64,000 nucleotides of DNA from Vreelandella halophila (lineage in GTDB: Bacteria > Pseudomonadota > Gammaproteobacteria > Pseudomonadales > Oleiphilaceae): NCBI RefSeq assembly GCF_019903425.1, contig NZ_JACHUZ010000013.1, positions 961,619-1,025,618 on the forward strand. The letters are read 5' to 3'. Under the pieces are notes generated by a model. It worked only from the letters and a program-made list of their open reading frames with translations. It made no database searches and was not told the origin of the DNA. The number at the start of each line of letters is the position of its first letter. The stretch's first letter is position 1. Positions 1-64,000 of the stretch are shown one piece after another. Made by a program: the position numbers and the translations under genes.

Positions 1-263
1 TCACCGAAGGCGCGCAGGGTGGCGTCCGCCTCCTGCAGGCGGGGCAGCAGCTGCTGGCCCAGTTCGAGCAGGTAGTTGCCGGCCTGGGTCAGCTGCAGGC
101 GCCGGCCCTGTTTGGACCACAGCCGGGCCCCGCTCTGCTCCTCCAACTTGTGCATGGCATGAGAGAGGGCCGACTGCGTCAGGCACAGGTGGCTGGCGGC
201 TTCACCCAGGGTGCCCTTTTCGTGCAGGGCCATGAGGATTTCAAGATGATGACGCTGAATCAT
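1..263 (-). CDS. LysR-family transcriptional regulator, N-terminal part (runs off left edge)
   Basis: The minus-strand frame opens with ATG at 263 and stays open to the edge, giving 87 residues. It begins MIQRHHLEILMALHEKGTLG and continues through a winged helix-turn-helix with the LysR-type signature LTQSALSHAMHKLEEQ at about residues 30-45. In the LysR family this part binds DNA; the effector domain would lie outside the window. The start resembles MetR, the homocysteine-responsive LysR member, but too little is visible to name the protein. It lies 213 bp downstream of the phospholipase gene on the same strand, so it probably has its own promoter in the AT-richer stretch at about 264-330. 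Confidence 0.85.
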   Translation of the reverse strand, partial: MIQRHHLEILMALHEKGTLGEAASHLCLTQSALSHAMHKLEEQSGARLWSKQGRRLQLTQAGNYLLELGQQLLPRLQEADATLRAFG

Positions 264-430
264 GAGCGTAACTCACGGATCGAATAGAAATAATCATTTT
301 CCATCATCGATTGCCGTGGGTAAAGTGTAACCAGCATCAAGGCGCGGGTTCAGGGAAGAGCGGGTTTGCCCGCGCATTGTGATGCCGCCGGTTACCGGTC
401 AGGCTCCTCGGCTGGCCGGCAGCCCCTTCC

Positions 431-454
431 ATGGGCAGGCGTCCGCCTGCCCAT
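431..454. terminator. perfect GC-rich hairpin downstream of pldA
   Basis: An 11-bp perfect inverted repeat (ATGGGCAGGCG at 431-441, CGCCTGCCCAT at 444-454) lies just past the pldA stop codon. No T-run follows on the minus strand, so this may be a weak terminator or an mRNA-stabilising hairpin. It is the only structured element I see between pldA and the regulator. Confidence 0.45.
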
Positions 455-476
455 TCCTTTCCGATTCCGCTGTTGT

Positions 477-1382
477 TCAGAGCCAGTCGTTCAGGGAGAC
501 GCCCAGCCCAATGCGGTGGGTGCGCTCGTTGTAGTCGATCAGGGACTCGCCGTATCCGTTGTAGTACTGGATATGGGCCTTGATGGAATTGCTTACCGGG
601 AAGGACCAGTTGACCTCTACGGAGGTCCGGTTGTTCTCGTCATGCAGGTTGTTCATTACAGAGATGCCCAGAGCATGGGTGCCGGCCGGGTTGTAGACCG
701 CGTTGAGCTGGCCATACCCGAGATACCGGTCAATGTCCGGGTTGTCATCCTCCGACCGCGAGGGCTTGATCCGATACCAGGGTTCCAGGGCGAACGTCCA
801 GTTGTCGGTGCTGTAGACCATGCCTGCCTTAACCCTGTTCCAGCTGCGCGAGAAAGGCTCCTCACGGCCATTGGACTCATGGTTGAAACCGACTATGAGC
901 ATTTCGAGTTTGCCCGGACCAATCTCCCAGCCCAGGTCGTGGGTCATGAAGATTTCGGGTTCAAAGTTGATCTCCCGGAAGGGCGAGGATTCATCGGTGT
1001 TGTAAAGCTGCCAGAATGCCAGCTGGGTGTAGCCGAACCACAGACGATTGGGCCCGTCAAAGACACCGGTCAGAAGCGGTATCCGGAAGCTGAGCTGGAA
1101 TTTGACCTCTTCCTTCTCAACTTCTTCACCATGTGGCTCCGGCGTATAGGTCGGTGTGGTCGGCACTTGGTTGGGGGAGCTGACCCAGGTGGCAGGCAGC
1201 AGGTAGTTGCGCCGGTGTGGCTGCAGAATGCTGGACTCGCCCAGCATCCGTTTGCGTGGTGCGGGATCGGAGCCTGTCTCTGAGGCGTCGTTGGCTTCCT
1301 CGTGGGGATGTGCCAAGCCTGGGGCTGCCTGGAGCCCGGCCAGGAGGGCCATAAGCGGTGTCAGGTGGCGTAGTCGTTTCAT
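477..1382 (-). CDS. pldA: outer membrane phospholipase A (PldA)
   Basis: This 301-residue protein has an N-terminal signal peptide (about residues 1-24, ending GLAHP), a charged proline-rich linker, and a beta-barrel from about residue 90 to the end. The catalytic triad of the OMPLA family fits: His168 and Ser170 in NHESNG and Asn182 in SRSWNR. The spacing is H-x-S, then 11 residues, then N, as in E. coli PldA. The enzyme hydrolyses phospholipids that reach the outer leaflet of the outer membrane. The C-terminus ends in an aromatic-rich strand (SLNDWL), usual for a barrel. A terminator separates it from the acyl-CoA dehydrogenase, so it is probably a single transcription unit. Confidence 0.93.
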   Translation of the reverse strand: MKRLRHLTPLMALLAGLQAAPGLAHPHEEANDASETGSDPAPRKRMLGESSILQPHRRNYLLPATWVSSPNQVPTTPTYTPEPHGEEVEKEEVKFQLSFRIPLLTGVFDGPNRLWFGYTQLAFWQLYNTDESSPFREINFEPEIFMTHDLGWEIGPGKLEMLIVGFNHESNGREEPFSRSWNRVKAGMVYSTDNWTFALEPWYRIKPSRSEDDNPDIDRYLGYGQLNAVYNPAGTHALGISVMNNLHDENNRTSVEVNWSFPVSNSIKAHIQYYNGYGESLIDYNERTHRIGLGVSLNDWL

Positions 1383-1415
1383 GGCCGGAGTTTACGCCAG
1401 GCGTGAGCCGGATAC

Positions 1416-1442
1416 AAAAACGCCGGGCACTGGGCCCGGCGT
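1416..1442 (-). terminator. rho-independent terminator of the acyl-CoA dehydrogenase gene
   Basis: Read on the minus strand, ACGCCGGGC and GCCCGGCGT form a strong stem that is followed at once by TTTTT. It starts 19 bp past the dehydrogenase stop codon. Confidence 0.85.
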
Positions 1443-1460
1443 CTGGTATGCCATGAGTGG

Positions 1461-3236
1461 TTACAGGGCCCACTGGTCGTCTTCCAGGGCCATGAGACTT
1501 TCTTTGCCGTCCGTAATGTCCGCCAGCAGGGCGTCTTTCTCCGGAAGGAGCTTGTCGAAGAAGAAACGCGCTGAGACCTGTTTGGCCTCATTGAAGGCCT
1601 GGTTGCCCTCGCCATTGGCCAGCGCCTCACCGGCGGCATCGGCCATGCGGGTCCACATCCACGCGATCACGGTCAGACCCGTGAGCCGCAGGAAGGGCGT
1701 AGCCGCGGCACCAGCCTGTTCCGGATCCTGGCGCGCGTTGTTGTTCAGCCAGCTGACGGCTTCCTCAAGAGTTGCCAGCGCAGCTTTCAGCTGACCCCGG
1801 TGAGCGCAGTCCGGATTCTGTTTCAGGTAGCCGGTCATGTCCGCGAACAGGCTCTGCACCAGGCGGCCCTTGTGCAGGCTGAGCTTGCGTCCAACCAGGT
1901 CCATGGCCTGGATGCCGTTGGTGCCCTCGTAGATGCGGGCAATGCGGCCATCACGCACGTACTGTTCAATGGGCCAGTCCTGGGTGAAGCCGGAGCCGCC
2001 CAGCACCTGCAGGCCGGTGTTGGCATTGGCGTAGCCCTCATCCGTCAGGAAGGCTTTCACTACGGGCGTCATGATCTGGACGATGTCATCCGCTGTCTGG
2101 CGGGTTTCAGGGTCCGGGTGGGCCTTGGACAGATCCAGCTGGTGTCCGGCGTACAGGGCCATGGCGCGCATGCCTTCATTGAGTACCTTCTGGCGCATGA
2201 GCATCCGGCGCACGTCCGGATGCACAATGACCGGATCCGCCGGGCCATCCGGGTTCTTCGGGCCGGACAGGGAGCGGCTCTGCAGGCGCTCTTTCGCAAA
2301 CCCGAGGCTTACCTGGTAGGCGGCCTCGGCCAGCCCCAGCCCCTGCATGCCCACCATCAGGCGGGCCTCGTTCATCATAGTGAACATCTGGCGCATACCG
2401 TCATGGGGCTCACCCACCAGCCAGCCCCGGGCCTCGTCCATGTTCATGACGCAGGTGGCGGAGCCCTTGATGCCCATCTTGTGCTCGAGGCCGCCGCAGA
2501 AGATGCTGTTGCGCTCACCGGTCTCAGGAATCACCTTGGGAACCACGAACAGGGAGATGCCCTTGGTACCGGCAGGTGCATCCGGCAGCTTGGCCAGGAC
2601 CAGGTGCATGATGTTGTCCGTCAGGTCATGTTCGCCCCCGGTAATCCAGATCTTGGTACCGCTGACCCGGTAGCTGCCGTCGGCATCCGGCTGGGCCTTG
2701 GTGCGGATCAGGCCCAGATCCGTGCCGCACTGGGGCTCGGTCAGGCACATGGTGCCGGTCCACTCCCCGGAGATCAGCTTCTCCAGGTAAGTGTCCTTCA
2801 GTTCCTGGGAGCCGTGTTCATGCAGGGTGCTGATGGCCCCATGGGTCAGCCCTGGGTACATGCCCAGGGACAGGTTGGTGGCGCAGACCATTTCATCCAC
2901 GATGAATTTGAGAATGTGAGGCAGCCCCTGGCCACCGTAGTCGACCGGCGCGTCCAGCGACGTCCAGCCGCCCTCGGAGAACTGGCGGTAGGCCTCCTGG
3001 AAGCCGGAGGGGGTGGTGACACTGGCGTCCTCGGGGTTGAACTGGCAGCCCTCGCGGTCGCCCGGTACGTTGGTAGGCTCCATGATATCCCGCATGAAGC
3101 GGCCGCCTTCCTCCAGGATGGCATTGATCAGGTCCGGGGTTGCCTCGGCATAGGGCTCGAGTTCGCACAGGCGGTCGGCGCCGAGAACGTTGTAGAGAAG
3201 GAAACGGTAATCGGTAACCGGTGCATCGTAGGCCAT
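1461..3236 (-). CDS. acyl-CoA dehydrogenase with N- and C-terminal extensions
   Basis: This 591-residue flavoprotein carries the long-form acyl-CoA dehydrogenase layout: a short N-terminal helical domain (MAYDAPVTDYRFLLYNVLG), the FAD-dependent dehydrogenase core (TGTMCLTEPQCGTDLG near residue 160), and a C-terminal domain of about 120 residues. The likely catalytic base is the glutamate in RIARIYEGTNGIQ, the usual position for this subfamily. It oxidises acyl-CoA to the 2-enoyl-CoA; related proteins include the DmdC type and FadE-like enzymes, and the chain-length preference cannot be read from the sequence. It is monocistronic, 80 bp downstream of the dehydrogenase/ECF sigma operon and ended by its own terminator. 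Confidence 0.92.
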   Translation of the reverse strand: MAYDAPVTDYRFLLYNVLGADRLCELEPYAEATPDLINAILEEGGRFMRDIMEPTNVPGDREGCQFNPEDASVTTPSGFQEAYRQFSEGGWTSLDAPVDYGGQGLPHILKFIVDEMVCATNLSLGMYPGLTHGAISTLHEHGSQELKDTYLEKLISGEWTGTMCLTEPQCGTDLGLIRTKAQPDADGSYRVSGTKIWITGGEHDLTDNIMHLVLAKLPDAPAGTKGISLFVVPKVIPETGERNSIFCGGLEHKMGIKGSATCVMNMDEARGWLVGEPHDGMRQMFTMMNEARLMVGMQGLGLAEAAYQVSLGFAKERLQSRSLSGPKNPDGPADPVIVHPDVRRMLMRQKVLNEGMRAMALYAGHQLDLSKAHPDPETRQTADDIVQIMTPVVKAFLTDEGYANANTGLQVLGGSGFTQDWPIEQYVRDGRIARIYEGTNGIQAMDLVGRKLSLHKGRLVQSLFADMTGYLKQNPDCAHRGQLKAALATLEEAVSWLNNNARQDPEQAGAAATPFLRLTGLTVIAWMWTRMADAAGEALANGEGNQAFNEAKQVSARFFFDKLLPEKDALLADITDGKESLMALEDDQWAL

Positions 3237-3316
3237 GAAACGCCTCGCTATGGTGAGGTGAATGGAGATTCAGGATGTATCAGTATTTACGGATGAGGCG
3301 GGTTGTTGGTTCAGGG

Positions 3317-4060
3317 CTACCAGGGGAGTTCGGAGCCGTCCCAGCTCAGGAAGCGACCACTGTCTTCCGGACTCAGGCCATCCAGAACCGTCCACAGGTT
3401 GGCGGCGGTGTCAGCGGGGCTGTGCACCCTGAGGTGGGCCAAAGACTGTTGGAAAGGAGCGGTGAGGGCGGTTTCCGTGGTGCCCGGGTGCAGGGCCACG
3501 ACAGTTGCGGGCCGGAGCCGGCGCTGGGTTTCAATGGCGAGATTGCGCACTGCCATATTCAGGGCGGCTTTGCTGCAGCGGTAGCCGTACCAGCCACCGT
3601 AGCTGTTATCGCCGATGGAACCGACCTTGGCGGAGACAGCGGCGATCAGCTTGGGATCGCGGTGGCGCAGCCATGGAATCAGCGCCTGGACGGTGTTGAG
3701 GAATCCCAGTGTGTTGACCCGGTAGCTCTGGAGCATGGCCTCCGGATCCACGTCCTCCAGCCGCTTTTCCGGAAACAGCCCTTCGCCATGGAGCACGCCA
3801 ACGGCATAGAGAACACGGGTGATCCGGGCATCCGCGGGCAGATGGCCGGCGAGAGCGGCCTTCAGAGCCTCCCTGTTACCCACGTCGCCATCCACCAGGC
3901 TGAGCCGCCCGGGGAAGGCTTCAGCCAGAGCGCAGGCATCCTGGCTTCTGGAAGCGTTCCGGCTCAGCCCGACCACATGGGTGTCGGGATTGCGCCGCAG
4001 CTCATGGGCCGCCAGCGCCAGGCCAATACCACCACTGATTCCGGCAACCAGCGTATCCAT
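3317..4060 (-). CDS. short-chain dehydrogenase/reductase (CsgA/C-factor-like)
   Basis: This 247-residue Rossmann protein has the nucleotide-binding GISGGIG at residues 7-13, an active-site serine in the AAVSAKVGSIG stretch and the catalytic Y-x-x-x-K in YRCSK. It starts 11 bp after the ChrR anti-sigma stop codon on the same strand, so it is almost certainly the third gene of the ECF sigma operon. Dehydrogenases of this type are common next to ChrR-type sigma factors that respond to singlet oxygen. The substrate is unknown. The final residues (SWDGSELPW) match the C-factor-like subgroup. Confidence 0.88.
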   Translation of the reverse strand: MDTLVAGISGGIGLALAAHELRRNPDTHVVGLSRNASRSQDACALAEAFPGRLSLVDGDVGNREALKAALAGHLPADARITRVLYAVGVLHGEGLFPEKRLEDVDPEAMLQSYRVNTLGFLNTVQALIPWLRHRDPKLIAAVSAKVGSIGDNSYGGWYGYRCSKAALNMAVRNLAIETQRRLRPATVVALHPGTTETALTAPFQQSLAHLRVHSPADTAANLWTVLDGLSPEDSGRFLSWDGSELPW

Positions 4061-4071
4061 CAGCCCAGCAG

Positions 4072-4713
4072 CTAGCGGATGAAGGGGTTGAGCAGCCGTG
4101 TCAGCCGGCCGGTGAGCTTAACGGGGGCATCCATCACCGAGAGGGTGATGCAGTCCTCACCATGCAGGGCTACCGGCTGGTGGTCATGGTGGTGGTCCAG
4201 GATCACGAAATCCCCTTTGCTGAACACACCATTGGCATCGGCAAAGGCACCGGTCAGAACCAGTGTGGCCTCAGAGCCGTGGTGGCTGTGAGAGGGGGCT
4301 CGTCCGCCAGCGCACAGCTTCTGCAGGGTTACGCGCTCCTCACCGGGAAACCGGTCGCTCAGGTCATAGACGCTGACATCGGCCAGCTGGCGCTTCCAGG
4401 GCAGCTCGTTCAGATCACTGCCGAGCAGCCGTTCAAGCGGGGAGTCGTTGGAGGGCTTCTCCACCGTCGCCTCGCGGGATGCCGGCTCACTGTCAATCTG
4501 CGCGACAATGTTGTCGAACAGGTCGTCGGAGACCCGGCTCGCCTGTTTGCTGTGGTCGAGCATGATCGCGCCCAGGCTGTTCAGCATGTCCAGCTGGCCG
4601 CGACAGTGGGAGCACCGGTCCAGATGCATACGCATGCACAGGGCCATGGGCTCGGAGAGCGTGCCCGCACTGTACTCCATCAGAAGGACTTCATCGGGAT
4701 GATGGGTACTCAT
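4072..4713 (-). CDS. chrR: ChrR-type anti-sigma factor (zinc-binding, cupin)
   Basis: This 213-residue protein has two domains. The N-terminus carries a zinc-binding anti-sigma motif, His30-x3-Cys34-x2-Cys37 (HLDRCSHC), which holds the sigma factor. The C-terminal half is a cupin (HSHHGSEATLVLTGAF and GDFVILDHHHDHQ, about residues 140-190), a second metal site needed in ChrR for the response to singlet oxygen and related oxidants. Its ATG overlaps the sigma stop codon as ATGA, so the two proteins are translationally coupled and made in ratio. The pair matches the RpoE-ChrR system of Rhodobacter sphaeroides. Confidence 0.92.
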   Translation of the reverse strand: MSTHHPDEVLLMEYSAGTLSEPMALCMRMHLDRCSHCRGQLDMLNSLGAIMLDHSKQASRVSDDLFDNIVAQIDSEPASREATVEKPSNDSPLERLLGSDLNELPWKRQLADVSVYDLSDRFPGEERVTLQKLCAGGRAPSHSHHGSEATLVLTGAFADANGVFSKGDFVILDHHHDHQPVALHGEDCITLSVMDAPVKLTGRLTRLLNPFIR

Positions 4714-5354
4714 AGATCCTGATCCTGAAGAATCACTTTCAGTTTGCCCAGTGCCAGACGGACACGGCTCTTGACGGTTCCGAGCGGAATACCCAGATCC
4801 TCGGCCACGGCCTGGTGCGACTTGTGTTCGAGATAGACCTGTTTGAGCACGGTCAGCTGTTCCTGTGGCAGGTGTTCGAAGGAGTCACGGATGCGCCGTT
4901 CAGCAATTATACGGTGCAGGGACGGCACCGGATCCTTCTCATCGTCACCCGGGATCTGCCACAGGTCTTCCGTCTCGATGGCCATCTCGGCGCTGCCGCG
5001 CTGGATCTTGCGCAGCATATCGATACGCTGGTTCCGGGCAATGGTGAAGATCCAGGTGGAGGCAGCCGCCTTGCGCCAGTCATAGGTGGAGGCCCGCCGC
5101 CAGATGGAGATCATGACCTCCTGGACGAGCTCCTCCGCCTGATGGGCTATGCCATTGGAAATCGCATAGTATTTGATCTGCGGACCGAAGTGCTCAAACA
5201 GCTGGTGGAACGCCGCCCTGTCCTGATGGCTGGCGACCCGTTCCAGGAGCTGGCTCCAGTGGTCCTTGCTGCGCTCGGCGCGCGAGCTGTCCGGGGCTGT
5301 GGTCACGTTGCGACTCTTGGTTGCTGCCGTCTGGCTGCTTCTTATGAGTTCCAT
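4710..5354 (-). CDS. ECF RNA polymerase sigma factor, ChrR-controlled group (RpoE of Rhodobacter type)
   Basis: This 214-residue ECF sigma has region 2 at about residues 60-115 (LVQEVMISIWRRASTYDWR, then the -10-contacting helix) and region 4 at about 155-208 (VAEDLGIPLGTVKSRVR). The adjoining ChrR anti-sigma assigns it to the ECF group that answers singlet oxygen and organic hydroperoxides. An N-terminal tail of about 35 residues is longer than usual, so a later start is possible. A promoter fitting the consensus of this group lies upstream (5396-5425), so the operon is probably autoregulated. Confidence 0.92.
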   Translation of the reverse strand: MELIRSSQTAATKSRNVTTAPDSSRAERSKDHWSQLLERVASHQDRAAFHQLFEHFGPQIKYYAISNGIAHQAEELVQEVMISIWRRASTYDWRKAAASTWIFTIARNQRIDMLRKIQRGSAEMAIETEDLWQIPGDDEKDPVPSLHRIIAERRIRDSFEHLPQEQLTVLKQVYLEHKSHQAVAEDLGIPLGTVKSRVRLALGKLKVILQDQDL

Positions 5355-5395
5355 TGTAGGTGCCCGTCGCCATGTTGGGAAATCAAACCTGAACA

Positions 5396-5425
5396 GGGTT
5401 ACGCGGGCGCTACGCGGATGGATCA
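5396..5425 (-). promoter_or_regulatory. predicted ECF (RpoE/ChrR-type) autoregulatory promoter
   Basis: On the minus strand TGATCC (5425-5420) is followed after exactly 18 bp by TAACCC (5401-5396), 41 bp before the sigma ATG. The Rhodobacter RpoE-ChrR regulon uses TGATCC-N18-TA. The TGA of the -35 hexamer is also the stop codon of speA. Confidence 0.65.
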
Positions 5426-7312
5426 GTCTCCGGTGAGATAGGTGTAGCTTTCCAGTCCCTGACGGATCTGTTCAAGCAGCCGCAGGCGCTCGTCCTCCGC
5501 CAGCCCGGCGGTCTCGATCCGGGATTCGAGCCGGCGGAACAGGCCCTCGGGGTCGTGGTTAACCTGGCGCAGCACACTGGCCAGGGTCTCGCCATGGGCC
5601 AGGTGTCTGACCTGGGCGTTGCCTTCGGCGTCGAGGCTGACATCGGCGGCGTCCGTATCGCCGAACAGGTTGTGCATGTCCCCCAGGATCTCCTGGTAGG
5701 CGCCGGTCATGAAGAAGGCAAGCTGATCCACATCCGTGGCATCGGGCAGGGGCAGGGTGGTCTCAATGCCGTCGCCATCCACGTAGTGGTCAATGCGGCC
5801 ATCGGAGTCGCAGGTCATGTCGCGCAGCACGGCCCGCCGGGTGGTCGGCCGGTCCAGCCCCTGCAGTGGCAGGATGGGGAAGATCTGGTCAATGCCCCAG
5901 ATGTCCGGCAGCGACTGGAAGATCGAGAGGTTCATGAACAGCCGTTCCGCGCACTGTTCGTTGAGTTCATCAAGCAGGTCGCGGTGTACGCGGTTGCCGG
6001 GGTTGAGCCGGGTGCGAAGCCGCATGGCCACCTGCCGCTGGAGCTGTTCCGCCTGGGCGCGCTGTTGCAGTGACATCAGGCCGTGGGCGAATTCGGTCTG
6101 CACGTCCGCCATGGCCTGCGCCGCATCATGATGGATCTCGACGGCGGAGCGTTCGGGGCCGTCGCCGCTGAGCGCCTGGTAGTCCGCCCAGAGGCTGCGC
6201 AGTGGTGCCGGGGCGGTCCCGGGGACCGGTTCCGGGCTGGCCGTTTCGGGCGCCTCCCGGTCGATGATGTTGGTCACCAGTACCGCGTGGTGGGCGGTCA
6301 TGGCCCGGCCGGATTCGGTGATCAGGTGCGGGTGGGGCAGATTGTTGCGGGTACAGGATTCGTGGAAGGTCTGCACCACCTGACGGGCGTACTCTTCCAT
6401 GCTGTAGTTCATGGAGCAGGCGCTGCGCGAACGGGTGCCCTCGTAGTCCACGCCCAGGCCGCCGCCCACATCCACGGTATTCAGGGGCGCGCCGGCCTCG
6501 CGCAGGGTATGGTGGAAGCGCGCCGCCTCGCGCAGGCCGGTCTGGATGTCCCGGATGTTGGCGATCTGGGAGCCCAGGTGGAAGTGCAGCAGTTGCAGGC
6601 AGTCCAGGGCATCGGCCTCATGCAGCTGCTCCACCACCGTCAGGACCTGCTGCGCGGAGAGCCCGAACTTGGATTTCTCGCCGCCGGTGTTCTGCCAGTT
6701 ACCTTCACCGATTGTGGCCAGCCGGGCGCGAATCCCGATGAGGGGCCGGACGCCCAGGCGGCGGGACTCGTCCAGGATCAGGGGGAGCTCGGAGGCCTTC
6801 TCCACCACGATGTAAACACGGTGGCCGAGGCGTTGCCCCATCAGCGCCAGGCGGATGGTCTCGCGGTCCTTGTAGCCGTTGCAGATAATGCGGGCATTGG
6901 GCGGCGCCAGTGCCAGCACTGCGAAAAGCTCCGGCTTGCTGCCGGCCTCCAGGCCGATCTGGCCCTGCCCGCCGGCCGGTTCGCTGCGGATGATCTCCTC
7001 CACCACGCGGCGCTGCTGGTTGACCTTGATGGGGTAGACGGCGGTGTAGCCCCCCTCGTAGCCAAGATGCCGGATGGGATCGTTGAAGGCCCGGCAAAGG
7101 CGGTTCACGCGGTGATGGAGAATGTCACTGAAGCGGATCAGAACCGGCAGGCGGGCGCCCTGGCGCTGCACCTGTGCCACCACCCCGGCCAGCGATAGCC
7201 CTGGGCTTTGGGTGTCGGGGTTGATGCGCAGCTCACCCCCGGCGCCGACTGACACATAGCCCTCGCTCCAGCGGTCGATGTTCCAGGTGCGGCCAGGGGG
7301 GTCGCTGTGCAT
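5423..7312 (-). CDS. speA: biosynthetic arginine decarboxylase
   Basis: This 629-residue PLP enzyme makes agmatine from arginine, the first step of the agmatine route to putrescine. The PLP lysine lies in AVYPIKVNQQ near residue 95; an alanine-racemase-type barrel follows, with HFHLGSQI and DVGGGLGVDY motifs, and then the C-terminal sheet domain (GAYQEILGDMHNLFGD). The length fits SpeA (about 630-660). The start at 7312 has GGAG 6 bp upstream. It is divergent from speE, so both ends of the spermidine route share one control region. Confidence 0.96.
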   Translation of the reverse strand: MHSDPPGRTWNIDRWSEGYVSVGAGGELRINPDTQSPGLSLAGVVAQVQRQGARLPVLIRFSDILHHRVNRLCRAFNDPIRHLGYEGGYTAVYPIKVNQQRRVVEEIIRSEPAGGQGQIGLEAGSKPELFAVLALAPPNARIICNGYKDRETIRLALMGQRLGHRVYIVVEKASELPLILDESRRLGVRPLIGIRARLATIGEGNWQNTGGEKSKFGLSAQQVLTVVEQLHEADALDCLQLLHFHLGSQIANIRDIQTGLREAARFHHTLREAGAPLNTVDVGGGLGVDYEGTRSRSACSMNYSMEEYARQVVQTFHESCTRNNLPHPHLITESGRAMTAHHAVLVTNIIDREAPETASPEPVPGTAPAPLRSLWADYQALSGDGPERSAVEIHHDAAQAMADVQTEFAHGLMSLQQRAQAEQLQRQVAMRLRTRLNPGNRVHRDLLDELNEQCAERLFMNLSIFQSLPDIWGIDQIFPILPLQGLDRPTTRRAVLRDMTCDSDGRIDHYVDGDGIETTLPLPDATDVDQLAFFMTGAYQEILGDMHNLFGDTDAADVSLDAEGNAQVRHLAHGETLASVLRQVNHDPEGLFRRLESRIETAGLAEDERLRLLEQIRQGLESYTYLTGD

Positions 7313-7373
7313 GCAGGCTCCGGGCAGATGGCTTTCCGGGGATTGTAAGGCCGCGGGCGTCTATGGAACAGAC

Positions 7374-7402
7374 TTCTGTCCAGTGCCGGCGGGTCGTACA
7401 AT
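7374..7402 (+). promoter_or_regulatory. possible sigma-70 promoter of speE
   Basis: TACAAT at 7397-7402 is a good -10 hexamer, 30 bp before the speE ATG. The sequence 17 bp upstream, TTCTGT, is a poor -35, so the call is tentative. Confidence 0.35.
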
Positions 7403-7432
7403 GATCCCTTTACCCAGGCGCAGGAGAGAACC

Positions 7433-8320
7433 ATGAGCGGACTCGACGACAACTGGTTCACCGAGGTCTACGCGGAGGAGTCCATCGCCTTCTCATTCCG
7501 GATCAAGGGGAAGGTGCACGAGGAGCAGTCGCCCTACCAGACCATCAGCATCTACGAGACCGAGACCTTCGGCTATCTCATGGCGATCGATGGCTGCGTC
7601 ATGCTCTCCACCCGGGATAACTTCCTGTACCACGAGATGATGGCGCACCCGGTTTTGTTCACGCACCGCAACCCGAAACGGGTGGCCATCATTGGCGGTG
7701 GCGACTGCGGCACGCTGCGCGAGGTGCTGCGCCATGACGGCGTGGAGGAAGTCTGGCAGGCGGAGATCGATCAGCGTGTGACGGAACTTTCCGAAAAATG
7801 GTTCCCGGAGCTGTGCGAGGCGAACGAGGACCCGCGTGCCAACTTCTTCTTCGGTGACGGCATCAAGTGGATCCAGGACACGGATCCGGGCTATTTCGAT
7901 GTCATCATCATCGACAGTACGGATCCGGTTGGGCCGGCCGAGGGTCTGTTCACGAAGGATTTCTACCGCGACTGCTACATGGCGCTGGGCGAGAACGGCC
8001 TGATGGTGCAGCAGACCGAGTCGCCCCTGATGGAGCGGCCGAAGTCGATCATCCGTAAGGCGCATGAGGACATGAAGGCCGCCGGCTATCATCACAGCAA
8101 GACGCTGGTTTTTCCGCAGCCGGTCTACCCCACGGGCTGGTGGAGCTGCACCATCGCCGGCAAGGTGACGCCGCTGGAGCACTTCCGGGAGGCGGATGCC
8201 GGCACGCGGCCGTTCCCGACCCGCTACTACAGTGCCGATGTGCACCGCGGGGCGCTGGCCACGCCGCCCTTCCTGCAGGACATCATCGGCGAGGATCACC
8301 CCGTCGGCGGTGAAGGGTGA
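7433..8320 (+). CDS. speE: spermidine synthase (polyamine aminopropyltransferase)
   Basis: This 295-residue protein transfers an aminopropyl group from decarboxylated S-adenosylmethionine to putrescine. The nucleotide-binding loop VAIIGGGDCGTLREVLRH, the acidic VIIIDSTDPVGPAEGLF and the C-terminal YPTGWWSC block are typical of the E. coli-type enzyme. An AGGAGAG ribosome site precedes the ATG. It is divergent from speA and convergent with the MocR gene, whose stop codon lies 3 bp away, so no separate terminator fits between them. Confidence 0.96.
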   Translation: MSGLDDNWFTEVYAEESIAFSFRIKGKVHEEQSPYQTISIYETETFGYLMAIDGCVMLSTRDNFLYHEMMAHPVLFTHRNPKRVAIIGGGDCGTLREVLRHDGVEEVWQAEIDQRVTELSEKWFPELCEANEDPRANFFFGDGIKWIQDTDPGYFDVIIIDSTDPVGPAEGLFTKDFYRDCYMALGENGLMVQQTESPLMERPKSIIRKAHEDMKAAGYHHSKTLVFPQPVYPTGWWSCTIAGKVTPLEHFREADAGTRPFPTRYYSADVHRGALATPPFLQDIIGEDHPVGGEG

Positions 8321-8323
8321 TGC

Positions 8324-9721
8324 TCAAATTGTGTTTGGAGCCGCAGGAGGCTGCTCCTTAAGCAGGGCCTCTACGGTCCTGAGACCCTTTTCAACTGTCT
8401 CCCGGTGGGCTTCTGCGGAAAGGCAGAGCCGAACGGCGGGAGGTACGGGAGAACGGCCCACAGCAAAAGGCTCACCGCTTCGGATCAACACGCTTTCCCG
8501 CTCGCAGGCGGCAACGAACTCGTTGGGCCGCCAGGGTTCGGGCAGGTAGAGCCACAGATTGAACCCGTAGGGCTGTGCCTGGTAGGTGTAATTTGCGAGG
8601 ATATTGGCGGCCAGTGCCTGGCGGTGGCCGATCTCCCCACGCTGCCAGCGCATCAGTTCGTTGGCACGGCCCGAGCTGATCCAGCGACAGGCAATCTCCG
8701 CATTCAGCGGTGGCGCCATCCAGCAGTGGCTGCGAAGACTGTCACCAAGCCGCCCCACCAGGCTGGCGGGGCCACGGAGCACGCCCACCCGCAGGCCGCC
8801 GGCCATGACCTTGGAGCAGCCGCTGATGTACAGGACCCGTTCCGGGTCCATTTCAACCAGGTTTGGTGGCCGCTCGTCCGCGCTGACCAGGTGGATGTCA
8901 TCCTCCAGGATCCAGACGCCATGGCGAGCCGCAATACGCAGCAGCGCCTGCCGGCGCTCATACCCCATACAGGCGGTCGTGGGGTTGTTCTGGTTGGGTG
9001 TGCAATAGAGAACCTGTGGGCACTGCTGGTGGCAGAGGGCCTCGAACGAATCCGGCCGTATGCCTTCTGCGTCCATCTCCAGAGCGCAGTGCCGCAGCCC
9101 CTGCTGGCGGGTTGCGGCAATGATGCCGGGGTAGGTGAGGCTGGCTGAGGCAACCGTACCCCCTGGGCGTGCCAGTGCCTGCAGCGCAATGTGCACGCTG
9201 TGCAGGCCACCCAGAGTGATCAGGGTTTCCTCCGGGTCAAGCTTCTGGCCCCAGTGTTCAAACCACTCCGTGAGAATGCGCCGGTGACGCTCCAGCCCGA
9301 ACTCCGGCTGGTAGGAGACCGCATCGTGCAGAGCCTTCGGGTCCTGGGCCAGAGACTGCAGGGACTCGGCGAGGGCCTGTTCCCGGTAGGCGGGAATGCA
9401 GTAGCTCAACGCGAAGTTTATGGCTCCCGGCGCCTCACTTTCCGGAGGAATGCCGAATTCGGCGTCGTGCTCCGTCTCGCTGGAGCGGACGAAGGTGCCA
9501 CTGCCCGTGCGCGCCACGATCAGCCCCCGCTTCTCGGCTTCCGCATAGCCACGGGTGACCGTGCCTACGGTTACCTCCAGCACGTCTGCCAGGGCGCGGT
9601 GTGTGGGCAGCTTGTCGCCCGGTTGCAGTTCGCCCGATGCCAGCCCCTGTGCAATAAGTGAGGCAATGTGTTTGTGGTGGGGGCGCTCGGATCTGTCGAA
9701 GCGTTCAAACCATTTTGTCAT
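8324..9721 (-). CDS. MocR-type regulator (GntR helix-turn-helix fused to aminotransferase fold)
   Basis: This 465-residue protein has an N-terminal GntR winged helix (KLPTHRALADVLEVTVGTVT, about residues 40-60) joined to a class I aminotransferase fold. The probable PLP lysine lies in YISGCSKVMAGGLRVG. MocR proteins usually use PLP and an amino acid as effector and control a divergent neighbour, here the AlaX/MFS genes. I start it at 9721 (MTKWFERF); the frame is open another 60 residues upstream, but that part is AT-rich and low-complexity, unlike coding sequence, and overlaps the likely operator. The helix-turn-helix starts about 20 residues after my chosen start, as in other MocR proteins. 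Confidence 0.88.
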   Translation of the reverse strand: MTKWFERFDRSERPHHKHIASLIAQGLASGELQPGDKLPTHRALADVLEVTVGTVTRGYAEAEKRGLIVARTGSGTFVRSSETEHDAEFGIPPESEAPGAINFALSYCIPAYREQALAESLQSLAQDPKALHDAVSYQPEFGLERHRRILTEWFEHWGQKLDPEETLITLGGLHSVHIALQALARPGGTVASASLTYPGIIAATRQQGLRHCALEMDAEGIRPDSFEALCHQQCPQVLYCTPNQNNPTTACMGYERRQALLRIAARHGVWILEDDIHLVSADERPPNLVEMDPERVLYISGCSKVMAGGLRVGVLRGPASLVGRLGDSLRSHCWMAPPLNAEIACRWISSGRANELMRWQRGEIGHRQALAANILANYTYQAQPYGFNLWLYLPEPWRPNEFVAACERESVLIRSGEPFAVGRSPVPPAVRLCLSAEAHRETVEKGLRTVEALLKEQPPAAPNTI

Positions 9722-9724
9722 GAT

Positions 9725-9815
9725 AACAATATTGTTGTTGACATCATTGTTGTGGTCAATAGTCTCTATAATTGTAAGATCTATTGAAAATTTTGCATTT
9801 ATTGTATCGATACAA
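9725..9815. promoter_or_regulatory. AT-rich operator and promoter region between mocR and alaX
   Basis: This stretch is far more AT-rich than its surroundings. It holds a 12-bp palindrome AACAATATTGTT (9725-9736), two direct repeats ATTGTTGT 15 bp apart (9731-9738 and 9746-9753), and a perfect 14-bp palindrome TTGTATCGATACAA (9802-9815). Direct repeats of this kind are typical MocR binding sites. TATAAT-like hexamers also occur here. Confidence 0.55.
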
Positions 9816-9878
9816 ATAATGCCATACAACCTCTTGATACGCCGGTGGTCGTACTGAGCGAAAACATGAAAATCCGTC

Positions 9879-9911
9879 GCAGGGAGAGATACTCTCTCCA
9901 TCTCTCCCTGC
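9879..9911 (+). promoter_or_regulatory. leader hairpin upstream of alaX
   Basis: A perfect 11-bp stem, GCAGGGAGAGA (9879-9889) and TCTCTCCCTGC (9901-9911), with an 11-nt loop ends 49 bp before the alaX ATG. It could be an attenuator or an RNA-stability element; no T-run follows. Confidence 0.4.
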
Positions 9912-9960
9912 TTAAATGGTAACGCCCGAAGGAATTCAGAGGACTGATCAGGGAGAAGTC

Positions 9961-10695
9961 ATGCAGGAATGTGCCATCAGATCCACAGAGCGTTTGTTTG
10001 AGGAGGATGCTTACGCAACGGAAGGGGAGGCCGAGGTGGTCGACGTAACCTCCCGGGGCATCGTCCTGGATCGAACCCTCTTCTATGCCGAGAGCGGCGG
10101 ACAACCCGGGGATACCGGGTGGCTCAGGTGGGGAGATGGTGCCGGGGAAGGCCTTCGTATTTCGGATGCGCAGTATATGCCCGGGAAGGTCCGGATCGTG
10201 CACCAGGTGGACGCCTCAATCATGCCCCGGGAAGGGCAGACCATCCGCTTTGAGATTGACTGGAGCCGGCGATATCGCCACATGCGCATGCATACCTGTC
10301 TTCACGTGCTTTGCGGCCTGATCAACGCGCCGGTGACAGGCTGCTCAATTCATGCGGAGCGCGGCCGGCTGGACTTTGACCTGCCCGAGAGTGTCTTCAA
10401 TAGGGAAGAACTCGATCACACGCTGCAGGAGGAAATCGCCAACCAGCGCCGCGTTACCCATTTCTGGCGAACCGGGGAAGAAATCGCAGAGGCCCTGAAG
10501 CAGGTGCGCACGGTCAAGCTGCCACCCACCACGGAGCAGCGGCTGCGTTTGGTGGAGATTGAAGGGCTGGATGTGCAGCCCTGCGGCGGCACCCATGTCC
10601 GTCATACCGGCGAACTCAAGGGGCTTCATGTGGCAAAGATCGAGAAGAAGAGCAAACACAACCGGCGCATTACCATCAGGGATCACGTGGGCTGA
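9961..10695 (+). CDS. alanyl-tRNA editing protein, AlaX type
   Basis: This 244-residue stand-alone homologue of the AlaRS editing domain has the full zinc/active-site set: His111-x3-His115 (HTCLH) and Cys208-x3-His212 (CGGTH). AlaX proteins hydrolyse mischarged Ser- or Gly-tRNA(Ala). I choose ATG 9961, preceded by GGGAGAAG, rather than an in-frame ATG at 9916 that lacks a ribosome site. It is followed 18 bp later by an MFS carrier and sits divergent from a MocR regulator. The context suggests an amino-acid-responsive unit, but the amino acid cannot be read from the sequence. Confidence 0.88.
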   Translation: MQECAIRSTERLFEEDAYATEGEAEVVDVTSRGIVLDRTLFYAESGGQPGDTGWLRWGDGAGEGLRISDAQYMPGKVRIVHQVDASIMPREGQTIRFEIDWSRRYRHMRMHTCLHVLCGLINAPVTGCSIHAERGRLDFDLPESVFNREELDHTLQEEIANQRRVTHFWRTGEEIAEALKQVRTVKLPPTTEQRLRLVEIEGLDVQPCGGTHVRHTGELKGLHVAKIEKKSKHNRRITIRDHVG

Positions 10696-10713
10696 ACGAC
10701 TGGGGAGAGATGC

Positions 10714-11943
10714 ATGGACGATCTGGCACGACAACGACTCCGGGTTTATTTGCTGGCAATCTGTCAGGCACTGTTCCTGACCTGCGCCGTGGCCTCGGTC
10801 TCCGTGGCCGCGATCGTGGGTGCCGAACTGGCACCCACACCCTGGATGACGACCCTGCCCTACGGGCTGCAGTTCGCGGTCGTGATCCTGTGCGCGTATC
10901 CGGTCTCACGGCTCATGGGCGCCGTGGGCCGGCGGCCCGCGTTCCTGCTCGGCGCCTGTTTTGCCATGGCGGCCGGGGTGACCGGGTACCTGGCCATCCG
11001 CGGTGGCTCCTTTGCCGGGCTGATCCTCAGTCATGTGCTACTGGGTATCTTCATTACCCACGCTAATTATTACCGGTTTGCCGCCACTGACGGGGTTGAG
11101 GCGGCGTTACGGGCCCGGGCAGTGGCCCTGGTTACGGCAGGGGGTGTGCTGGCCGGCATCCTGGCGCCGCTGCTGACCCTGGAGGCGGGTGCCCTGTTTG
11201 AGGGGCAGTCTTTTGCCCACAGCTACCTGATCTTCTCGCTCGCCGGTGTCATTACTTTTCTGGTCATGCTGGGTGTGCCCGGGCTGAATGCGCCTGCCAC
11301 TTCATCGGCGAAGCCGACTGCTGAACGGGCGGAATCACCGGCAGTGCCTTCCTCCATGGCCGGGGTAGGCGCGTTCCTGGCTATGTACTGTGCGGGGGCC
11401 GGCTATCTGGTCATGAATCTGTTGATGGTCCAGTCGACGCTGGCGCTCAACACTGGCCCGGGGAGCCATGCGCTGGTGGGTGTGGCCATCCAGCTCCATG
11501 TGGTGGCTATGTTCCTGCCGTCGTTCTTTACCGGGCGGCTGCTGGAGCGTTTTGGCCATACCCGGGTGCTGGGCGTGGGGTTCCTGCTGCTGGTGCTTTC
11601 AGCGCTTACGGGCATGCCGGGGGAGGCGCCGTTTTTCGTGGTGCCGTCACTGATCCTTCTGGGTGTGGCCTGGAACTTCCTGTACGTGGGCGGCAGCGCC
11701 TTCCTGACCCTGTGCCATGCGCCCGAGCGGGCGCACCGGGTTCAGGGCGTCAATGATACCGTCGTCTCCGGTCTGGCCGCTGTAGGCGCACTGGGAGCGG
11801 GCGCGCTCTACCACCTTCTGGGCTGGTCCGGAAGCTTGGTGCTGTCACTGCCGGTTGCCGGTGTCGGCCTGGCGATGCTGGTCTACTGGCAGCGTGCCAC
11901 CGCCGCCTCAGGGATCCGGAAAGGGGAGGCACCTGAATCATGA
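10714..11943 (+). CDS. major facilitator superfamily transporter
   Basis: This 409-residue protein has about twelve hydrophobic helices in two halves, with the MFS loop motif in weakened form (RLMGAVGRRPAFLLGA) between helices 2 and 3. A soluble linker at about residues 195-215 separates the halves. It has GGGGAGAG before its ATG, 18 bp after alaX, and its stop codon overlaps the next gene's start (ATGA). The substrate is unknown; given MocR and AlaX, an amino acid or small amine is plausible. Confidence 0.85.
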   Translation: MDDLARQRLRVYLLAICQALFLTCAVASVSVAAIVGAELAPTPWMTTLPYGLQFAVVILCAYPVSRLMGAVGRRPAFLLGACFAMAAGVTGYLAIRGGSFAGLILSHVLLGIFITHANYYRFAATDGVEAALRARAVALVTAGGVLAGILAPLLTLEAGALFEGQSFAHSYLIFSLAGVITFLVMLGVPGLNAPATSSAKPTAERAESPAVPSSMAGVGAFLAMYCAGAGYLVMNLLMVQSTLALNTGPGSHALVGVAIQLHVVAMFLPSFFTGRLLERFGHTRVLGVGFLLLVLSALTGMPGEAPFFVVPSLILLGVAWNFLYVGGSAFLTLCHAPERAHRVQGVNDTVVSGLAAVGALGAGALYHLLGWSGSLVLSLPVAGVGLAMLVYWQRATAASGIRKGEAPES

Positions 11944-12389
11944 GACGACAGTCCGACGACACCGCCTCCATCAACTTCACCGGTCTTTACACCGGCGAGG
12001 TCTGGCGGCGCAACAGCCTGGCACCGGCATTTCTGGGTTCCGGGGGCGGGCCCTGGCTGTACCGTGGGCTGTTGCCCGTGGAATGGCTCAGCCGGTCCCT
12101 GGGTGGCAGCAACCTGCGCACCATACTGCTGCAGCGCCACCGCATCATGGACCACCTGCTGGAACGCTGGATCCGGGAAGGGTCGGAATCCATGGAAAGC
12201 GTGGTTGAGCAGTGCTTCCGGCCCGGTGAACCCATTGTGGTGATCACCGAGGGGCTGACCAGCTATTTCACACTTGAGGATATGCTTCCGTTCTGGGCGC
12301 GAATCGCCGCGCTCGGGCTGAGCCGCGGGAACCATGAAAAAAGGGGCGCCCGCGGGGCGCCCCTTTTCGTTCACGTTACTTCCCTGTAG
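11940..12389 (+). pseudogene. remnant of a class I SAM-dependent methyltransferase (leucine carboxyl methyltransferase-like)
   Basis: The open frame encodes 149 residues. Its first 80 (SINFTGLYTGEVWRRN, LRTILLQRHRIMDHLLERW) and a later piece (PIVVITEGLTSYFTLEDMLPFW) resemble methyltransferases that are normally about 270-300 residues long. The SAM-binding stretch expected between them (of the type VVEIACGLSPRG) is missing, with the joint near residue 80-85. The end is also lost: the last residues are simply the terminator read through as codons. The start overlaps the MFS stop (ATGA). I infer one internal deletion plus loss of the 3' end, leaving no enzyme activity. Confidence 0.65.
12339..12367. 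terminator. bidirectional rho-independent terminator
   Basis: AAAAGGGGCGCCC, a GCG loop and GGGCGCCCCTTTT form a near-perfect stem with A- and T-tracts on either side. It can end transcription of the alaX/MFS unit on the plus strand and of glnK-amtB on the minus strand. Confidence 0.9.
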
Positions 12390-12403
12390 ACCGGCTGGTT
12401 TGA

Positions 12404-13648
12404 TCAGCCGTTGCCTTCGAACTCGGGGTACGCTTCCATGCCGCACTCGGCGATGTCGAGGCCTTCGTACTCCTGCTCCTCGCTCACACGGATGCCCATC
12501 ACGGCCTTGAGGATGCCCCAGACAACCAGGCTGGCCACAAAGACCCAGACGAAGATGGTGAGGGCGCCGATGATCTGGCCGCTGAAGCTGGCACCGCTAT
12601 TGGTGATCGGCACCAGCAGCAGGCCCAGAAGACCCACGGTACCGTGGACGGAGATGGCACCCACCGGATCGTCGATACGCAGCTTGTCCAGCGCTACAAT
12701 CGAGAACACCACCAGCACACCGCCAAGGGCACCGAAGATGGTGGCCGCGAGCGGGGTTGGAGTGGAGGGCTCGGCGGTGATCGCAACCAGGCCGGCCAGT
12801 GCCCCGTTGAGCAGCATGGTCAGGTCAGCCTTGCCGAACATCAGCCGGGCCACGATCAGGGCTGCTATAGCGCCGCCAGCGGCCGCCGTGTTGGTGTTCA
12901 GGAACACAATGGCGATCGAGTTGGCGGATTCAACACTGGCTGCTGCCAGCACGGAACCACCGTTGAAGCCGAACCAGCCCATCCAGAGGATGAAGGTGCC
13001 CAGGGTTGCCAGCGGCAGGTTGGCACCCGGAATGGCCCGGATTTCCCCGTTGGCGCCGTACTTGCCCTTACGCGGGCCGAGCAGCAGGACACCTGCCAGC
13101 GCCGCAGCCGCACCGGCCATGTGCACGATGCCGGAACCGGCGAAGTCACTGAATCCAAGGTCCGCGAGGTTGTACATACCGAACACCTCAGCACCGCCCC
13201 AGGTCCAGGCGCCTTCCATCGGATAGATGAAGCCGGTCAGGACAACAGCAAAGGCGAAGAACGCCCAGAGCTTCATCCGCTCGGCAACAGCACCGGAGAC
13301 GATGGACATGGCGGTTGCCACGAACACAACCTGGAAGAAGAAGTCAGAGGCCGGCGCGTAGGTTGAAACCGCTTCATAGGTGAAGCCTTCGGAGACGCCG
13401 GGATCCATGATGCCGGACAGGAAGGTGCCGCCGCCGTACATGATCGCGTAGCCGCAGACCATGTACATGATGCAGGCGATGGCGTAGAGGCCGACGTTCT
13501 TGGCCAGGATTTCAGTGGTGTTCTTGGCCCGGACCAGTCCGGATTCAAGCATGGTGAAGCCTGCCGCCATCCACATGACGAAGGCACCACAGATCAGAAA
13601 GTAAAAGGTATCAAGTGCAAACTGCAGTTCGTTAACTGTGTTTTCCAT
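12404..13648 (-). CDS. amtB: ammonium transporter
   Basis: This 414-residue Amt/MEP channel has eleven expected membrane helices. The N-terminus carries the family pattern FTMLESGLVRAKNTTEIL and the core has FVVFVATAMSIVSGAVAER-type and GFNGGSV motifs. It conducts ammonium across the inner membrane and is gated by GlnK, whose gene lies 70 bp upstream on the same strand. I start at 13648 (MENTVNEL) with GGAGG 10 bp upstream, rather than an in-frame ATG 21 bp earlier. The C-terminal tail (EGLDIAECGMEAYPE) is the conserved GlnK-interacting region. Confidence 0.95.
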   Translation of the reverse strand: MENTVNELQFALDTFYFLICGAFVMWMAAGFTMLESGLVRAKNTTEILAKNVGLYAIACIMYMVCGYAIMYGGGTFLSGIMDPGVSEGFTYEAVSTYAPASDFFFQVVFVATAMSIVSGAVAERMKLWAFFAFAVVLTGFIYPMEGAWTWGGAEVFGMYNLADLGFSDFAGSGIVHMAGAAAALAGVLLLGPRKGKYGANGEIRAIPGANLPLATLGTFILWMGWFGFNGGSVLAAASVESANSIAIVFLNTNTAAAGGAIAALIVARLMFGKADLTMLLNGALAGLVAITAEPSTPTPLAATIFGALGGVLVVFSIVALDKLRIDDPVGAISVHGTVGLLGLLLVPITNSGASFSGQIIGALTIFVWVFVASLVVWGILKAVMGIRVSEEQEYEGLDIAECGMEAYPEFEGNG

Positions 13649-13718
13649 TGGAATAAGCCCTCCGCACAAGGCTTTTCAACTTCGGGAATGTTGCGATGGC
13701 GTCTGGGGTGGTCAGGCG

Positions 13719-14204
<486 letters not shown>

Positions 14205-14358
14205 TTACCTGATGCCGCCGGGGTGCGGCCCGGCTGCATTGCCCCATTGTAGCGCATTCGTCCCCAGCGTGACCCAATATTGGGCGCATGGTGGCCTGTG
14301 GGAGCGCCCTGGCCGCTGTGCTAGCATACCACCCATCAATGAATCGAGGAGTGGAGCC

Positions 14359-14622
14359 ATGCCCCGTAGCCCCCAGGATCTATTCAGCGAACTGCGTGGT
14401 CAGCTGGACCAGTTCATGCCGGATATGGCCCGGGTGGCCCGGGACGACGTGGAGCAGCACGTGCGCATGGCAGTGACCTCGGTGATTGACCGGCTGGACC
14501 TGGTGACCCGGGAGGAGTTTGATGCCCAGTCTGCCGTCCTGACCCGTACGCGGGAGAAGGTCGAGGCGCTTGAGAAGCGTGTTGCGGAACTGGAGGAACA
14601 AGTGGGCCACCACCAGCAGTAA
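14359..14622 (+). CDS. ubiK: ubiquinone biosynthesis accessory factor UbiK (BMFP family)
   Basis: This 87-residue small protein starts MPRSPQDLFSELRGQLDQF, with GAGGAGTGG upstream. A helical N-terminal half is followed by a C-terminal coiled coil (VLTRTREKVEALEKRVAELE). UbiK (formerly YqiC) binds UbiJ and lipids in the aerobic ubiquinone-synthesis complex. Its place directly upstream of comM and divergent from glnK is the usual one in Pseudomonas-like genomes. Confidence 0.9.
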   Translation: MPRSPQDLFSELRGQLDQFMPDMARVARDDVEQHVRMAVTSVIDRLDLVTREEFDAQSAVLTRTREKVEALEKRVAELEEQVGHHQQ

Positions 14623-14655
14623 CCGCACAACACCACCAATAACAGGGATGTTGCC

Positions 14656-16167
14656 ATGAGCTTTGCCGTGATCCACACACGGGCAAGGGTGGGCGTGGAT
14701 GCCCCAGCCGTGACCGTTGAAACCCACCTGTCCGGCGGCCTGCCGTCACTGTCCATCGTGGGCATGCCCGAGGCCGGCGTGCGCGAGAGCAAGGACCGGG
14801 TACGCAGTGCCCTGCTCAACAGCGGGTTCGATTTCCCTGCCCGCCGCATCACCATCAACCTGGCCCCCGCCGATCTGCCCAAGGAAGGCAGCCGCTTCGA
14901 TCTGCCCATCGCCCTGGGTATCCTGGCCGCGTCCGGACAGGTTGAGCCGGAAGCTGTAGCCGGGATGGAGTTCCTTGGGGAGCTGGCACTGGACGGGAGC
15001 CTGCGTCCATTGGAGGGCATACTGCCTGCCGTGATGGGCGCCCGTGGACTGGAGCGCACCATTATGGTGCCAGCGGGCAATGCCGACGAAGCGGCCCTTG
15101 CCAGTCAGGAAGATACCTTCGCCGCGGATCATCTGCTCAGCGTCTGTGCCCACCTTAAAGGCGAACAGCGTTTGCCAGCCATTGCGCCGCGTGATGCGGA
15201 TGATCTGGGGCAGGGCGCCGCGCCGGACCTGTCAGACGTTCAGGGCCAGCATATTCCAAAACGGGCCCTGGAGATCGCCGCTGCCGGTAGCCACAATCTG
15301 CTTTTCCACGGTCCGCCCGGCACTGGCAAGAGCATGCTCGCGAGCCGCTTGCCGGGGCTGCTGCCACCGCTGGCGAGGGAGGTGGCTCTGGAGGTCGCTT
15401 CCGTGCACTCGGTGGCGGGGTCATTCAGCCAGGCGCGGGGCTGGCGTACGCCGCCCTACCGGGCGCCCCACCACACCGCCTCGGCTGTGGCCCTGGTAGG
15501 TGGCGGTAGTAGCCCCCGCCCCGGCGAGATCTCGCTGGCCCACCGGGGGGTGCTCTTCCTGGACGAGCTGCCGGAGTTCGACCGCAAGGTACTGGAGGTG
15601 CTGCGCGAGCCCATGGAATCCGGCGAGATCGTCATCTCCAGGGCGAATACCCGGGTTACCTTTCCGGCCCGGTTCCAGGTGGTCGCGGCCATGAACCCGT
15701 GCCCCTGTGGCTATGAAGGGCACCCGGATATCGCCTGCCGGTGCTCGGCACAGCAGATTCTGCGTTACCAGAGCCGCCTGTCAGGGCCTCTGATGGACCG
15801 CTTCGACATGCACGTGGGGGTGCCGGTCCAGGACGGGCGCACACTGCTCCGCCCCGAGAAAGGGGAGACCAGCAGTGCCGAGGTCCGCGAGCGGGTCAGC
15901 CGGCTGCGTACGGTCCAGCACCAGCGTGGTGCACTGAATGCGGAACTGGCGGGAGACGCACTGCACCAAGCCTGCGCCCTGGACAGCGACGGCGAGACCC
16001 TTCTGGAGCAGGCCATGGGCCGGCTGGGGCTGTCTGCCCGGGCGTTGCACCGGGTGCTGAGGGTGAGCCGGACCATCGCGGACCTCGCCGGCGCGGACCG
16101 GGTGGAAAAGGCGCAGCTGGTGGAGGCCCTGGGTTACCGATTGCAGTCCGGCGCCGAATCCGGATAA
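14656..16167 (+). CDS. comM: ComM/YifB-family AAA+ ATPase (Mg-chelatase-like)
   Basis: This 503-residue protein has an N-terminal Lon-protease-like fold (residues 1-170), an AAA+ domain with Walker A GPPGTGKS and Walker B LFLDELPEF, and a C-terminal helical domain. ComM is a hexameric helicase that promotes branch migration during natural transformation. The zinc-cluster-like MNPCPCGYEGHPDIACRC is present. It starts 33 bp after ubiK and is followed 32 bp later by trmB. The old annotation as a magnesium chelatase should not be linked with the CobN-like protein of this window. Confidence 0.94.
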   Translation: MSFAVIHTRARVGVDAPAVTVETHLSGGLPSLSIVGMPEAGVRESKDRVRSALLNSGFDFPARRITINLAPADLPKEGSRFDLPIALGILAASGQVEPEAVAGMEFLGELALDGSLRPLEGILPAVMGARGLERTIMVPAGNADEAALASQEDTFAADHLLSVCAHLKGEQRLPAIAPRDADDLGQGAAPDLSDVQGQHIPKRALEIAAAGSHNLLFHGPPGTGKSMLASRLPGLLPPLAREVALEVASVHSVAGSFSQARGWRTPPYRAPHHTASAVALVGGGSSPRPGEISLAHRGVLFLDELPEFDRKVLEVLREPMESGEIVISRANTRVTFPARFQVVAAMNPCPCGYEGHPDIACRCSAQQILRYQSRLSGPLMDRFDMHVGVPVQDGRTLLRPEKGETSSAEVRERVSRLRTVQHQRGALNAELAGDALHQACALDSDGETLLEQAMGRLGLSARALHRVLRVSRTIADLAGADRVEKAQLVEALGYRLQSGAESG

Positions 16168-16199
16168 TCCGTGGCCCAAATCCCAGAGCCGGAGGCCCC

Positions 16200-16904
16200 A
16201 TGACCGATTCCAGCGACGACCTGGCCCGCAGCAAGGAACGCTCCGTGCGCAGCTTTGTACTGCGCGCAGGGCGTATGACCCGCGGGCAGCAGAATGCCTG
16301 GGATCGACTCTGGCCACACTACGGGCTCAGTCTGGCGGATGGGCCCGTTGACCGGGAGCGGGTGTTTGGCCGGCATGCACCGCTGAACCTGGAAATCGGC
16401 TTTGGCATGGGGCAGTCTCTGGCTGAAATGGCCGAGGCGGCTCCGGAGCAGGATTTCATCGGCGTGGAGGTGCACAAGCCCGGCTGTGGCGCGCTGCTGA
16501 TGGAAATGGAGGCGCGCGGGCTCGATAATATCCGCCTCTACCGCGCGGATGCGCTGGACGTGCTCACTGAAGCCATCCCGGAAGCAGCCCTCGACCGGGC
16601 ATTGATTCTGTTCCCGGACCCCTGGCCGAAGAAGAAGCACCACAAGCGCCGCCTGATCCAACCGGATTTCGTGGCCACACTGCACCGCTACATCCGCCCC
16701 GGCGGTCTCCTGCACATCGCCACGGACTGGGAGCCCTACGCCGAGCACATCCTGGAGGTGATAAACGAGGCGCCGGGGTACTGCAACCTGTCACAGGATG
16801 GCACCACAGTGCCACGACCGGCGGACCGGCCGTTGACCAAGTTCGAGAAACGTGGCGAGGCGCGCGGCCACGGCGTGGCCGACATGCTGTTCGAGCGTCA
16901 GTGA
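16200..16904 (+). CDS. trmB: tRNA (guanine-N7-)-methyltransferase
   Basis: This 234-residue protein methylates G46 of tRNA. It shows the SAM site LEIGFGMGQSL, the PWPKKKHHKRRL motif for tRNA binding, and the C-terminal TKFEKRGEARGHGVADM block. GGAGG lies just before ATG 16200. The last 7 bp overlap the convergent membrane-protein gene, so neither strand has room for a separate terminator. Confidence 0.95.
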   Translation: MTDSSDDLARSKERSVRSFVLRAGRMTRGQQNAWDRLWPHYGLSLADGPVDRERVFGRHAPLNLEIGFGMGQSLAEMAEAAPEQDFIGVEVHKPGCGALLMEMEARGLDNIRLYRADALDVLTEAIPEAALDRALILFPDPWPKKKHHKRRLIQPDFVATLHRYIRPGGLLHIATDWEPYAEHILEVINEAPGYCNLSQDGTTVPRPADRPLTKFEKRGEARGHGVADMLFERQ

Positions 16905-17449
16905 TGCCAGTCCCCGGGCTGCAGCGGCTGGCGCCGCGCCGCCCGGACCACCAGCAGGCAGGCACCGCCCACCAACAGCCCGGTGAACTTGACCAGGGTG
17001 GCGATGGTGGCCAGCGGCGGCCAGAGTTCGGTTTCGGGCTGGTGGATGGCGGTGATCAGGAAGGCGTTCTCCGCCGCATCCCCAAGGGCACCAATCACCA
17101 GCAGGGTCTTGGCCAGGCGCCCCGCCTTGCGCTCCCGGATCCCCGGCCTGTCGTACAGGAAGTGGTTGGCCAGGGCCACGAGGAAAACCGCGTAGAGCCC
17201 GATGAACAGGAAATCCACCCAGAGCGTGAGCTCCGGCAGGGGGGTGTGATTGCGCTGCCACTGGCGGTGCAGCTGCTCGGCGCGATCAGGCTCATCCGCC
17301 AGCTCATAGCTCATGACATGCTGGGGGATCTCGGGGGTGGCCAGGTACTGGTTGGTGAGCATCACCGCCACCAGGGCCGCGCCGGTGAGCAGGGCCAGCC
17401 AGCGCAACCTGTGGGACCAGGGTCGGGGTTCCACGCCGAAGAGTTTCAT
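16898..17449 (-). CDS. small membrane protein of unknown function
   Basis: This 183-residue protein has four likely membrane helices (about residues 16-34, 76-96, 112-132 and 143-166). A periplasmic or cytosolic loop after the first helix is rich in Glu and Arg. I do not recognise the family. Its ATG overlaps the hemW stop codon (ATGA), so it is co-translated at the end of the metX-metW-DUF4426-rdgB-hemW series. Other gammaproteobacteria often have a small membrane protein of unknown function at this point. Confidence 0.75.
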   Translation of the reverse strand: MKLFGVEPRPWSHRLRWLALLTGAALVAVMLTNQYLATPEIPQHVMSYELADEPDRAEQLHRQWQRNHTPLPELTLWVDFLFIGLYAVFLVALANHFLYDRPGIRERKAGRLAKTLLVIGALGDAAENAFLITAIHQPETELWPPLATIATLVKFTGLLVGGACLLVVRAARRQPLQPGDWHH

Positions 17450-18606
17450 GGCACGAAGGCCTCCAGCACGTCGTTCAGAAAGCGCTGGCCCTGGTCGGTC
17501 ACGGCCAGGCGCTGTTCATCCGCCACGAGCAGCCCACGCCTGCGGAGCTGTGCGAGTTGATCATGGATGCGTTCCAAGGGTAGGCCGGTTCGTTCCGGGA
17601 AGGAAGAGATTGGCACACCGGCGCTCAGCCGCAAGGTGTTCAGGAGGAATTCCAGTGGGCGGTCCTCGTGCTCCAGCTCCTGGCGGCCAGCGGTGCGGCT
17701 GCCGATGCGGTTGAGGTAGTCCTCCGGGCGGCGGGTCTTCCAGTAGCGCAGTATCCGGTCCGAAGCCGGGTGGGTCAGCTTGCCGTGGCCGCCGGCGCCG
17801 ATGGCCAGGTAGTCTCCGAAGCGCCAGTAGTTCAGGTTGTGCCGGCACGCCTCGCCGGGGCGTGACCAGGCCGAGACCTCGTAGCGCTGCAGCCCGTATC
17901 CGGTCAGGCAGGCCTCGCCCGCTTCCTGAATGCTGGCCAGCGTATCCTCGTCCGGCAGGGTGGGCGGATGCGAGTGGAATACCGTGTTGGGCTCGATGGT
18001 GAGCTGGTACCAGGAAATGTGGCCGGTGTCGAAGGCCAGGGCGGTCTCCAGGTCGGTCACCGCCTGTTCCGGTGTCTGGTCCGGGAGGCCGTGCATCAGG
18101 TCGATGTTGATGCGCTCGAAGCCCGCGGCCTGGGCCGCTTTCACCGCACGCGAGGCATCGTCGCCGCCGTGGATCCGGCCCAGGCGCTCCAGGTGATCCG
18201 GGTCGAAGCTCTGGACCCCGAGCGAGAGGCGGTTGATGCCCGCGTTGCGAAAGCCGGTGAAACGCGCTTCCTCCACGGTGCCGGGGTTGGCCTCCAGCGT
18301 GATCTCGTCCAGCCGGGACAGGTCCAGGCGCTGTGCCAGGGCCTCGAATAGCCGTTCGTAGAAGGACGGTGACATGAGCGAGGGCGTGCCGCCGCCGATG
18401 AAGATGGCTTCAACGGGGCGTGTCTCCGGCGTTGTCAGGTCCGCATCCAGATCCGCTAGCAGGGCGGCGAGGTAGTCGTCCTCCGGGATCACTTGCGGTG
18501 CCGTGTGGGAGTTGAAGTCGCAGTACGGGCACTTGCGCACGCACCAGGGCGTGTGCACATAGAGCGTCAGTGGCGGTGCGGTGAAAGCCTCAGGCGACGC
18601 TGTCAC
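17446..18606 (-). CDS. hemW: radical SAM haem chaperone HemW
   Basis: This 386-residue protein has the radical SAM cluster motif C-x3-C-x2-C in [12 protein letters not shown] and HemW features such as [11 protein letters not shown] and [17 protein letters not shown]. HemW inserts haem into respiratory enzymes; it is often misnamed coproporphyrinogen III dehydrogenase, from which it differs by lacking the extra cysteine. I start at GTG 18606, with GGGAG 7 bp upstream; it overlaps the rdgB end by 17 bp. The frame stays open upstream but there overlaps rdgB completely. Confidence 0.93.
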
Positions 18607-19198
18607 CAAGGCGCTCCCTGAGCTCGGCCATGGCTCGGCCGCGGTGACTGACCCGGGCCTTGTGCTCGGCCGGGAGTTCGGCGGCAGTGCAGCCCTCTTC
18701 AGGCACGAGGAACAGCGGGTCATAGCCGAAGCCGTCACCCCCGGCCGTCTCGCGGGCGATCCGGCCGGGCCACTGGCCGTGGCAGATCACCGGAATCGGA
18801 TCCTCGGCGGAACGCATCAGCACCAGTACGCAATGGAAGTGGGCGCCGCGCTCGGCATCCGGCACGTTCGCCAGGGCGTCCAGGAGCTTGTGGTTGTTGG
18901 CGTCATCATCCGCCGGCTCGCCGGCATAGCGGGCGGAATATACCCCCGGGGCGCCGCCAAGGGCATCCACCGCCAGCCCGGAGTCATCGGCAAGTGCCGG
19001 AAGGCCGCTGATGCGCGCCGCATGGCGGGCCTTGATCAGCGCATTCTCCACGAAGGTGGTGGCGGTCTCCTCGGGCGAGTCCACGCCCAGGTCCTTCTGG
19101 GCGCTGACCTCGATGCCCCAGGGCTGGAGCAGCCGGTTGAACTCGGCGATCTTGCCGGCGTTGTTGCTGGCCAGCACCCAGTGCCGATCACTCGTCAT
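18590..19198 (-). CDS. rdgB: XTP/dITP diphosphatase (non-canonical purine pyrophosphatase)
   Basis: This protein of about 202 residues opens with [13 protein letters not shown], the nucleotide-binding signature of the HAM1/RdgB family, and has [14 protein letters not shown] in the middle. It removes dITP and XTP from the nucleotide pool. Two tandem ATG codons overlap the DUF4426 stop codon; I favour 19198, with GGGAG 7 bp upstream, over 19201. The order DUF4426-rdgB-hemW is conserved in Pseudomonas-like genomes. Confidence 0.94.
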
Positions 19199-19640
19199 CA
19201 TAGAGCTCCCGGGAGAAACGCACCGGCAGTGTCTTGGCATCTCCGTAGGGCGCGGGTTCCAGCTCAAAAATCAGGAGTTCGCCCTGGCGGTACTGGAACT
19301 GGGCGAGGTAATAGACGGCATCACCCTCCTGCACGCGCCGGAAGGACAGCTCCTTGGTCTGGCGGGCCTCATTGGTGAAGGTGCCCTTGACCTGGGCCGT
19401 GATGGGCTTGGGGGCGTCGTCCCCGGAGGTCTTATGGACCGCGACATTGAGAAGGCCAACGGAACGGCTGCGGGTCAGGTCATATTCCCGGGCGACTTTC
19501 TTTTCCAGGAATGTCGACGGGATGACGGAGTAGTGAACCCGGTAGTTGTCGAACTCGGTGATGCCCTGGTTCTCGTCGGGTAGCGCATTAGCGAGCGGGC
19601 TGGCAAGCAGCAGGGCAAGGGCCAGGAGACGTTTTACCAT
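19188..19640 (-). CDS. exported DUF4426 protein
   Basis: This 150-residue protein has a clear signal peptide (residues 1-19, [19 protein letters not shown]) and a beta-rich mature part ([14 protein letters not shown]). The family is recognised by its place between metW and rdgB; its function is unknown. It probably acts in the periplasm. Its stop codon overlaps the rdgB start, so it belongs to the same operon. Confidence 0.85.
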
Positions 19641-19652
19641 GGATGACCTCCG

Positions 19653-20249
19653 TCAGCGGGTGACGCGATAGACCGCAATCTGCCCCAGCAGGTTGGGCCA
19701 GAGCCGGTTGTACCAGCGGGAGCGGTGGGCGTTGTCGACCACCGTCCGATCCTTGATACGGATCCGGTGCTCCTGGCACAGGGCCTCGAAATCGCGCACC
19801 GTGCACAGGTGAATATTGGGCGTATTGTACCATGTATGCGGCAGCGTGCTGGACATGGGCATGCGCCCGTTCCAGAGCTGGTGCAGCCGCAGGCGCCAGT
19901 AGCCGAAGTTGGGGAAGGTCACGACACCCTCGCGCCCGAGGCGCAGCATTTCCGTCAGGGCGCGGTCGGGGCGGCGCACGGCCTGAAGGGCCTGGGTCAT
20001 GATCACGGTGTCGAAGGTCTGGTCCCGGAAGCTGTGCAGCCGGTCCTCATCCAGGTCCTGTTCGATCACGTTCACGCCCTTGCGCACGCATTCCTCGATG
20101 TACTCCGGGTTGATCTCCAGCCCGTAACCGACAACACCCTTTTCGCGCTGCAGGTAGTCCATCAGGGTGCCGTCACCACAGCCCAGGTCGAGTACGCGGG
20201 AGCCGGGGGCCACCCAGGGTTCGATCAGCTTGAGGTCAGCCCGCATCAC
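19653..20249 (-). CDS. metW: MetW, methyltransferase-like partner of MetX
   Basis: This 198-residue protein carries a SAM-type motif [16 protein letters not shown], and the family pattern [18 protein letters not shown]. In Pseudomonas-like bacteria MetW works with MetX in methionine synthesis. The start overlaps metX by 14 bp, showing translational coupling. ATG 20246 is an equally possible start. Confidence 0.94.
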
Positions 20250-21393
20250 CGTGCTCCTTTGCCACCCGGTTCATGTAGGCCCGGAACAGGCTCTCGTAGC
20301 GCTCATTGGGCACCAGGAAGGCATCATGGCCCCAGTCGGAATCGATCTCCGCGTAGCTGACGTCACGCCGGGCATCGACCATGGCATTGACCAGTTTCTG
20401 GGAGTGCTCCGGGGCAAAGCGCCAGTCGGAACTGAACGAGAGCACCAGGAAGCGGCAGCGGGCTTCGGCCATGGCACGGGTAAGGTCGTTGCCGAACTCC
20501 CTGGCCGGGTCGAAATAGTCCAGTGCTCGGGTCATCAGCAGGTAGGTGTTGGCATCAAAGGTCTCGGAAAAGCGCACCCCCTGGTATTGGAGGTAGCTCT
20601 CCACCTGGAATTCAACGTCGAAGCCGAAGTGATAGGCGTGGTCGCGCAGCTCCCGGCCGAACTTCTCGCCCATGGAAACGTCCGACAGGTAGGTGATGTG
20701 ACCGACCATGCGCGCGAGCATCAGTCCACGCTGGGGAATGGCGTCGTTTTCCAGGTAGCGCCCCTCATGGAACTCGGGGTCCGAGGTGATGGCGCGCCTT
20801 GCCACCTCGTTGAAGGCGATGTTCTGGGCGGTGAGCCTGGGCGTGGCGGCGATCACCACGGCGTGGCGGATCCGCTCCGGGTAGTGGATGGCCCAGTCCA
20901 GTGCCTGCATGCCGCCAAGTGAGCCACCAATGACCGCGGCCCATTGGTCAATGCCGAGACGGTCGGCCAGCCGGGCCTGGCTCTTGACCCAGTCCCGGAC
21001 CGTGATCACCGGGAAATCGGGCCCGTAGGGACGGCCTGTGTCGGGGTTCTCGGACGCTGGGCCGGTGCTGCCGTGGCAGCCACCGAGGTTGTTGGGGCAC
21101 ACCACGAAGAATTTGTTGGTGTCGATGGGTTTGCCGGGGCCGATGCAGGCATCCCACCAGCCGGGTTTGCGGTCTTCACGGGAATGATAGCCGGCGGCGT
21201 GATGGTGGCCGCTCAGGGCGTGACAGATGAGCACCGCGTTGCTGGCATCCGCGTTCAGGGTGCCATAGGTCTCGAATACCAGATTGAATTCCGGCAGGGT
21301 ATGGCCGGACTCCAGCCGGATGGGCTCCGGGAAGTGCAGCCTCTGTGGTTCGACAATGCCCACCGAGTCGGCGGCCTGGGATTCAGCAGCCAT
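20236..21393 (-). CDS. metX: homoserine O-acyltransferase MetX
   Basis: This 385-residue alpha/beta-hydrolase-fold enzyme acylates homoserine in the methionine pathway. The nucleophile serine lies in [14 protein letters not shown], the catalytic aspartate and histidine in the C-terminal part ([10 protein letters not shown]). Many gammaproteobacterial MetX proteins with a metW partner use succinyl-CoA rather than acetyl-CoA, so the acyl donor should not be assumed. It heads the minus-strand series metX-metW-DUF4426-rdgB-hemW. Confidence 0.94.
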
Positions 21394-21461
21394 GAATGCG
21401 AAAGGATCCTTCGGTGATGGACGGTTCCGGTCAGGTCGGGCAGTGTATCGAGGGGTCAGCC

Positions 21462-23396
21462 CTAAGGCAACTGTGCCCCGGGCGGTGGCGCAATACCTGC
21501 CTCCAGTTTGCGCGCCACGCGCAGCTGCTGCTCCAGGGTGCCGCGCTGCTGTCGCAGTTTGTCCGCTTCGGCCTTCAGTTCCTTCTCGTCGTCCACGATA
21601 TGGCGAAGCCGCCGGAACTGGGTCTCAAGACGCTGTTTCTGCTGTTGGGTGTGCTGCAGCAAGGGCATGAGGGCCTCGCCTGGCCAGCGGTCAATGTCCT
21701 GCATGGTGCGGTGGATGATCTGGCGGGCCTCAGTGACAATGGTGGCCAGGAACTGCTGGATCAGCCGGTTCTGCTGGGTCAGCAGTGAGCGCGGGTCCCG
21801 GCGGAAGCGGTCCGCTCGGCTGCGCAGGTCACGCAGGGCAATCAGGTGCCGGCCCAGGCGCAGCGGTACCGGTTCCAGGGGCCGCTCATTCCCGCTGTTC
21901 GTATGACGACGGTAAATGGACTCCACCATCTTTTCGGCGCGGCGGCCTTCCGCCATCAGGTTATTGAAGTCGTTCTCGAGAACTTCGAAAAGGGCGTTCA
22001 TGGCACTGGCCAGCCCCGGGGTGGTCCAGCTGCCCTCAAGGCGCTGGCGGGTGCGTTCGACGTGCTGCTCAAACCGCTCGGGGTTGAGGATCCGTCGCAG
22101 TATATCGCCCTGGGACGCCATGAGGCGCCGGCTGGATTTCAGGGTGATCAGCCGACGGTTGAAGAAGTCATAGTCGTGCCGGGTTTTCTCCGCCAGCTCG
22201 GAGATTTCCTGCCGGTCGGTGCCCTGGGCCTCCAGAAGCTCGAGTTCCGCATCCAGTGATGCCTGCTGGTTTTCCAGATCCGCCTGGTTGTCGCGGATCA
22301 TGGAGCGCAGGTCGCTGACCAGCTCGCCGCTGATCAGCTGTTCCCGGCGGCCGAGAATGCGTTCACTGACCAGTTCCTCCAGCTGCGCCAGGCCGCTCTT
22401 GCGGCGCAGAGCATCGTCGTCACGGATTCGCCCCAGAAGGCCCTGTTTGGCGGAGACAGGCAGCACGTCCTCCATGCCGAGCCCGAGCTGACGGGCAGTG
22501 GTCTCGCGCACACGCTTGATGGCAGTGCCGGTGTGGTCATTGCCGGACGGGTCATCCCAGAGGACATCGATCTTGTTGAGGATCGCGAAACGCCCGGCAC
22601 GGTGGTCGGCATCCCGGGTGTCGATGTGTTCACGCCAGATCGTCATGTCGCTGGCGGTGACGCCGGCATCCGCTGCCAGCAGGAAGACCACCGCCTGGGC
22701 CGAGGGCAGCATGGAGACGGTCAGCTCCGGCTCCGAACCCAGGGCGTTGAGGCCCGGGGTGTCCAGAATCCGCAGTCCACGCTCCAGGACCGGATGCTGC
22801 AGGCTGATCATGGCATGGCGCCAGGCGGGAATGAGTACCTGGTGGGGGTCATCCGAGGAGGCGTCCAGCATGGCATCGTTGAAGCCCAGATCCGCCGCTT
22901 CGGCGCGCGGGACACTGCGCGTCTCGGCCACCCGGGCAAGGGTGTTCGCCATGGCAGCGGTGTCGTTCGGGTCAAGTGCCACGGTCTCCCAGGCGCCCGG
23001 TTCATGACGCAGCTGCTGCAGTGACATGGGCCCGTTCCGGGTCCCGATGGGCAGCAGCATCAGGTAGCTGGTGCGCGCGTGGCGGTCAAAGAACAGCTCG
23101 GTGGGACACATCGTGGTGCGCCCGGCTTCCGAGGGCAGCAGCCGCTGACCGTGACCGGTCAGGAAAAGGGCATTGATCAGCTCGGTCTTACCCCGGGAAT
23201 ACTCACCCACGAAGGCGATGGTCAGCTCATCCTCCACCAGCAGGCGGATGCTGCGCTGGAGGTGGCGCTCGATGTCCTCCTCGAGCAGCTCGTTGAACTG
23301 GAGCCAGCGCCGGTAGCGTGTGATGTTCCGGACCAGTTCCTTTTTCCAGCTGTGGTAGGACTCAACCTGATCGGTGAGGGTAACTGCATCTGCCAT
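21462..23396 (-). CDS. bacterial dynamin-like GTPase
   Basis: This protein of about 644 residues has the GTPase motifs G1 [13 protein letters not shown]3 DTPGLNALG and G4 LNKIDVLWD near the N-terminus. Long helical and coiled-coil segments follow (about residues 350-440 and 560-640), ending in a Leu/Gln/Arg-rich helix. Bacterial dynamins bind and remodel membranes, often under stress. The start is set at 23396 ([10 protein letters not shown]); an upstream in-frame ATG has no better ribosome site. It stands alone between yggT and metX, with no second dynamin next to it. Confidence 0.85.
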
Positions 23397-23463
23397 CGTA
23401 GGCCCCTGAGCTTCCGGAATCCGTTTCACGGGATTTTGCGGAAGTATAGAACGTCCCTGGAAG

Positions 23464-23482
23464 AGGGGCATGTAATGCCCCT
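23464..23482. terminator. hairpin between yggT and the dynamin gene
   Basis: AGGGGCAT (23464-23471) and ATGCCCCT (23475-23482) form a perfect stem with a 3-nt loop. It may end the yggS-proC-yggT transcript on the minus strand, although no T-run follows there. Confidence 0.4.
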
Positions 23483-23517
23483 GTGCCTTTATGTTTCGGT
23501 TTGAATATACGTGGCCG

Positions 23518-24078
23518 TCAGAACGGCATGCCCGCGGCCTGCTGCAGGTTGCTCATCACCACCTGGACCATGTTCAGCACCAGGAAGACCAGAATCGGCG
23601 ACAGATCCAGCCCGCCCATGGGCGGCAGCAGGTTGCGGAACGGGGCCATGATGGGCTCGGTGATCTGGTGGATGATCTGGATGCCGGGGTGCGGATTGCC
23701 GGGCGCCAGCCAGCTGATCACGATCATGCCGATGATGGCGAAGAAGTAGATGGTCAGTACAAGACTGATTACCTTGAGCAGCCCCCAGACCAGCAGTGCC
23801 AGCGGCTGGAAGGCGTAGCCGGCAAGGCTGAGGATGACCAGGTACATGATGGCCTGGAACAGGATGGCGACGATCAGCGACGCGCCGTCAAAGCGCTTGA
23901 ACGGCGGCACCATCTTCCGCACGGGATCGGTAACCGGGTTGGTGGCTTTGGCGATGAATTGGCTGATGGGGTTGAAGAAATCCACCTGGCAGAGCTGGAA
24001 GAGGAACCGGAGGATCAGCAGCGTCAGGTAGAAAGTGGTGAGCATCTGGAGGGATGAAACCAGGATTTCGGTGCCCAT
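23518..24078 (-). CDS. yggT: YggT family membrane protein
   Basis: This 186-residue protein contains two YggT repeats, each with a membrane helix pair followed by a proline-rich motif (NPVTDPVRKMVPPF and TEPIMAPFRNLLPPMGG). The family is implicated in osmotic tolerance and envelope organisation, without a settled biochemical role. It lies downstream of proC, but a large hairpin repeat (24137-24244) sits in the 192-bp gap, which may reduce or end co-transcription. Confidence 0.9.
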   Translation of the reverse strand: MGTEILVSSLQMLTTFYLTLLILRFLFQLCQVDFFNPISQFIAKATNPVTDPVRKMVPPFKRFDGASLIVAILFQAIMYLVILSLAGYAFQPLALLVWGLLKVISLVLTIYFFAIIGMIVISWLAPGNPHPGIQIIHQITEPIMAPFRNLLPPMGGLDLSPILVFLVLNMVQVVMSNLQQAAGMPF

Positions 24079-24136
24079 GGGTATCTCTGCTCCTTAAAGC
24101 GAATTCTGGCCCGGAGGCTTTCGCGTGGTCTGAAAA

Positions 24137-24244
24137 GGGGTGGCCGGGAGTTCTGTCCGGGAAGCTCTGGAGCCATGGATGGCGGAAGAGCAGCGTACAG
24201 GGATGTATTTACAGCGTTTCCCGGACAGAACTCCCGGCCACCCC
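24137..24244. repeat. large hairpin repeat, copy A
   Basis: A perfect 27-bp inverted repeat forms the outer arms (24137-24163 and 24218-24244). The 54-bp interior holds a hairpin whose stem is GCTCT/AGAGC plus CCAT/ATGG, then the shared tail ending TATTTACAGCG. The core is shared with copies at 25926 and 44103, but the outermost arm sequence is unique to this locus. It lies between proC and yggT. Confidence 0.9.
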
Positions 24245-24270
24245 GTTGGCAACGTGTTAAGTGGCTTGGA

Positions 24271-25113
24271 TTATAAAGCTTTTTTCAACTGCTCCGACAG
24301 CTCCGCCGAACGCGTCTTCGCCGCATTGAACGCCTTTTTCACGATGTCCCTCAGGCCGCCTTTCTCGAGGGCATCCACCGCCTGTTCCGTGGTGCCGCCG
24401 GGGGACATGACGTTGCGCCGCAGCTGGTCCGGCGCTTCGTCGCCCCGGGAGCACATCTCCGCTGCCCCCGCCATGGTCTGGATGGCGAGCTGGCGGGCGG
24501 TCTCAGGATGTACGCCGGCGTCGATGGCCGCCGCTTCCATGGACTCCACCAGCAGGTAGCAGTAGGCCGGGCCGCTGCCGGAGAGAGCGGTGACAGCATG
24601 CATCTCTTCTTCCTGCTCGAGCCAGACGGCCAGCCCGATGCTGCTGAAGATATCCGTCACGGTGTCGCGCTGTTCCTTGGACACGCCGTCCGTCGCATAG
24701 AGCGCGGTCGCGCCCTTGCCGACCAGGGACGGCGTGTTGGGCATGCAGCGGACCATGGGCACATCACCGCCGAGCCAGTTGCTGATGGTTTCTGAATCCA
24801 GGCCGGCGGCGATGGAGACGGCGAGCGGGCGGGTGTTCTGGACCACGCTGGCAATATCCTGGCAGGCCTCGGCCATGATCTGGGGTTTGACCGCCAGGAT
24901 CAGGATGTCCGCCTGGCTGGCGCAGTGGCGGTTATCCGTGGTGGTGTAGATGCCGAAGTCGTTGCGCAGGCTCTGGAGGTGTTTGTCCTCCGGCGCGCTG
25001 GCCCAGATGCGCGAGGGATCATAGCCATTGGCGACCAGGCCACCCAGGATGGCGCGGGCCATATTGCCGGCGCCTATGAACGAAATGGCGGGTTGCTGCG
25101 GGTCCTGTTGCAT
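24271..25113 (-). CDS. proC: pyrroline-5-carboxylate reductase
   Basis: This 280-residue NAD(P)H-dependent enzyme makes the last step of proline synthesis. The Rossmann motif IGAGNMARAILGG is at the N-terminus and the family signature (ALSGSGPAYCYLLVESM) lies near residue 170. The ATG overlaps the yggS stop codon (TAATG), so the two are one operon. The length and order yggS-proC-yggT are normal. Confidence 0.95.
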   Translation of the reverse strand: MQQDPQQPAISFIGAGNMARAILGGLVANGYDPSRIWASAPEDKHLQSLRNDFGIYTTTDNRHCASQADILILAVKPQIMAEACQDIASVVQNTRPLAVSIAAGLDSETISNWLGGDVPMVRCMPNTPSLVGKGATALYATDGVSKEQRDTVTDIFSSIGLAVWLEQEEEMHAVTALSGSGPAYCYLLVESMEAAAIDAGVHPETARQLAIQTMAGAAEMCSRGDEAPDQLRRNVMSPGGTTEQAVDALEKGGLRDIVKKAFNAAKTRSAELSEQLKKAL

Positions 25114-25817
25114 TACTGAGCCTCGTAGTCGCGGGGTCCGAAAAGGGCGGTGCCCAGGCGCACGATGGTGGCGCCCTCGGCGATGGCGGCTTCCAGGTCG
25201 CCGGACATGCCCATGGACAGAGTGTCCAGAGCCCCATTATCCACGCCGCGCCTTACCTCAGCCAGCAAACCAGCCAGCTCGCGGAACCGCTCACGCTGCA
25301 CCGCCGCCGGATTGGCCGGATCCGGAATCGCCATCAGCCCCCGCAGCCGGCACCCTTCAAGCCCACTCAGCTCCTGCGCCAGCCCCGGAACCTCCTCCGG
25401 ACGCACGCCGGATTTGGTCGGTTCATCATCGATATTGACCTGAATACAAAGATTCAGCGGCGCCATGCCCGCCGGCCGCTGCTCACTCAGCCGCCGCGCC
25501 ACCTTGGCGCGGTCAATGCTGTGCACCCAGCTGAAATGCTCCGCCACCGGGCGCGTCTTGTTCGACTGCAGCGGCCCGATGAAATGCCACTCCAGATCCG
25601 GCAGATCCGAAAGCGCCTCAATCTTGTCCAGCGCCTCCTGGATGTAGTTCTCCCCAAATGCCTTCTGCCCCGCCTCGGCGGCCTCCCGGAGCAGTTCCGC
25701 CGGCTTGGTCTTGGAAACGGCCAGCAGCTGCACGCCTGCCGGATCCCTTTCAGCCTCCTCGGCCGCGGAACGGATGCGCGTGGCTGCCTTTTCGAGGTTC
25801 TCTGCTATGCTGATCAT
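25113..25817 (-). CDS. yggS: PLP homeostasis protein (YggS/PLPBP)
   Basis: This 234-residue protein has the fold of the alanine racemase barrel without a second domain. The PLP lysine lies in LLAVSKTKP, and the C-terminal SMGMSGDLEAAIAEG and VRLGTALFGPR motifs bind the phosphate. It has no known enzyme activity and buffers PLP for other enzymes. Transcription of yggS-proC starts inside the 340-bp gap shared with pilT, most of which is filled by hairpin repeat copy B. Confidence 0.94.
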   Translation of the reverse strand: MISIAENLEKAATRIRSAAEEAERDPAGVQLLAVSKTKPAELLREAAEAGQKAFGENYIQEALDKIEALSDLPDLEWHFIGPLQSNKTRPVAEHFSWVHSIDRAKVARRLSEQRPAGMAPLNLCIQVNIDDEPTKSGVRPEEVPGLAQELSGLEGCRLRGLMAIPDPANPAAVQRERFRELAGLLAEVRRGVDNGALDTLSMGMSGDLEAAIAEGATIVRLGTALFGPRDYEAQ

Positions 25818-25925
25818 TGGCTCTGCCCGGGGGAATGTGACGGCTCATAAAGTAACGTCTGCCCCTGTAAAAACCAAGCTACGACCAGATTCAGATTGCC
25901 CTGACCGCCGTGTATAAGGTCTGAA

Positions 25926-26116
25926 GCTGGGAGGAGGGGAGTGCTTTCCGGGAAGCTCTGGAGCCAAAGATGGCGGAAGAGCAGCGTAGAGGGGTTTGCG
26001 CGATTGAGCGCAAACGGGTTTACACGGATGTAAACCCTGGACTTTTCAGCGGAGCACGATAGCGCAGCTGAAAAGTATTTACAGCGATTCCCGCAAAGCA
26101 CTCCCCTCCTCCCAGC
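25926..26116. repeat. large hairpin repeat, copy B, with three extra internal hairpins
   Basis: The outer arms are 29 bp long with a single mismatch (25926-25954 and 26088-26116). The interior starts like copy A but is expanded by three hairpins in a row: GTTTGCGC/GCGCAAAC (25994-26015), GGGTTTACA/TGTAAACCC (26016-26037) and ACTTTTCAGC/GCTGAAAAGT (26041-26076). It ends with the shared TATTTACAGCG. It fills the divergent gap between yggS and pilT. Confidence 0.9.
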
Positions 26117-26157
26117 AGGCACGGAGTCAGAGGCTTCCAGAACGACCGAGGCTGTAC

Positions 26158-27192
26158 ATGGATATAACCGAACTGCTTGCGTTCTCCGCCAAACAGGGCG
26201 CATCCGACCTCCACCTCTCCGCCGGCCTGCCCCCCATGATCCGGGTGGACGGCGACGTGCGCAGGATCAACCTGCCGCCCATGGAGCACAAGGAAGTGCA
26301 CCGGCTCATCTACGACATCATGAACGACAAGCAGCGCAAGGACTACGAAGAGTTCCTCGAGACCGACTTCTCCTTCGAGGTGCCCGGCGTCGCGCGCTTC
26401 CGTGTCAACGTCTTCAACCAGAACCGCGGCTCCGGCGCCGTCTTCCGGACCATCCCCTCCAAGGTCCTGACCATGGAAGACCTCGGCATGGGCCAAGTGT
26501 TCAAGGACATCTCCTCCAACCCGCGCGGCCTGGTGCTGGTGACCGGCCCCACCGGCTCCGGTAAGTCCACCACGTTGGCCGCGATGATCGACTACATCAA
26601 CGAGACCCGGTACGACCACATCCTCACCATCGAGGACCCCATCGAATTCGTGCACGACTCCAAGAAATGCCTGATGAACCAGCGGGAAGTGCACCGGGAT
26701 ACACTGGGTTTCAACGAATCACTGCGCTCCGCGCTGCGGGAAGACCCCGACATCATCCTGGTTGGCGAGCTGCGGGACCTCGAGACCATCCGCCTGGCCC
26801 TGACCGCCGCCGAAACCGGCCACCTGGTGTTCGGCACCCTGCACACCACCTCCGCCGCCAAGACCATCGACCGGGTCGTGGACGTCTTCCCGGCGGAGGA
26901 AAAGGCCATGGTACGCTCGATGCTGTCGGAGTCCCTGCAGGCGGTGGTCTCCCAGGCACTGCTGAAGAAAAACGGTGGCGGCCGGGTTGCCGCGCACGAG
27001 ATCATGATCGGCAACTCGGCGATCCGGAACCTGATCCGCGAAGACAAGGTGGCGCAGATGTACTCCGCCATCCAGACAGGCGGTCAACTGGGCATGCAGA
27101 CCCTGGACCAGCATCTGAAGAACCTGCTGCAGAAGGGTACTATCTCCCGCGAGGAGGCCCAGGCCAAGGCCAAGATGCCGGACAATTTCTGA
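26158..27192 (+). CDS. pilT: type IV pilus retraction ATPase
   Basis: This 344-residue hexameric ATPase powers pilus retraction and twitching. The N-terminal PAS-like domain (SAKQGASDLHLSAGLPP) is followed by Walker A GPTGSGKSTT, the Asp box, Walker B and His box (TGHLVFGTLHTTSA). The PilT-specific motif close to the C-terminus, AIRNLIREDK, is present. GAGG lies 6 bp before the ATG. It is followed 21 bp later by pilU. Confidence 0.96.
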   Translation: MDITELLAFSAKQGASDLHLSAGLPPMIRVDGDVRRINLPPMEHKEVHRLIYDIMNDKQRKDYEEFLETDFSFEVPGVARFRVNVFNQNRGSGAVFRTIPSKVLTMEDLGMGQVFKDISSNPRGLVLVTGPTGSGKSTTLAAMIDYINETRYDHILTIEDPIEFVHDSKKCLMNQREVHRDTLGFNESLRSALREDPDIILVGELRDLETIRLALTAAETGHLVFGTLHTTSAAKTIDRVVDVFPAEEKAMVRSMLSESLQAVVSQALLKKNGGGRVAAHEIMIGNSAIRNLIREDKVAQMYSAIQTGGQLGMQTLDQHLKNLLQKGTISREEAQAKAKMPDNF

Positions 27193-27213
27193 TAAGGGGC
27201 GGGGAATACGGTC

Positions 27214-28338
27214 ATGGAACTCGAGAAACTGCTCAAGGTTGTGGTCGATAAAAACGGCTCGGACCTGTTCATCACCACCGGTGTGCCACCCAGCGTCAAG
27301 ATCAATGGGCGCATCGTGCCGGTCACCAAGGAACCGCTGACGCCGGAGAAAACCCGTGAGCTGGTGTACGGCTCAATGACGGACAAACAGGCGCGGGAAT
27401 TCGACGAGAACAACGAATGCAACTACGCGCTCAGCGCCCGGGGGATCGGGCGCTTCCGTGTCAGTGCCTTCTTCCAGCGCAACCTCTGCGGCATGGTGCT
27501 GCGCCGGATCGAGACCGAGATTCCCCAGCTCGATGACCTCGGTCTGCCCGATACCATCAGCGAGCTGGCAATGACCAAGCGAGGCCTGATCATCTTCGTG
27601 GGCGCCACCGGCACCGGTAAGTCCACCTCGCTGGCGGCGATGCTCGGGCACCGCAACCAGAACAGCCGGGGGCACATCGTCTCGGTGGAGGACCCGATCG
27701 AGTTCATCCACCAGCACCGCGGGTGCATCGTGACCCAGCGCGAGGTGGGGGTGGATACCGACTCGTTCGAGACCGCGCTCAAGAACACCCTGCGCCAGGC
27801 GCCGGATGTGATCCTGATCGGTGAGGTGCGCACCGCCAAGACCATGGAGTACGCCGTCACCTTCGCCGAAACCGGCCACCTCTGCCTGGCCACCCTGCAC
27901 GCCAACAATGCCAACCAGGCGCTGGACCGGATCATCAACTTCTTCTCGCCGGAAGTGCACAACCAGATCTGGATGGACCTGTCGCTCAATCTCAAGGCCA
28001 TCGTGGCCCAGCAACTCATCCCCACGCCCGACGGCAACGGCCGGGTCGCGGCGATCGAGGTGCTGATCAATACACCGCTGGCCCAGGACATGATTCGCAA
28101 GGGCGAGGTGGACAAGCTCAAGGACCTGATGACCAAATCCGGCGAGTCAGGCATGCAGACCTTCGACCAGGCGCTGTACCACCACTATGCCGACGGCCGG
28201 ATCACCTACAAGGATGCTCTGGCGCACGCGGACTCCGCCAACGACCTGCGCCTGATGATCAAGCTCGGGGCCGACGCCGCCACCGCTGACGAACTGTCCA
28301 GCTCGGTGGACAAGCTCTCCATCCAGGACGATGGGTAA
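27214..28338 (+). CDS. pilU: type IV pilus retraction ATPase, PilU paralogue
   Basis: This 374-residue PilT-like ATPase has Walker A GATGTGKSTS, VEDPIEFIHQH and the His box GHLCLATLHANNANQ. PilU assists PilT in forceful retraction. The C-terminal tail (from about residue 345) is typical of PilU and absent from PilT. Its last 8 bp overlap the start of the next gene, a transporter permease unrelated to pili, which is unusual. Confidence 0.95.
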   Translation: MELEKLLKVVVDKNGSDLFITTGVPPSVKINGRIVPVTKEPLTPEKTRELVYGSMTDKQAREFDENNECNYALSARGIGRFRVSAFFQRNLCGMVLRRIETEIPQLDDLGLPDTISELAMTKRGLIIFVGATGTGKSTSLAAMLGHRNQNSRGHIVSVEDPIEFIHQHRGCIVTQREVGVDTDSFETALKNTLRQAPDVILIGEVRTAKTMEYAVTFAETGHLCLATLHANNANQALDRIINFFSPEVHNQIWMDLSLNLKAIVAQQLIPTPDGNGRVAAIEVLINTPLAQDMIRKGEVDKLKDLMTKSGESGMQTFDQALYHHYADGRITYKDALAHADSANDLRLMIKLGADAATADELSSSVDKLSIQDDG

Positions 28339-29158
28339 CGCCCTGCTGGCGGAGCTGCTCACCGGGTTTGCCGTTGGGGGCATGCTGGCCATGGCCGGCG
28401 TGCTCATGCAGGTGCTGCTGCGCACACCCCTGGCGGAGCCCTATGTGCTGGGTGTATCCGGCGGCGCCGCCAGTGCCGGCCTGGTCTGCATGCTGCTCGG
28501 GCTGGGCGGGTGGTGGATCTCCGGTTTCGCGCTGGTGACGAGTCTCTTCTCCCTGGCGGTGGTCTTTCTGGTGGGCGGCGGTGATGCCCGGGTGCCCCGG
28601 GAACGGCTGCTGCTGACCGGGGTGGTGATGGCCGCCGGCTGGAGCACCGTCATCAGCTTCCTGCTGGCACTGGAATCCAGCGCCTCCGTGCACGACATGC
28701 TCTACTGGCTGATGGGCGACCTGAACCGCTCCATCTCCCCCTGGTGGGGACTGATCGCCCTGGGGCTGGCACTGGTGGCCGGCTGGGTCATGGCCCCGGC
28801 GCTTGACCTGTTGGTGCGTGGCGATGAACAGGCCGCTGTGCTGGGCGTGGAAGTGCACCGGGTGCGCCTGGTGTGCTACGTGCTGGCGGCGGTGCTGACG
28901 GCGCTGGCGGTGACCCTCGCCGGGCCCATCGGTTTCGTTGGTCTGGTGGTCCCGCACCTGGTCAGGCTCCGCGTGGGCGCGCGCCACCGCATACTGCTGC
29001 CGTTCTCGGTTCTGGTGGGCGGCATCTATCTGACCGGTCTCAATGTCATCGCCGGCCTGCCACTGCTTCCGGCCTCGATCCCGGTGGGCATCCTCTCGGC
29101 CATTGTGGGCATTCCTGTGTTCCTCTATATGCTGCAGCGAACAAGGATCGGTGGCTGA
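28331..29158 (+). CDS. BtuC/FecCD-type ABC permease lacking the first helix region
   Basis: This 275-residue protein begins at the segment that normally follows the first membrane helix and RLPR motif (TGFAVGGMLAMAGVLMQVLLR, PYVLGVSGGAA), so about 60-65 residues of the usual FecCD permease are missing. The rest is intact (GPIGFVGLVVPHLVRL), but the C-terminal ADxxAR block seen in its paralogue at 45896 is replaced by GLNVIAGLP. Its start codon lies inside the end of pilU and it is coupled to the ATPase behind it. I infer a cobalamin or related corrinoid carrier subunit, possibly impaired. Confidence 0.8.
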   Translation: MGNALLAELLTGFAVGGMLAMAGVLMQVLLRTPLAEPYVLGVSGGAASAGLVCMLLGLGGWWISGFALVTSLFSLAVVFLVGGGDARVPRERLLLTGVVMAAGWSTVISFLLALESSASVHDMLYWLMGDLNRSISPWWGLIALGLALVAGWVMAPALDLLVRGDEQAAVLGVEVHRVRLVCYVLAAVLTALAVTLAGPIGFVGLVVPHLVRLRVGARHRILLPFSVLVGGIYLTGLNVIAGLPLLPASIPVGILSAIVGIPVFLYMLQRTRIGG

Positions 29159-29946
29159 TGGCATCACTGCAGCTGGACCAGCTTGCATTCGGGCATCGCG
29201 GCCGGGCGCTCACCGAAGCGGTGACCCTGGAGGCCCGCTCCGGGGAGTTCTGGGCAGTCCTTGGCGAGAACGGCTCCGGCAAGAGCACGCTCATGGCGAC
29301 ACTGGCCGGGCTGTTACCGCCGCTCGCCGGGCAGGTGGCGGTGGATGGTGTGAACCTGGGGCGCATGCCGCGCAAGGTCCTGGCTCGCCGGCTGGGTCTG
29401 CTGCTCCAGCACCAGGATGTGGCTTTTCCCTATTCCGTGCGCGAGACGGTCAGCGCTGGGCGCTACGCCCACCGCCCGCCATGGCGGCCGCTGCGCCGGG
29501 AAGATCACGCGGCGGTTGAGCGTGCCCTGGAGGAGACCGGCCTGCTGGCGTTCGCCGAGCTGCGGGCGGACCAGGTCTCCGGAGGCGAACAGCGCCGTGT
29601 GGCGATCGCCACCCTGCTGGCCCAGGAGCCGGGTGCCCTGCTGCTGGATGAGCCGGTCAACCACCTGGACGTGCGCCACGAAGTGGCCCTGATGGACCGC
29701 TTCCGGGAGTATGCGGACGACGGGCGGCTGATCATGGTCTCGCTGCACGATGTGAACCTTGCCAGCCAGTACGCGGATCGGCTGCTGATGCTGTACGCTG
29801 ATGGCACCTGGGAGGCCGGGAAGACGGCGGAACTGCTGACCGAGGACCGGCTGGAACACCTCTACGGGGTCCCTCTAAAAGAAGTCGGCTCGGAAGAGAC
29901 GCCCTTCTGGGTGCCCCTGGGCCACCGCAAACGGAATCGACGATGA
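29158..29946 (+). CDS. ABC transporter ATPase, BtuD/FecE type
   Basis: This 262-residue ATPase has Walker A LGENGSGKST, signature VSGGEQRRVA, Walker B ALLLDEPVNHLD and the switch histidine in VSLHDVNLA. It is fused by a TGATG overlap to the shortened permease before it and overlaps cobU by 4 bp. No binding-protein gene accompanies this pair, so it may share BtuF (45019) or be a relic. Substrate by context: corrinoid. Confidence 0.88.
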   Translation: MASLQLDQLAFGHRGRALTEAVTLEARSGEFWAVLGENGSGKSTLMATLAGLLPPLAGQVAVDGVNLGRMPRKVLARRLGLLLQHQDVAFPYSVRETVSAGRYAHRPPWRPLRREDHAAVERALEETGLLAFAELRADQVSGGEQRRVAIATLLAQEPGALLLDEPVNHLDVRHEVALMDRFREYADDGRLIMVSLHDVNLASQYADRLLMLYADGTWEAGKTAELLTEDRLEHLYGVPLKEVGSEETPFWVPLGHRKRNRR

Positions 29947-30485
29947 GCAACCAGACACTGATTCTGGGCGGCATCCGCTCAGGCAAGAGCGCCCTGGCCG
30001 AAGCCGAGGCGGCCACCAGCGGCCCGCCTGTGGTGTACGTGGCCACGGCCACCGCCGGCGACGGCGAAATGGTCGATCGCATCGCCCGCCACCAGCAGCG
30101 GCGCCCTGATGACTGGGGGCTGGATGAGGAGCCGGTGGCGCTGGGCGGCGTCCTGGCAAGACACCGGGAAGAGGCGCCCTGCCTGCTGATTGACTGCATG
30201 AGCCTGTGGCTTGGCAATCTTCTGGGTGAAGAGGAAGGCGCACTGGAACGCGAGCGCGAGGCCTTCCTGGACCAGCTGGAACGCTACCCCGGCCCACTGG
30301 TGATCGTCAGCAATGAGGTGGGGCTGGGTGTGATCGGCATGGACGCGCTGACCCGCCGCTTCTGCGACGAACTGGGCTGGCTCAACCAGGCGCTGGCGCA
30401 GCGTTGCAATCAGGTGGTGCTGTCGGTGGCCGGGCTGCCGCAGGTGCTCAAGGGTTCCCGGGGTGGTGGGCAATCAGGCAGCTGA
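29943..30485 (+). CDS. cobU: adenosylcobinamide kinase / guanylyltransferase
   Basis: This 180-residue bifunctional enzyme phosphorylates adenosylcobinamide and adds GMP, giving AdoCbi-GDP. The P-loop LILGGIRSGKSALAE, YVATATAGDGEM and HQQRRPDDW motifs, and the VSNEVGLGV block, are diagnostic. The start overlaps the ATPase stop codon. The 3' end overlaps the convergent cobC gene by 38 bp. Confidence 0.95.
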   Translation: MSNQTLILGGIRSGKSALAEAEAATSGPPVVYVATATAGDGEMVDRIARHQQRRPDDWGLDEEPVALGGVLARHREEAPCLLIDCMSLWLGNLLGEEEGALEREREAFLDQLERYPGPLVIVSNEVGLGVIGMDALTRRFCDELGWLNQALAQRCNQVVLSVAGLPQVLKGSRGGGQSGS

Positions 30486-31080
30486 GCCATTCGCTGGTTT
30501 CCGTGATCCGGTCCATCCGGATCCGGCTGCGGCAGGCAAAGGGTACGGAGACAGCACCCATGGCATGTTCCAGCGGCGTGGCCATGGCCATAGCCAGGAT
30601 CATGCGGATCACCCCACCATGGCAGACCAGCAGGGTGCGCTGGCCTTCAAGCTGTTCCCGCCAGTGCAACATGGCGCCTTCCACCCGCTGGTAGAAAGCC
30701 GCGATGTTTTCGCCGCCAGGGGGCGGGCAGTTGACCGGATCCCGCCAGAACGCCTTGAGGGCATCCGGAGTTTCCCGGGCAATCGCTTCCGGCGTGTGGC
30801 CGTCCCAGTCGCCAAAGCTCATCTCCTGAAGGTCGCGCTCCTCGTAGAGGGGGAGCTCCCTGGCTTCAACCACGGACGCGGCGAAATCGGCGCAGCGCTT
30901 CAGGGGTGAGGTCAGCACCGCATCCCATTGGTCCGATTCGAAGACCTGGGCCTGCATCTGCTGCCAGCCCTGGTCACTCAGGGGGTCATCAATCAGGCCC
31001 CGGTACTTGCGGCCACCCTCAGGTTCACCGTGCCGGATCAGGTCGAAAAAGGTGCCCGGTCGCTCGGGGCTGTCAGCCAT
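30448..31080 (-). CDS. cobC: alpha-ribazole phosphatase / histidine phosphatase
   Basis: This 210-residue histidine phosphatase has the phospho-acceptor motif LIRHGEPEGG and a second active-site histidine in VCHGGVIRMI. In the nucleotide-loop pathway CobC dephosphorylates alpha-ribazole phosphate (or cobalamin phosphate). The start overlaps cobT by 8 bp on the same strand, which supports this role over a general phosphatase. Confidence 0.9.
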   Translation of the reverse strand: MADSPERPGTFFDLIRHGEPEGGRKYRGLIDDPLSDQGWQQMQAQVFESDQWDAVLTSPLKRCADFAASVVEARELPLYEERDLQEMSFGDWDGHTPEAIARETPDALKAFWRDPVNCPPPGGENIAAFYQRVEGAMLHWREQLEGQRTLLVCHGGVIRMILAMAMATPLEHAMGAVSVPFACRSRIRMDRITETSEWLSCLIAHHPGNP

Positions 31081-32119
31081 CGGTTACTCCCGCCTCCGTG
31101 AAGGTTGCCATTTCATTGTGCAGCGCACAGGCAGAGCGTAGCACTGGAACGGCCACGGCGGCACCGCTGCCTTCACCCAGTCGCATGTCCAGGTCCAGCA
31201 CCGCCGTTGCACCCATGGCCTCGAGCATGGTGCGGTGGCCCGGCTCCCGGGACTGGTGGGAGAAATGCAGCCACTGCATCAGGTTCGGGCTCAGGTGCGT
31301 GGCCACCAGGGCGGCGGCGGTGACGATGAAGCCATCCACCAGGACCGGGATGCCACGGTGGGCCGAGCCGATCATGGCGCCGGCAAGCGCGGCAATCTCA
31401 AAACCGCCGAGGGAGGCGAGGGCGTTGAAGGGATCCGTGTCGCTGCCGTGGCGTTGCAGGGCAGCGCGGATGCGGCGGGCCTTGCGGGCCACGCCCAGCT
31501 CATCCAGCCCGGTGCCCGGGCCCACCAGTTCCTCCACCCGGGTCCCGAGCAACAGACTGGCCAGTGCCGAGGCGCTGGTGGTGTTGCCAATGCCCATGTC
31601 ACCGCCAATGAACAGTTCCGCTCCGGCCTCCGAGGCGCGTCCCGCCGCACGGTCACCGGCCTCCAGGGCCTGCTCCAGCTGCTCCACGCTCATCGCCGTT
31701 TCCTGCATGAGATTGCGGGTGCCCGGGGCTATCCATTCGTTGATGACCCCCCGGTCGTCCGGCAGTGGGTGGGCCACGCCCATGTTGATGACCTCCAGGG
31801 TGGCCCCGAGCTGGCGCGCCAGTACGCTGATGGCAGCTCCGCCGGCGGCAAAGTTCGCCACCATCTGCGCCGTGACCTCCTGGGGGAAGGCGGAGACCCC
31901 ATCCGCCGCAATGCCGTGATCCCCGGCAAAGACGGCAATGTGCACCCGGTCCACGGCGGGCCGGTCGCGGTTCTGCTGCGCACAGAGGTGGCAGGCCAGC
32001 GCCTCCAGCTGCCCCAGGGACCCGGGGGGCTTGGTCAACTGCTGCTGGCGCGCCACGGCCCTGTCGTGGTGGGCGCGGGAAGGGTGCGGAAGGGGCTGCT
32101 GCCAGAAGGGATCAGTCAT
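31073..32119 (-). CDS. cobT: nicotinate-nucleotide:dimethylbenzimidazole phosphoribosyltransferase
   Basis: This protein of about 348 residues activates the lower ligand base of cobalamin. It has the family features KPPGSLGQLE, FAGDHGIAADGVSAFP, GDMGIGNTTSASAL and the catalytic glutamate region near the C-terminus (DMRLGEGSGAAVA). I start at ATG 32119 (MTDPFWQQ); an in-frame ATG 15 bp upstream is also possible and neither has a clear ribosome site. cobT-cobC runs opposite to the flanking cobalamin genes. Confidence 0.94.
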   Translation of the reverse strand: MTDPFWQQPLPHPSRAHHDRAVARQQQLTKPPGSLGQLEALACHLCAQQNRDRPAVDRVHIAVFAGDHGIAADGVSAFPQEVTAQMVANFAAGGAAISVLARQLGATLEVINMGVAHPLPDDRGVINEWIAPGTRNLMQETAMSVEQLEQALEAGDRAAGRASEAGAELFIGGDMGIGNTTSASALASLLLGTRVEELVGPGTGLDELGVARKARRIRAALQRHGSDTDPFNALASLGGFEIAALAGAMIGSAHRGIPVLVDGFIVTAAALVATHLSPNLMQWLHFSHQSREPGHRTMLEAMGATAVLDLDMRLGEGSGAAVAVPVLRSACALHNEMATFTEAGVTDG

Positions 32120-32252
32120 GGCTTGGTACCGCATTGGTGAAATGGGTGCACCTTACTCCGAAGGAACCGCAAGTGCCAGGGTGGCCGCCTTTACCGGCGG
32201 CGGGCTGGGCTATAGAATTCCTTTCCCTTTGATCCAATTCCCGGGCCCCTCC

Positions 32253-32975
32253 ATGGCTTCTGATGTGACTACCGACATCTATCGGCTGAAGCCCGACCAG
32301 GTCAGAGCCGAGTTCCTTCAGCTGCTGCCCATTGCGGTGTTCGTGGTGATCTTCGGCATCGCCTTTGGCCTGGCGGCGGGGCAGGCCGGGCTGACGCCCT
32401 GGCAGGCGGGCCTGATGAGCGTCACCGTCTTTGCCGGCGCCGCTCAGTTCGCCTCGCTGGGGCTCTGGGGGCAGGAGGTTTCGCTGATCCCGTTGATCGC
32501 CATTGTGCTAGCCATCAACTCCCGCCATATCCTGATGGGCGCAGCCCTTTACCCGGTGCTGCGCAAGCTGCCGCCAGCGCGGCGTTACGGCATACTGCTT
32601 GTGCTCACCGATGCCAACTGGGCCCGCTCCTTCCAGCAGTACCAGGCCGGTCGCGAGAACCTCGAGGCCATTCTTGGCGGTGGCCTGGTGCTCTGGATGG
32701 CCTGGGTGGCCGGTACGCTGTTCGGAAGCTATTTCGGTGGTTTCGTGCAGAACCCGGAAGCCTTCGGGCTGGACATGGTGCTGGGGTGCTTCCTGCTGAC
32801 CATGGCGTTGGGCGGCCCGAAATCGCGCCGGATCCTGCTGGCATGGACAGTGGCGGGCGTCTCGGCCGTCCTCGCCTGGCAGTGGCTGCCGCCGCATACC
32901 CACGTGATTGTAGGGGCCCTGGCTGGCGGTGTGGTGGGTCTCTTCTGGCTGGAGCCCTCGCATGATCGGTATTGA
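32253..32975 (+). CDS. azlC: AzlC-family amino acid exporter, large subunit
   Basis: This 240-residue membrane protein has the AzlC patterns FGIAFGLAAGQAG, VFAGAAQFASLGL and NSRHILMGAAL. AzlCD pairs export branched-chain amino acids or analogues. It begins 133 bp from cobT, divergently, and overlaps azlD by 14 bp. A TATAGAAT-like -10 lies about 40 bp before the start. Nothing in the sequence ties it to cobalamin apart from its position. Confidence 0.9.
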   Translation: MASDVTTDIYRLKPDQVRAEFLQLLPIAVFVVIFGIAFGLAAGQAGLTPWQAGLMSVTVFAGAAQFASLGLWGQEVSLIPLIAIVLAINSRHILMGAALYPVLRKLPPARRYGILLVLTDANWARSFQQYQAGRENLEAILGGGLVLWMAWVAGTLFGSYFGGFVQNPEAFGLDMVLGCFLLTMALGGPKSRRILLAWTVAGVSAVLAWQWLPPHTHVIVGALAGGVVGLFWLEPSHDRY

Positions 32976-33276
32976 AACTACGACCCTTGGCATCCTGGCC
33001 ATCATCCTTGTCATGGCGCTGGTAACTCTGGGCACCCGTTTCGGGGGCGCCTTCCTCATGGAAAGGGTGCCGCTCAACCGCCGGGTGGAGAGCTTCATCA
33101 ACGCCATGGCAAGCTCCGTGTTGATCGCCATCGTTGTGCCCATGGCCTTTGCCGGGGATCTGGGTGCCAAGGCGGCGCTGCTGACCACGGCGGTCATCAT
33201 GGTCGCCACGGGGCGCTCCCTGCCGGCCATCGGGGCAGGTTTCATGGCGGCGGCGCTGGTGCGGCAGTTCCTGTGA
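32962..33276 (+). CDS. azlD: AzlD-family amino acid exporter, small subunit
   Basis: This 104-residue protein has four predicted helices and the AzlD patterns VTLGTRFGGAF and NAMASSVLIAIVVP. It overlaps azlC by 14 bp and its TGA shares one base with the cbiB ATG (TGATG), so azlCD-cbiB-cobD is one translationally coupled operon. Confidence 0.88.
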   Translation: MIGIETTTLGILAIILVMALVTLGTRFGGAFLMERVPLNRRVESFINAMASSVLIAIVVPMAFAGDLGAKAALLTTAVIMVATGRSLPAIGAGFMAAALVRQFL

Positions 33277-34211
33277 TGGCGTGGGCGCTTCTGACCTGCC
33301 TGCTTGCCCTTGTTCTGGATTTTCTGGTGGGGGAACCCCGCCGTTGGCACCCACTGGTCGGCTTGGGCTGGTGCGCGGACCGCGTGGAGGCCGCGCTGAA
33401 TCCCCGCGGTCGGGGCGGCATCCTGGCCGGCGGGCTGGCCGTGGCCCTGCTGGTGCTGCCGGTGATCGGCGTTGCCCTGGTGGCGGTGGCGCTGCCGTCG
33501 CCCTATGGGCTGATCGCGGCCGTGATCCTTCTCTGGCTCTGTATCGGCTACAGCAGTCTGGCGGAACATGGCATGGCGGTTTACCAGCCACTGATGAATT
33601 ATGACCCGGAGACCGCCCGTGAGCGGGTAGGGATGATGGTCAGCCGGGACACCCGCGCGCTGGATGAAACCGGTACCGCTACCGCCGCGACGGAATCCCT
33701 TCTGGAAAATGGTGCGGACGCGATCTTCGCGAGCCTTTTCTGGTTTCTGGTGGCCGGCCTTCCAGGGCTGCTGCTGCATCGGGCCGTGAATACACTGGAT
33801 GCCATGTGGGGCTATCGGTCGGAGCGGTTCAATCGATTCGGGCGTGTAGCGGCCCGGCTGGATGATGTCCTGAACTGGATTCCCGCCCGGCTGACCGCGC
33901 TGGGGTACGCGCTCGCGGGCCGGACGCGGATGGCGCTGAGATGCTGGAAAACCCAGGCGCGGGCGTGGGAAAGTCCCAACGCCGGCCCTGTGATGGCAGC
34001 CGGCGCGGGCGCGCTGGGTGTGCAGCTTGGCGGGCGCGCGCCGTATCACGACGGCTGGCGTGAACGGCCGCTGCTGGGCCATGGAGAAGACCCCGATGCC
34101 CTGACGATTCCTGCGGCGATCACGCTGATTCAGCGAAGTATCGTGCTCTGGATGCTTGCCGCGGCCGTCATAACGGTACTGATGAACGTCCCGGATTGGG
34201 GGGTGCTGTAA
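33276..34211 (+). CDS. cbiB: adenosylcobinamide-phosphate synthase
   Basis: This protein of about 311 residues attaches aminopropanol phosphate to adenosylcobyric acid. It is an inner-membrane protein with features DFLVGEPRRWHPLVGLG, VSRDTRALDETG and the C-terminal VLWMLAAAVI helix. It begins at ATG 33276, or less likely at GTG 33273. Naming caution: it is called CobD in Pseudomonas and CbiB in Salmonella. Confidence 0.94.
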   Translation: MAWALLTCLLALVLDFLVGEPRRWHPLVGLGWCADRVEAALNPRGRGGILAGGLAVALLVLPVIGVALVAVALPSPYGLIAAVILLWLCIGYSSLAEHGMAVYQPLMNYDPETARERVGMMVSRDTRALDETGTATAATESLLENGADAIFASLFWFLVAGLPGLLLHRAVNTLDAMWGYRSERFNRFGRVAARLDDVLNWIPARLTALGYALAGRTRMALRCWKTQARAWESPNAGPVMAAGAGALGVQLGGRAPYHDGWRERPLLGHGEDPDALTIPAAITLIQRSIVLWMLAAAVITVLMNVPDWGVL

Positions 34212-35225
34212 GTGGTGGCAACACACGGTGGTCGCCTGAACCAGGCGGCGCGGGATTGGGGAATTCCGCTCGAGCAGTGGCTGGATCTCTCCACTGGCAT
34301 CAATCCCCGTCCCTGGCCTGTTCCCGAGCTGCCGGTTGAGGTCTGGCAGCGCCTCCCGGAAGACGACGACGGCCTGCCGGCACTTGCCCGGCGCTGGGCC
34401 GGCGCACCGGAGCGCGCGGGCTGCCTTCCCGTGGCGGGGACCCAGGCGGCGATACAGGCGCTTCCCCGTTTACGCGCCCCCGGGCGCATCGGGGTGCCGG
34501 AGCCGGCCTACGTGGAACATGCCGAGGGTTGGCGGGCCGCCGGGCATGAGGTGGTGCCCTTCAGCGCTTTCCCTTCGGATGAAGCCCTTTCCGGACTGGA
34601 CGCCCTGGTCTGGATCAATCCCAACAACCCCACGGGCGAAACGGTCACGGCGAACCGTCTGCTGGCAGGCCACGAGCGCCTGGCGGGGCACGGTGGCTGG
34701 CTCGTGGTGGATGAAGCCTTTATTGATGCGGAGCCGGAGCAGAGCCTGGTTCCGGAGACAGGGCGACCCGGGCTGGTGGTCTACCGGTCACTGGGCAAGT
34801 TCTTCGGGCTGGCGGGCCTGAGGGCGGGGCTCGTGTTTGGTCCCAACGGACTCTGCGACCAGCTTGGCGAGACGCTTGGCCCCTGGGCTGTCAGTCATCC
34901 GGCCCGGTACCTGATGCAGCGGGCGCTGGCGGATACTGAGTGGCAGCAGGCGGCGGCCGAGCGCCTCAGGGCCGACAGCCAGCGTCTTTCCGGAATGCTC
35001 CTTGAGGCCGGCCTTGCGCCCCGGGGGGGCACCCCTTTGTTCATGTATTGCCCCCACGACGATGCCCGCCGTGTGGCGGATGCCCTGGCGGAACAGGCGG
35101 TACTGGTGCGCGTGTTCGACTCCCCCCCGGCACTGCGCTTTGGTCTGCCCGGCCCCGAAGCCGAGTGGCAGCACCTTGAGCAGGCCCTGGCCGGAATTTC
35201 CGGGGGGCGGGGCGACTACCGGTAG
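34212..35225 (+). CDS. cobD: threonine-phosphate decarboxylase
   Basis: This 337-residue PLP aminotransferase-fold enzyme makes aminopropanol phosphate for CbiB. It has WLDLSTGINPRPWP at the N-terminus, WINPNNPTGETV, and the PLP lysine in YRSLGKFFGLAGLRAG. It starts with GTG directly after the cbiB stop codon. Its last 10 bp overlap the convergent sulfatase gene. Called CobC in Pseudomonas, CobD in Salmonella. Confidence 0.93.
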   Translation: MVATHGGRLNQAARDWGIPLEQWLDLSTGINPRPWPVPELPVEVWQRLPEDDDGLPALARRWAGAPERAGCLPVAGTQAAIQALPRLRAPGRIGVPEPAYVEHAEGWRAAGHEVVPFSAFPSDEALSGLDALVWINPNNPTGETVTANRLLAGHERLAGHGGWLVVDEAFIDAEPEQSLVPETGRPGLVVYRSLGKFFGLAGLRAGLVFGPNGLCDQLGETLGPWAVSHPARYLMQRALADTEWQQAAAERLRADSQRLSGMLLEAGLAPRGGTPLFMYCPHDDARRVADALAEQAVLVRVFDSPPALRFGLPGPEAEWQHLEQALAGISGGRGDYR

Positions 35226-37075
35226 AACCGGGACATTTCCCTGAGCACGGACTGCACGATGGCGGGCTCAGGAGTAAACGCCGGTGCCGGCTCAAGGTCG
35301 TTATTCAGGGTCTCGACGTGGCCTGAGGCGTGCTGGACGATGTGATGGTCGTCCAGCAGTACGGCGTAATCCATGTAGCTGTGTGCGATGCTCCAGTCCC
35401 GCTGCCGGCGCTGAAAGAGGCCGTTGCCGGTGGCGTATTGCTCCGGATCGGTAGCCCCGCATCCCAGGGCCTGCCCCATGAAAGTGGGGGCCACATCGAA
35501 GTTCTCCGTGCGGTAATCGATGGTTCCGTCGCCGCGCCCGGGCCAGTGGACAATCATCGGCACATGCAGCTGGTACTGGCCGAAGTTGCTGCCGTGGCCC
35601 CAGTAGTTCTTCCCGTACTCATTGAACTCCTGGCCATGGTCTCCAGTGATCATGACAATGGTGGACGCGAGCAGCTCCCGCTCCCTGAGGTCCGAGAGTA
35701 CACGCCCAATCTGGTTGTCCACGAAGTGCAGGGTGGACTTGTAGTTGTTGCGCATCAGCTCCGGGTTGAAATCCGGCCCCAGGGCGAGCTTGTTCACGGG
35801 GTCCCAATAGGGCTTGAATTTTACCGGGTAATCCTCCGGAACCCGGTGGTTGTGCGGGGTGTCGTAGAACAGGAATCCGAAGAAGGGGTCGCTGTTCCCG
35901 GAATTGCTGCGCTGTTCGGTAAACGCCAGCCAATCCTCGGTAATGCGGATATCCCGGTCCCACGGCTTGTCGCCAGGGGTTTCGAGCCTCAGATCCGCGA
36001 CAGAGGCAAAGACGTTCTTGTTGAAGGCCGGGCTGATCAGCGGGGCGGAGCCCAGGATCTTCAGCTCGTAATCCAGCTCCTGCATGCGGGTGATCATGAC
36101 AGGCGGGCGTTTCTCGCTGGTGAAGGCATCCCAGTAGCCTCCCGGCAGGGAATAGAAGAGCGTGAAGATGCCGGGTTTCGTGGCATTGCCGTTGGCGTAA
36201 TGGTTAGTGAACTGGATGCTGTTGCCGGCAAAGGCCTCGATATTGGGCATCCAGCGTGAATCGACCATGTCACCACGGGCTCCGTCGATTGCAATGATCA
36301 GTATATTGGGCCGCTGGGCCGGCGACTCACAGGATAGGGGCTGTGTCGGGTAGTCCAACTGCCCACCGCCATTGTTGGTTGAAAGCGCGCCTGTGGCACT
36401 GCTCTTCTGCACCGCTTCCGGATCCACAAGCCCGTTCTTTTCCATAAAGCGCTTGGCGGTGGCGCCGTAATAGAGCGGTACAGCCCGGCTTGTGGAGGTG
36501 ATCCGGCTGTCGTGGTTGGCATCGGCCCAGGCATGCCAGCTGTGGACCGTCAGCTGACCGGCGAAGACGGCGGCAATGCCAAGAGCGAGCCAGCGGCCAC
36601 GGGGGCGGCGCCTTGCCAGTAGGGTCCCGATGACAAGCTCCAGCAGGAGCAGGCCGAGCGCTGTGCCACCGGCCATGGCCCACATCTGCCACGGGAAGGA
36701 GAAGACCTGGGTGCCGCCCTTGAGGGCCATATCCAGCACAAAGCCGGAAAGATGGAAGCGGAACTGGGCGTAGGTCACGGTGTCGATCAGCAGCAGCCCC
36801 AGCGCACTGGTGGCGTAGAGTGCCCCCAGGGTAATCAGCAGCTTCCGGCTGGGAATCAGGCCGATCACCAGCAGGGGAAGGCCTGCCACCAGGGCCAGCA
36901 GCGGGAACTGTGCCAGGTAGAGAAGGGTTACATAGGTGCCAGTAGTCCCATCCGGGATGTTGATCCATGGCAGGTAGCGCAGTCCTACCAGAAGAGCAAG
37001 CGCACCATTGATGAGCAGGAACCAGCCGGTCCAGTTCAGTCTCTGGCCGAGACCTTTGAGTTGAGTGTTCTGCAA
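35216..37075 (-). CDS. yejM: YejM/PbgA-like inner-membrane sulfatase-fold protein
   Basis: This 619-residue protein has an N-terminal DUF3413 membrane domain with five helices (to about residue 190) and a periplasmic sulfatase-fold domain with IIAIDGARGDMVDS and MITGDHGQEFNEYG. E. coli YejM (PbgA/LapC) senses lipopolysaccharide and regulates LpxC breakdown. The homologue here separates the two cobalamin clusters and is read in the opposite direction to both neighbours, so it is not part of them. Confidence 0.9.
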   Translation of the reverse strand: MQNTQLKGLGQRLNWTGWFLLINGALALLVGLRYLPWINIPDGTTGTYVTLLYLAQFPLLALVAGLPLLVIGLIPSRKLLITLGALYATSALGLLLIDTVTYAQFRFHLSGFVLDMALKGGTQVFSFPWQMWAMAGGTALGLLLLELVIGTLLARRRPRGRWLALGIAAVFAGQLTVHSWHAWADANHDSRITSTSRAVPLYYGATAKRFMEKNGLVDPEAVQKSSATGALSTNNGGGQLDYPTQPLSCESPAQRPNILIIAIDGARGDMVDSRWMPNIEAFAGNSIQFTNHYANGNATKPGIFTLFYSLPGGYWDAFTSEKRPPVMITRMQELDYELKILGSAPLISPAFNKNVFASVADLRLETPGDKPWDRDIRITEDWLAFTEQRSNSGNSDPFFGFLFYDTPHNHRVPEDYPVKFKPYWDPVNKLALGPDFNPELMRNNYKSTLHFVDNQIGRVLSDLRERELLASTIVMITGDHGQEFNEYGKNYWGHGSNFGQYQLHVPMIVHWPGRGDGTIDYRTENFDVAPTFMGQALGCGATDPEQYATGNGLFQRRQRDWSIAHSYMDYAVLLDDHHIVQHASGHVETLNNDLEPAPAFTPEPAIVQSVLREMSRFYR

Positions 37076-37204
37076 ATGCCCTCTCGCAATACGTTGGGTT
37101 TATCGAAGGACTCTTCATGATAGCGGCAGTTGCTGTTCCGCCCAATTGCCGCTGTATCCGTAGTTTCCCTGCGCTTACCCCGATCATTACTGTCTCTGCC
37201 CGAG

Positions 37205-37233
37205 TTGACCTGCTGATGGGGCCTTGCTACGGT
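37205..37233 (+). promoter_or_regulatory. predicted sigma-70 promoter of the riboswitch-controlled operon
   Basis: TTGACC (37205-37210), a 17-bp spacer and TACGGT (37228-37233) lie directly before the riboswitch, so transcription should start close to its first base. The -35 matches 5 of 6 consensus positions, the -10 only 3. Confidence 0.5.
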
Positions 37234-37240
37234 TCGTTTC

Positions 37241-37433
37241 GCTTTCAGGTGTCCCTGCACGGCAGGGATGAAACGGGAAGCCGGTGAGCTGCGTGAAGCA
37301 GCGAATCCGGCGCTGCCCCCGCAACGGTGATTGAGTCAAAGGCGGCCATCACGCCACTGTGCCGGAGAAGCATGGGAAGGCGGTCGCTGAGGATGCCATG
37401 GGCATTCGCTCATCAGCCCGTAGACCGGCCTGA
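37241..37433 (+). ncRNA. cobalamin riboswitch
   Basis: The leader carries the full series of cobalamin-aptamer elements: GAAACGGGAAGCCGGTG, the B12-box-like GCTGCCCCCGCAACGGTGA, CCACTGTGCCGGAG, GGGAAGGCGG and the closing CAGCCCGTAGACCGGCCTG. It lies 168 nt before the btuB GTG. I see no T-tract terminator after it; control is more likely at translation or through structure in the GC-rich spacer (for example GCGGCTCAAGCCGC). No other copy is present in the window. Confidence 0.95.
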
Positions 37434-37601
37434 AGGGAACGCCATGCGTTGCGGAGGGCAACGACAGGCCGGCCGGATCTTCCCCCGCGGCTCAAGCCGC
37501 GCACTCTTCAACCTTCCGCCGCCTGTCACCCTGAGTCTGCCCCCGCGATGCGTCCAGCAATGCTGTGCGGGGAAGCGCAGCAGGCTACAGGGAGTTACAC
37601 C

Positions 37602-39407
37602 GTGAACAAACGACACGCCCTTCTGCCTCTGGCAGCTGCGGTCAGCCTTTCTACGTCCTTAGCTACGGCGCAGGAGACAGACCGGACCACTCAGGTCGCT
37701 GCGTTTAACATGAATCCTCTGGTTGTTACCTCAACGCTTGGCGTTGAGACCGTCAGTGAGAGTCTTTCTTCTGTGACGGTAATTGACTCCAAGGATCTCC
37801 AGCAGCGTAACCCCCGGGAATTCAGCGATGTCCTTCAGGGGCAGCCAGGGATTAATGTTACCTCCAGTGGAAGTTTTGGTAAGAACACCAGCGTTTTCAC
37901 TCGGGGAACCAGCAGTGAGTCAACGATACTGCTGCTGGATGGCATCCGGATCCGCTCGGCAACTGCGGGAAGTGCGCCCTGGCAATATATACCACCCCAG
38001 TTACTTCAACGAATCGAGGTTGTCCGTGGTCCCAAGGGAGCCCTTTATGGATCCGATGCCGTCGGCGGGGTTGTACAGGGGTTCACCATGCCGCGTGGCG
38101 ATCAGGACCAACAGTGGGTCGAGATGGGTGGCGGTAGCTTTTCCACCCAGCAGGTCAGCGGTGGCATTAGCGGCCAGAACGGTGACACCCGATACAGTCT
38201 ACAGGGCCACTACCTCGACACGGACGGCACCAACCTGCGTACCGGTGGTGAAGATAAAGGTTTTCGGAATAGAGCGGGAACCTTCAGCGTGAGCCATGGT
38301 TTTGATAATGGCGCGTCCATCGGAGTAGTAGGTCTTCAGAGCAGCGGAAACACTGAATTTTTCCGCGGGGAAACCGATTTTGATGTGAGGACGTTGGGTG
38401 TGAAAGCAAGCACGCCTATCGTTCGAAACTGGACGACGTCCATACAACTCAGTGAGGCACGGGACGAACAGGACAACGAGAGGAACAGTGGTCCCAGTTT
38501 TTTCGATACGGTGAGTCGAACAGCGCGGTGGGAGAATACGTTCAGTTTCGGGAACCATGAACTGATTGCCGGCACTGAATATCGCGTGGATGATGTCGAC
38601 AGCAGTGAGCCTTATGAGGAAGACAGTCGCAGCAACAGGGCTGCATTCGCTCAGCTGTTGAGCGAATTTGGAGCTGCCAGTCTGCAGCTCAGTGGCCGCT
38701 GGGACGACAACGAGGCCTTTGGTGAAGAGGCGACAGGGGCAGTGGCACTTGGGTACGATCTGAGCCCTGTATACAGCGCGCGAGCCAGTTACGGGACTGC
38801 ATTTCGAGCGCCGACCTTCAATGACCTCTACTACCCGGGTTTTGGCAACCCGGATCTGGAGCCTGAGACCTCTGGAACCGTTGAAGTTGGTTTTCGGTCG
38901 GATCGGGAATCGGTCTTCTGGGACGTCGCATTATTCAGGACGGATGTTGATAACCTGATCAGTGCCCAGCCGGACAACATCGAACGTGCACGCATCGACG
39001 GTATAGAGCTTTCCGGTGGTCTTTCGGTGTCAAACTTTGAGATGACCTCCGCTGTTACCTTTCAGGATCCCGAAGACCGCTCCACTGGTAACCGCCTGGC
39101 ACGGCGCTCGAAGCGAAGCGTTCGGGTTGATGCCGATTACACGCCCGCCAACTATCACTTTGGTGCATCGTTCATCGCCGAGGGCGATCGTTACAACAAG
39201 CCGCAGAACAACAAAGTCCTTGCGGGCTTTGGGCGACTCGATCTTCGAGCGGGCATGGATGTGACCCGCCTTCTCTCGCTCAGTGTGAATGTTGAGAACG
39301 TCTTTGATCGGCGTTACAGCACCACCAGTCGGGACTTTGCGCCGACGTTTGACTACCTGACTGCCGGTCGCGCCGTCTATGCCACCATCCGTTACGGAGC
39401 GCAATAA
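37602..39407 (+). CDS. btuB: TonB-dependent outer membrane receptor, BtuB type
   Basis: This 601-residue receptor has a signal peptide (residues 1-23), a TonB box near NPLVVTST, a plug domain (LLLDGIRIR, RIEVVRGPKGALYGSDAVGGVV) and a 22-strand barrel ending YATIRYGAQ. The length and plug resemble BtuB. The cobalamin riboswitch directly upstream makes a corrinoid the likely ligand. The start is GTG 37602 with GGGAG 7 bp upstream. Its base composition is less GC-rich than the genes around it. The stop overlaps the cobN start (TAATG). Confidence 0.93.
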   Translation: MNKRHALLPLAAAVSLSTSLATAQETDRTTQVAAFNMNPLVVTSTLGVETVSESLSSVTVIDSKDLQQRNPREFSDVLQGQPGINVTSSGSFGKNTSVFTRGTSSESTILLLDGIRIRSATAGSAPWQYIPPQLLQRIEVVRGPKGALYGSDAVGGVVQGFTMPRGDQDQQWVEMGGGSFSTQQVSGGISGQNGDTRYSLQGHYLDTDGTNLRTGGEDKGFRNRAGTFSVSHGFDNGASIGVVGLQSSGNTEFFRGETDFDVRTLGVKASTPIVRNWTTSIQLSEARDEQDNERNSGPSFFDTVSRTARWENTFSFGNHELIAGTEYRVDDVDSSEPYEEDSRSNRAAFAQLLSEFGAASLQLSGRWDDNEAFGEEATGAVALGYDLSPVYSARASYGTAFRAPTFNDLYYPGFGNPDLEPETSGTVEVGFRSDRESVFWDVALFRTDVDNLISAQPDNIERARIDGIELSGGLSVSNFEMTSAVTFQDPEDRSTGNRLARRSKRSVRVDADYTPANYHFGASFIAEGDRYNKPQNNKVLAGFGRLDLRAGMDVTRLLSLSVNVENVFDRRYSTTSRDFAPTFDYLTAGRAVYATIRYGAQ

Positions 39408-42400
39408 TGCGATATGGACTTTGCTTCGCCGCCCTGATGCTGCTGGCGGCACCCGCACTGCACGCCGCTACCATCGTCGGCATCGTCTCCGACCGCTCCT
39501 CCGCCGAGATGGCGGCCGGGGCGGAACGGCATCTTGAAGCCTTTCCGGAGAACGAGATCGTCCTCCGGACGCCGGAGCAGCTGAAAAAGCTCCCGGACGA
39601 GGAAGTAGTCAGGCTCTGGGACGATGCCGATGCGCTGGTTCTTGCCGCCGTCTTTGGCGAGGAGCACGGCCGCATTCGTCGCCTGGTCCGCAACCAGGGA
39701 CCGGGCGCCGACGTGCCCATCATGGCCATGAACAGCAAGCGCGGGATTACGCGCCTCTCGCGGCTGGATGGTGAGCCGGTCATGGATGAGCTCTCGGACA
39801 AGACCATCAACGAAATGGTCTCCAACCCCGAGCCCGGCGAGGATCCCTCCGCCCACCTGGCGGACCAGCGCGAGGCCTATCCCGAGCAGTCCGAGTGGCT
39901 GAAAGGGCGAGCCTTCTACCAGGGCCGCAGCCCCGAGCACATGGATGGGCTTTTCCGCTGGCTGCTGTCGCAGGCCGGGTATGACATCAAGGTGCCGGAA
40001 CCCGAACCCCGCGAGGCCATCCGCTATTACCGTGACGGCGAAGCCCATTCCGACGCGGATGCACTGAACCTCAAGGAGGGCCCGGCCGTGGCCCTGATAG
40101 ATCTGGATTCCGGCGATCGCCCGGGCGACAAGGCCCTGCTCGACGACGCCTGCGAACAGATGGAGCAGCGCGGCATCCAGTGCTTCACCATCCTGGCGCG
40201 CTGGGGAGGGGCCAGTGTCGAGGCCGTTAAGACGCTGGAGGAACGCATCAAGCCGGCAACCCTGTCCGGCATGGTCAGTCTCCAGTACTTCACCGTAGGC
40301 GGCGGCGATGGTCGTAAAGCCGTCACCAAGGCGTTCGAAGAGCTCGACGTGCCCGTCATCAAGGGCATCCGCATCTCCAAGCTGACCAGGCCCGAGTGGC
40401 TGCTCTCCGATGAGGGGCTGCCCTGGGATTCCGTGCACTACCAGCTCGCCATGCCCGAACTCCAGGGCATCAGCCAGCCCATGGTGCTGGCCGTGGCGGA
40501 GCCGCCGCGCATCGACGAGCTGACGGGCGTGCAGCTCATGCTGAGTACGCCGGTGGAGGAGCGCGTCAACGCCCTCGCGAACCGCATGGAGCGCTGGGTG
40601 ACGCTTCAGGAGAAGGACAACTCGGACAAGCGCGTCGCCGTGGTCTACTACAACCACCCGCCGGGCCGGCAGAACATCGGCGCGGACAAGCTCAACGTCC
40701 CGGAATCCCTGTTCGAGATCCTGCAACGCCTTAAAGCGGAAGGCTACAAGACGGGCAAGCTGCCCGAGTCCCCAGAAGCCCTGCTGGATGAAATCCAGGA
40801 TCGCGGCGTAAACCTGCCGGACCAGCAGTCCGGACTGGAAGATCTGGCCGGAAAGGTTCCCTCCGTAAGCAAGGAGACCTACCTGGAGCGGTTCAAGGAA
40901 CTGCCGGAAGCCGTCCAGGCGGAGATGCAGCATGGCCCCGTGGGCTACATGCATGCCCAGTTGAAAAACGCCGCCAACAACGGCCACACCAAGCTCGGCA
41001 ATGACTTGCTCAAGAACGGCGTGAAGGACCTGCGCCACATGCTGCGCAACTATGAGCACGACGCCACCCAGCGTGCCCTGGACCTGCTTGACCAGTACCA
41101 GACCGGCTGGCGTGCCGTGCTCCGCAACGAGGTGGACTCGACCGAGAAGGTCACCAGCATCCGCGATGCCCTGATCCGCACAGGCATCCCGGGCCTCTCT
41201 GGCTGGGGTGAGGCGCCGGGCCGTTCCATGGTCCACGAGGGTGAGATGCTGTTCCCCGGCATCCACTTCGGCAACGTCTTCATCGGCCCGCAGCCGCCGC
41301 GTGGCTGGGAAGTGAGCGAGGAACTGCTGCACGCCAATACCACCTTCCCGCCCACGCACCAGTACGTAGGCTTCTACCAGTGGCTGCGCAAGGACTTCAA
41401 CGCGGACGCGCTCGTCTACCTCGGCCGTCACTCCACCCGCGAGTTCCTGCCCCGGCGCCGCGCCGGCCTGGCCGAGGACGATTACCCGGAGCTGCTTGGT
41501 AAGGACCTCCCGCTCCTCTACCCCTACATCGTCGATGGGGTAGGCGAGGGCATCCAGGCCAAGCGCCGCGCCATGGGCGTGATGATCAGCCACCTCACGC
41601 CGCCGCTGGAGACCACCAAGCTCTACGACAACCTGCTGGAACTGCGCCAGCTCGTCGAAACCTGGGAATCCTCCAACGACCCGGATTCCTCCTCGCGCGA
41701 CCGTGCCGTGAAGGAACTGCGCAAGCGCCTCAAGGAACTGGACATGGTCCAGGACATCGAGAAGGAACTGGCCCACGGCCATCATCATGGTCACGAAGGT
41801 GAGCATGGCGATGAGGGTGATCACGAGGAAGGTGAGCACGAGAAAGGTGAGCACGAGAAAGGCGAAGAACACCATCACGAGCATGAGAGCGCCGAGAAAC
41901 CCGAAGGCGGGGGTGAGCATGCCCATGACCATAACCACGAGGGTGGCGAGCACCACGACCATGAGCATCATCACGAGGCTGGTGACGAGGTGGCTCACAA
42001 GGAGCAGGAGCACCATCACGAGCATGATGAGGCGAAACATCAGGAAGAGGGTGAGCACGCCCACGAGCATAACCACGACGAGGGCGAAGAACACGCTCAC
42101 GAACACCACCACGACGAGCACGAGGAAGAAGTCCACCTGGAAGACGTGGACGACGAACTCCTCGTCCACGAGGTCGGCCACTACCTGACCACCATGCAGG
42201 AAAGCTTCATGCCCCTGGGTCTGCACGTCTTCGGGCGTGACTGGAAGCAGGAAGGCATCGAGACCATGCTCAGCTCCATGGCCGGCGACGACGAGGAACC
42301 CGAGCCCGAGTGGCGTGAGAAGCTCAAGGCCTCCCCCGGCGAAGAGATGGACCACCTCATGGCCGGCCTCGATGGCCGCTTCGTCCCACCGGGCGAGGGT

Positions 42401-44101
42401 AACGACCCTGTGCGTACCCCGGCGGTACTGCCCACCGGCCGCAACTTCCATGCCCTCTCCAGCGACCTGGTCCCGACCCGCGTCGCCTGGTCCCTGGGCG
42501 CGGAAATGGCCGAGGACGCCCGTAACAAGGGCGACCCCAAGGCCGAGGGCAGCGAGGCCATCGTTCTCTGGGCGTCCGACACCGTCCGTGATGAAGGCGT
42601 GATGATCGCCTTCGGCCTGGACATGCTCGGCATCAAGCCCAAGTGGAACTCCCGGGGCATCGTGGAAGGCCTTGAGCGCATGCCGCTGGAGGACCGGAGC
42701 CGGCGCCGCGACGCACTCTTCACCACCTCCGGCCTGTTCCGGGACCTCTACGAGGACCAGCTGGTACTGCTCGACCAGGCCTCGCGCCTGGCGCTGGACG
42801 GGGCCTACAAAACTATCATGGAAAAGCACCCGCAGCTGGACCGCGCCCTGGAAACGGCCATGGAACCGCTGCCCGAGGACATGCGCGATCCCGGCAGTGA
42901 AAGCCTGGCCGAGAACGACGTGGCCGCCCGCTGGGTCGCCGACACCAAGGCCATGATGGCCAACGGCGCCGATGCCGAGAAAGCCGGCTCCGATGCGGCG
43001 CTGCGCGTCTTCGGCACCGCTCCAGGCTCCTACGGCGCCGGCGTGAACCGTTTGGCCGACCGTTCTGGCGCCTGGGATGATCGCGGCAAGGTTGCCGACG
43101 CCTACACCCGCCGCATGGGCTACGCCTTCGGTGGCGACAAGCAGGGCGGCCGCCCGGCGCATGACGCCTTCAAGGACCGCCTGGACAACGTCGGGCGCAC
43201 CTACCTCGGCCGCGCCAGTCACGTCTACGGCCTGCTCGACAACGACGACGGCTTCGACTTCCAGGGCGGCCTCTCCATGGCCGTGGAACACGAAACCGGT
43301 GAGGCGCCGACCAACCGCGTGCTCATGCACGCCGACCCGGAGAACCCCAGGGTCGAATCCCTGCAACAGGCCCTGCTCAGCGAACTCCGCGGCCAGAACC
43401 TGAACCCGCAGTGGATCAAGCCGCTGATGGAACAGGGCTACGCCGGCGCAAGGACCATGTCCGCCGACTTCCTGGACAACCTCTGGGGATGGCAGGTCAC
43501 AAGCCCGGATGTGGTCAAATCCGCGGTCTGGGACGACATAAACGAGGTCTACTTCGAAGACCGCCACAACCTGGGTCTCGACAAGTTCCTTGAGAAAGAC
43601 CACAACGTCCACGTCAAAACCCACATGCAGGCCATCACCCTGGTCGCCGCCCACCGCGGCTTCTGGAAGCCCGATGAGGAGACCCTCAAAAAGCTGCGCA
43701 AGGAATTCGCCCAGCTCGTCGTCGAGAACGGCCTCCCTGGTAGCGGCCATACCAGGCCGGACCATCCCACCATGCAATGGGTGGCCGAACAGCTGAGTGA
43801 CGCCGAACTGAAGAAGAACTTCAAAGCCGTCCTCAACGCCGCCCGAATGGAAGCCCCGGAAAGCGGCAAGGCCCAACCGGTGAGCATGCGCGAAGTCAAA
43901 ATGAAACAGAAAGCCAATCAGCAGGAAGCCGCTGAGAAAGCTCAAAAGCAATCGGAAAAGGAAAAGGGTAAGAAGTCCGAAGAATCCGACGAGCAACAGG
44001 CTTCCGCCGAAGGCGGCCCGGTCCTGCTGCCATGGTTTATCGGCGCCGGCGCTCTGGTCCTTCTTGGAGGCGGCGTAGTAGCCGGTAGACGGATCTCGTA
44101 A
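39407..44101 (+). CDS. cobN: exported, membrane-anchored CobN-like chelatase with a histidine-rich insert
   Basis: This 1564-residue protein is a CobN/BchH-family large chelatase subunit, but is longer than the usual 1250-1450. It has a signal peptide (MRYGLCFAALMLLAAPALHA) and a C-terminal membrane helix (about residues 1540-1560, LLPWFIGAGALVLLGG) after a charged linker, so the body should face the periplasm. Residues 790-910 form an insert with about 40 histidines among Glu, Asp and Gly, a likely metal-binding arm. Classical CobN is cytosolic and needs the CobS and CobT AAA+ partners; neither is here. It is coupled to btuB and followed by ExbB-like, DUF2149 and btuFCD genes, the layout of Bacteroidetes haem operons in which CobN-like HmuS occurs. 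Cobalt insertion or removal are both possible. Confidence 0.88.
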   Translation: MRYGLCFAALMLLAAPALHAATIVGIVSDRSSAEMAAGAERHLEAFPENEIVLRTPEQLKKLPDEEVVRLWDDADALVLAAVFGEEHGRIRRLVRNQGPGADVPIMAMNSKRGITRLSRLDGEPVMDELSDKTINEMVSNPEPGEDPSAHLADQREAYPEQSEWLKGRAFYQGRSPEHMDGLFRWLLSQAGYDIKVPEPEPREAIRYYRDGEAHSDADALNLKEGPAVALIDLDSGDRPGDKALLDDACEQMEQRGIQCFTILARWGGASVEAVKTLEERIKPATLSGMVSLQYFTVGGGDGRKAVTKAFEELDVPVIKGIRISKLTRPEWLLSDEGLPWDSVHYQLAMPELQGISQPMVLAVAEPPRIDELTGVQLMLSTPVEERVNALANRMERWVTLQEKDNSDKRVAVVYYNHPPGRQNIGADKLNVPESLFEILQRLKAEGYKTGKLPESPEALLDEIQDRGVNLPDQQSGLEDLAGKVPSVSKETYLERFKELPEAVQAEMQHGPVGYMHAQLKNAANNGHTKLGNDLLKNGVKDLRHMLRNYEHDATQRALDLLDQYQTGWRAVLRNEVDSTEKVTSIRDALIRTGIPGLSGWGEAPGRSMVHEGEMLFPGIHFGNVFIGPQPPRGWEVSEELLHANTTFPPTHQYVGFYQWLRKDFNADALVYLGRHSTREFLPRRRAGLAEDDYPELLGKDLPLLYPYIVDGVGEGIQAKRRAMGVMISHLTPPLETTKLYDNLLELRQLVETWESSNDPDSSSRDRAVKELRKRLKELDMVQDIEKELAHGHHHGHEGEHGDEGDHEEGEHEKGEHEKGEEHHHEHESAEKPEGGGEHAHDHNHEGGEHHDHEHHHEAGDEVAHKEQEHHHEHDEAKHQEEGEHAHEHNHDEGEEHAHEHHHDEHEEEVHLEDVDDELLVHEVGHYLTTMQESFMPLGLHVFGRDWKQEGIETMLSSMAGDDEEPEPEWREKLKASPGEEMDHLMAGLDGRFVPPGEGNDPVRTPAVLPTGRNFHALSSDLVPTRVAWSLGAEMAEDARNKGDPKAEGSEAIVLWASDTVRDEGVMIAFGLDMLGIKPKWNSRGIVEGLERMPLEDRSRRRDALFTTSGLFRDLYEDQLVLLDQASRLALDGAYKTIMEKHPQLDRALETAMEPLPEDMRDPGSESLAENDVAARWVADTKAMMANGADAEKAGSDAALRVFGTAPGSYGAGVNRLADRSGAWDDRGKVADAYTRRMGYAFGGDKQGGRPAHDAFKDRLDNVGRTYLGRASHVYGLLDNDDGFDFQGGLSMAVEHETGEAPTNRVLMHADPENPRVESLQQALLSELRGQNLNPQWIKPLMEQGYAGARTMSADFLDNLWGWQVTSPDVVKSAVWDDINEVYFEDRHNLGLDKFLEKDHNVHVKTHMQAITLVAAHRGFWKPDEETLKKLRKEFAQLVVENGLPGSGHTRPDHPTMQWVAEQLSDAELKKNFKAVLNAARMEAPESGKAQPVSMREVKMKQKANQQEAAEKAQKQSEKEKGKKSEESDEQQASAEGGPVLLPWFIGAGALVLLGGGVVAGRRIS

Positions 44102-44102
44102 A

Positions 44103-44220
44103 TACCCGGAGGAGGGGGCGGGGTGTTCGTAGGGAAGCTCGATCGCCAGGGATGGCGATCGCGCAGCGTCCATGGATGGATTTATAGCGATTCCCGGAGA
44201 ACACCCCGCCCCCTCCGGTA
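44103..44220. repeat. large hairpin repeat, copy C
   Basis: The outer arms share an 18-bp perfect inverted repeat (44111-44128 and 44199-44216), with a short insertion in the left arm further out. The inner hairpin is CGATCGCCA/TGGCGATCG, a different sequence from copies A and B but in the same place. The shared tail reads GGATGGATTTATAGCG then TTCCCGG. It lies between cobN and the ExbB-like gene. Confidence 0.88.
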
Positions 44221-44276
44221 CGAGATTGAAATCTGGAGACAAAGCTCTCTATTCGGAATAGGTAAGTGAGGCAACA

Positions 44277-44723
44277 ATGTTCACATCCGCAACCCTGGAC
44301 ATCATGGATTCCATGGTCAGCTTCCTCCTGGAGCCGGTCATCATCGCCCTCCTGGGCCTGATCGCCCTGGCCCTCTGGGAAGCCGGCCTTGCCATCGGCG
44401 AACGCACCGGCGGCCTGCGCCGCATGATCGAACGCGGCGACACCCGTTCCCTCGCCGCCCGCGCCCAGCGCCGCATTGACCGCGCGGACCTCATCGCCCG
44501 CGTCGGCCCCATGATGGGCCTGATGGGTACCCTCATCCCCCTCGGCCCGGGCCTCGCCGCCCTCGGCCGGGGTGATCTGGACGTGCTGGCCGAGGCCGTG
44601 ACCGTCGCCTTCAACACCACCGTCCTCGGCCTGCTCGCCGGCATCATTGGCTTCCTGCTTGGCCGCATGCGCCGCCGCTGGTACGACGGCGCCATGGCGA
44701 AGCTGGAGGAGGCCGGCGCATGA
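44277..44723 (+). CDS. MotA/TolQ/ExbB-type proton channel protein, short form
   Basis: This 148-residue protein has three predicted helices (about residues 15-35, 75-100 and 112-130) and the family core RVGPMMGLMGTLIPLGPGL with AVTVAFNTTVLGL. ExbB and TolQ form the pentameric channel of ion-driven motors. It is shorter than ExbB (about 240). The ATG follows a GAGG site. It overlaps the DUF2149 gene by 4 bp, so the two proteins probably form one complex. Confidence 0.88.
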   Translation: MFTSATLDIMDSMVSFLLEPVIIALLGLIALALWEAGLAIGERTGGLRRMIERGDTRSLAARAQRRIDRADLIARVGPMMGLMGTLIPLGPGLAALGRGDLDVLAEAVTVAFNTTVLGLLAGIIGFLLGRMRRRWYDGAMAKLEEAGA

Positions 44724-45022
44724 GTGTGCCCGAGTACCGCAGCAGCCGCTTCGACGTGACCGACGAGGACCCCATGGGCCCTCTCGCCAACCTGGCTGAT
44801 ATCATGCTTGTATTCGCCGTCGGCCTGATGGTCGCGCTGGCCGCGTCCGAAAGGGCCAACGACCCCCAGGAAAGCGGCGTGGACGTGGAAGCCGGCCGCG
44901 AGATGCCGGAGCTGCCCGAGGGCGCCGGTGAGTCCGGCGAAGGCTTCCAGCCCATGGGCCAGGTCTACCAGGACCCGGAAACCGGCCGCATGATCATGAT
45001 CGACAAAGGGAAAAGCCAGTGA
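44720..45022 (+). CDS. DUF2149 protein, ExbD-like partner
   Basis: This 100-residue protein has a single N-terminal membrane helix (residues 22-42) preceded by DEDPMGPLANLADIMLVFAVG. The aspartate at the start of the helix is placed like the essential aspartate of ExbD and TolR. The rest is a short acidic periplasmic part ending QVYQDPETGRMIMIDKG. The family regularly lies beside short ExbB-like and CobN-like genes. It overlaps both neighbours by 4 bp. Function is inferred, not known. Confidence 0.82.
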   Translation: MSVPEYRSSRFDVTDEDPMGPLANLADIMLVFAVGLMVALAASERANDPQESGVDVEAGREMPELPEGAGESGEGFQPMGQVYQDPETGRMIMIDKGKSQ

Positions 45023-45909
45023 TCCGGACGCTGCACCGACTGATCGCCAGCGCGATTCTCCTGCTGGCTGCCATCCCGGCAGCCCATGCGGAAGTCTGTG
45101 CCAGGGATGACAAGGGCCGGGAGGTCTGCCTGGACGAGCCCGCCGAACGCATCATCAGCCTCTCCCCCGGTGCCACCGAGCTGCTCTTCGCCGCCGGTGC
45201 CGGTGACGACGTGGTGGGCGTGGTCAACTACAGCGACTACCCCGAAGCCGCGAAGGAACTGCCCATCATCGGCAGCCTCAAGCGGCTCGATGTCGAGCGG
45301 ATCCTGAGCCTGTCGCCGGACCTGGTGATTGTCTGGGTCACCGGTAACCCGAAGGAACAGACGGAGCGGCTGAAGGAACTGGACCTGACCCTGTACTACC
45401 TCGAGCCCCGGGATTTCGAGAGCATCGCCAGCGCCATCGAACGCCTCTCGACCCTGGCGGATACCGAAAAGACCGGCCACAGGGAAGCCGACCGGTTCCG
45501 CTCCGGGATCGAGTCCCTGCGTGAGGAATACGGCGATGCCGACCCGGTGCCGGTGTTTTACCAGGTCTGGGACCAGCCCCTGATGACCGTCAACGGCGAG
45601 CACTTCATCCATGAAGTGATCGAACTGTGCGGTGGCAAGAACGTCTATGCGGAGCTCGACCGGCTGGTGCCGCGCATCGACCGGGAGTCCGTGTTGAAGC
45701 GGAACCCCGAGGCCGTGGTTGCCGGCGGCATGGGCGAGGAAAACCGGGACTGGCTGGAAGAGTGGAAACAGTACGACTCGCTGACCGCCACCGAGCGGGA
45801 GAACCTCTTCTTCGTGAACCCGTCCACGTTGCAGCGCCCGACCCCGCGCCTGCTCGAAGGCGGCGCCACCCTGTGCGAGAAACTGGAGACGGCCCGTGGA
45901 CGCCGCTGA
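45019..45909 (+). CDS. btuF: cobalamin-binding periplasmic protein BtuF
   Basis: This 296-residue class III binding protein has a signal peptide (to about residue 24, AAHA) and the two-lobe BtuF/FhuD layout joined by a long helix. The ligand region begins IISLSPGATELLFAAGAGD. In this operon it would deliver corrinoids to BtuCD. The start is GTG overlapping the DUF2149 stop codon; 14 bp overlap the permease. Confidence 0.9.
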   Translation: MIRTLHRLIASAILLLAAIPAAHAEVCARDDKGREVCLDEPAERIISLSPGATELLFAAGAGDDVVGVVNYSDYPEAAKELPIIGSLKRLDVERILSLSPDLVIVWVTGNPKEQTERLKELDLTLYYLEPRDFESIASAIERLSTLADTEKTGHREADRFRSGIESLREEYGDADPVPVFYQVWDQPLMTVNGEHFIHEVIELCGGKNVYAELDRLVPRIDRESVLKRNPEAVVAGGMGEENRDWLEEWKQYDSLTATERENLFFVNPSTLQRPTPRLLEGGATLCEKLETARGRR

Positions 45910-46918
45910 AGCCGTCGCGCACCGGGCCAACGCCACCATGGCCGTTTCCGCCTGGCGCCCCTTCCTGCCACTGGTCTGGTTGGGGGTTGCCGGCCTGCTG
46001 GCGCTGCTCATGGCCGTGGCCATCGGCAGCGTCGCGATTCCCCCGGCTGACCTTTGGGCCGTCATAACAGGGGAGGGCAGCAGCCTCCACCAGACCCTGG
46101 TCTGGGAACTCCGTGCTCCACGCGCACTGGCCGGTTTTGCCACCGGCGGCCTGCTCGCCGTGGCCGGCGCCCTGATGCAGATCCTGCTCCGTAACCCGCT
46201 GGCCGATCCCTACGTGCTGGGCGTCTCCGGCGGTGCCTCCGTGGGCGCTCTGGCCGCCATGCTCACCGGCGCCGGCACCTTCGTCCTCTCGGGCTCCGCC
46301 TTTGGCGGTGCGCTGCTGTCCACCTTCCTGGTCTTCGGCCTTGCCCACGGCACCGGCAGCTGGACCCCGGCGCGGCTGCTGCTCACCGGCATCGTGGTCG
46401 CCTCTGGCTGGGGCGCCGTCATCACCCTGATGCTGGCCATCGGCCCCACGGACAAACTCCCCGGCATGCTCTACTGGCTTATGGGCGATCTCACCTACGC
46501 GCAGACCCCATGGCCAGCGCTGGTGCTTCTGGCACTCGTCTGCCTGCTGGTCATCCCATTGGGCCGCAGCCTTAACGTCCTCGCCCGGGGCCCGTTGCAG
46601 GCCGCAGCGCTTGGCGTGGCCGTGCGCCCGCTGGAATGGACCATCTACATCCTCGCCAGCCTGCTCACCGCACTGGCCGTCACCACCGCCGGCAGCATCG
46701 GCTTCGTGGGCCTGGTCGTGCCGCACATGCTCCGGCTCGTTCTGGGTAACGACCAGCGCCTCATCCTGCCGGCTTGCGCGCTGGCCGGCGGCGCGCTGCT
46801 GACGCTGGCGGACACGCTCGCGCGCATCGTCATCGCCCCCGAACAGCTCCCCGTGGGTGTGATCACCGCGCTGCTGGGCGTGCCGACCTTCCTCGTGCTG
46901 CTCTACCGGAGTCGCTGA
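45896..46918 (+). CDS. btuC: cobalamin ABC transporter permease BtuC
   Basis: This 340-residue FecCD-family permease is full length, with about ten helices. It shows RAPRALAGFATGGLLAVAGA, NPLADPYVLGVSGGAS and, near the end, LADTLARIVIAPEQLPVG. The start is GTG 45896 with GGAGA upstream; an ATG at 45938 is an alternative. It is clearly related to the shortened permease at 28331 but keeps the parts that one has lost. Confidence 0.93.
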   Translation: MDAAEAVAHRANATMAVSAWRPFLPLVWLGVAGLLALLMAVAIGSVAIPPADLWAVITGEGSSLHQTLVWELRAPRALAGFATGGLLAVAGALMQILLRNPLADPYVLGVSGGASVGALAAMLTGAGTFVLSGSAFGGALLSTFLVFGLAHGTGSWTPARLLLTGIVVASGWGAVITLMLAIGPTDKLPGMLYWLMGDLTYAQTPWPALVLLALVCLLVIPLGRSLNVLARGPLQAAALGVAVRPLEWTIYILASLLTALAVTTAGSIGFVGLVVPHMLRLVLGNDQRLILPACALAGGALLTLADTLARIVIAPEQLPVGVITALLGVPTFLVLLYRSR

Positions 46919-47691
46919 TGGCCGTGCTCGAGACCCGCGACCTCATCATCGACATCCCCGAGCGCGCCGACGGCCGCCCCCTCAGCCTGCGGATGGAACC
47001 CGGCCAGACCTGGGGCATACTCGGCCCCAACGGCGCCGGCAAGAGCACCCTGCTGCACACCCTCGGCGGCCTTAACCGCCCGAGGAGCGGCGAAGTGCGG
47101 ATCGACGACACCCCCTTGCGCCAGATGCGACGCAGCACCATCGCCCGGCAGCTCGGCGTCGTCTTCCAGGAACGCCAGGACGGCTTCCCCGCCACCGTCC
47201 TCGAAACCGCCCTCATCGGCCGCCACCCGTTCCTCTCACCATGGCAGCTCGAAGGCGGCGACGACCTCGAAATGGCCGAAAAAGCCCTGGAACGCCTGGA
47301 ACTCAGCGATCTGGCCGACCGCTCCGTCAGCACTCTCTCCGGCGGCGAACGCCAACGCGTCGCCCTGGCCACAGCCCTGACCCAGAGCCCCAGCATCTGG
47401 CTCGCCGACGAACCCACCAACCACCTGGACCTCCGCCACCAGGTGGCCGTAATGGAACTGCTCTCAGAGCAGGCTAGGGCAGGGCACACCGTTGTGATGT
47501 GCCTCCACGACCTCAACCTCGCCGCCCGCTGGTGCGACCACCTCCTGCTCCTGTACCCGGACGGCGAAGCCTGCTGGGGCGAGGCCGAAAGCATGCTCAA
47601 ACCCAAAGCCCTCGAACAGCTCTACGGCCAGCCCCTCACATGGGCGGAGGTGGATGGGGCGCCGGTCTTTGTCCCGTCATACAGCGGGTGA
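46918..47691 (+). CDS. btuD: cobalamin ABC transporter ATPase BtuD
   Basis: This 257-residue ATPase has Walker A LGPNGAGKST, signature LSGGERQRVALA, Walker B WLADEPTNHLD and the switch histidine in MCLHDLNLAARW. The start shares one base with the btuC stop codon (TGATG). It is the last gene of the riboswitch-controlled series; the next gene, hipB, has its own AT-rich promoter. Confidence 0.93.
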   Translation: MAVLETRDLIIDIPERADGRPLSLRMEPGQTWGILGPNGAGKSTLLHTLGGLNRPRSGEVRIDDTPLRQMRRSTIARQLGVVFQERQDGFPATVLETALIGRHPFLSPWQLEGGDDLEMAEKALERLELSDLADRSVSTLSGGERQRVALATALTQSPSIWLADEPTNHLDLRHQVAVMELLSEQARAGHTVVMCLHDLNLAARWCDHLLLLYPDGEACWGEAESMLKPKALEQLYGQPLTWAEVDGAPVFVPSYSG

Positions 47692-47764
47692 GTGGGATTT
47701 TTGGTTCACAAATAGACCTTTATCTGGTTTAATGATCTATATATAAATCACATAAAGATAGGAC
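47692..47764 (+). promoter_or_regulatory. AT-rich promoter/operator of hipBA
   Basis: This short stretch is strikingly AT-rich in a GC-rich setting, with TATATATAA as a good -10 candidate and an inverted CTTTAT/ATAAAG pair across it. HipB proteins repress their own promoter, so operators are expected here, though no perfect site is visible. Confidence 0.45.
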
Positions 47765-48097
47765 ATGACTGAACAACACCCCTATTCACGTGCCACCCGC
47801 GAAACCATGGCACTCCTCGCCAGCCAGATCCGTCTGCATCGAACGGAGAAGGGCATGACCGCCGGCGAAGTGGCCACTCGTGCCGGCGTTTCCAGGGGCC
47901 TTGTTCAGCGCATCGAAAAAGGGGATCCCGGTTGTCGTATCGGTGCCGTCCTTGAAGTCGCCCACATCGTCGGAGTTCCGCTTTTCAGCGAGGACCCGCA
48001 CGAGCGGCAACGCTCCCTGAAACAGATCGAAGACAAGCTGGCCCTGCTCCCGGCACGGGTCAGACCACCCAGGAGATCGATTGACGATGACTTCTGA
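47765..48097 (+). CDS. hipB: HipB-like antitoxin / transcriptional regulator
   Basis: This 110-residue protein has an Xre-type helix-turn-helix (MTAGEVATRAGVSRGLVQRIE, split over two helices, residues 30-51). It would bind and inactivate HipA and repress the operon. The start is ATG 47765 after AGGA. It overlaps hipA by 11 bp. Confidence 0.88.
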   Translation: MTEQHPYSRATRETMALLASQIRLHRTEKGMTAGEVATRAGVSRGLVQRIEKGDPGCRIGAVLEVAHIVGVPLFSEDPHERQRSLKQIEDKLALLPARVRPPRRSIDDDF

Positions 48098-49370
48098 GAC
48101 CCCGCAGGCAACGACTGCGTTTGTCTGGTTCTGGCTTCCAGGCCAAACAGAACCGGTGGTCGCCGGTCGTCTGGACCAGGAAGGCGAACAGCTTGTCTTC
48201 ACATATGCCCGGAGCTATCTGGAACGCAGCGATGCCGTGGCGCTGTTCCCGGCGGAACTGCCCCTGAAGCGTGGCCCCCAGCCACCACTGCCAGGGTTAA
48301 TGATGCCGGGCTGCATCCGGGACGCCGCGCCGGATGCCTGGGGCCGCCGCATCATTATCAACCGCTTGTCGCGTGAACCCAACGAGCTCGGCTACCTTCT
48401 GGCATCCGGTTCTGACCGGATTGGCGCCCTGGATTTCCAGTCCTCGGCCACTGAGTACATTCCTCGAGGCCCCCACAACGCGCCCATTGAGGAATTGGCG
48501 GCCTCGGCGGAACGGGTTGAGCAGGGGCTTCCCCTCAACTCCGAGCTGGACCGGGCGCTGTTTCACGGCACGTCCATCGGCGGCGCTCGGCCCAAGGCGT
48601 TGATCGAGGATGGTGATCGCAAGTTCGTTGCCAAGTTCTCATCCTCCACGGATCTGTACAGCCTTGTGAAGGCGGAATTCATTGCCATGCGCCTCGCTTC
48701 CCATGCCGGGCTGAACGTCGCACCGGTCTCACTGACTCAGGCCGCTGGTAAGGATGTGCTCCTGGTCGAGCGGTTCGACCGAACCCCTTCTGGGAATGGA
48801 GGCTGGCAACGCCACGCTGTTATCTCGGCGCTGACGCTGCTCGAACTGGATGAACTCATGGCCCGTTATGCCAGTTATGAGGACCTGGCAGAACGAATCC
48901 GCCTGCGTTTCCGCTATCCTGAACAGATGCTGCGTGAGCTCTTCGCACGGCTGGTGTTCAATATCCTCACGGGGAACACGGATGATCATGCCCGGAACCA
49001 CGCGGCGTTCTGGAACGGCAAAACCTTTGAGCTGACCCCGGCCTACGACATCTGTCCTCAATCGCGTACTGGTAACGAAGCCTCCCAGGCCATGCTTATC
49101 CGCGACAGTGAGCGCGCAAGCCAACTGGGCTTATGCCTGGAAGTGGCCCACCAATACCTGCTGTCACGGGATGAAGCGATGAGCATCATGGAACGCCAGA
49201 TCCGCTTGATCGGCGAGCAATGGGACTACACCTGCGACCAGGCGGCCCTGTCTCCCGCTGAACGATCGCAATTCATGGGCCGCCAATTCCTTAACCCGTT
49301 CATTTTCGAAAATCTTCCCGAAGACGCGAACCATCTTGAGGCAATCGCCGATGATATCCGTCAGCGATAA
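48087..49370 (+). CDS. hipA: HipA-like serine/threonine kinase toxin
   Basis: This protein of about 427 residues has the HipA kinase parts: the regulatory serine loop in GTSIGGARPKALI, the catalytic loop GNTDDHARNHAAFW and the DFG-equivalent in AYDICPQS. HipA kinases phosphorylate aminoacyl-tRNA synthetases or related targets and cause growth arrest. All key residues I can check are present, so it looks active. It sits between btuD and cobB. Confidence 0.9.
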   Translation: MTSETPQATTAFVWFWLPGQTEPVVAGRLDQEGEQLVFTYARSYLERSDAVALFPAELPLKRGPQPPLPGLMMPGCIRDAAPDAWGRRIIINRLSREPNELGYLLASGSDRIGALDFQSSATEYIPRGPHNAPIEELAASAERVEQGLPLNSELDRALFHGTSIGGARPKALIEDGDRKFVAKFSSSTDLYSLVKAEFIAMRLASHAGLNVAPVSLTQAAGKDVLLVERFDRTPSGNGGWQRHAVISALTLLELDELMARYASYEDLAERIRLRFRYPEQMLRELFARLVFNILTGNTDDHARNHAAFWNGKTFELTPAYDICPQSRTGNEASQAMLIRDSERASQLGLCLEVAHQYLLSRDEAMSIMERQIRLIGEQWDYTCDQAALSPAERSQFMGRQFLNPFIFENLPEDANHLEAIADDIRQR

Positions 49371-49433
49371 TGAAGAAAGCCTCTTACGTGGATTCGGGCA
49401 ACATGCATTCAAACACTTTGCTCAGGAACTGAA

Positions 49434-50750
49434 ATGACAGATTCGCGAACCATTACAGGCACAACGGCTGCCGCCATGATCACGGCCCCGGGCAGCGGCC
49501 ACGGCAAATCCATGGTCACCGCAGCCCTGGCACGCCTCCACAGGAACGAAGGCCGCAACGTCCGCGTTTTCAAGCACGGCCCGGACTACCTCGACCCCAT
49601 GGTCCTCGAAAGAGCCTCCGGCAACCCCGTCTACCAGGTCCACGGCTGGATGACCGGCATGGACGAAGTCCGCTGGCGCCTCGCCGAAGCCGCCCAGACC
49701 GCCGATCTCATCCTGGTCGAAGGCTCCATGGGCCTCTTCGACGGCGACCCCAGCACCGCCGACATGGCCGTCGCCTGCGGCATCCCCGCACTCCCGGTCA
49801 TCGGCGCTAACGCCATGGGCCAAACCTTCGGCGCCATCGCCCTCGGCCTCGCAAGATACCGCGACGACCTCGAAGTCAAAGAAGTCATCGCCAACCGCAC
49901 CGGCAGCGGCTACCACGCCCACCTGTGCAAGGAGAGCCTCCCCGAGGACATCAGCCTCCTCGGCGCCATCCCACGCAATGAGTCTTTCGACATCCCGGAC
50001 CGCCACCTGGGCATCGTCCAGGCCGACGAAATTACCGACCTCGACCAACAACTCGACGCCGCCGCCGAAGTCCTCAAAGAAGCCGGCCTCGACCAACTCC
50101 CGGCCCAGGTCACCCTGGAAGCAAAAACACCCGAACAACCGCCAAGGCTCCTCGAAGGCACCACCATCGCCATCGCCAAAGACGCCGCCTTCGCCTTCAT
50201 CTACCGGGCCAACACCGAACTCCTCGAAGCCATGGGCGCCCAACTCAAGTTCTTCTCCCCGCTCGCGGACAAAGAACTCCCGGACGCCGACGCCCTCTGG
50301 CTCCCCGGCGGCTACCCCGAACTCCACGGCCGAGCATTGGCCGAAAACACCGACATGAAAGCCGCCATCCAGGCCCATCACCAGGCCGGAAAACCCATCT
50401 ACGCCGAATGCGGCGGCCTGATGGCCTGCACCGAAGCCATGACCGACCCGGAAGACGGCACCGAACACAGCCTCTACGCCCTGATGCCCGGCAAAGTCTC
50501 CATGGCCCCCAAGCTCAAGGCACTGGGTATCCAGTCCCTGAACACCGACAATGGCGAACTCCGCGGCCACACCTTCCACCACTCCGAACTCGAAACGGGA
50601 CGGGAACCGGCCATGAGAACGACCAAGAAAAACGGCAGCGAAGGGGAGCGCGTGTTCAAGCAGGGCTCACTCACGGCGAGCTACTTCCACGGCTACTTCC
50701 CCACCGCCCCGAAACTGGTTGCGGAACTTTTCAAAGGTCAGGAGCGATAA
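49434..50750 (+). CDS. cobB: cobyrinate a,c-diamide synthase
   Basis: This 438-residue enzyme amidates side chains a and c of cobyrinate (or hydrogenobyrinate) using glutamine. It has an N-terminal ATPase domain with APGSGHGKS and a C-terminal class I amidotransferase domain with the nucleophile cysteine in IYAECGGLMA and a catalytic histidine in SYFHGYF. The strong run of C-ending codons sets it apart from hipA just before it. Two bases separate it from cobO. Confidence 0.93.
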   Translation: MTDSRTITGTTAAAMITAPGSGHGKSMVTAALARLHRNEGRNVRVFKHGPDYLDPMVLERASGNPVYQVHGWMTGMDEVRWRLAEAAQTADLILVEGSMGLFDGDPSTADMAVACGIPALPVIGANAMGQTFGAIALGLARYRDDLEVKEVIANRTGSGYHAHLCKESLPEDISLLGAIPRNESFDIPDRHLGIVQADEITDLDQQLDAAAEVLKEAGLDQLPAQVTLEAKTPEQPPRLLEGTTIAIAKDAAFAFIYRANTELLEAMGAQLKFFSPLADKELPDADALWLPGGYPELHGRALAENTDMKAAIQAHHQAGKPIYAECGGLMACTEAMTDPEDGTEHSLYALMPGKVSMAPKLKALGIQSLNTDNGELRGHTFHHSELETGREPAMRTTKKNGSEGERVFKQGSLTASYFHGYFPTAPKLVAELFKGQER

Positions 50751-50752
50751 CG

Positions 50753-51364
50753 ATGCGAGAGAACGCAAAAGACCCGGAACGCCACGCCCAACGGATGGCC
50801 CGCAAGAAAAAGGTCATGGAAGAACGCATGGCCAACGCCCAGAAAGACCAGGGCGTCCTCCTCGTGAACACCGGCAACGGCAAGGGCAAAAGCTCCGCCG
50901 GCTTCGGCATGGTCGCCCGCACCCTCGGCCACGGCCTGCAGGTGGGCATCGTCCAGTTCATCAAGGGCAAGATGCAGACCGGCGAGGAACGCTTCTTCCG
51001 TGACCAGGCCAACGTCGATTACCACGTCATGGGCGACGGCTACACCTGGGACACCCAGGACCGGGAAAAGGACGTTGAAGCCGCCGAGAACGCCTGGAAA
51101 GAAGCCGCGCGCATGCTCTCCGACGAGCGCTACAGCCTGGTGCTGCTCGACGAACTCAATATCGCCCTGCGCTACGAATACCTCGACCTCGACCGCGTCC
51201 TGGACGATCTCCAGAACCGCCCCGAGATGCAGCACGTCGTGGTCACCGGCCGGAACGCCCCGAAAGAGCTGATCGAGCTGGCCGACACCGTCACCGACAT
51301 GACCATCGTCAAGCACGCGTTCAAGGATCTCGGCGTCCGTGCCCAGAAAGGCGTCGAATTGTAG
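50753..51364 (+). CDS. cobO: corrinoid adenosyltransferase, CobO/BtuR type
   Basis: This 203-residue enzyme adds the adenosyl group to cob(I)yrinate diamide and other corrinoids. The P-loop VNTGNGKGKSSAGFG and LVLLDELNIALRYEYLD are diagnostic. AGGAG precedes the ATG. Its stop codon is the first part of a REP-like palindrome. Confidence 0.94.
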   Translation: MRENAKDPERHAQRMARKKKVMEERMANAQKDQGVLLVNTGNGKGKSSAGFGMVARTLGHGLQVGIVQFIKGKMQTGEERFFRDQANVDYHVMGDGYTWDTQDREKDVEAAENAWKEAARMLSDERYSLVLLDELNIALRYEYLDLDRVLDDLQNRPEMQHVVVTGRNAPKELIELADTVTDMTIVKHAFKDLGVRAQKGVEL

Positions 51365-51407
51365 GAGCTTGCTGGCAAGCGATATCGCGAGCAGAGCTCG
51401 CTCCTAC
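51361..51407. repeat. REP-like palindrome
   Basis: GTAGGAGC (51361-51368) pairs with GCTCCTAC (51400-51407). Inside are three small hairpins, CTTG/CAAG, the palindrome CGATATCG and CGAGC/GCTCG, a cloverleaf-like layout. The sequence is of the type found as short interspersed repeats in Pseudomonas and relatives. It lies between cobO and cobQ. Confidence 0.85.
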
Positions 51408-51437
51408 AGGTAACGTAAACAACGGAGGCAACACCTC

Positions 51438-52871
51438 ATGCAATCGCTGATGGTCATGGGCACCACCTCGGACTCCGGCAAGAGCACCATCGTCGCCGCC
51501 CTCTGCCGCTGGCTCCACCGCCAGGGCGTCTCCGTGGCCCCGTTCAAGCCCCAGAACATGGCCCTGAACAGCGCCGTTACCGAAGACGGCGGCGAGATCG
51601 GCCGCTCCACCGCCCTCCAGGCCCTGGCCTGCGGCATCGAACCGCACAGCGACATGAACCCCGTGCTCCTCAAGCCCCAGACCGACCGCGGCGCCCAGGT
51701 CATCCTGAGAGGGCAGGTCTACGGCAACATGGACGCCGTCGACTACCATGGCTTCAAGAAAGAAGCCCGCAAGAGCGTCATGGCCGCCTGGGAAGCGCTC
51801 AAGGCCCGCTACGATGTGATCATCGTCGAAGGCGCTGGCAGCCCCGCCGAAATCAACCTGCGCGAAAACGACATCGCCAACATGGGCTTCGCCGAAGCCG
51901 CCGACCTGCCCGTACTGCTCGTCGGCGACATCGACCGCGGCGGCGTCTTCGCCCAGCTCGCCGGCACCCTCCAGCTCCTGTCCCAGTCCGAACGCGACCG
52001 CGTCACCGGCCTGCTCATCAACCGCTTCCGCGGCGACCCGGCGCTGCTCGAAGACGGCCTCAAATGGCTCGAAGACTACACCGGCAAACCCCTCGTCGGC
52101 GTCTTCCCCTACCTCCAGGGCCTCATCCTGGACGCCGAAGACAGCGTCGGCCTCACCGGCACCGAGGCCGACGAAGACGCCCTCAAGGTCGTCGTCCCCG
52201 CGCTCCCCAGAATGAGCAACCACAACGACTTCGACCCCCTGCGCCTCCACCCCAAGGTGGACCTCCAGTTCATCGGCCCCGACCAACCCAAACCCGGCGC
52301 CGACCTCATCATCCTCCCCGGCAGCAAAAGCACCCGCAGCGACTGCGAATGGCTCAAGGCCCAGGGCTGGCATGAGCACATCCAGCGCCACCTGCGCTAC
52401 GGCGGCAAAGTGCTCGGGATCTGTGGGGGATTCCAGATGCTGGGCAAAACCATCGCGGACCCGGACGGCATCGAAGGCGAGCCCGGGGAAACCGACGGGC
52501 TGAAACTGCTGGATCTTGAGACGCGGCTGGTGGAAGGGAAGCAGCTGCGGCGGGTGACCGGGGTGTTTGCGGAAAGCGGGACGCCGATGAGTGGGTATGA
52601 GATTCATAACGGGGTGACGACGGGGAGTGCGTTGGAGCGGCCGTTGGTGTCATTGGATGGGCGGCCGGATGGGGCGGTTAGTGAGGACCAGGCCGTTGCT
52701 GGCTGCTACATCCATGGGGTGTTTGATGGCGCAGAGGCCTGCGACACGCTGCTGGTATGGGCCGGGCTACACAACCACCAGGCAATCTCTGATTATCAGC
52801 AACACAGATTGGCAGAGCTGGACCGGCTGGCTGATGCTGTGACGGAGCATGTTAGCGCGGACCTGCTTTAA
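51438..52871 (+). CDS. cobQ: cobyric acid synthase
   Basis: This 477-residue enzyme adds four amides to adenosylcobyrinate diamide. The ATPase part begins [20 protein letters not shown] and the amidotransferase part has the nucleophile cysteine in [11 protein letters not shown] and a histidine in [15 protein letters not shown] lies before the ATG. It closes the cobalamin region; after it the base composition drops. Confidence 0.95.
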
Positions 52872-53117
52872 CAGGACTGGCTTCATACCGCTTGGCATCT
52901 ATCGAGTTCGACCCCCCATTGGCTGCGCGAAAACGGGAATTCAAATAATGGCATAGACCGATCCCTGGTCATCGGCTAGGCTGTTGTTTTGAGGATCAAA
53001 AGCCTCACAGGGATAGGCTTACAGTTATGCTCTTATTCAGGACGTTCGTATATTCAATCATACAGAATGCGGTCTAATCTCTGTTATCTGCCATTAATTT
53101 GAAATAGAGACTGATCA
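52872..53117. other. boundary stretch between core genome and accessory island
   Basis: No gene is visible. A weak hairpin CCGAT/ATCGG (about 52961-52978) followed by TTGTTTT could end cobQ transcription. A second hairpin, AAGCCT/AGGCTT (53000-53020), lies just before GTTATGC (53024-53030), a sequence of the form of an integron crossover point. The composition becomes AT-rich here. Confidence 0.5.
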
Positions 53118-54266
53118 TTGCCAACACCAAATCAGAAAACTGTACTTATTGAGGTTGACTCTAACTCGTGGGTTCCTCCTGCTCAGCCTCCTCAAAGCCT
53201 TACAGCAGCTGCTGGCTCAGGGCCCTTCGCTCTAGACCTTGATGCAGCCTTGGTCTTTATCGGTCTTTGGACTAGATCCCCGACTACTCAAGGCTTTACT
53301 TTGGCCGATTGTTGGGCATGGCTCCGCTATTTCTCTGCTTTTTCAACAGCTACCCCATTACGGCTTTGTGAAGACTGGTCGCACGTCGATCCGCATCAAA
53401 AAACGGTGGCTAGCGATGAGCTCGGCGTAGGTCTAACTACATGGGTATTACATCAAACTCTTGGGTTCCAGAGATTTTCAGATACTAATTGGGTTATGAA
53501 TGTGCTCTCTCCTGGTTTATGGCGCTATCACACTCAGTCTCGCCGAGGACCCTCGAAGTCACCTGATTACATCGCTGAGGATTCTTCTGGGGGATTAAGT
53601 GTCGTTGAATGTAAAGGCACGCAGTCATCACTCGCCGAGCTCCAGAGGGCGGTGGATAGAGGGAGGCCACAAAAGCAGAATGTTGTACCGAAAGGCGGAA
53701 ATGTTTTGATTCACAGTTTAGTTGCTGGAGCTTATATTCCGCAGTGGAGCAGCAATGACCCAGCTACAGTGAGAATCGTTGACCCAGAATGGGAAGCTGT
53801 GAACGAGGAGCTCCGAAAGCACAGCGTTGAAGATATTCGTGCCTCAACTAAGCAAGTCGCTTATGCCAAAGAGCTAGCCTTCTTCGAACTGGCAGAATCA
53901 GCACGATCACTCGTTCGGGCTGGCGAGGAGCCTACAAAGCCTGCTTTGGCGCTAGATCGTGATATTCGGTCACGGCGTTCGGCTGGAGCCGTATCCGGAG
54001 ACACTGTGACCTTCACGCGCGAGCATACGTGGTCGATGCCTATTAAACACGGTGATAATGATTACGTGGGCATACGTCTAACGGCAACACTTGATCTGGA
54101 TAGTCTTAAACCCATGCGCCGTCGCAGTGCCCAAGTGGATGCAAGAGAGTCGATTGCAGAGGCGACGGCGGCTACGGAATGGCGGGAGTCTCGTGATGAT
54201 AAGAGTATGCTGCTCACCTCGCCGATCGGAGCAGCTTACACAGTAGAATGGTTATCGCGTTCTTGA
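53118..54266 (+). CDS. predicted PD-(D/E)XK nuclease-like protein of unknown function
   Basis: This 382-residue protein starts with TTG 53118, preceded by AGAGA; I do not recognise the family. The one clear motif is Pro149-Asp150 (SPDYIAED) followed after 13 residues by Glu164-Cys-Lys166 (LSVVECKGTQ), the PD-(D/E)XK nuclease arrangement. The C-terminal third is rich in Arg and Glu and has no recognisable domain. Codon use is AT-richer than the core genome. An attC-like site follows the stop codon, so the gene looks like a captured integron cassette. A role in defence is plausible from the neighbours (type I restriction genes) but is inference. Confidence 0.7.
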   Translation: MPTPNQKTVLIEVDSNSWVPPAQPPQSLTAAAGSGPFALDLDAALVFIGLWTRSPTTQGFTLADCWAWLRYFSAFSTATPLRLCEDWSHVDPHQKTVASDELGVGLTTWVLHQTLGFQRFSDTNWVMNVLSPGLWRYHTQSRRGPSKSPDYIAEDSSGGLSVVECKGTQSSLAELQRAVDRGRPQKQNVVPKGGNVLIHSLVAGAYIPQWSSNDPATVRIVDPEWEAVNEELRKHSVEDIRASTKQVAYAKELAFFELAESARSLVRAGEEPTKPALALDRDIRSRRSAGAVSGDTVTFTREHTWSMPIKHGDNDYVGIRLTATLDLDSLKPMRRRSAQVDARESIAEATAATEWRESRDDKSMLLTSPIGAAYTVEWLSRS

Positions 54267-54274
54267 TGTGACAG

Positions 54275-54347
54275 CACATAACCAGTGGCTGTTGCCGGAC
54301 GCACCTTCGCTAGCGTTCCGGTGCGCCGCAAAGCCAGGTCGTTATCC
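54275..54347 (+). repeat. integron attC-like recombination site
   Basis: The 73-bp site starts CACATAAC and ends GTTATCC. The two sides pair with the unpaired extra bases usual for attC: GTGGCTGTTGCCGG opposite GCCGCAAAGCCAGG, and a perfect CGCACC/GGTGCG stem around the loop. It starts 8 bp after the nuclease-like gene, where a cassette attC should be. The core ends deviate from the strict RYYYAAC/GTTRRRY. Confidence 0.65.
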
Positions 54348-54364
54348 ACCGGTAAGGATTCAAA

Positions 54365-55678
54365 ATGACTGAAACTCTCGCCGACATTGAGGCAATGTCG
54401 CTTCGGTGTCGTTCTGATCAATCTAAGCTTTACATTTCAGAGGCATTACAGTGCTACAGGGCAGGAGCGTATAGGGCAGCAATTGTTACCTGCTGGATTG
54501 CAGTTGTGTTCGATCTGATCGATAAAATTCGTGAGCTGGCGCTAGCCGGGGATGGCACGGCAAAAGCACTGGAAGAGAAACACGAAAAGTATATTGAGCA
54601 GATAGAGGCAGGAAATCCCCAAGGTATTCAGAGCGCGCTTGAATTCGAGCGAGATATTTTAGAAACATGTCGAAAAGATTTAGAGTTTTTTGATCCGCAG
54701 CAATACGTTGACTTAGGAAGACTAAAAGAAGACCGGCATAGGTGCGCGCATCCGTCGTTTCAAAAAGTTGGCGTTCCCTATGCGCCTTCGGCGGAACAAG
54801 CGCGATTGCACATTAGAAATGCTATTTTTCATGTCCTTTCTCAAGAGCCCATCCAAGGAAAAGCCGCTCTGGCGGAACTTAAAACTATGGTCAGTTCTGC
54901 CTACTTTCCGATGGAAACTGATAAGGCTCTTAACCAGCTAAGAAGCTCAAGCTTAAACTCGGCGAACGAAGCTCTCGTTAAAGGGTTTATTGATCAGCTT
55001 TTGTTCGGGTTCTTCACAAGAGAGGATCCGCTTTTTTATAAGGCGCAGGTAATGGTGTCCCTCAATGCGGCGCACGAGATGTATCCAGCGATAGCCGAAG
55101 AGAGACTAAGGAAGCAGCTCAATAAAGTCTTGCGGGATGTGCCCGATCATTTTTTCCCGGGTGCAGCATATCTTGCTACTACAGTTACTCAGGGGTGGGA
55201 AGTCCTGGAGGAAGCTGGTCGCGACAAGCTCAGGCAGTTTATTCAAAATGGTCCAACAAACCAAGTATTAGAAGGACTTAATACCTTCTCAGCAGTTCCC
55301 GACCTAGCGCCAGTGGTAGAGGGTCGCGTCGGTGCGCTTGAGTTTGATGATTTGGCAACTGCTGTAGAGTCACATGGTGTCAAAGGCCCTGCGAAAGAGA
55401 GAGCTCTCCATTTTTTGAGTGAGTCGTATTCTTGGGATAGGGCTAATAGTGTCTTTTCGAAAGTGATCCTTCCGTTATTCGATGTCCTGACCCGTGACGA
55501 TATTGTTCGTATTGTAAGAATGCCCACTGAGCACAATTCTGATTTACTTGGCGCGCATGGATATGAGTTGTTCTTGAAAAAAGTGAGAGAGAGCGGTCTT
55601 ATAGAAGATGGCGAGCTAAATACTCTTCTACGGGAGAATGGCGCGGGGTACTTACTGCCGCAAGACCAGAGAGCATAG
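54365..55678 (+). CDS. predicted HEPN-motif protein of unknown function
   Basis: This 437-residue protein is mostly helical. Its N-terminal part (residues 15-165) has the look of a HEPN domain: AAIVTCWIAVVFDLIDKIRE as a core helix and the R-x4-H motif at Arg124-His129 (RHRCAHP). HEPN domains are often RNases in toxin and defence systems. The remainder, about 270 residues, is helical without known motifs and may sense or bind a partner. AT-rich coding matches the gene before it. The stop codon lies inside half of an attC-like site. Confidence 0.65.
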   Translation: MTETLADIEAMSLRCRSDQSKLYISEALQCYRAGAYRAAIVTCWIAVVFDLIDKIRELALAGDGTAKALEEKHEKYIEQIEAGNPQGIQSALEFERDILETCRKDLEFFDPQQYVDLGRLKEDRHRCAHPSFQKVGVPYAPSAEQARLHIRNAIFHVLSQEPIQGKAALAELKTMVSSAYFPMETDKALNQLRSSSLNSANEALVKGFIDQLLFGFFTREDPLFYKAQVMVSLNAAHEMYPAIAEERLRKQLNKVLRDVPDHFFPGAAYLATTVTQGWEVLEEAGRDKLRQFIQNGPTNQVLEGLNTFSAVPDLAPVVEGRVGALEFDDLATAVESHGVKGPAKERALHFLSESYSWDRANSVFSKVILPLFDVLTRDDIVRIVRMPTEHNSDLLGAHGYELFLKKVRESGLIEDGELNTLLRENGAGYLLPQDQRA

Positions 55679-55705
55679 CAAGGCGGTCAACCGGACGCTG
55701 GACTT
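55673..55705 (+). repeat. left half of an attC-like site
   Basis: GCATAGCAAGGCGGTCAACC followed by GGACGCTGGAC resembles the left half of common attC sites (form GCATAAC, then AAGGCGGTCAACCGGACGC). No matching right half follows within 150 bp, so the site appears truncated. Confidence 0.5.
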
Positions 55706-55869
55706 CCCCCTCTCTGTTGATTTCATGGCTCTGAATACCGCGATTGCCGTAGGCTTCTTCTCGGTTGAGAATGCCCCCTACAGATGGATTTTACCGTTGG
55801 TTGGGGCCTCAGCTCCCCAGTGTTGGGTGACGCATCTAAAGAGTGCGGCCCGATGGAGGCAGGATTGCG

Positions 55870-56181
55870 ATGATTCATGTTTACGTTAACTACCCAAACC
55901 CCCGAGCGTCAGCCCATAGCGACGCCAGCTGTTCCAGGATTCAGCAGGCGCATAAAGAGAATCAACGAGTAGTTGAGGTGACAAGGGCAAATTTGGGGCG
56001 GGAGCTCGATCGGGCAGAATCGGAGTACCGGTTTGGCAGCACTCATGATCTGAATGATCTATGGATGAAGATCGACCTGGGTGATACTGAATTCGAGCAC
56101 GCGGTAGCGCAGCACGTTCTAGTTCTCCTGGGGCGTCGATATCGGCCGTTTTCGAATGTAAAGCTCGAGAGGCACTGTTAA
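55870..56181 (+). CDS. small conserved-type protein of unknown function
   Basis: This 103-residue protein starts at ATG 55870 with GAGGCAGG upstream (start MIHVYVNYPNPR). It has a Cys near residue 21, then CSRIQQAHKENQRVVEV, FGSTHDLNDLWMKIDLGD and LLGRRYRPFSNV, a pattern that looks like a compact conserved family rather than chance coding. I cannot assign a function. It stands 129 bp upstream of the RAMA-domain gene and may belong to the restriction operon. Confidence 0.6.
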   Translation: MIHVYVNYPNPRASAHSDASCSRIQQAHKENQRVVEVTRANLGRELDRAESEYRFGSTHDLNDLWMKIDLGDTEFEHAVAQHVLVLLGRRYRPFSNVKLERHC

Positions 56182-56310
56182 CGAAACTTGCCAACAATGC
56201 GCTTTTGTCGGCGTGGTTAGCGGCACCGCAGATAGATTTTGCTTTTTATAGCTTGAAGAGCACTCTAGAGGGCTTTATAGTTCTCCATGTCAACTATGGA
56301 GGATTCACCT

Positions 56311-56727
56311 ATGACTGTTCTTTCCCACCAAGACTTTGTCGCTGTCCCTATCTCGCTCGAGCTTTATCAGGAGCTGTTAAGGAGGCATGGCACCGCTGCA
56401 AACGCCGTCATCGAAGACCAAGTCGAAGCCTTCTTGGAGCGCACTGACGACGATGTTGTTGCGCCTAGCTCTACTGATGGTATTACTTGGGGCACCATCT
56501 TCCTTCCAGAGAAAACCCAGCTTCGCACCAAGTACTACAATGAGTACAGGTATGCCGAGGTTGTTGGCGATGGCATCATCTATGAAGGCGAGCGGTTCTC
56601 TCATGTAGCTCAAGCCACCAACCAGATGCGCGGCGGAACGCAAAACAATGCGTGGAAGGTATTGGAAATATTGCGTCCGACCGATTCTCGGTGGCTCGCT
56701 GCCGAGTTTCTGAGGCGGCGTGCGTAG
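56311..56727 (+). CDS. RAMA-domain protein upstream of hsdM
   Basis: This 138-residue protein starts at ATG 56311, with GGAGG 8 bp upstream. Residues 1-45 look like a small helical dimerisation or antitoxin-like part (VPISLELYQELLRRHGTAAN). From about residue 58 it resembles the RAMA domain (WGTIFLPEKTQLRTKYYNEY, DGIIYEGERFSHVAQATNQM, WKVLEILRP), a module associated with restriction enzymes and adenine methylases and thought to recognise modified DNA. Its place 114 bp before hsdM fits this. Confidence 0.7.
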   Translation: MTVLSHQDFVAVPISLELYQELLRRHGTAANAVIEDQVEAFLERTDDDVVAPSSTDGITWGTIFLPEKTQLRTKYYNEYRYAEVVGDGIIYEGERFSHVAQATNQMRGGTQNNAWKVLEILRPTDSRWLAAEFLRRRA

Positions 56728-56841
56728 ATTTCCTGTGTACACCCGCAAAAAGCCAAAGCTCCTTAGGCGGGGCGTTCCTGTCCCGCTTTTCACGCAAACT
56801 CTTCGGTACCAATCGGTCGATGACCTAGACAGTAGGACTCA

Positions 56842-59574
56842 ATGACACAAAAACTGACTCTTCCTCACCTCGAAAGCCTACTGCTACGCGCCTGCGATGA
56901 TCTGCGCGGCAGCATGGATGCGAGCGAATACAAGGAATACGTCTTCGGCATGCTCTTCCTCAAGCGTGCCAGCGACCTGTTCGATGAACGTCGGGGGCAG
57001 CTGCGTGAACACTTTGCGGCGCAGGGCATGGCAGAGGAGGATATCACCACTGAGCTGGAAGACCCGGATCACTACTCCGGCAAGTATTTCTATGTGCCGC
57101 CCCGGGCCCGCTGGAATGAGCCGTGGCAGGAGGAGATCGTCGAAGCCGGCGAGCGGAAGACCGTCGAGCGGCCGGCGCTCAAGCACGTCAAGGAGAACGT
57201 GGGCAGCAGACTAAACAAGGCGCTCGAAGCTATTGAGGATGCCAATCTGGATGCTCTGGATAACGTATTAAAGGGAATAAATTTTAATCGGCCGATTGGT
57301 CAAAGCTCTCTTAATGATGACACTCTGGCCGATTTCGTCCAGAACTTTGAGAAGATCCCGCTGCGCGATGAGGACTTCGAATTCCCCGATCTGCTTGGTG
57401 CCGCCTACGAATGGCTGATCAAGTATTTCGCCGACTCCGCCGGCAAGAAGGCCGGTGAGTTCTACACCCCCTGGGAGGTGGTGCGCCTCTGTGTCGAGGT
57501 CTGTGACCCGGAAGAGTCCATGAGCGTCTACGACCCCACGGCGGGTTCCGGCGGCATGCTGATCCAAATGCGCGACTTCCTGCGCGAAAAGGGGGGCGAC
57601 GCCTCGGAGCTGGCGCTCTACGGCCAGGAAAAAATCGGCACCACCTGGTCCATCTGCAAGATGAACATGCTCCTGCACGGTATCTCCCATGCCGACATCC
57701 GGCAGGAAGACACGATCCGGGAGCCCCAGCACCTGGACGAGAACAACGAGCTCAAGCGCTTCGACCGCGTGGTGGCCAACCCGCCCTTCAGTCAGAACTA
57801 CATCAAGAAGGACCTGAAATTCCCCGGCCGCTTCCCGGTGATGATGCCGGAGAAGGGCAAGAAGGCGGATCTCATGTTCGTTCAGCACATGCTCTCCGTG
57901 CTCAAGCACAACGGTCGCATGGCCACGGTCATGCCCCATGGCGTGCTGTTCCGGGGCAGCGAAGAGCGCGAGGCCCGCAAGTATTTAATCGAACAGGGCT
58001 ACATGGAGGCCGTGATCGGCCTGCCCGGCAACCTTTTCTACGGCACCGGCATTCCCGCCTGCATTCTGGTGCTGAACAAGGCGAATGCCAGCCAGCGGGA
58101 TTCGGTGCTGTTCATCAACGCCGACCGCGAATACCGCGAAGGCAAGGCCCAGAACCACCTGCGCCCCGAGGACATCGACAAGATCGTCTACACCTACCGC
58201 CAGGGCGACGAAATTCCCGCCTATGCACGCCCGGTGCCGGTAACGGAAATCCGCAACGAAGACTACAACTGCAACATCCGCCGCTATGTGGACAATGCCC
58301 CGCCGCCGGAGCCGCACGACGTGCGTGCCCACCTGCAAGGCGGGGTGCCGCTGGCCGAGATCGAAAGTCTCCAGCGCTACTGGGCCAATTACACCGGTCT
58401 CAGGGAGGATCTCTTCGTGCCCCGGGACGCGGACTACCGGGACTTTGCCCCGGCGCTCACCGAAAAACGCGACATCGCCGCCCTGATCAACGACCACCCG
58501 GGTGTGGCGGCGGCCAACCAGGCACTCCTGGGCCGGCTGGATGTCTGGTGGCAGGAAAACCTGCCCAGGATCGAAGCCCTGGCGCCGGATGCCGAGAACA
58601 AGGAGGCGACACCGCACAATGTCTACGTCATGCGCACCCAGCTCTTGGCCAGCATGGAAGCGGCCATGGCGGACAACGGCCTGCTCACCGCCTTCCAGGT
58701 ACGCGGGGCCCTGGCCAGCTTTTTCGACAACCTCAAGGCCGACTTCAAGTCCATCGCCGCCAGTGGCTGGGGCCCGGAACTGATCCCGGACGAGGAGATC
58801 CTGCAGAGCCAGTTCCCCGAGGTGCTTGAAGAGCAGGAACAGGCCCAGGCCCGGTTGGTCGGGCTCCAGGCCCTGTTTGCCGCCGCCGACGAAGAGGATT
58901 TCGAAGACACCGACGACACCGGCGTGCTGCCCCGAGATGAGGTCAAGAGTAAGCGCGACGAGCTCAAGGCCGCCAACGCCGACTGGAAACACCAGCTCAA
59001 GACCATCAAGGATCTGGCCGGTAATCTGTTCGCCGAGCTCAAGGCCGCTGATCGACTCCCCAAAGGCAGCAACAAACCTTACTACTGCACCGAAGGGCTG
59101 ACCGCGAGGGCCGCCGAATTCGGCAACGGCCTGCGCATCGTCGAATTGGCCCAGCAGGTGGGCTTCGAGAGCGAGTGGATCGAACCACTGCGCGAGGCCG
59201 TTGCCCAGGGGCAGTACGCTTGGAACACGGCGCAGTGCATCGATGAACAACTGGCCCGCCACAAGGCCCTGGAAGACGAGGCGAAAGAGCTCAAGACCAG
59301 GCTCAAGACGATCGAAAACAAGCGCGACGAGCTGGTCGCCAGCGCCCGCGAGAAGATCGCCGAAGACGAGGCCCGCACCGTGATCATGGACCGGCTCAGG
59401 ACCCTGCTGCTGAACATCTACCAGGGCTATCTGCGCGCCGAGCAGCGGGCCTGCATCTGGGAGGTCGAAAATCTCTGGGCCAAGTATGCCGTCACCGCTC
59501 GCGAGATCGAGTCAGAGCGGGACGAGGCGTCACGGCAGCTGGAAGGGTTCTTGGTGGAGTTGGGGTATGAATGA
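56842..59574 (+). CDS. hsdM: type I restriction-modification methylase subunit
   Basis: This 910-residue N6-adenine methyltransferase has an N-terminal helical domain ([17 protein letters not shown]), the SAM motif DPTAGSGG at residues 231-238 and the catalytic NPPF at 313-316. The core ends near residue 500. About 400 more residues follow, mostly coiled coil ([20 protein letters not shown]), making it much longer than the 500-530 of E. coli HsdM. Long forms of this kind are known. It overlaps hsdS by 8 bp. Confidence 0.95.
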
Positions 59575-59889
59575 GCAGGCACAGTTTGTGCCCCTCCCCC
59601 ATCTTGTTGATCTAAAGATGGGAGAGACGATAGTTGCAAGTGACTGTACTGGAGATGGTCTTCCAGTATTTTCCGCGGATAAAAATAATGAGCCGTGGGG
59701 ATATTCGAGCAAACTAAAGGTAATAAATAATCGTGGCGCAATAGTTATTGGCGCTCGTGGCACAATTGGATATCCGAGGCTCCCAAATTTTGACAAGTTT
59801 GGCGCGACTCAAACGACTATTGTAGCGACACCAATAAATGACGCTGTGGACTCGGAGTTTCTTTACTATTCGCTTTCTCAGGTGGATTT
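59567..59889 (+). pseudogene. hsdS: hsdS specificity subunit, 5' part (interrupted by an IS)
   Basis: These 323 bp encode the first 107 residues of the specificity subunit: the start of target recognition domain 1 (PLPHLVDLKMGETIVASD, GARGTIGYPRL, SEFLYYSLSQVDF). The IS begins in the third codon base after VDF, and a stop inside the IS (59906-59908) ends the frame. Joined to position 61163, after removal of the IS and one TTT copy, the frame continues without a break to give a 416-residue HsdS. Confidence 0.9.
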
Positions 59890-59946
59890 TGGAGTTCCCC
59901 CACTTTAATGGACACGCATCGATAACTCCCACGAAGGAGAAAACCG

Positions 59947-60318
59947 ATGCCCGCGATGATCACGGGGAAGAAGACACAACGCTACAGCACCGAGTTTAAG
60001 GTCAAGGCGGTAGAGTGGAGTCACCAGGCCCATCGAAGCGTTCAGGGCGTAGCGCAAGCGCTGGATATTCACCCATTCATGCTGTCACGCTGGCGCAAAG
60101 AGTACCGCGAGGGGAAATTTGCCATGAAACGGGTCAAGAAAGCGCCCCCCGAGGCCAAGGAGAAGATCAAAGACCAGGATGAGGTCACCCGCCTCAAACG
60201 CCGGATCGCGGAGCTTGAGGAGGAAAACGACGTCCTAAAAAAGTTTCAACGTTTTCAGGCCGAGGAACGACGGAAGCGTTCCGGTTCGTCTGGAAACACC
60301 GACGGCAGTACAGCGTAA
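59947..60318 (+). CDS. IS3-family transposase OrfA (helix-turn-helix)
   Basis: This 123-residue protein has the N-terminal helix-turn-helix of IS3 OrfA (FKVKAVEWSHQAHRSVQGVA, DIHPFMLSRWRKEY) and a C-terminal leucine-zipper-like segment (RLKRRIAELEEENDVLKK). AAGGAG precedes the ATG. It binds the IS ends and inhibits transposition on its own. Near the end lies a slippery sequence, A-AAA-AAG at 60237-60243, for frameshifting into OrfB. Confidence 0.92.
   Translation: MPAMITGKKTQRYSTEFKVKAVEWSHQAHRSVQGVAQALDIHPFMLSRWRKEYREGKFAMKRVKKAPPEAKEKIKDQDEVTRLKRRIAELEEENDVLKKFQRFQAEERRKRSGSSGNTDGSTA
60237..60243 (+). promoter_or_regulatory. -1 ribosomal frameshift site
   Basis: The heptamer AAAAAAG is read A-AAA-AAG in the OrfA frame. 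A -1 slip moves directly into the OrfB frame, which is open from here to 61127. Such sites make the OrfAB transposase of IS3 elements. Confidence 0.8.
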
Positions 60319-61127
60319 AGGCACTTTGTCAGCACCTGAGCGTTTCGCGTTCCGGCTACTATGCCTGGGCCAATCGAAAGCCCGGCAAAAGAGACGCAGA
60401 GCGAGCCGTGCTGCTGTCCCAGATCCGAAGGATCTATGATGATAGCAAGGGGCGCTACGGCAGTCCGCGGGTCCATCAGGCGCTGTGCCGTGAGGGAGTG
60501 ACAGTGGGCGAAAACCGGGTTGCAAAGGTGATGCAGCAGTGGGGAATGCGGGCCCGTGTAACCCACGTCTACCGGCGCCTGGCGCGGCGGCGTCACGAAC
60601 TGAAAGCCCTGCCCAATTATCGCCTCGGAGCCCCTGCTCCGGCCGCCGTGGATCAGCAATGGAGCAGTGACGTGACCTACATCAAGCTCGGTCAGAAATA
60701 CGTTTTCCTGGCGGTGGTGTTGGATCTTTTCTCCCGTCGAGTACTCAGTTGGCGATTGGGCGAAAGCCTGGATGCGGATTTCTCCAGAGCGACCCTGAGG
60801 GAGGCCTTCAAAAGCCGAAATCCTGCCGCTGGCCTGTTGCTTCATACTGATCGGGGGATCGAATACAGGGCCCACAAGACTCAGGCATTGCTGAAACAGC
60901 ACCAGGTCCACCACAGCATGAACCGACCGGGCCAATGCACCGACAACGCCGAGGTTGAGTCCTTCTTCAAGACGCTGAAGGGAGAATTGCTGCACGCCAC
61001 CAGCTTCGTGACGATGCGACAATTACGGAAACATATAAATCGCTATATTGAAGTCTTTTATAATACCCAACGGCTCCACAGCAGCCTTGGTTACAGGACC
61101 CCACTGGAGTACGAGGGGTTAAGCTGA
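60243..61127 (+). CDS. IS3-family transposase OrfB (DDE integrase)
   Basis: The frame after the slippery site encodes about 294 residues with the HTH_21 part (LCQHLSVSRSGYYAW, YGSPRVHQALCREG) and an rve integrase core. The DDE triad is visible as SSDVTYIKL, LLHTDRGIEYR and NAEVESFFKTLKGE. It has no ribosome site of its own at 60243 and is probably made mainly as the OrfAB fusion; an internal ATG at 60408 could give a shorter form. Confidence 0.9.
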   Translation, partial: VSTFSGRGTTEAFRFVWKHRRQYSVKALCQHLSVSRSGYYAWANRKPGKRDAERAVLLSQIRRIYDDSKGRYGSPRVHQALCREGVTVGENRVAKVMQQWGMRARVTHVYRRLARRRHELKALPNYRLGAPAPAAVDQQWSSDVTYIKLGQKYVFLAVVLDLFSRRVLSWRLGESLDADFSRATLREAFKSRNPAAGLLLHTDRGIEYRAHKTQALLKQHQVHHSMNRPGQCTDNAEVESFFKTLKGELLHATSFVTMRQLRKHINRYIEVFYNTQRLHSSLGYRTPLEYEGLS

Positions 61128-61133
61128 TGGCGC

Positions 61134-62090
61134 GTGTCCACTTTTTTGGGGGAACTCCATTTTCCAAGGGTTACCGCGCAGCAAGCGGTTCCGATGTTGA
61201 CGGTGTCTGACTTGAGAAAAGTTCTCGTACCAAGCCTTCATCCAGCGACGCAAAGGAAAATTGCCCGCATCCTGCAAACCATCGACCAGGCCATCGAAAA
61301 GACCGAGGCGCTGATCGACAAGTATCAGCAGATCAAGGCCGGGCTCATGCACGACCTCTTTACCCGCGGCATCGGCCCCGACGGCCAACTGCGCCCGCCC
61401 CGCGAACAGGCCCCGGAGCTGTATCAGGAAACGCCGATTGGGTGGATCCCGAAAGAGTGGTCGCTTACTAGCCTTGGCGACGTAGTAAACCCAGCGCGTC
61501 CAGTTGTGTACGGCATACTTATGCCTGGATATGGCCATGAGAATGGTGTCCCGGTAATTAAGGTAAAAGACATAAACGACCGGATGATTAATTCGGAGGG
61601 GTTGCTTCTCACGTCGCCAGACATTGATCAGGAGTATAAGAGATCTAGGCTGAAATCGGGAGACATTCTCATCACGATCAGAGGGAGTGTTGGTCGAATT
61701 TGCGTAGTTCCAGATGAACTAGAGGGGGCAAATATTACGCAGGATACGGCACGGATTGATATTGCTACTGGTAACAATAGGTTTTATAGCTATTTTCTCG
61801 AGAGCGACGTCGCTCGTCGTCACTATGATATCAATACGTTGGGTGTTGCAGTTCAGGGGATCAATCTCGGCGAAGTGCGAAGGTTGCCAACCATGGTGCC
61901 CGGTGAAGGTGAGCAGCTCGAAATTGCAGATGTTTTAGATAATGCGGTATCAAGAATACAGATGGAAAGGAGACAGTTAGAAAAACTGAAGAAACAAAAG
62001 AGGGGCCTAATGCATGATCTCCTGACGGGCAAGGTTTTAGTGGAGCCGGAGGTTGAGCCAGAGGACGAACCCGAGGCCGCCCATGTCTGA
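61134..62090 (+). pseudogene. hsdS: hsdS specificity subunit, 3' part; could be translated as a half-subunit
   Basis: From 61163 this frame continues HsdS: the end of recognition domain 1 (LTVSDLRKVLVP), the central conserved helix (RKIARILQTIDQAIEKTEAL, HDLFTRGI), a complete second recognition domain (IPKEWSLTSLGDVV to about IADVLDNAV) and the closing helix (LEKLKKQKRGLMHDLLTGK). A GTG at 61134, inside the IS right end, opens this frame and could start a 318-residue half-HsdS with one recognition domain and both helices. It overlaps hsdR by 8 bp. Confidence 0.88.
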
Positions 62091-64000
62091 GTACACGGAA
62101 GTCGAGCGGCCGTTTCTGCAGCAGCTGCAGGAGCTGGGCTGGGAAATTATCGACCAAGGGCAGGAGATCCCGTCCGATCCAGCCCGGAGCCGCCGCGCCG
62201 GCTTCCGCCAGTGGCTGTTGCCGGAGGTGTTCACACGGTCGGTGGCGGCCATCAACCCCGGCAAGGGCGGCGGTACCTGGCTGACGGACAAGCAGTTGCT
62301 GGATCTGCAAGAGCAGCTATTGCGCCAGCCCAACCGCACCCTGCTGGAAGCCAACGAGGCGGTGCAGAGGCTGCTTTTGAAGACTCAGGTGGACGTGAAC
62401 GAGGAAACTGGCGAGCAGGACCCGGTGGTGCGGCTGATTGACTTCGATACACCGGAGAACAACCACTTCCTGGCCATCAACCAGTTCCGCATCGACACGC
62501 CCGGCTGCGTGAAGCAGTTCATTATTCCCGATCTCGTGCTCTTCGTGAACGGCATTCCGCTGGCGGTGGTGGAGTGCAAGAAGGGCGGGCCCACCTGCGC
62601 CAACCCCATGGAAGAGGCCTTCCGCCAGTTGCAGCGCTACATGAACCGCCGGGAGGACACGGCACGGCAGGGCCTTAAGGAGGGTGAGCCACGGCTGTTC
62701 CACAGTAACCTGCTGCTGATCCGCAGCAGCGGCGTGGAGGCGGACTACGGCACCATCACTTCCGGCGACGAGCATTTCTATCCCTGGAAGACTCTGTGGC
62801 CCTGCGACGAGAGCGAAGCCGAGGGTATGAACCCGCAGCAACGGCTGATCGCCGGCATGCTGGACAAGGCCAATCTGCTCAAACTCCTGCGGACCTGTTC
62901 GGTGTTCATGGATACCGACAGCGGCCCGCGCATCAAGGTGGTGGGCCGCTATCAGCAGTTCCGCGCCGCCGGGCGCATTGTCGAACGTCTGCGTCATGGG
63001 CGTACGGCCGAGGAAAAAGGCGGCGTGGTCTGGCACACCCAGGGCTCGGGAAAGAGCCTGACCATGGTGTTCGTGGCGCGCATGCTGCGCGCCTCGAAGG
63101 ATCTGCACGACTACAAGATCGTGCTGGTCAATGACCGGGTGGACCTGGAGGAGCAACTGGCCGAGACCGCCACCCTGATCGGCGGGCGGGTGAACGTGGT
63201 GGAAAGCAGCGAGGCGCTGCGCCGGGATCTGGGCACCAATCAGTCCGATGTGAATATGGTGATGGCGCACAAGTTCCAGGTGGCGGATGAAAGCCTGCCG
63301 ACGTCTGTGGCCGAGGCACTGGGCACCTATCAGGCCATGCCCGGCAAGGACACCTTCGGGGTGGTCAATTTTTCATCACGAATTGTGCTCATGATCGACG
63401 AGGCCCACCGTACTCAAAGCTCGGAACTGGGCGAGAACATATTCGAAGCCTTTCCCAATGCCGCGCGCATCGCCTTCACCGGGACGCCCTTGATCACCGA
63501 ACGTCACGGCGAGAAGAAAACAGTAAAACGCTTCGGTGACTACATCGACAAGTACAAGCTGATGGACGCCGTGGAAGACGGCACCACGCTGCAGATTCTC
63601 TATGAAGGACGTACGGCCGATGCGGCTCTGAACGAAAAGGCGGAGTTCGAGGACAAGTTCGAGAACCTGTTCCGTGAGCGCAGCGAGGAAGAGCTGCTCA
63701 CCATCAAAAAGAAGTACGGTGCAACTGGTGACATCCTGGAGGCGGAGCAGCGCATCGTGGCCATTGCGAAGGACATGGTCCGGCATTATCTGGAGCATAT
63801 CTTTCCCAATGGCTTCAAGGCGCAGGTGGTATGCCACTCCAAGCTGGCGGCAGTGCGCTACCAGCAGGCCATCCACCGGGCTCTGGCCGATACGGTGGCG
63901 GCCATGCGTGCTGAGCCGGAACCGGACGAGGAAAAAATCCGCCAAATTGAGTTCCTGAAGGCGGCGGTGGTGATATCCAGCGACGGCACCAACGAGGCGG
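62083..64000 (+). CDS. hsdR: type I restriction endonuclease subunit, N-terminal part (runs off right edge)
   Basis: The frame opens at ATG 62083, overlapping the hsdS stop, and stays open to the window end, giving about 639 residues of a protein usually 1000 or longer. It has the nuclease motif Pro149-Asp150 ... Glu164-Cys-Lys166 (IIPDLVLF, AVVECKK), Walker A GSGKS at 321-325, the DEAH box at 439-442 (MIDEAHR) and motif III FTGTP. These are the nuclease and translocase motors of HsdR. All visible motifs are intact. Confidence 0.95.
   Translation, partial: MSEYTEVERPFLQQLQELGWEIIDQGQEIPSDPARSRRAGFRQWLLPEVFTRSVAAINPGKGGGTWLTDKQLLDLQEQLLRQPNRTLLEANEAVQRLLLKTQVDVNEETGEQDPVVRLIDFDTPENNHFLAINQFRIDTPGCVKQFIIPDLVLFVNGIPLAVVECKKGGPTCANPMEEAFRQLQRYMNRREDTARQGLKEGEPRLFHSNLLLIRSSGVEADYGTITSGDEHFYPWKTLWPCDESEAEGMNPQQRLIAGMLDKANLLKLLRTCSVFMDTDSGPRIKVVGRYQQFRAAGRIVERLRHGRTAEEKGGVVWHTQGSGKSLTMVFVARMLRASKDLHDYKIVLVNDRVDLEEQLAETATLIGGRVNVVESSEALRRDLGTNQSDVNMVMAHKFQVADESLPTSVAEALGTYQAMPGKDTFGVVNFSSRIVLMIDEAHRTQSSELGENIFEAFPNAARIAFTGTPLITERHGEKKTVKRFGDYIDKYKLMDAVEDGTTLQILYEGRTADAALNEKAEFEDKFENLFRERSEEELLTIKKKYGATGDILEAEQRIVAIAKDMVRHYLEHIFPNGFKAQVVCHSKLAAVRYQQAIHRALADTVAAMRAEPEPDEEKIRQIEFLKAAVVISSDGTNEA

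Follow-up and report, generated by a model that had tools for sequence, protein, structure and literature searches.

A putative periplasmic, proton-driven corrin cobaltochelatase encoded in a cobalamin riboswitch operon of Vreelandella halophila

Described relatives of the locus

Late cobalt insertion into the corrin ring is described as a cytosolic, ATP-consuming reaction of CobN, which works with AAA+ partners and the chaperone CobW. The locus described here lies in a window of 64,000 nucleotides from Vreelandella halophila (the whole stretch of DNA that was analysed). Its CobN shares with the cytosolic CobNST and CobN-ChlID complexes the large-subunit fold, the active-site signature and the pathway position, after CbiA/CobB and before CobO; unlike these complexes, it is predicted to be exported and anchored, has neither ATPase partners nor an adjacent CobW, and is instead accompanied by an ExbB-like protein and a DUF2149 protein.

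A similar arrangement is known from the HmuS/BtuS family, encoded in the hmuYRSTUV operon of Bacteroidota (PMC12583661, PMC6460266), where a CobN-like protein that has a membrane segment at either end is followed by an ExbB-like protein and a DUF2149 protein, along with a TonB-dependent receptor. HmuS is the one biochemically studied relative, and it takes metal out: it has a haem site formed by Met79 and His254, a DHxxE motif and a Met-rich insert, removes iron in an NADH-dependent reaction and is iron-regulated; in the published model of the hmu system, HmuU and HmuV are assigned to the receptor HmuR (PMC12583661). The BtuS family, as far as the original description (Rodionov 2003) is relayed in PMC6460266, was considered CobN-related, distinct from CobN and ChlH, and was predicted to function in metalloporphyrin salvage. 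The hmu operon is tied to haem and to iron regulation, whereas the locus in the window combines a corrin-type Asp in the chelatase with a B12 riboswitch, CbiA and CobO neighbours and a separate CobN clade.

Two more clusters are comparable in their composition. PA1922-PA1925 of Pseudomonas aeruginosa, which belongs to the Zur regulon (PMC9431628), brings together a TonB receptor, a CobN-like protein, a proton-channel protein and DUF2149, but is zinc-regulated, unlike the operon here; the comparable gammaproteobacterial "strong-type" loci, to which PA1923 is likened by cluster make-up only, form a separate CobN clade with no B12 riboswitch seen. The pSZ77 CobN-exbB-exbD-tonB cluster of Trichlorobacter (Geobacter) lovleyi, in which the presence of CobN without CobS/CobT was noted and the function called unknown in 2012 (PMC3403914), resembles our locus in this respect as well as in the ExbB-DUF2149 pair and the TonB receptors; it differs in having a full TonB/ExbB/ExbD set besides the pair and no BtuFCD, CbiA or CobO neighbours. 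Exported CobN of the BtuS/HmuS type, the CobN-ExbB-DUF2149 gene order and CobN without CobS/CobT in T. lovleyi (PMC3403914) are thus already known; our literature search found no paper that proposes periplasmic or proton-driven B12 cobalt insertion, or a function of DUF2149.

An exported CobN in a riboswitch-headed operon

A cobalamin riboswitch (RF00174, 112.9 bits; 37230-37447) heads seven co-directional genes, all on the + strand like the riboswitch itself. These are a btuB-like gene with a GTG start that encodes a TonB-dependent receptor with a signal peptide (37602-39407; TIGR01779 E 1.5e-131, below the equivalog cut-off); cobN (39407-44101; 1564 aa; Pfam CobN-Mg_chel E 7.8e-235); an exbB-like gene for a three-helix proton-channel subunit (44277-44723; 148 aa; Pfam MotA_ExbB, PF01618, E 2.7e-10); a DUF2149 gene (44720-45022; 100 aa; Pfam DUF2149 E 6.9e-10); and the genes for the corrinoid-binding protein BtuF (45019-45909; Pfam Peripla_BP_2), the permease BtuC (45896-46918; Pfam FecCD) and the ATPase BtuD (about 46918-47691; Pfam ABC_tran). 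All junctions overlap, with the sole exception of cobN/exbB, where a gap of 175 bp contains a 33-nt inverted repeat (44111-44216; hairpin of the gap -85 kcal/mol, z -6.4). Two sister species have a gap of just 25 nt, so the repeat probably represents an insertion and no part of the machine. Downstream of the operon, on the same strand, lie cbiA/cobB (49434-50750), encoding the a,c-diamide synthase that catalyzes the step directly preceding late cobalt insertion, cobO (50771-51364), encoding the corrinoid adenosyltransferase, which acts after cobalt insertion, and cobQ (51438-52871), encoding cobyric acid synthase; together with cobU, cobT, cbiB and cobC upstream, these genes complete the late B12 pathway.

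By its Pfam match and the invariant His in the G-x-H loop, the CobN protein belongs among the large subunits of class I chelatases (CobN/ChlH/HmuS, PF02514); this residue, His675 (41429-41431, +), is the universal active-site His, aligned with His538 of HmuS and invariant across the compared CobN sequences. A hydrophobicity scan detected two segments, aa 9-27, which ends in ALHA-A, and aa 1539-1557, which is followed by a basic tail; we read them as a signal peptide (aa 1-20, cleaved after ALHA; 39407-39466, +), conserved in 16 orthologues, and a C-terminal membrane anchor (44021-44077, +). The 16 orthologues share an N-terminal hydrophobic or A-x-A signal and, after it, a similar mature start (V-G-V/I-V-S-x-R-S), so that the signal peptide is no artefact of start-codon choice; a small C-terminal hydrophobic segment is likewise present in all 16, in two of them slightly below the scan threshold. 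An earlier note on this DNA, made from the letters alone, had described a one-strand, riboswitch-controlled operon with mostly overlapping junctions and a repeat-bearing gap after cobN, and had placed the body of an exported, anchored CobN in the periplasm; the layout and the riboswitch are confirmed, and the predicted signal and anchor, alike in the orthologues, back the topology. CobN also contains a His/Asp/Glu-rich insert (aa 779-914, with 40 His; 41741-42148, +) that, among the orthologues, is found only in the genus itself and in one other genome (G016). This insert was considered as a substitute for the Met-rich insert of HmuS and rejected, given this narrow distribution and its alignment position, some 130 residues before that insert. 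One cytosolic CobN (L147) has a comparable (DH)n run at the same place.

The overall architecture is that of HmuS, with an exported, membrane-anchored CobN-like protein encoded next to ExbB-like and DUF2149 genes, and a sequence search of the PDB yielded nearly equal scores for HmuS (344 bits, the best single match) and CobN (333 bits). The residues that characterize HmuS are missing in window-type CobN, that is, CobN of the kind encoded in the window: the haem ligands Met79 and His254 are absent, with Val/Ile and Tyr/Asp/Phe/Asn/Gly, respectively, in their places, and so is the second catalytic His1209 with Glu1212 (LSLDHxxEFMGG in HmuS; LLDNDDGFDFQGG in window-type CobN). The position of His1209 is occupied by Asp1281 (43247-43249, +), which is the corrin-chelatase type also found in cytosolic CobN. 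The Met-rich domain IV insert of HmuS is absent as well, the His-rich insert being located at another site. In a tree of 65 sequences (SH-aLRT), window-type CobN forms a single clade with a support of 100 and a long stem, separate from HmuS, cytosolic CobN and the other exported clades. A B12 riboswitch was detected at 13 of the 16 window-type loci and at none of the five loci of the other gammaproteobacterial exported type. The nearest fold to a model that covers only aa 1-778 of CobN, and is of moderate weight given its pLDDT of 73, is Mycobacterium tuberculosis CobN (Z 28.6; HmuS, Z 16.3). Judged by sequence, the CobN here is not HmuS, because it belongs to a separate clade, lacks the haem ligands and carries an Asp in place of the second catalytic His; the identification of its substrate as a corrin rests on this Asp, the fold nearest to CobN and the B12 riboswitches. 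The analogy to HmuS that the earlier note had drawn accordingly stands for the architecture and falls for family membership.

CobN and its ExbB-like and DUF2149 partners

Evidence on the partners of CobN comes from a survey of 369 gammaproteobacterial genomes, in which the counts are those of genomes, not of independent events. DUF2149 was detected above the cut-off in 20 genomes, all of which also encode CobN; CobN or BchH is present in 41 of the 369 (P about 5e-22 for the co-occurrence of DUF2149 and CobN, uncorrected for phylogeny). At the fetched loci, the CobN, ExbB-like and DUF2149 genes are adjacent. A DUF2149 scan of GTDB genomes found CobN at 54 of the 62 loci with at least 6.5 kb of upstream sequence; six of the eight loci without CobN are archaeal. 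Pair-linked CobN was read over its full length in gammaproteobacteria, Bacteroidota, Planctomycetota and archaea, and every such protein carries an export signal as well as a membrane segment at its C-terminus, a few of them scoring slightly too low for the scan threshold; neither was found on CobN/BchH of the 21 other gammaproteobacterial genomes, some of these proteins being incomplete at contig ends. The CobT/ChlI/ChlD-type ATPase (TIGR02442) splits the two kinds of genomes: it was found in none of the 20 with DUF2149, where the matches reach at most 48 bits and represent generic AAA proteins, and in 20 of the 21 others, with at least 277 bits (Fisher 8e-11, 20 versus 21 genomes), the sole exception being a genome that is 58% complete. 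The co-occurrence of CobN and DUF2149 without CobS/CobT, a survey of which had been suggested earlier, is thus borne out. A strong CobS match in G180 was not counted, as it lies away from the cob genes, beside a gene resembling that for sulfoacetaldehyde acetyltransferase (L185, by eye).

In at least six genomes, a gene for the cobalt chaperone CobW adjoins that for cytosolic CobN; next to the exported CobN genes of the B12 clade, the only such neighbour is one distant generic relative, in L046. Marinobacter sp. M3C encodes an exported CobN without an anchor, ExbB or DUF2149, so that the anchor and the pair appear to have been lost together. In the V. halophila genome itself, targeted searches identified the exported protein as the single CobN, no CobS and, for the CobT/ChlID-type ATPase, generic AAA matches only, in line with the earlier reading from the window; with its signal and anchor, this CobN does not belong to a cytosolic CobNST system.

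The ExbB-like protein, with the motif GPMxGLMGTLIPLGPGL, can be assigned to the MotA/TolQ/ExbB proton channels by its match to PF01618 and its three-helix fold; its model (pLDDT 90.6) has ExbB as the top PDB matches (E 7e-3, prob 1.0). The DUF2149 protein consists of a single N-terminal TM helix, in which N24 and D27 are invariant across several phyla, and a short periplasmic tail (GxVYxDPETG), much shorter than the periplasmic part of ExbD. The pair resembles ExbB-ExbD, TolQ-TolR and MotA-MotB in that a three-helix ExbB-like subunit is combined with a single-TM partner containing an invariant helix Asp, and differs in the short tail and in that homology between DUF2149 and ExbD was not detected: comparison with ExbD (PF02472) by hhalign, on small alignments, gave a probability of 0.6%, and DUF2149 was not accepted as a demonstrable ExbD homologue.

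The corrin pathway, the proposed mechanism and its alternatives

A corrin-ring cluster located 640 kb away in the same genome (L183) encodes CobG, detected above the cut-off, and aerobic-type CobI and CobH, along with CobJ, CobM, CbiD, CobK and CbiET; CobG and aerobic-type CobI/CobH are components of the pathway whose intermediates carry no metal (PMC7689651). CobG is present in six further genomes with exported CobN. In three of these six (G126, G158 and G273), CbiX is absent, and the triad of CobN, ExbB-like and DUF2149 genes is part of the corrin operon; throughout the clade, the genes that flank the triad encode CbiA, which acts one step earlier, and CobO, which acts later. The search for class II chelatases, which covered CbiX, found a clear CbiX in several window-type genomes and, in the genus itself, a two-domain CbiX-like protein, the C-terminal half of which retains both His-containing motifs (the proposition that this protein lacks the catalytic His was rejected, being true of the N-terminal half only); in this genus, a class II chelatase may perform cobalt insertion. 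In ten window-type genomes, CobG falls below the cut-off, and in six of these ten no corrin-ring genes are found within about 30 kb of the triad; in window-type genomes without nearby ring genes, the machine may serve the salvage of incomplete or metal-free corrinoids or another pathway. G316 and G332 also gave CobG matches above the cut-off, which stand apart from any cob genes (L194, L195) and were not counted; the genuine corrin cluster of G316 is a different one (L199).

Because the aerobic, late-cobalt route is present, no other CobN or ATPase partner was found and the gene context fits, exported CobN is the foremost candidate to insert cobalt in this host. Given the full aerobic corrin cluster, the lack of another CobN, CobS or ATPase and the position of the triad between the genes for the flanking steps, de novo insertion is at least as likely as action on scavenged corrinoids. 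The latter, named as the substrate in the earlier note, may still be metallated, but would not be the only substrate in a host with a full set of aerobic corrin-ring genes. The corrin operon has its own B12 riboswitch and, between CbiD and CobH, encodes an ABC-2 ATPase-permease pair. The position of this pair is conserved in each of the seven genomes that combine exported CobN with CobG (about two lineages only); four comparable clusters that go with cytosolic CobN lack it. As a rule, ABC-2 transporters act in export; the one here belongs to a widespread family, and corrin is only a candidate for its substrate. With only about two lineages represented, we put forward corrin export by the ABC-2 pair and re-import by BtuFCD only as a hypothesis.

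Drawing on evidence read from sequence (export signals, the anchor, gene linkages, the absence of other CobN and ATPase parts, the aerobic corrin cluster, riboswitches and corrin-type active-site residues), we propose, at roughly even chances, that the operon encodes a periplasmic corrin cobaltochelatase in which CobN is driven by an ExbB-like/DUF2149 proton motor and which performs the late cobalt insertion of aerobic B12 synthesis, with export and re-import of the corrin. After export, CobN would remain attached to the inner membrane through its C-terminal helix, touch the motor and hold the corrin ring in a central cleft. That motor, assembled from the ExbB-like protein and DUF2149 and of the ExbB/ExbD (MotA/MotB) kind, would be driven by protons, replace the AAA+ subunits CobS/CobT or ChlI/ChlD and strain the enzyme-substrate complex, so that cobalt enters the cramped corrin ring rather than being removed from it. 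Metal-free corrin would be exported, possibly by the ABC-2 transporter of the corrin-ring operon, receive cobalt in the periplasm and return via BtuFCD to CobO and the later enzymes; scavenged metal-free corrinoids could be metallated by the same machine.

The coupling of the motor to CobN has to be weighed against the possibility, raised as an alternative in the earlier note, that the pair energises the outer-membrane receptor only and CobN is independent of it, as in the published model of HmuU/HmuV with HmuR (PMC12583661). Such a role would agree with the receptor gene found beside many triads; three loci with the trio (L046, L051 and L054) have no recognised receptor alongside. Methanogens and ANME-1 archaea encode DUF2162-ExbB-DUF2149-CobN adjoining corrin biosynthesis genes, in one case the genes for the CbiM cobalt transporter, and the TonB plug domain was found in none of the ten archaeal genomes tested. 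In T. lovleyi, a receptor gene and the whole of exbB-exbD-tonB come after ExbB-DUF2149-CobN in one cluster, so that the pair is not needed there as a receptor motor; the V. halophila genome contains eight ordinary ExbD/TolR matches elsewhere, and the periplasmic part of DUF2149 is much shorter than that of ExbD. Because of the archaeal triads, which occur without TonB receptors or an outer membrane, and of the T. lovleyi cluster, the pair most likely serves CobN rather than the receptor, and we regard a receptor-only role as very improbable. The link of the pair to CobN, raised as a possibility in the earlier note, is thus seen in archaea as well as in gammaproteobacteria. As suggested there, the proton motive force, not ATP, is the only plausible energy source for exported CobN; the proton drive itself we infer. 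In some other archaea, the pair is encoded beside anchored beta-helix surface proteins and so is not exclusive to CobN, which suggests a general reading of ExbB-DUF2149 as a proton motor for extracytoplasmic partners.

If the pair drives CobN, the reaction could still be the reverse one, with exported CobN engaged in HmuS-like salvage or de-chelation that removes or exchanges the metal of BtuB-imported corrinoids, for cobalt harvest or repair of mis-metallation. This option, which we consider rather unlikely, draws on HmuS, a membrane-bound de-chelatase in a similarly built operon and the best single PDB sequence match, on BtuB and BtuFCD in the CobN operon, on the window-type loci without CobG and on the archaeal triad next to CbiM cobalt uptake genes; the missing haem ligands and second catalytic His speak against it, removal of cobalt from B12 by a B12-responsive operon, during B12 starvation, hardly makes sense, and the aerobic pathway of the host would be left without a cobalt-insertion enzyme. 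Less probable still, in our view, is insertion of cobalt elsewhere, early, by the CbiX-like protein or by another, as yet unknown, chelatase, with exported CobN as a corrinoid-binding or shuttling accessory of uptake: the His-containing motifs in the C-terminal half of the two-domain protein and the clear CbiX of several window-type genomes are compatible with it, but CobG and aerobic-type CobI/CobH fit the pathway with metal-free intermediates (PMC7689651), G126, G158 and G273 have CobG without CbiX, and the catalytic His675 is invariant. Periplasmic cobalt insertion by motor-driven CobN is the reading that we prefer.

More tentatively, and with somewhat less than even confidence, this reading can be extended to a second form of late cobalt insertion, composed of ABC-2 export, periplasmic motor-driven CobN and return through BtuFCD, and to ExbB-DUF2149 as a general motor of extracytoplasmic enzymes, archaea included. 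Genomes with CobN but no CobS/CobT pose an old annotation problem, which can be tested directly now that CobN divides so cleanly into an exported kind that goes with the pair and a cytosolic kind that goes with the ATPase. For haem utilisation by gut Bacteroidota, the proposal predicts that HmuU/HmuV power HmuS instead of the receptor HmuR, to which current models assign them. If the proposal is correct, DUF2149 would gain a function, and an enzyme would join the known clients of ExbB-type motors, namely, outer-membrane receptors, Tol-Pal, flagella and gliding. A textbook biosynthetic step would then exist in two versions that differ in compartment and energy source, which would explain how aerobic B12 producers without CobS/CobT/ChlID finish the pathway.

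Variants of CobN and the arrangement of the motors

A close relative (60%) of the window CobN is encoded on a plasmid of Marinobacter sp. M3C (L218, 13935-18137); this protein has the signal peptide and lacks the anchor, and no ExbB or DUF2149 gene lies upstream of cobO, that is, the anchor and the pair are absent together. On the Trichlorobacter lovleyi plasmid pGLOV01 (L219), a single cluster holds DUF2162-ExbB-DUF2149-CobN and, after these genes, exbB-exbD-tonB with a second receptor; here the two motors are naturally separate.

Between cobN and the exbB-like gene of the window lies a near-perfect 33-nt inverted repeat (44111-44216; z -6.4) that looks like an inserted REP/MITE-like element; this gap is just 25 nt long in two sister species, and a third has a shorter related stretch there.

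Corrin genes and cytosolic chelatases

At the corrin-ring cluster of the window's own genome (L183), two B12 riboswitches are divergent (17852-18061, minus strand; 18139-18352, plus strand): one serves the corrin/ABC-2 operon and the other precedes a second BtuB-like receptor. The two-domain CbiX-like protein of the host genus (L192, 732-1829; L193, 1200-2051) has DNGS in place of HGS in its first half and retains both His-containing motifs in the second.

The cytosolic CobN of genome G063 (L147) contains a (DH)n run (residues about 648-709) at the site matching the His-rich insert of the window CobN; this might be an independent cobalt-feeding loop. A CobS match in genome G180 (L185), with a possible CobT-like neighbor, is located away from cob genes and adjoins an apparent sulfoacetaldehyde acetyltransferase gene; these CobS/CobT-like proteins probably have a different job.

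ExbB-DUF2149 pairs in archaea

In archaea, ExbB-DUF2149 pairs occur without CobN nearby (L072, L073, L082, L086, L100, and L103). Several adjoin DUF2162 along with NosD/beta-helix or similar surface proteins that have a signal peptide and a C-terminal transmembrane helix, which suggests that the ExbB-DUF2149 motor has other clients.
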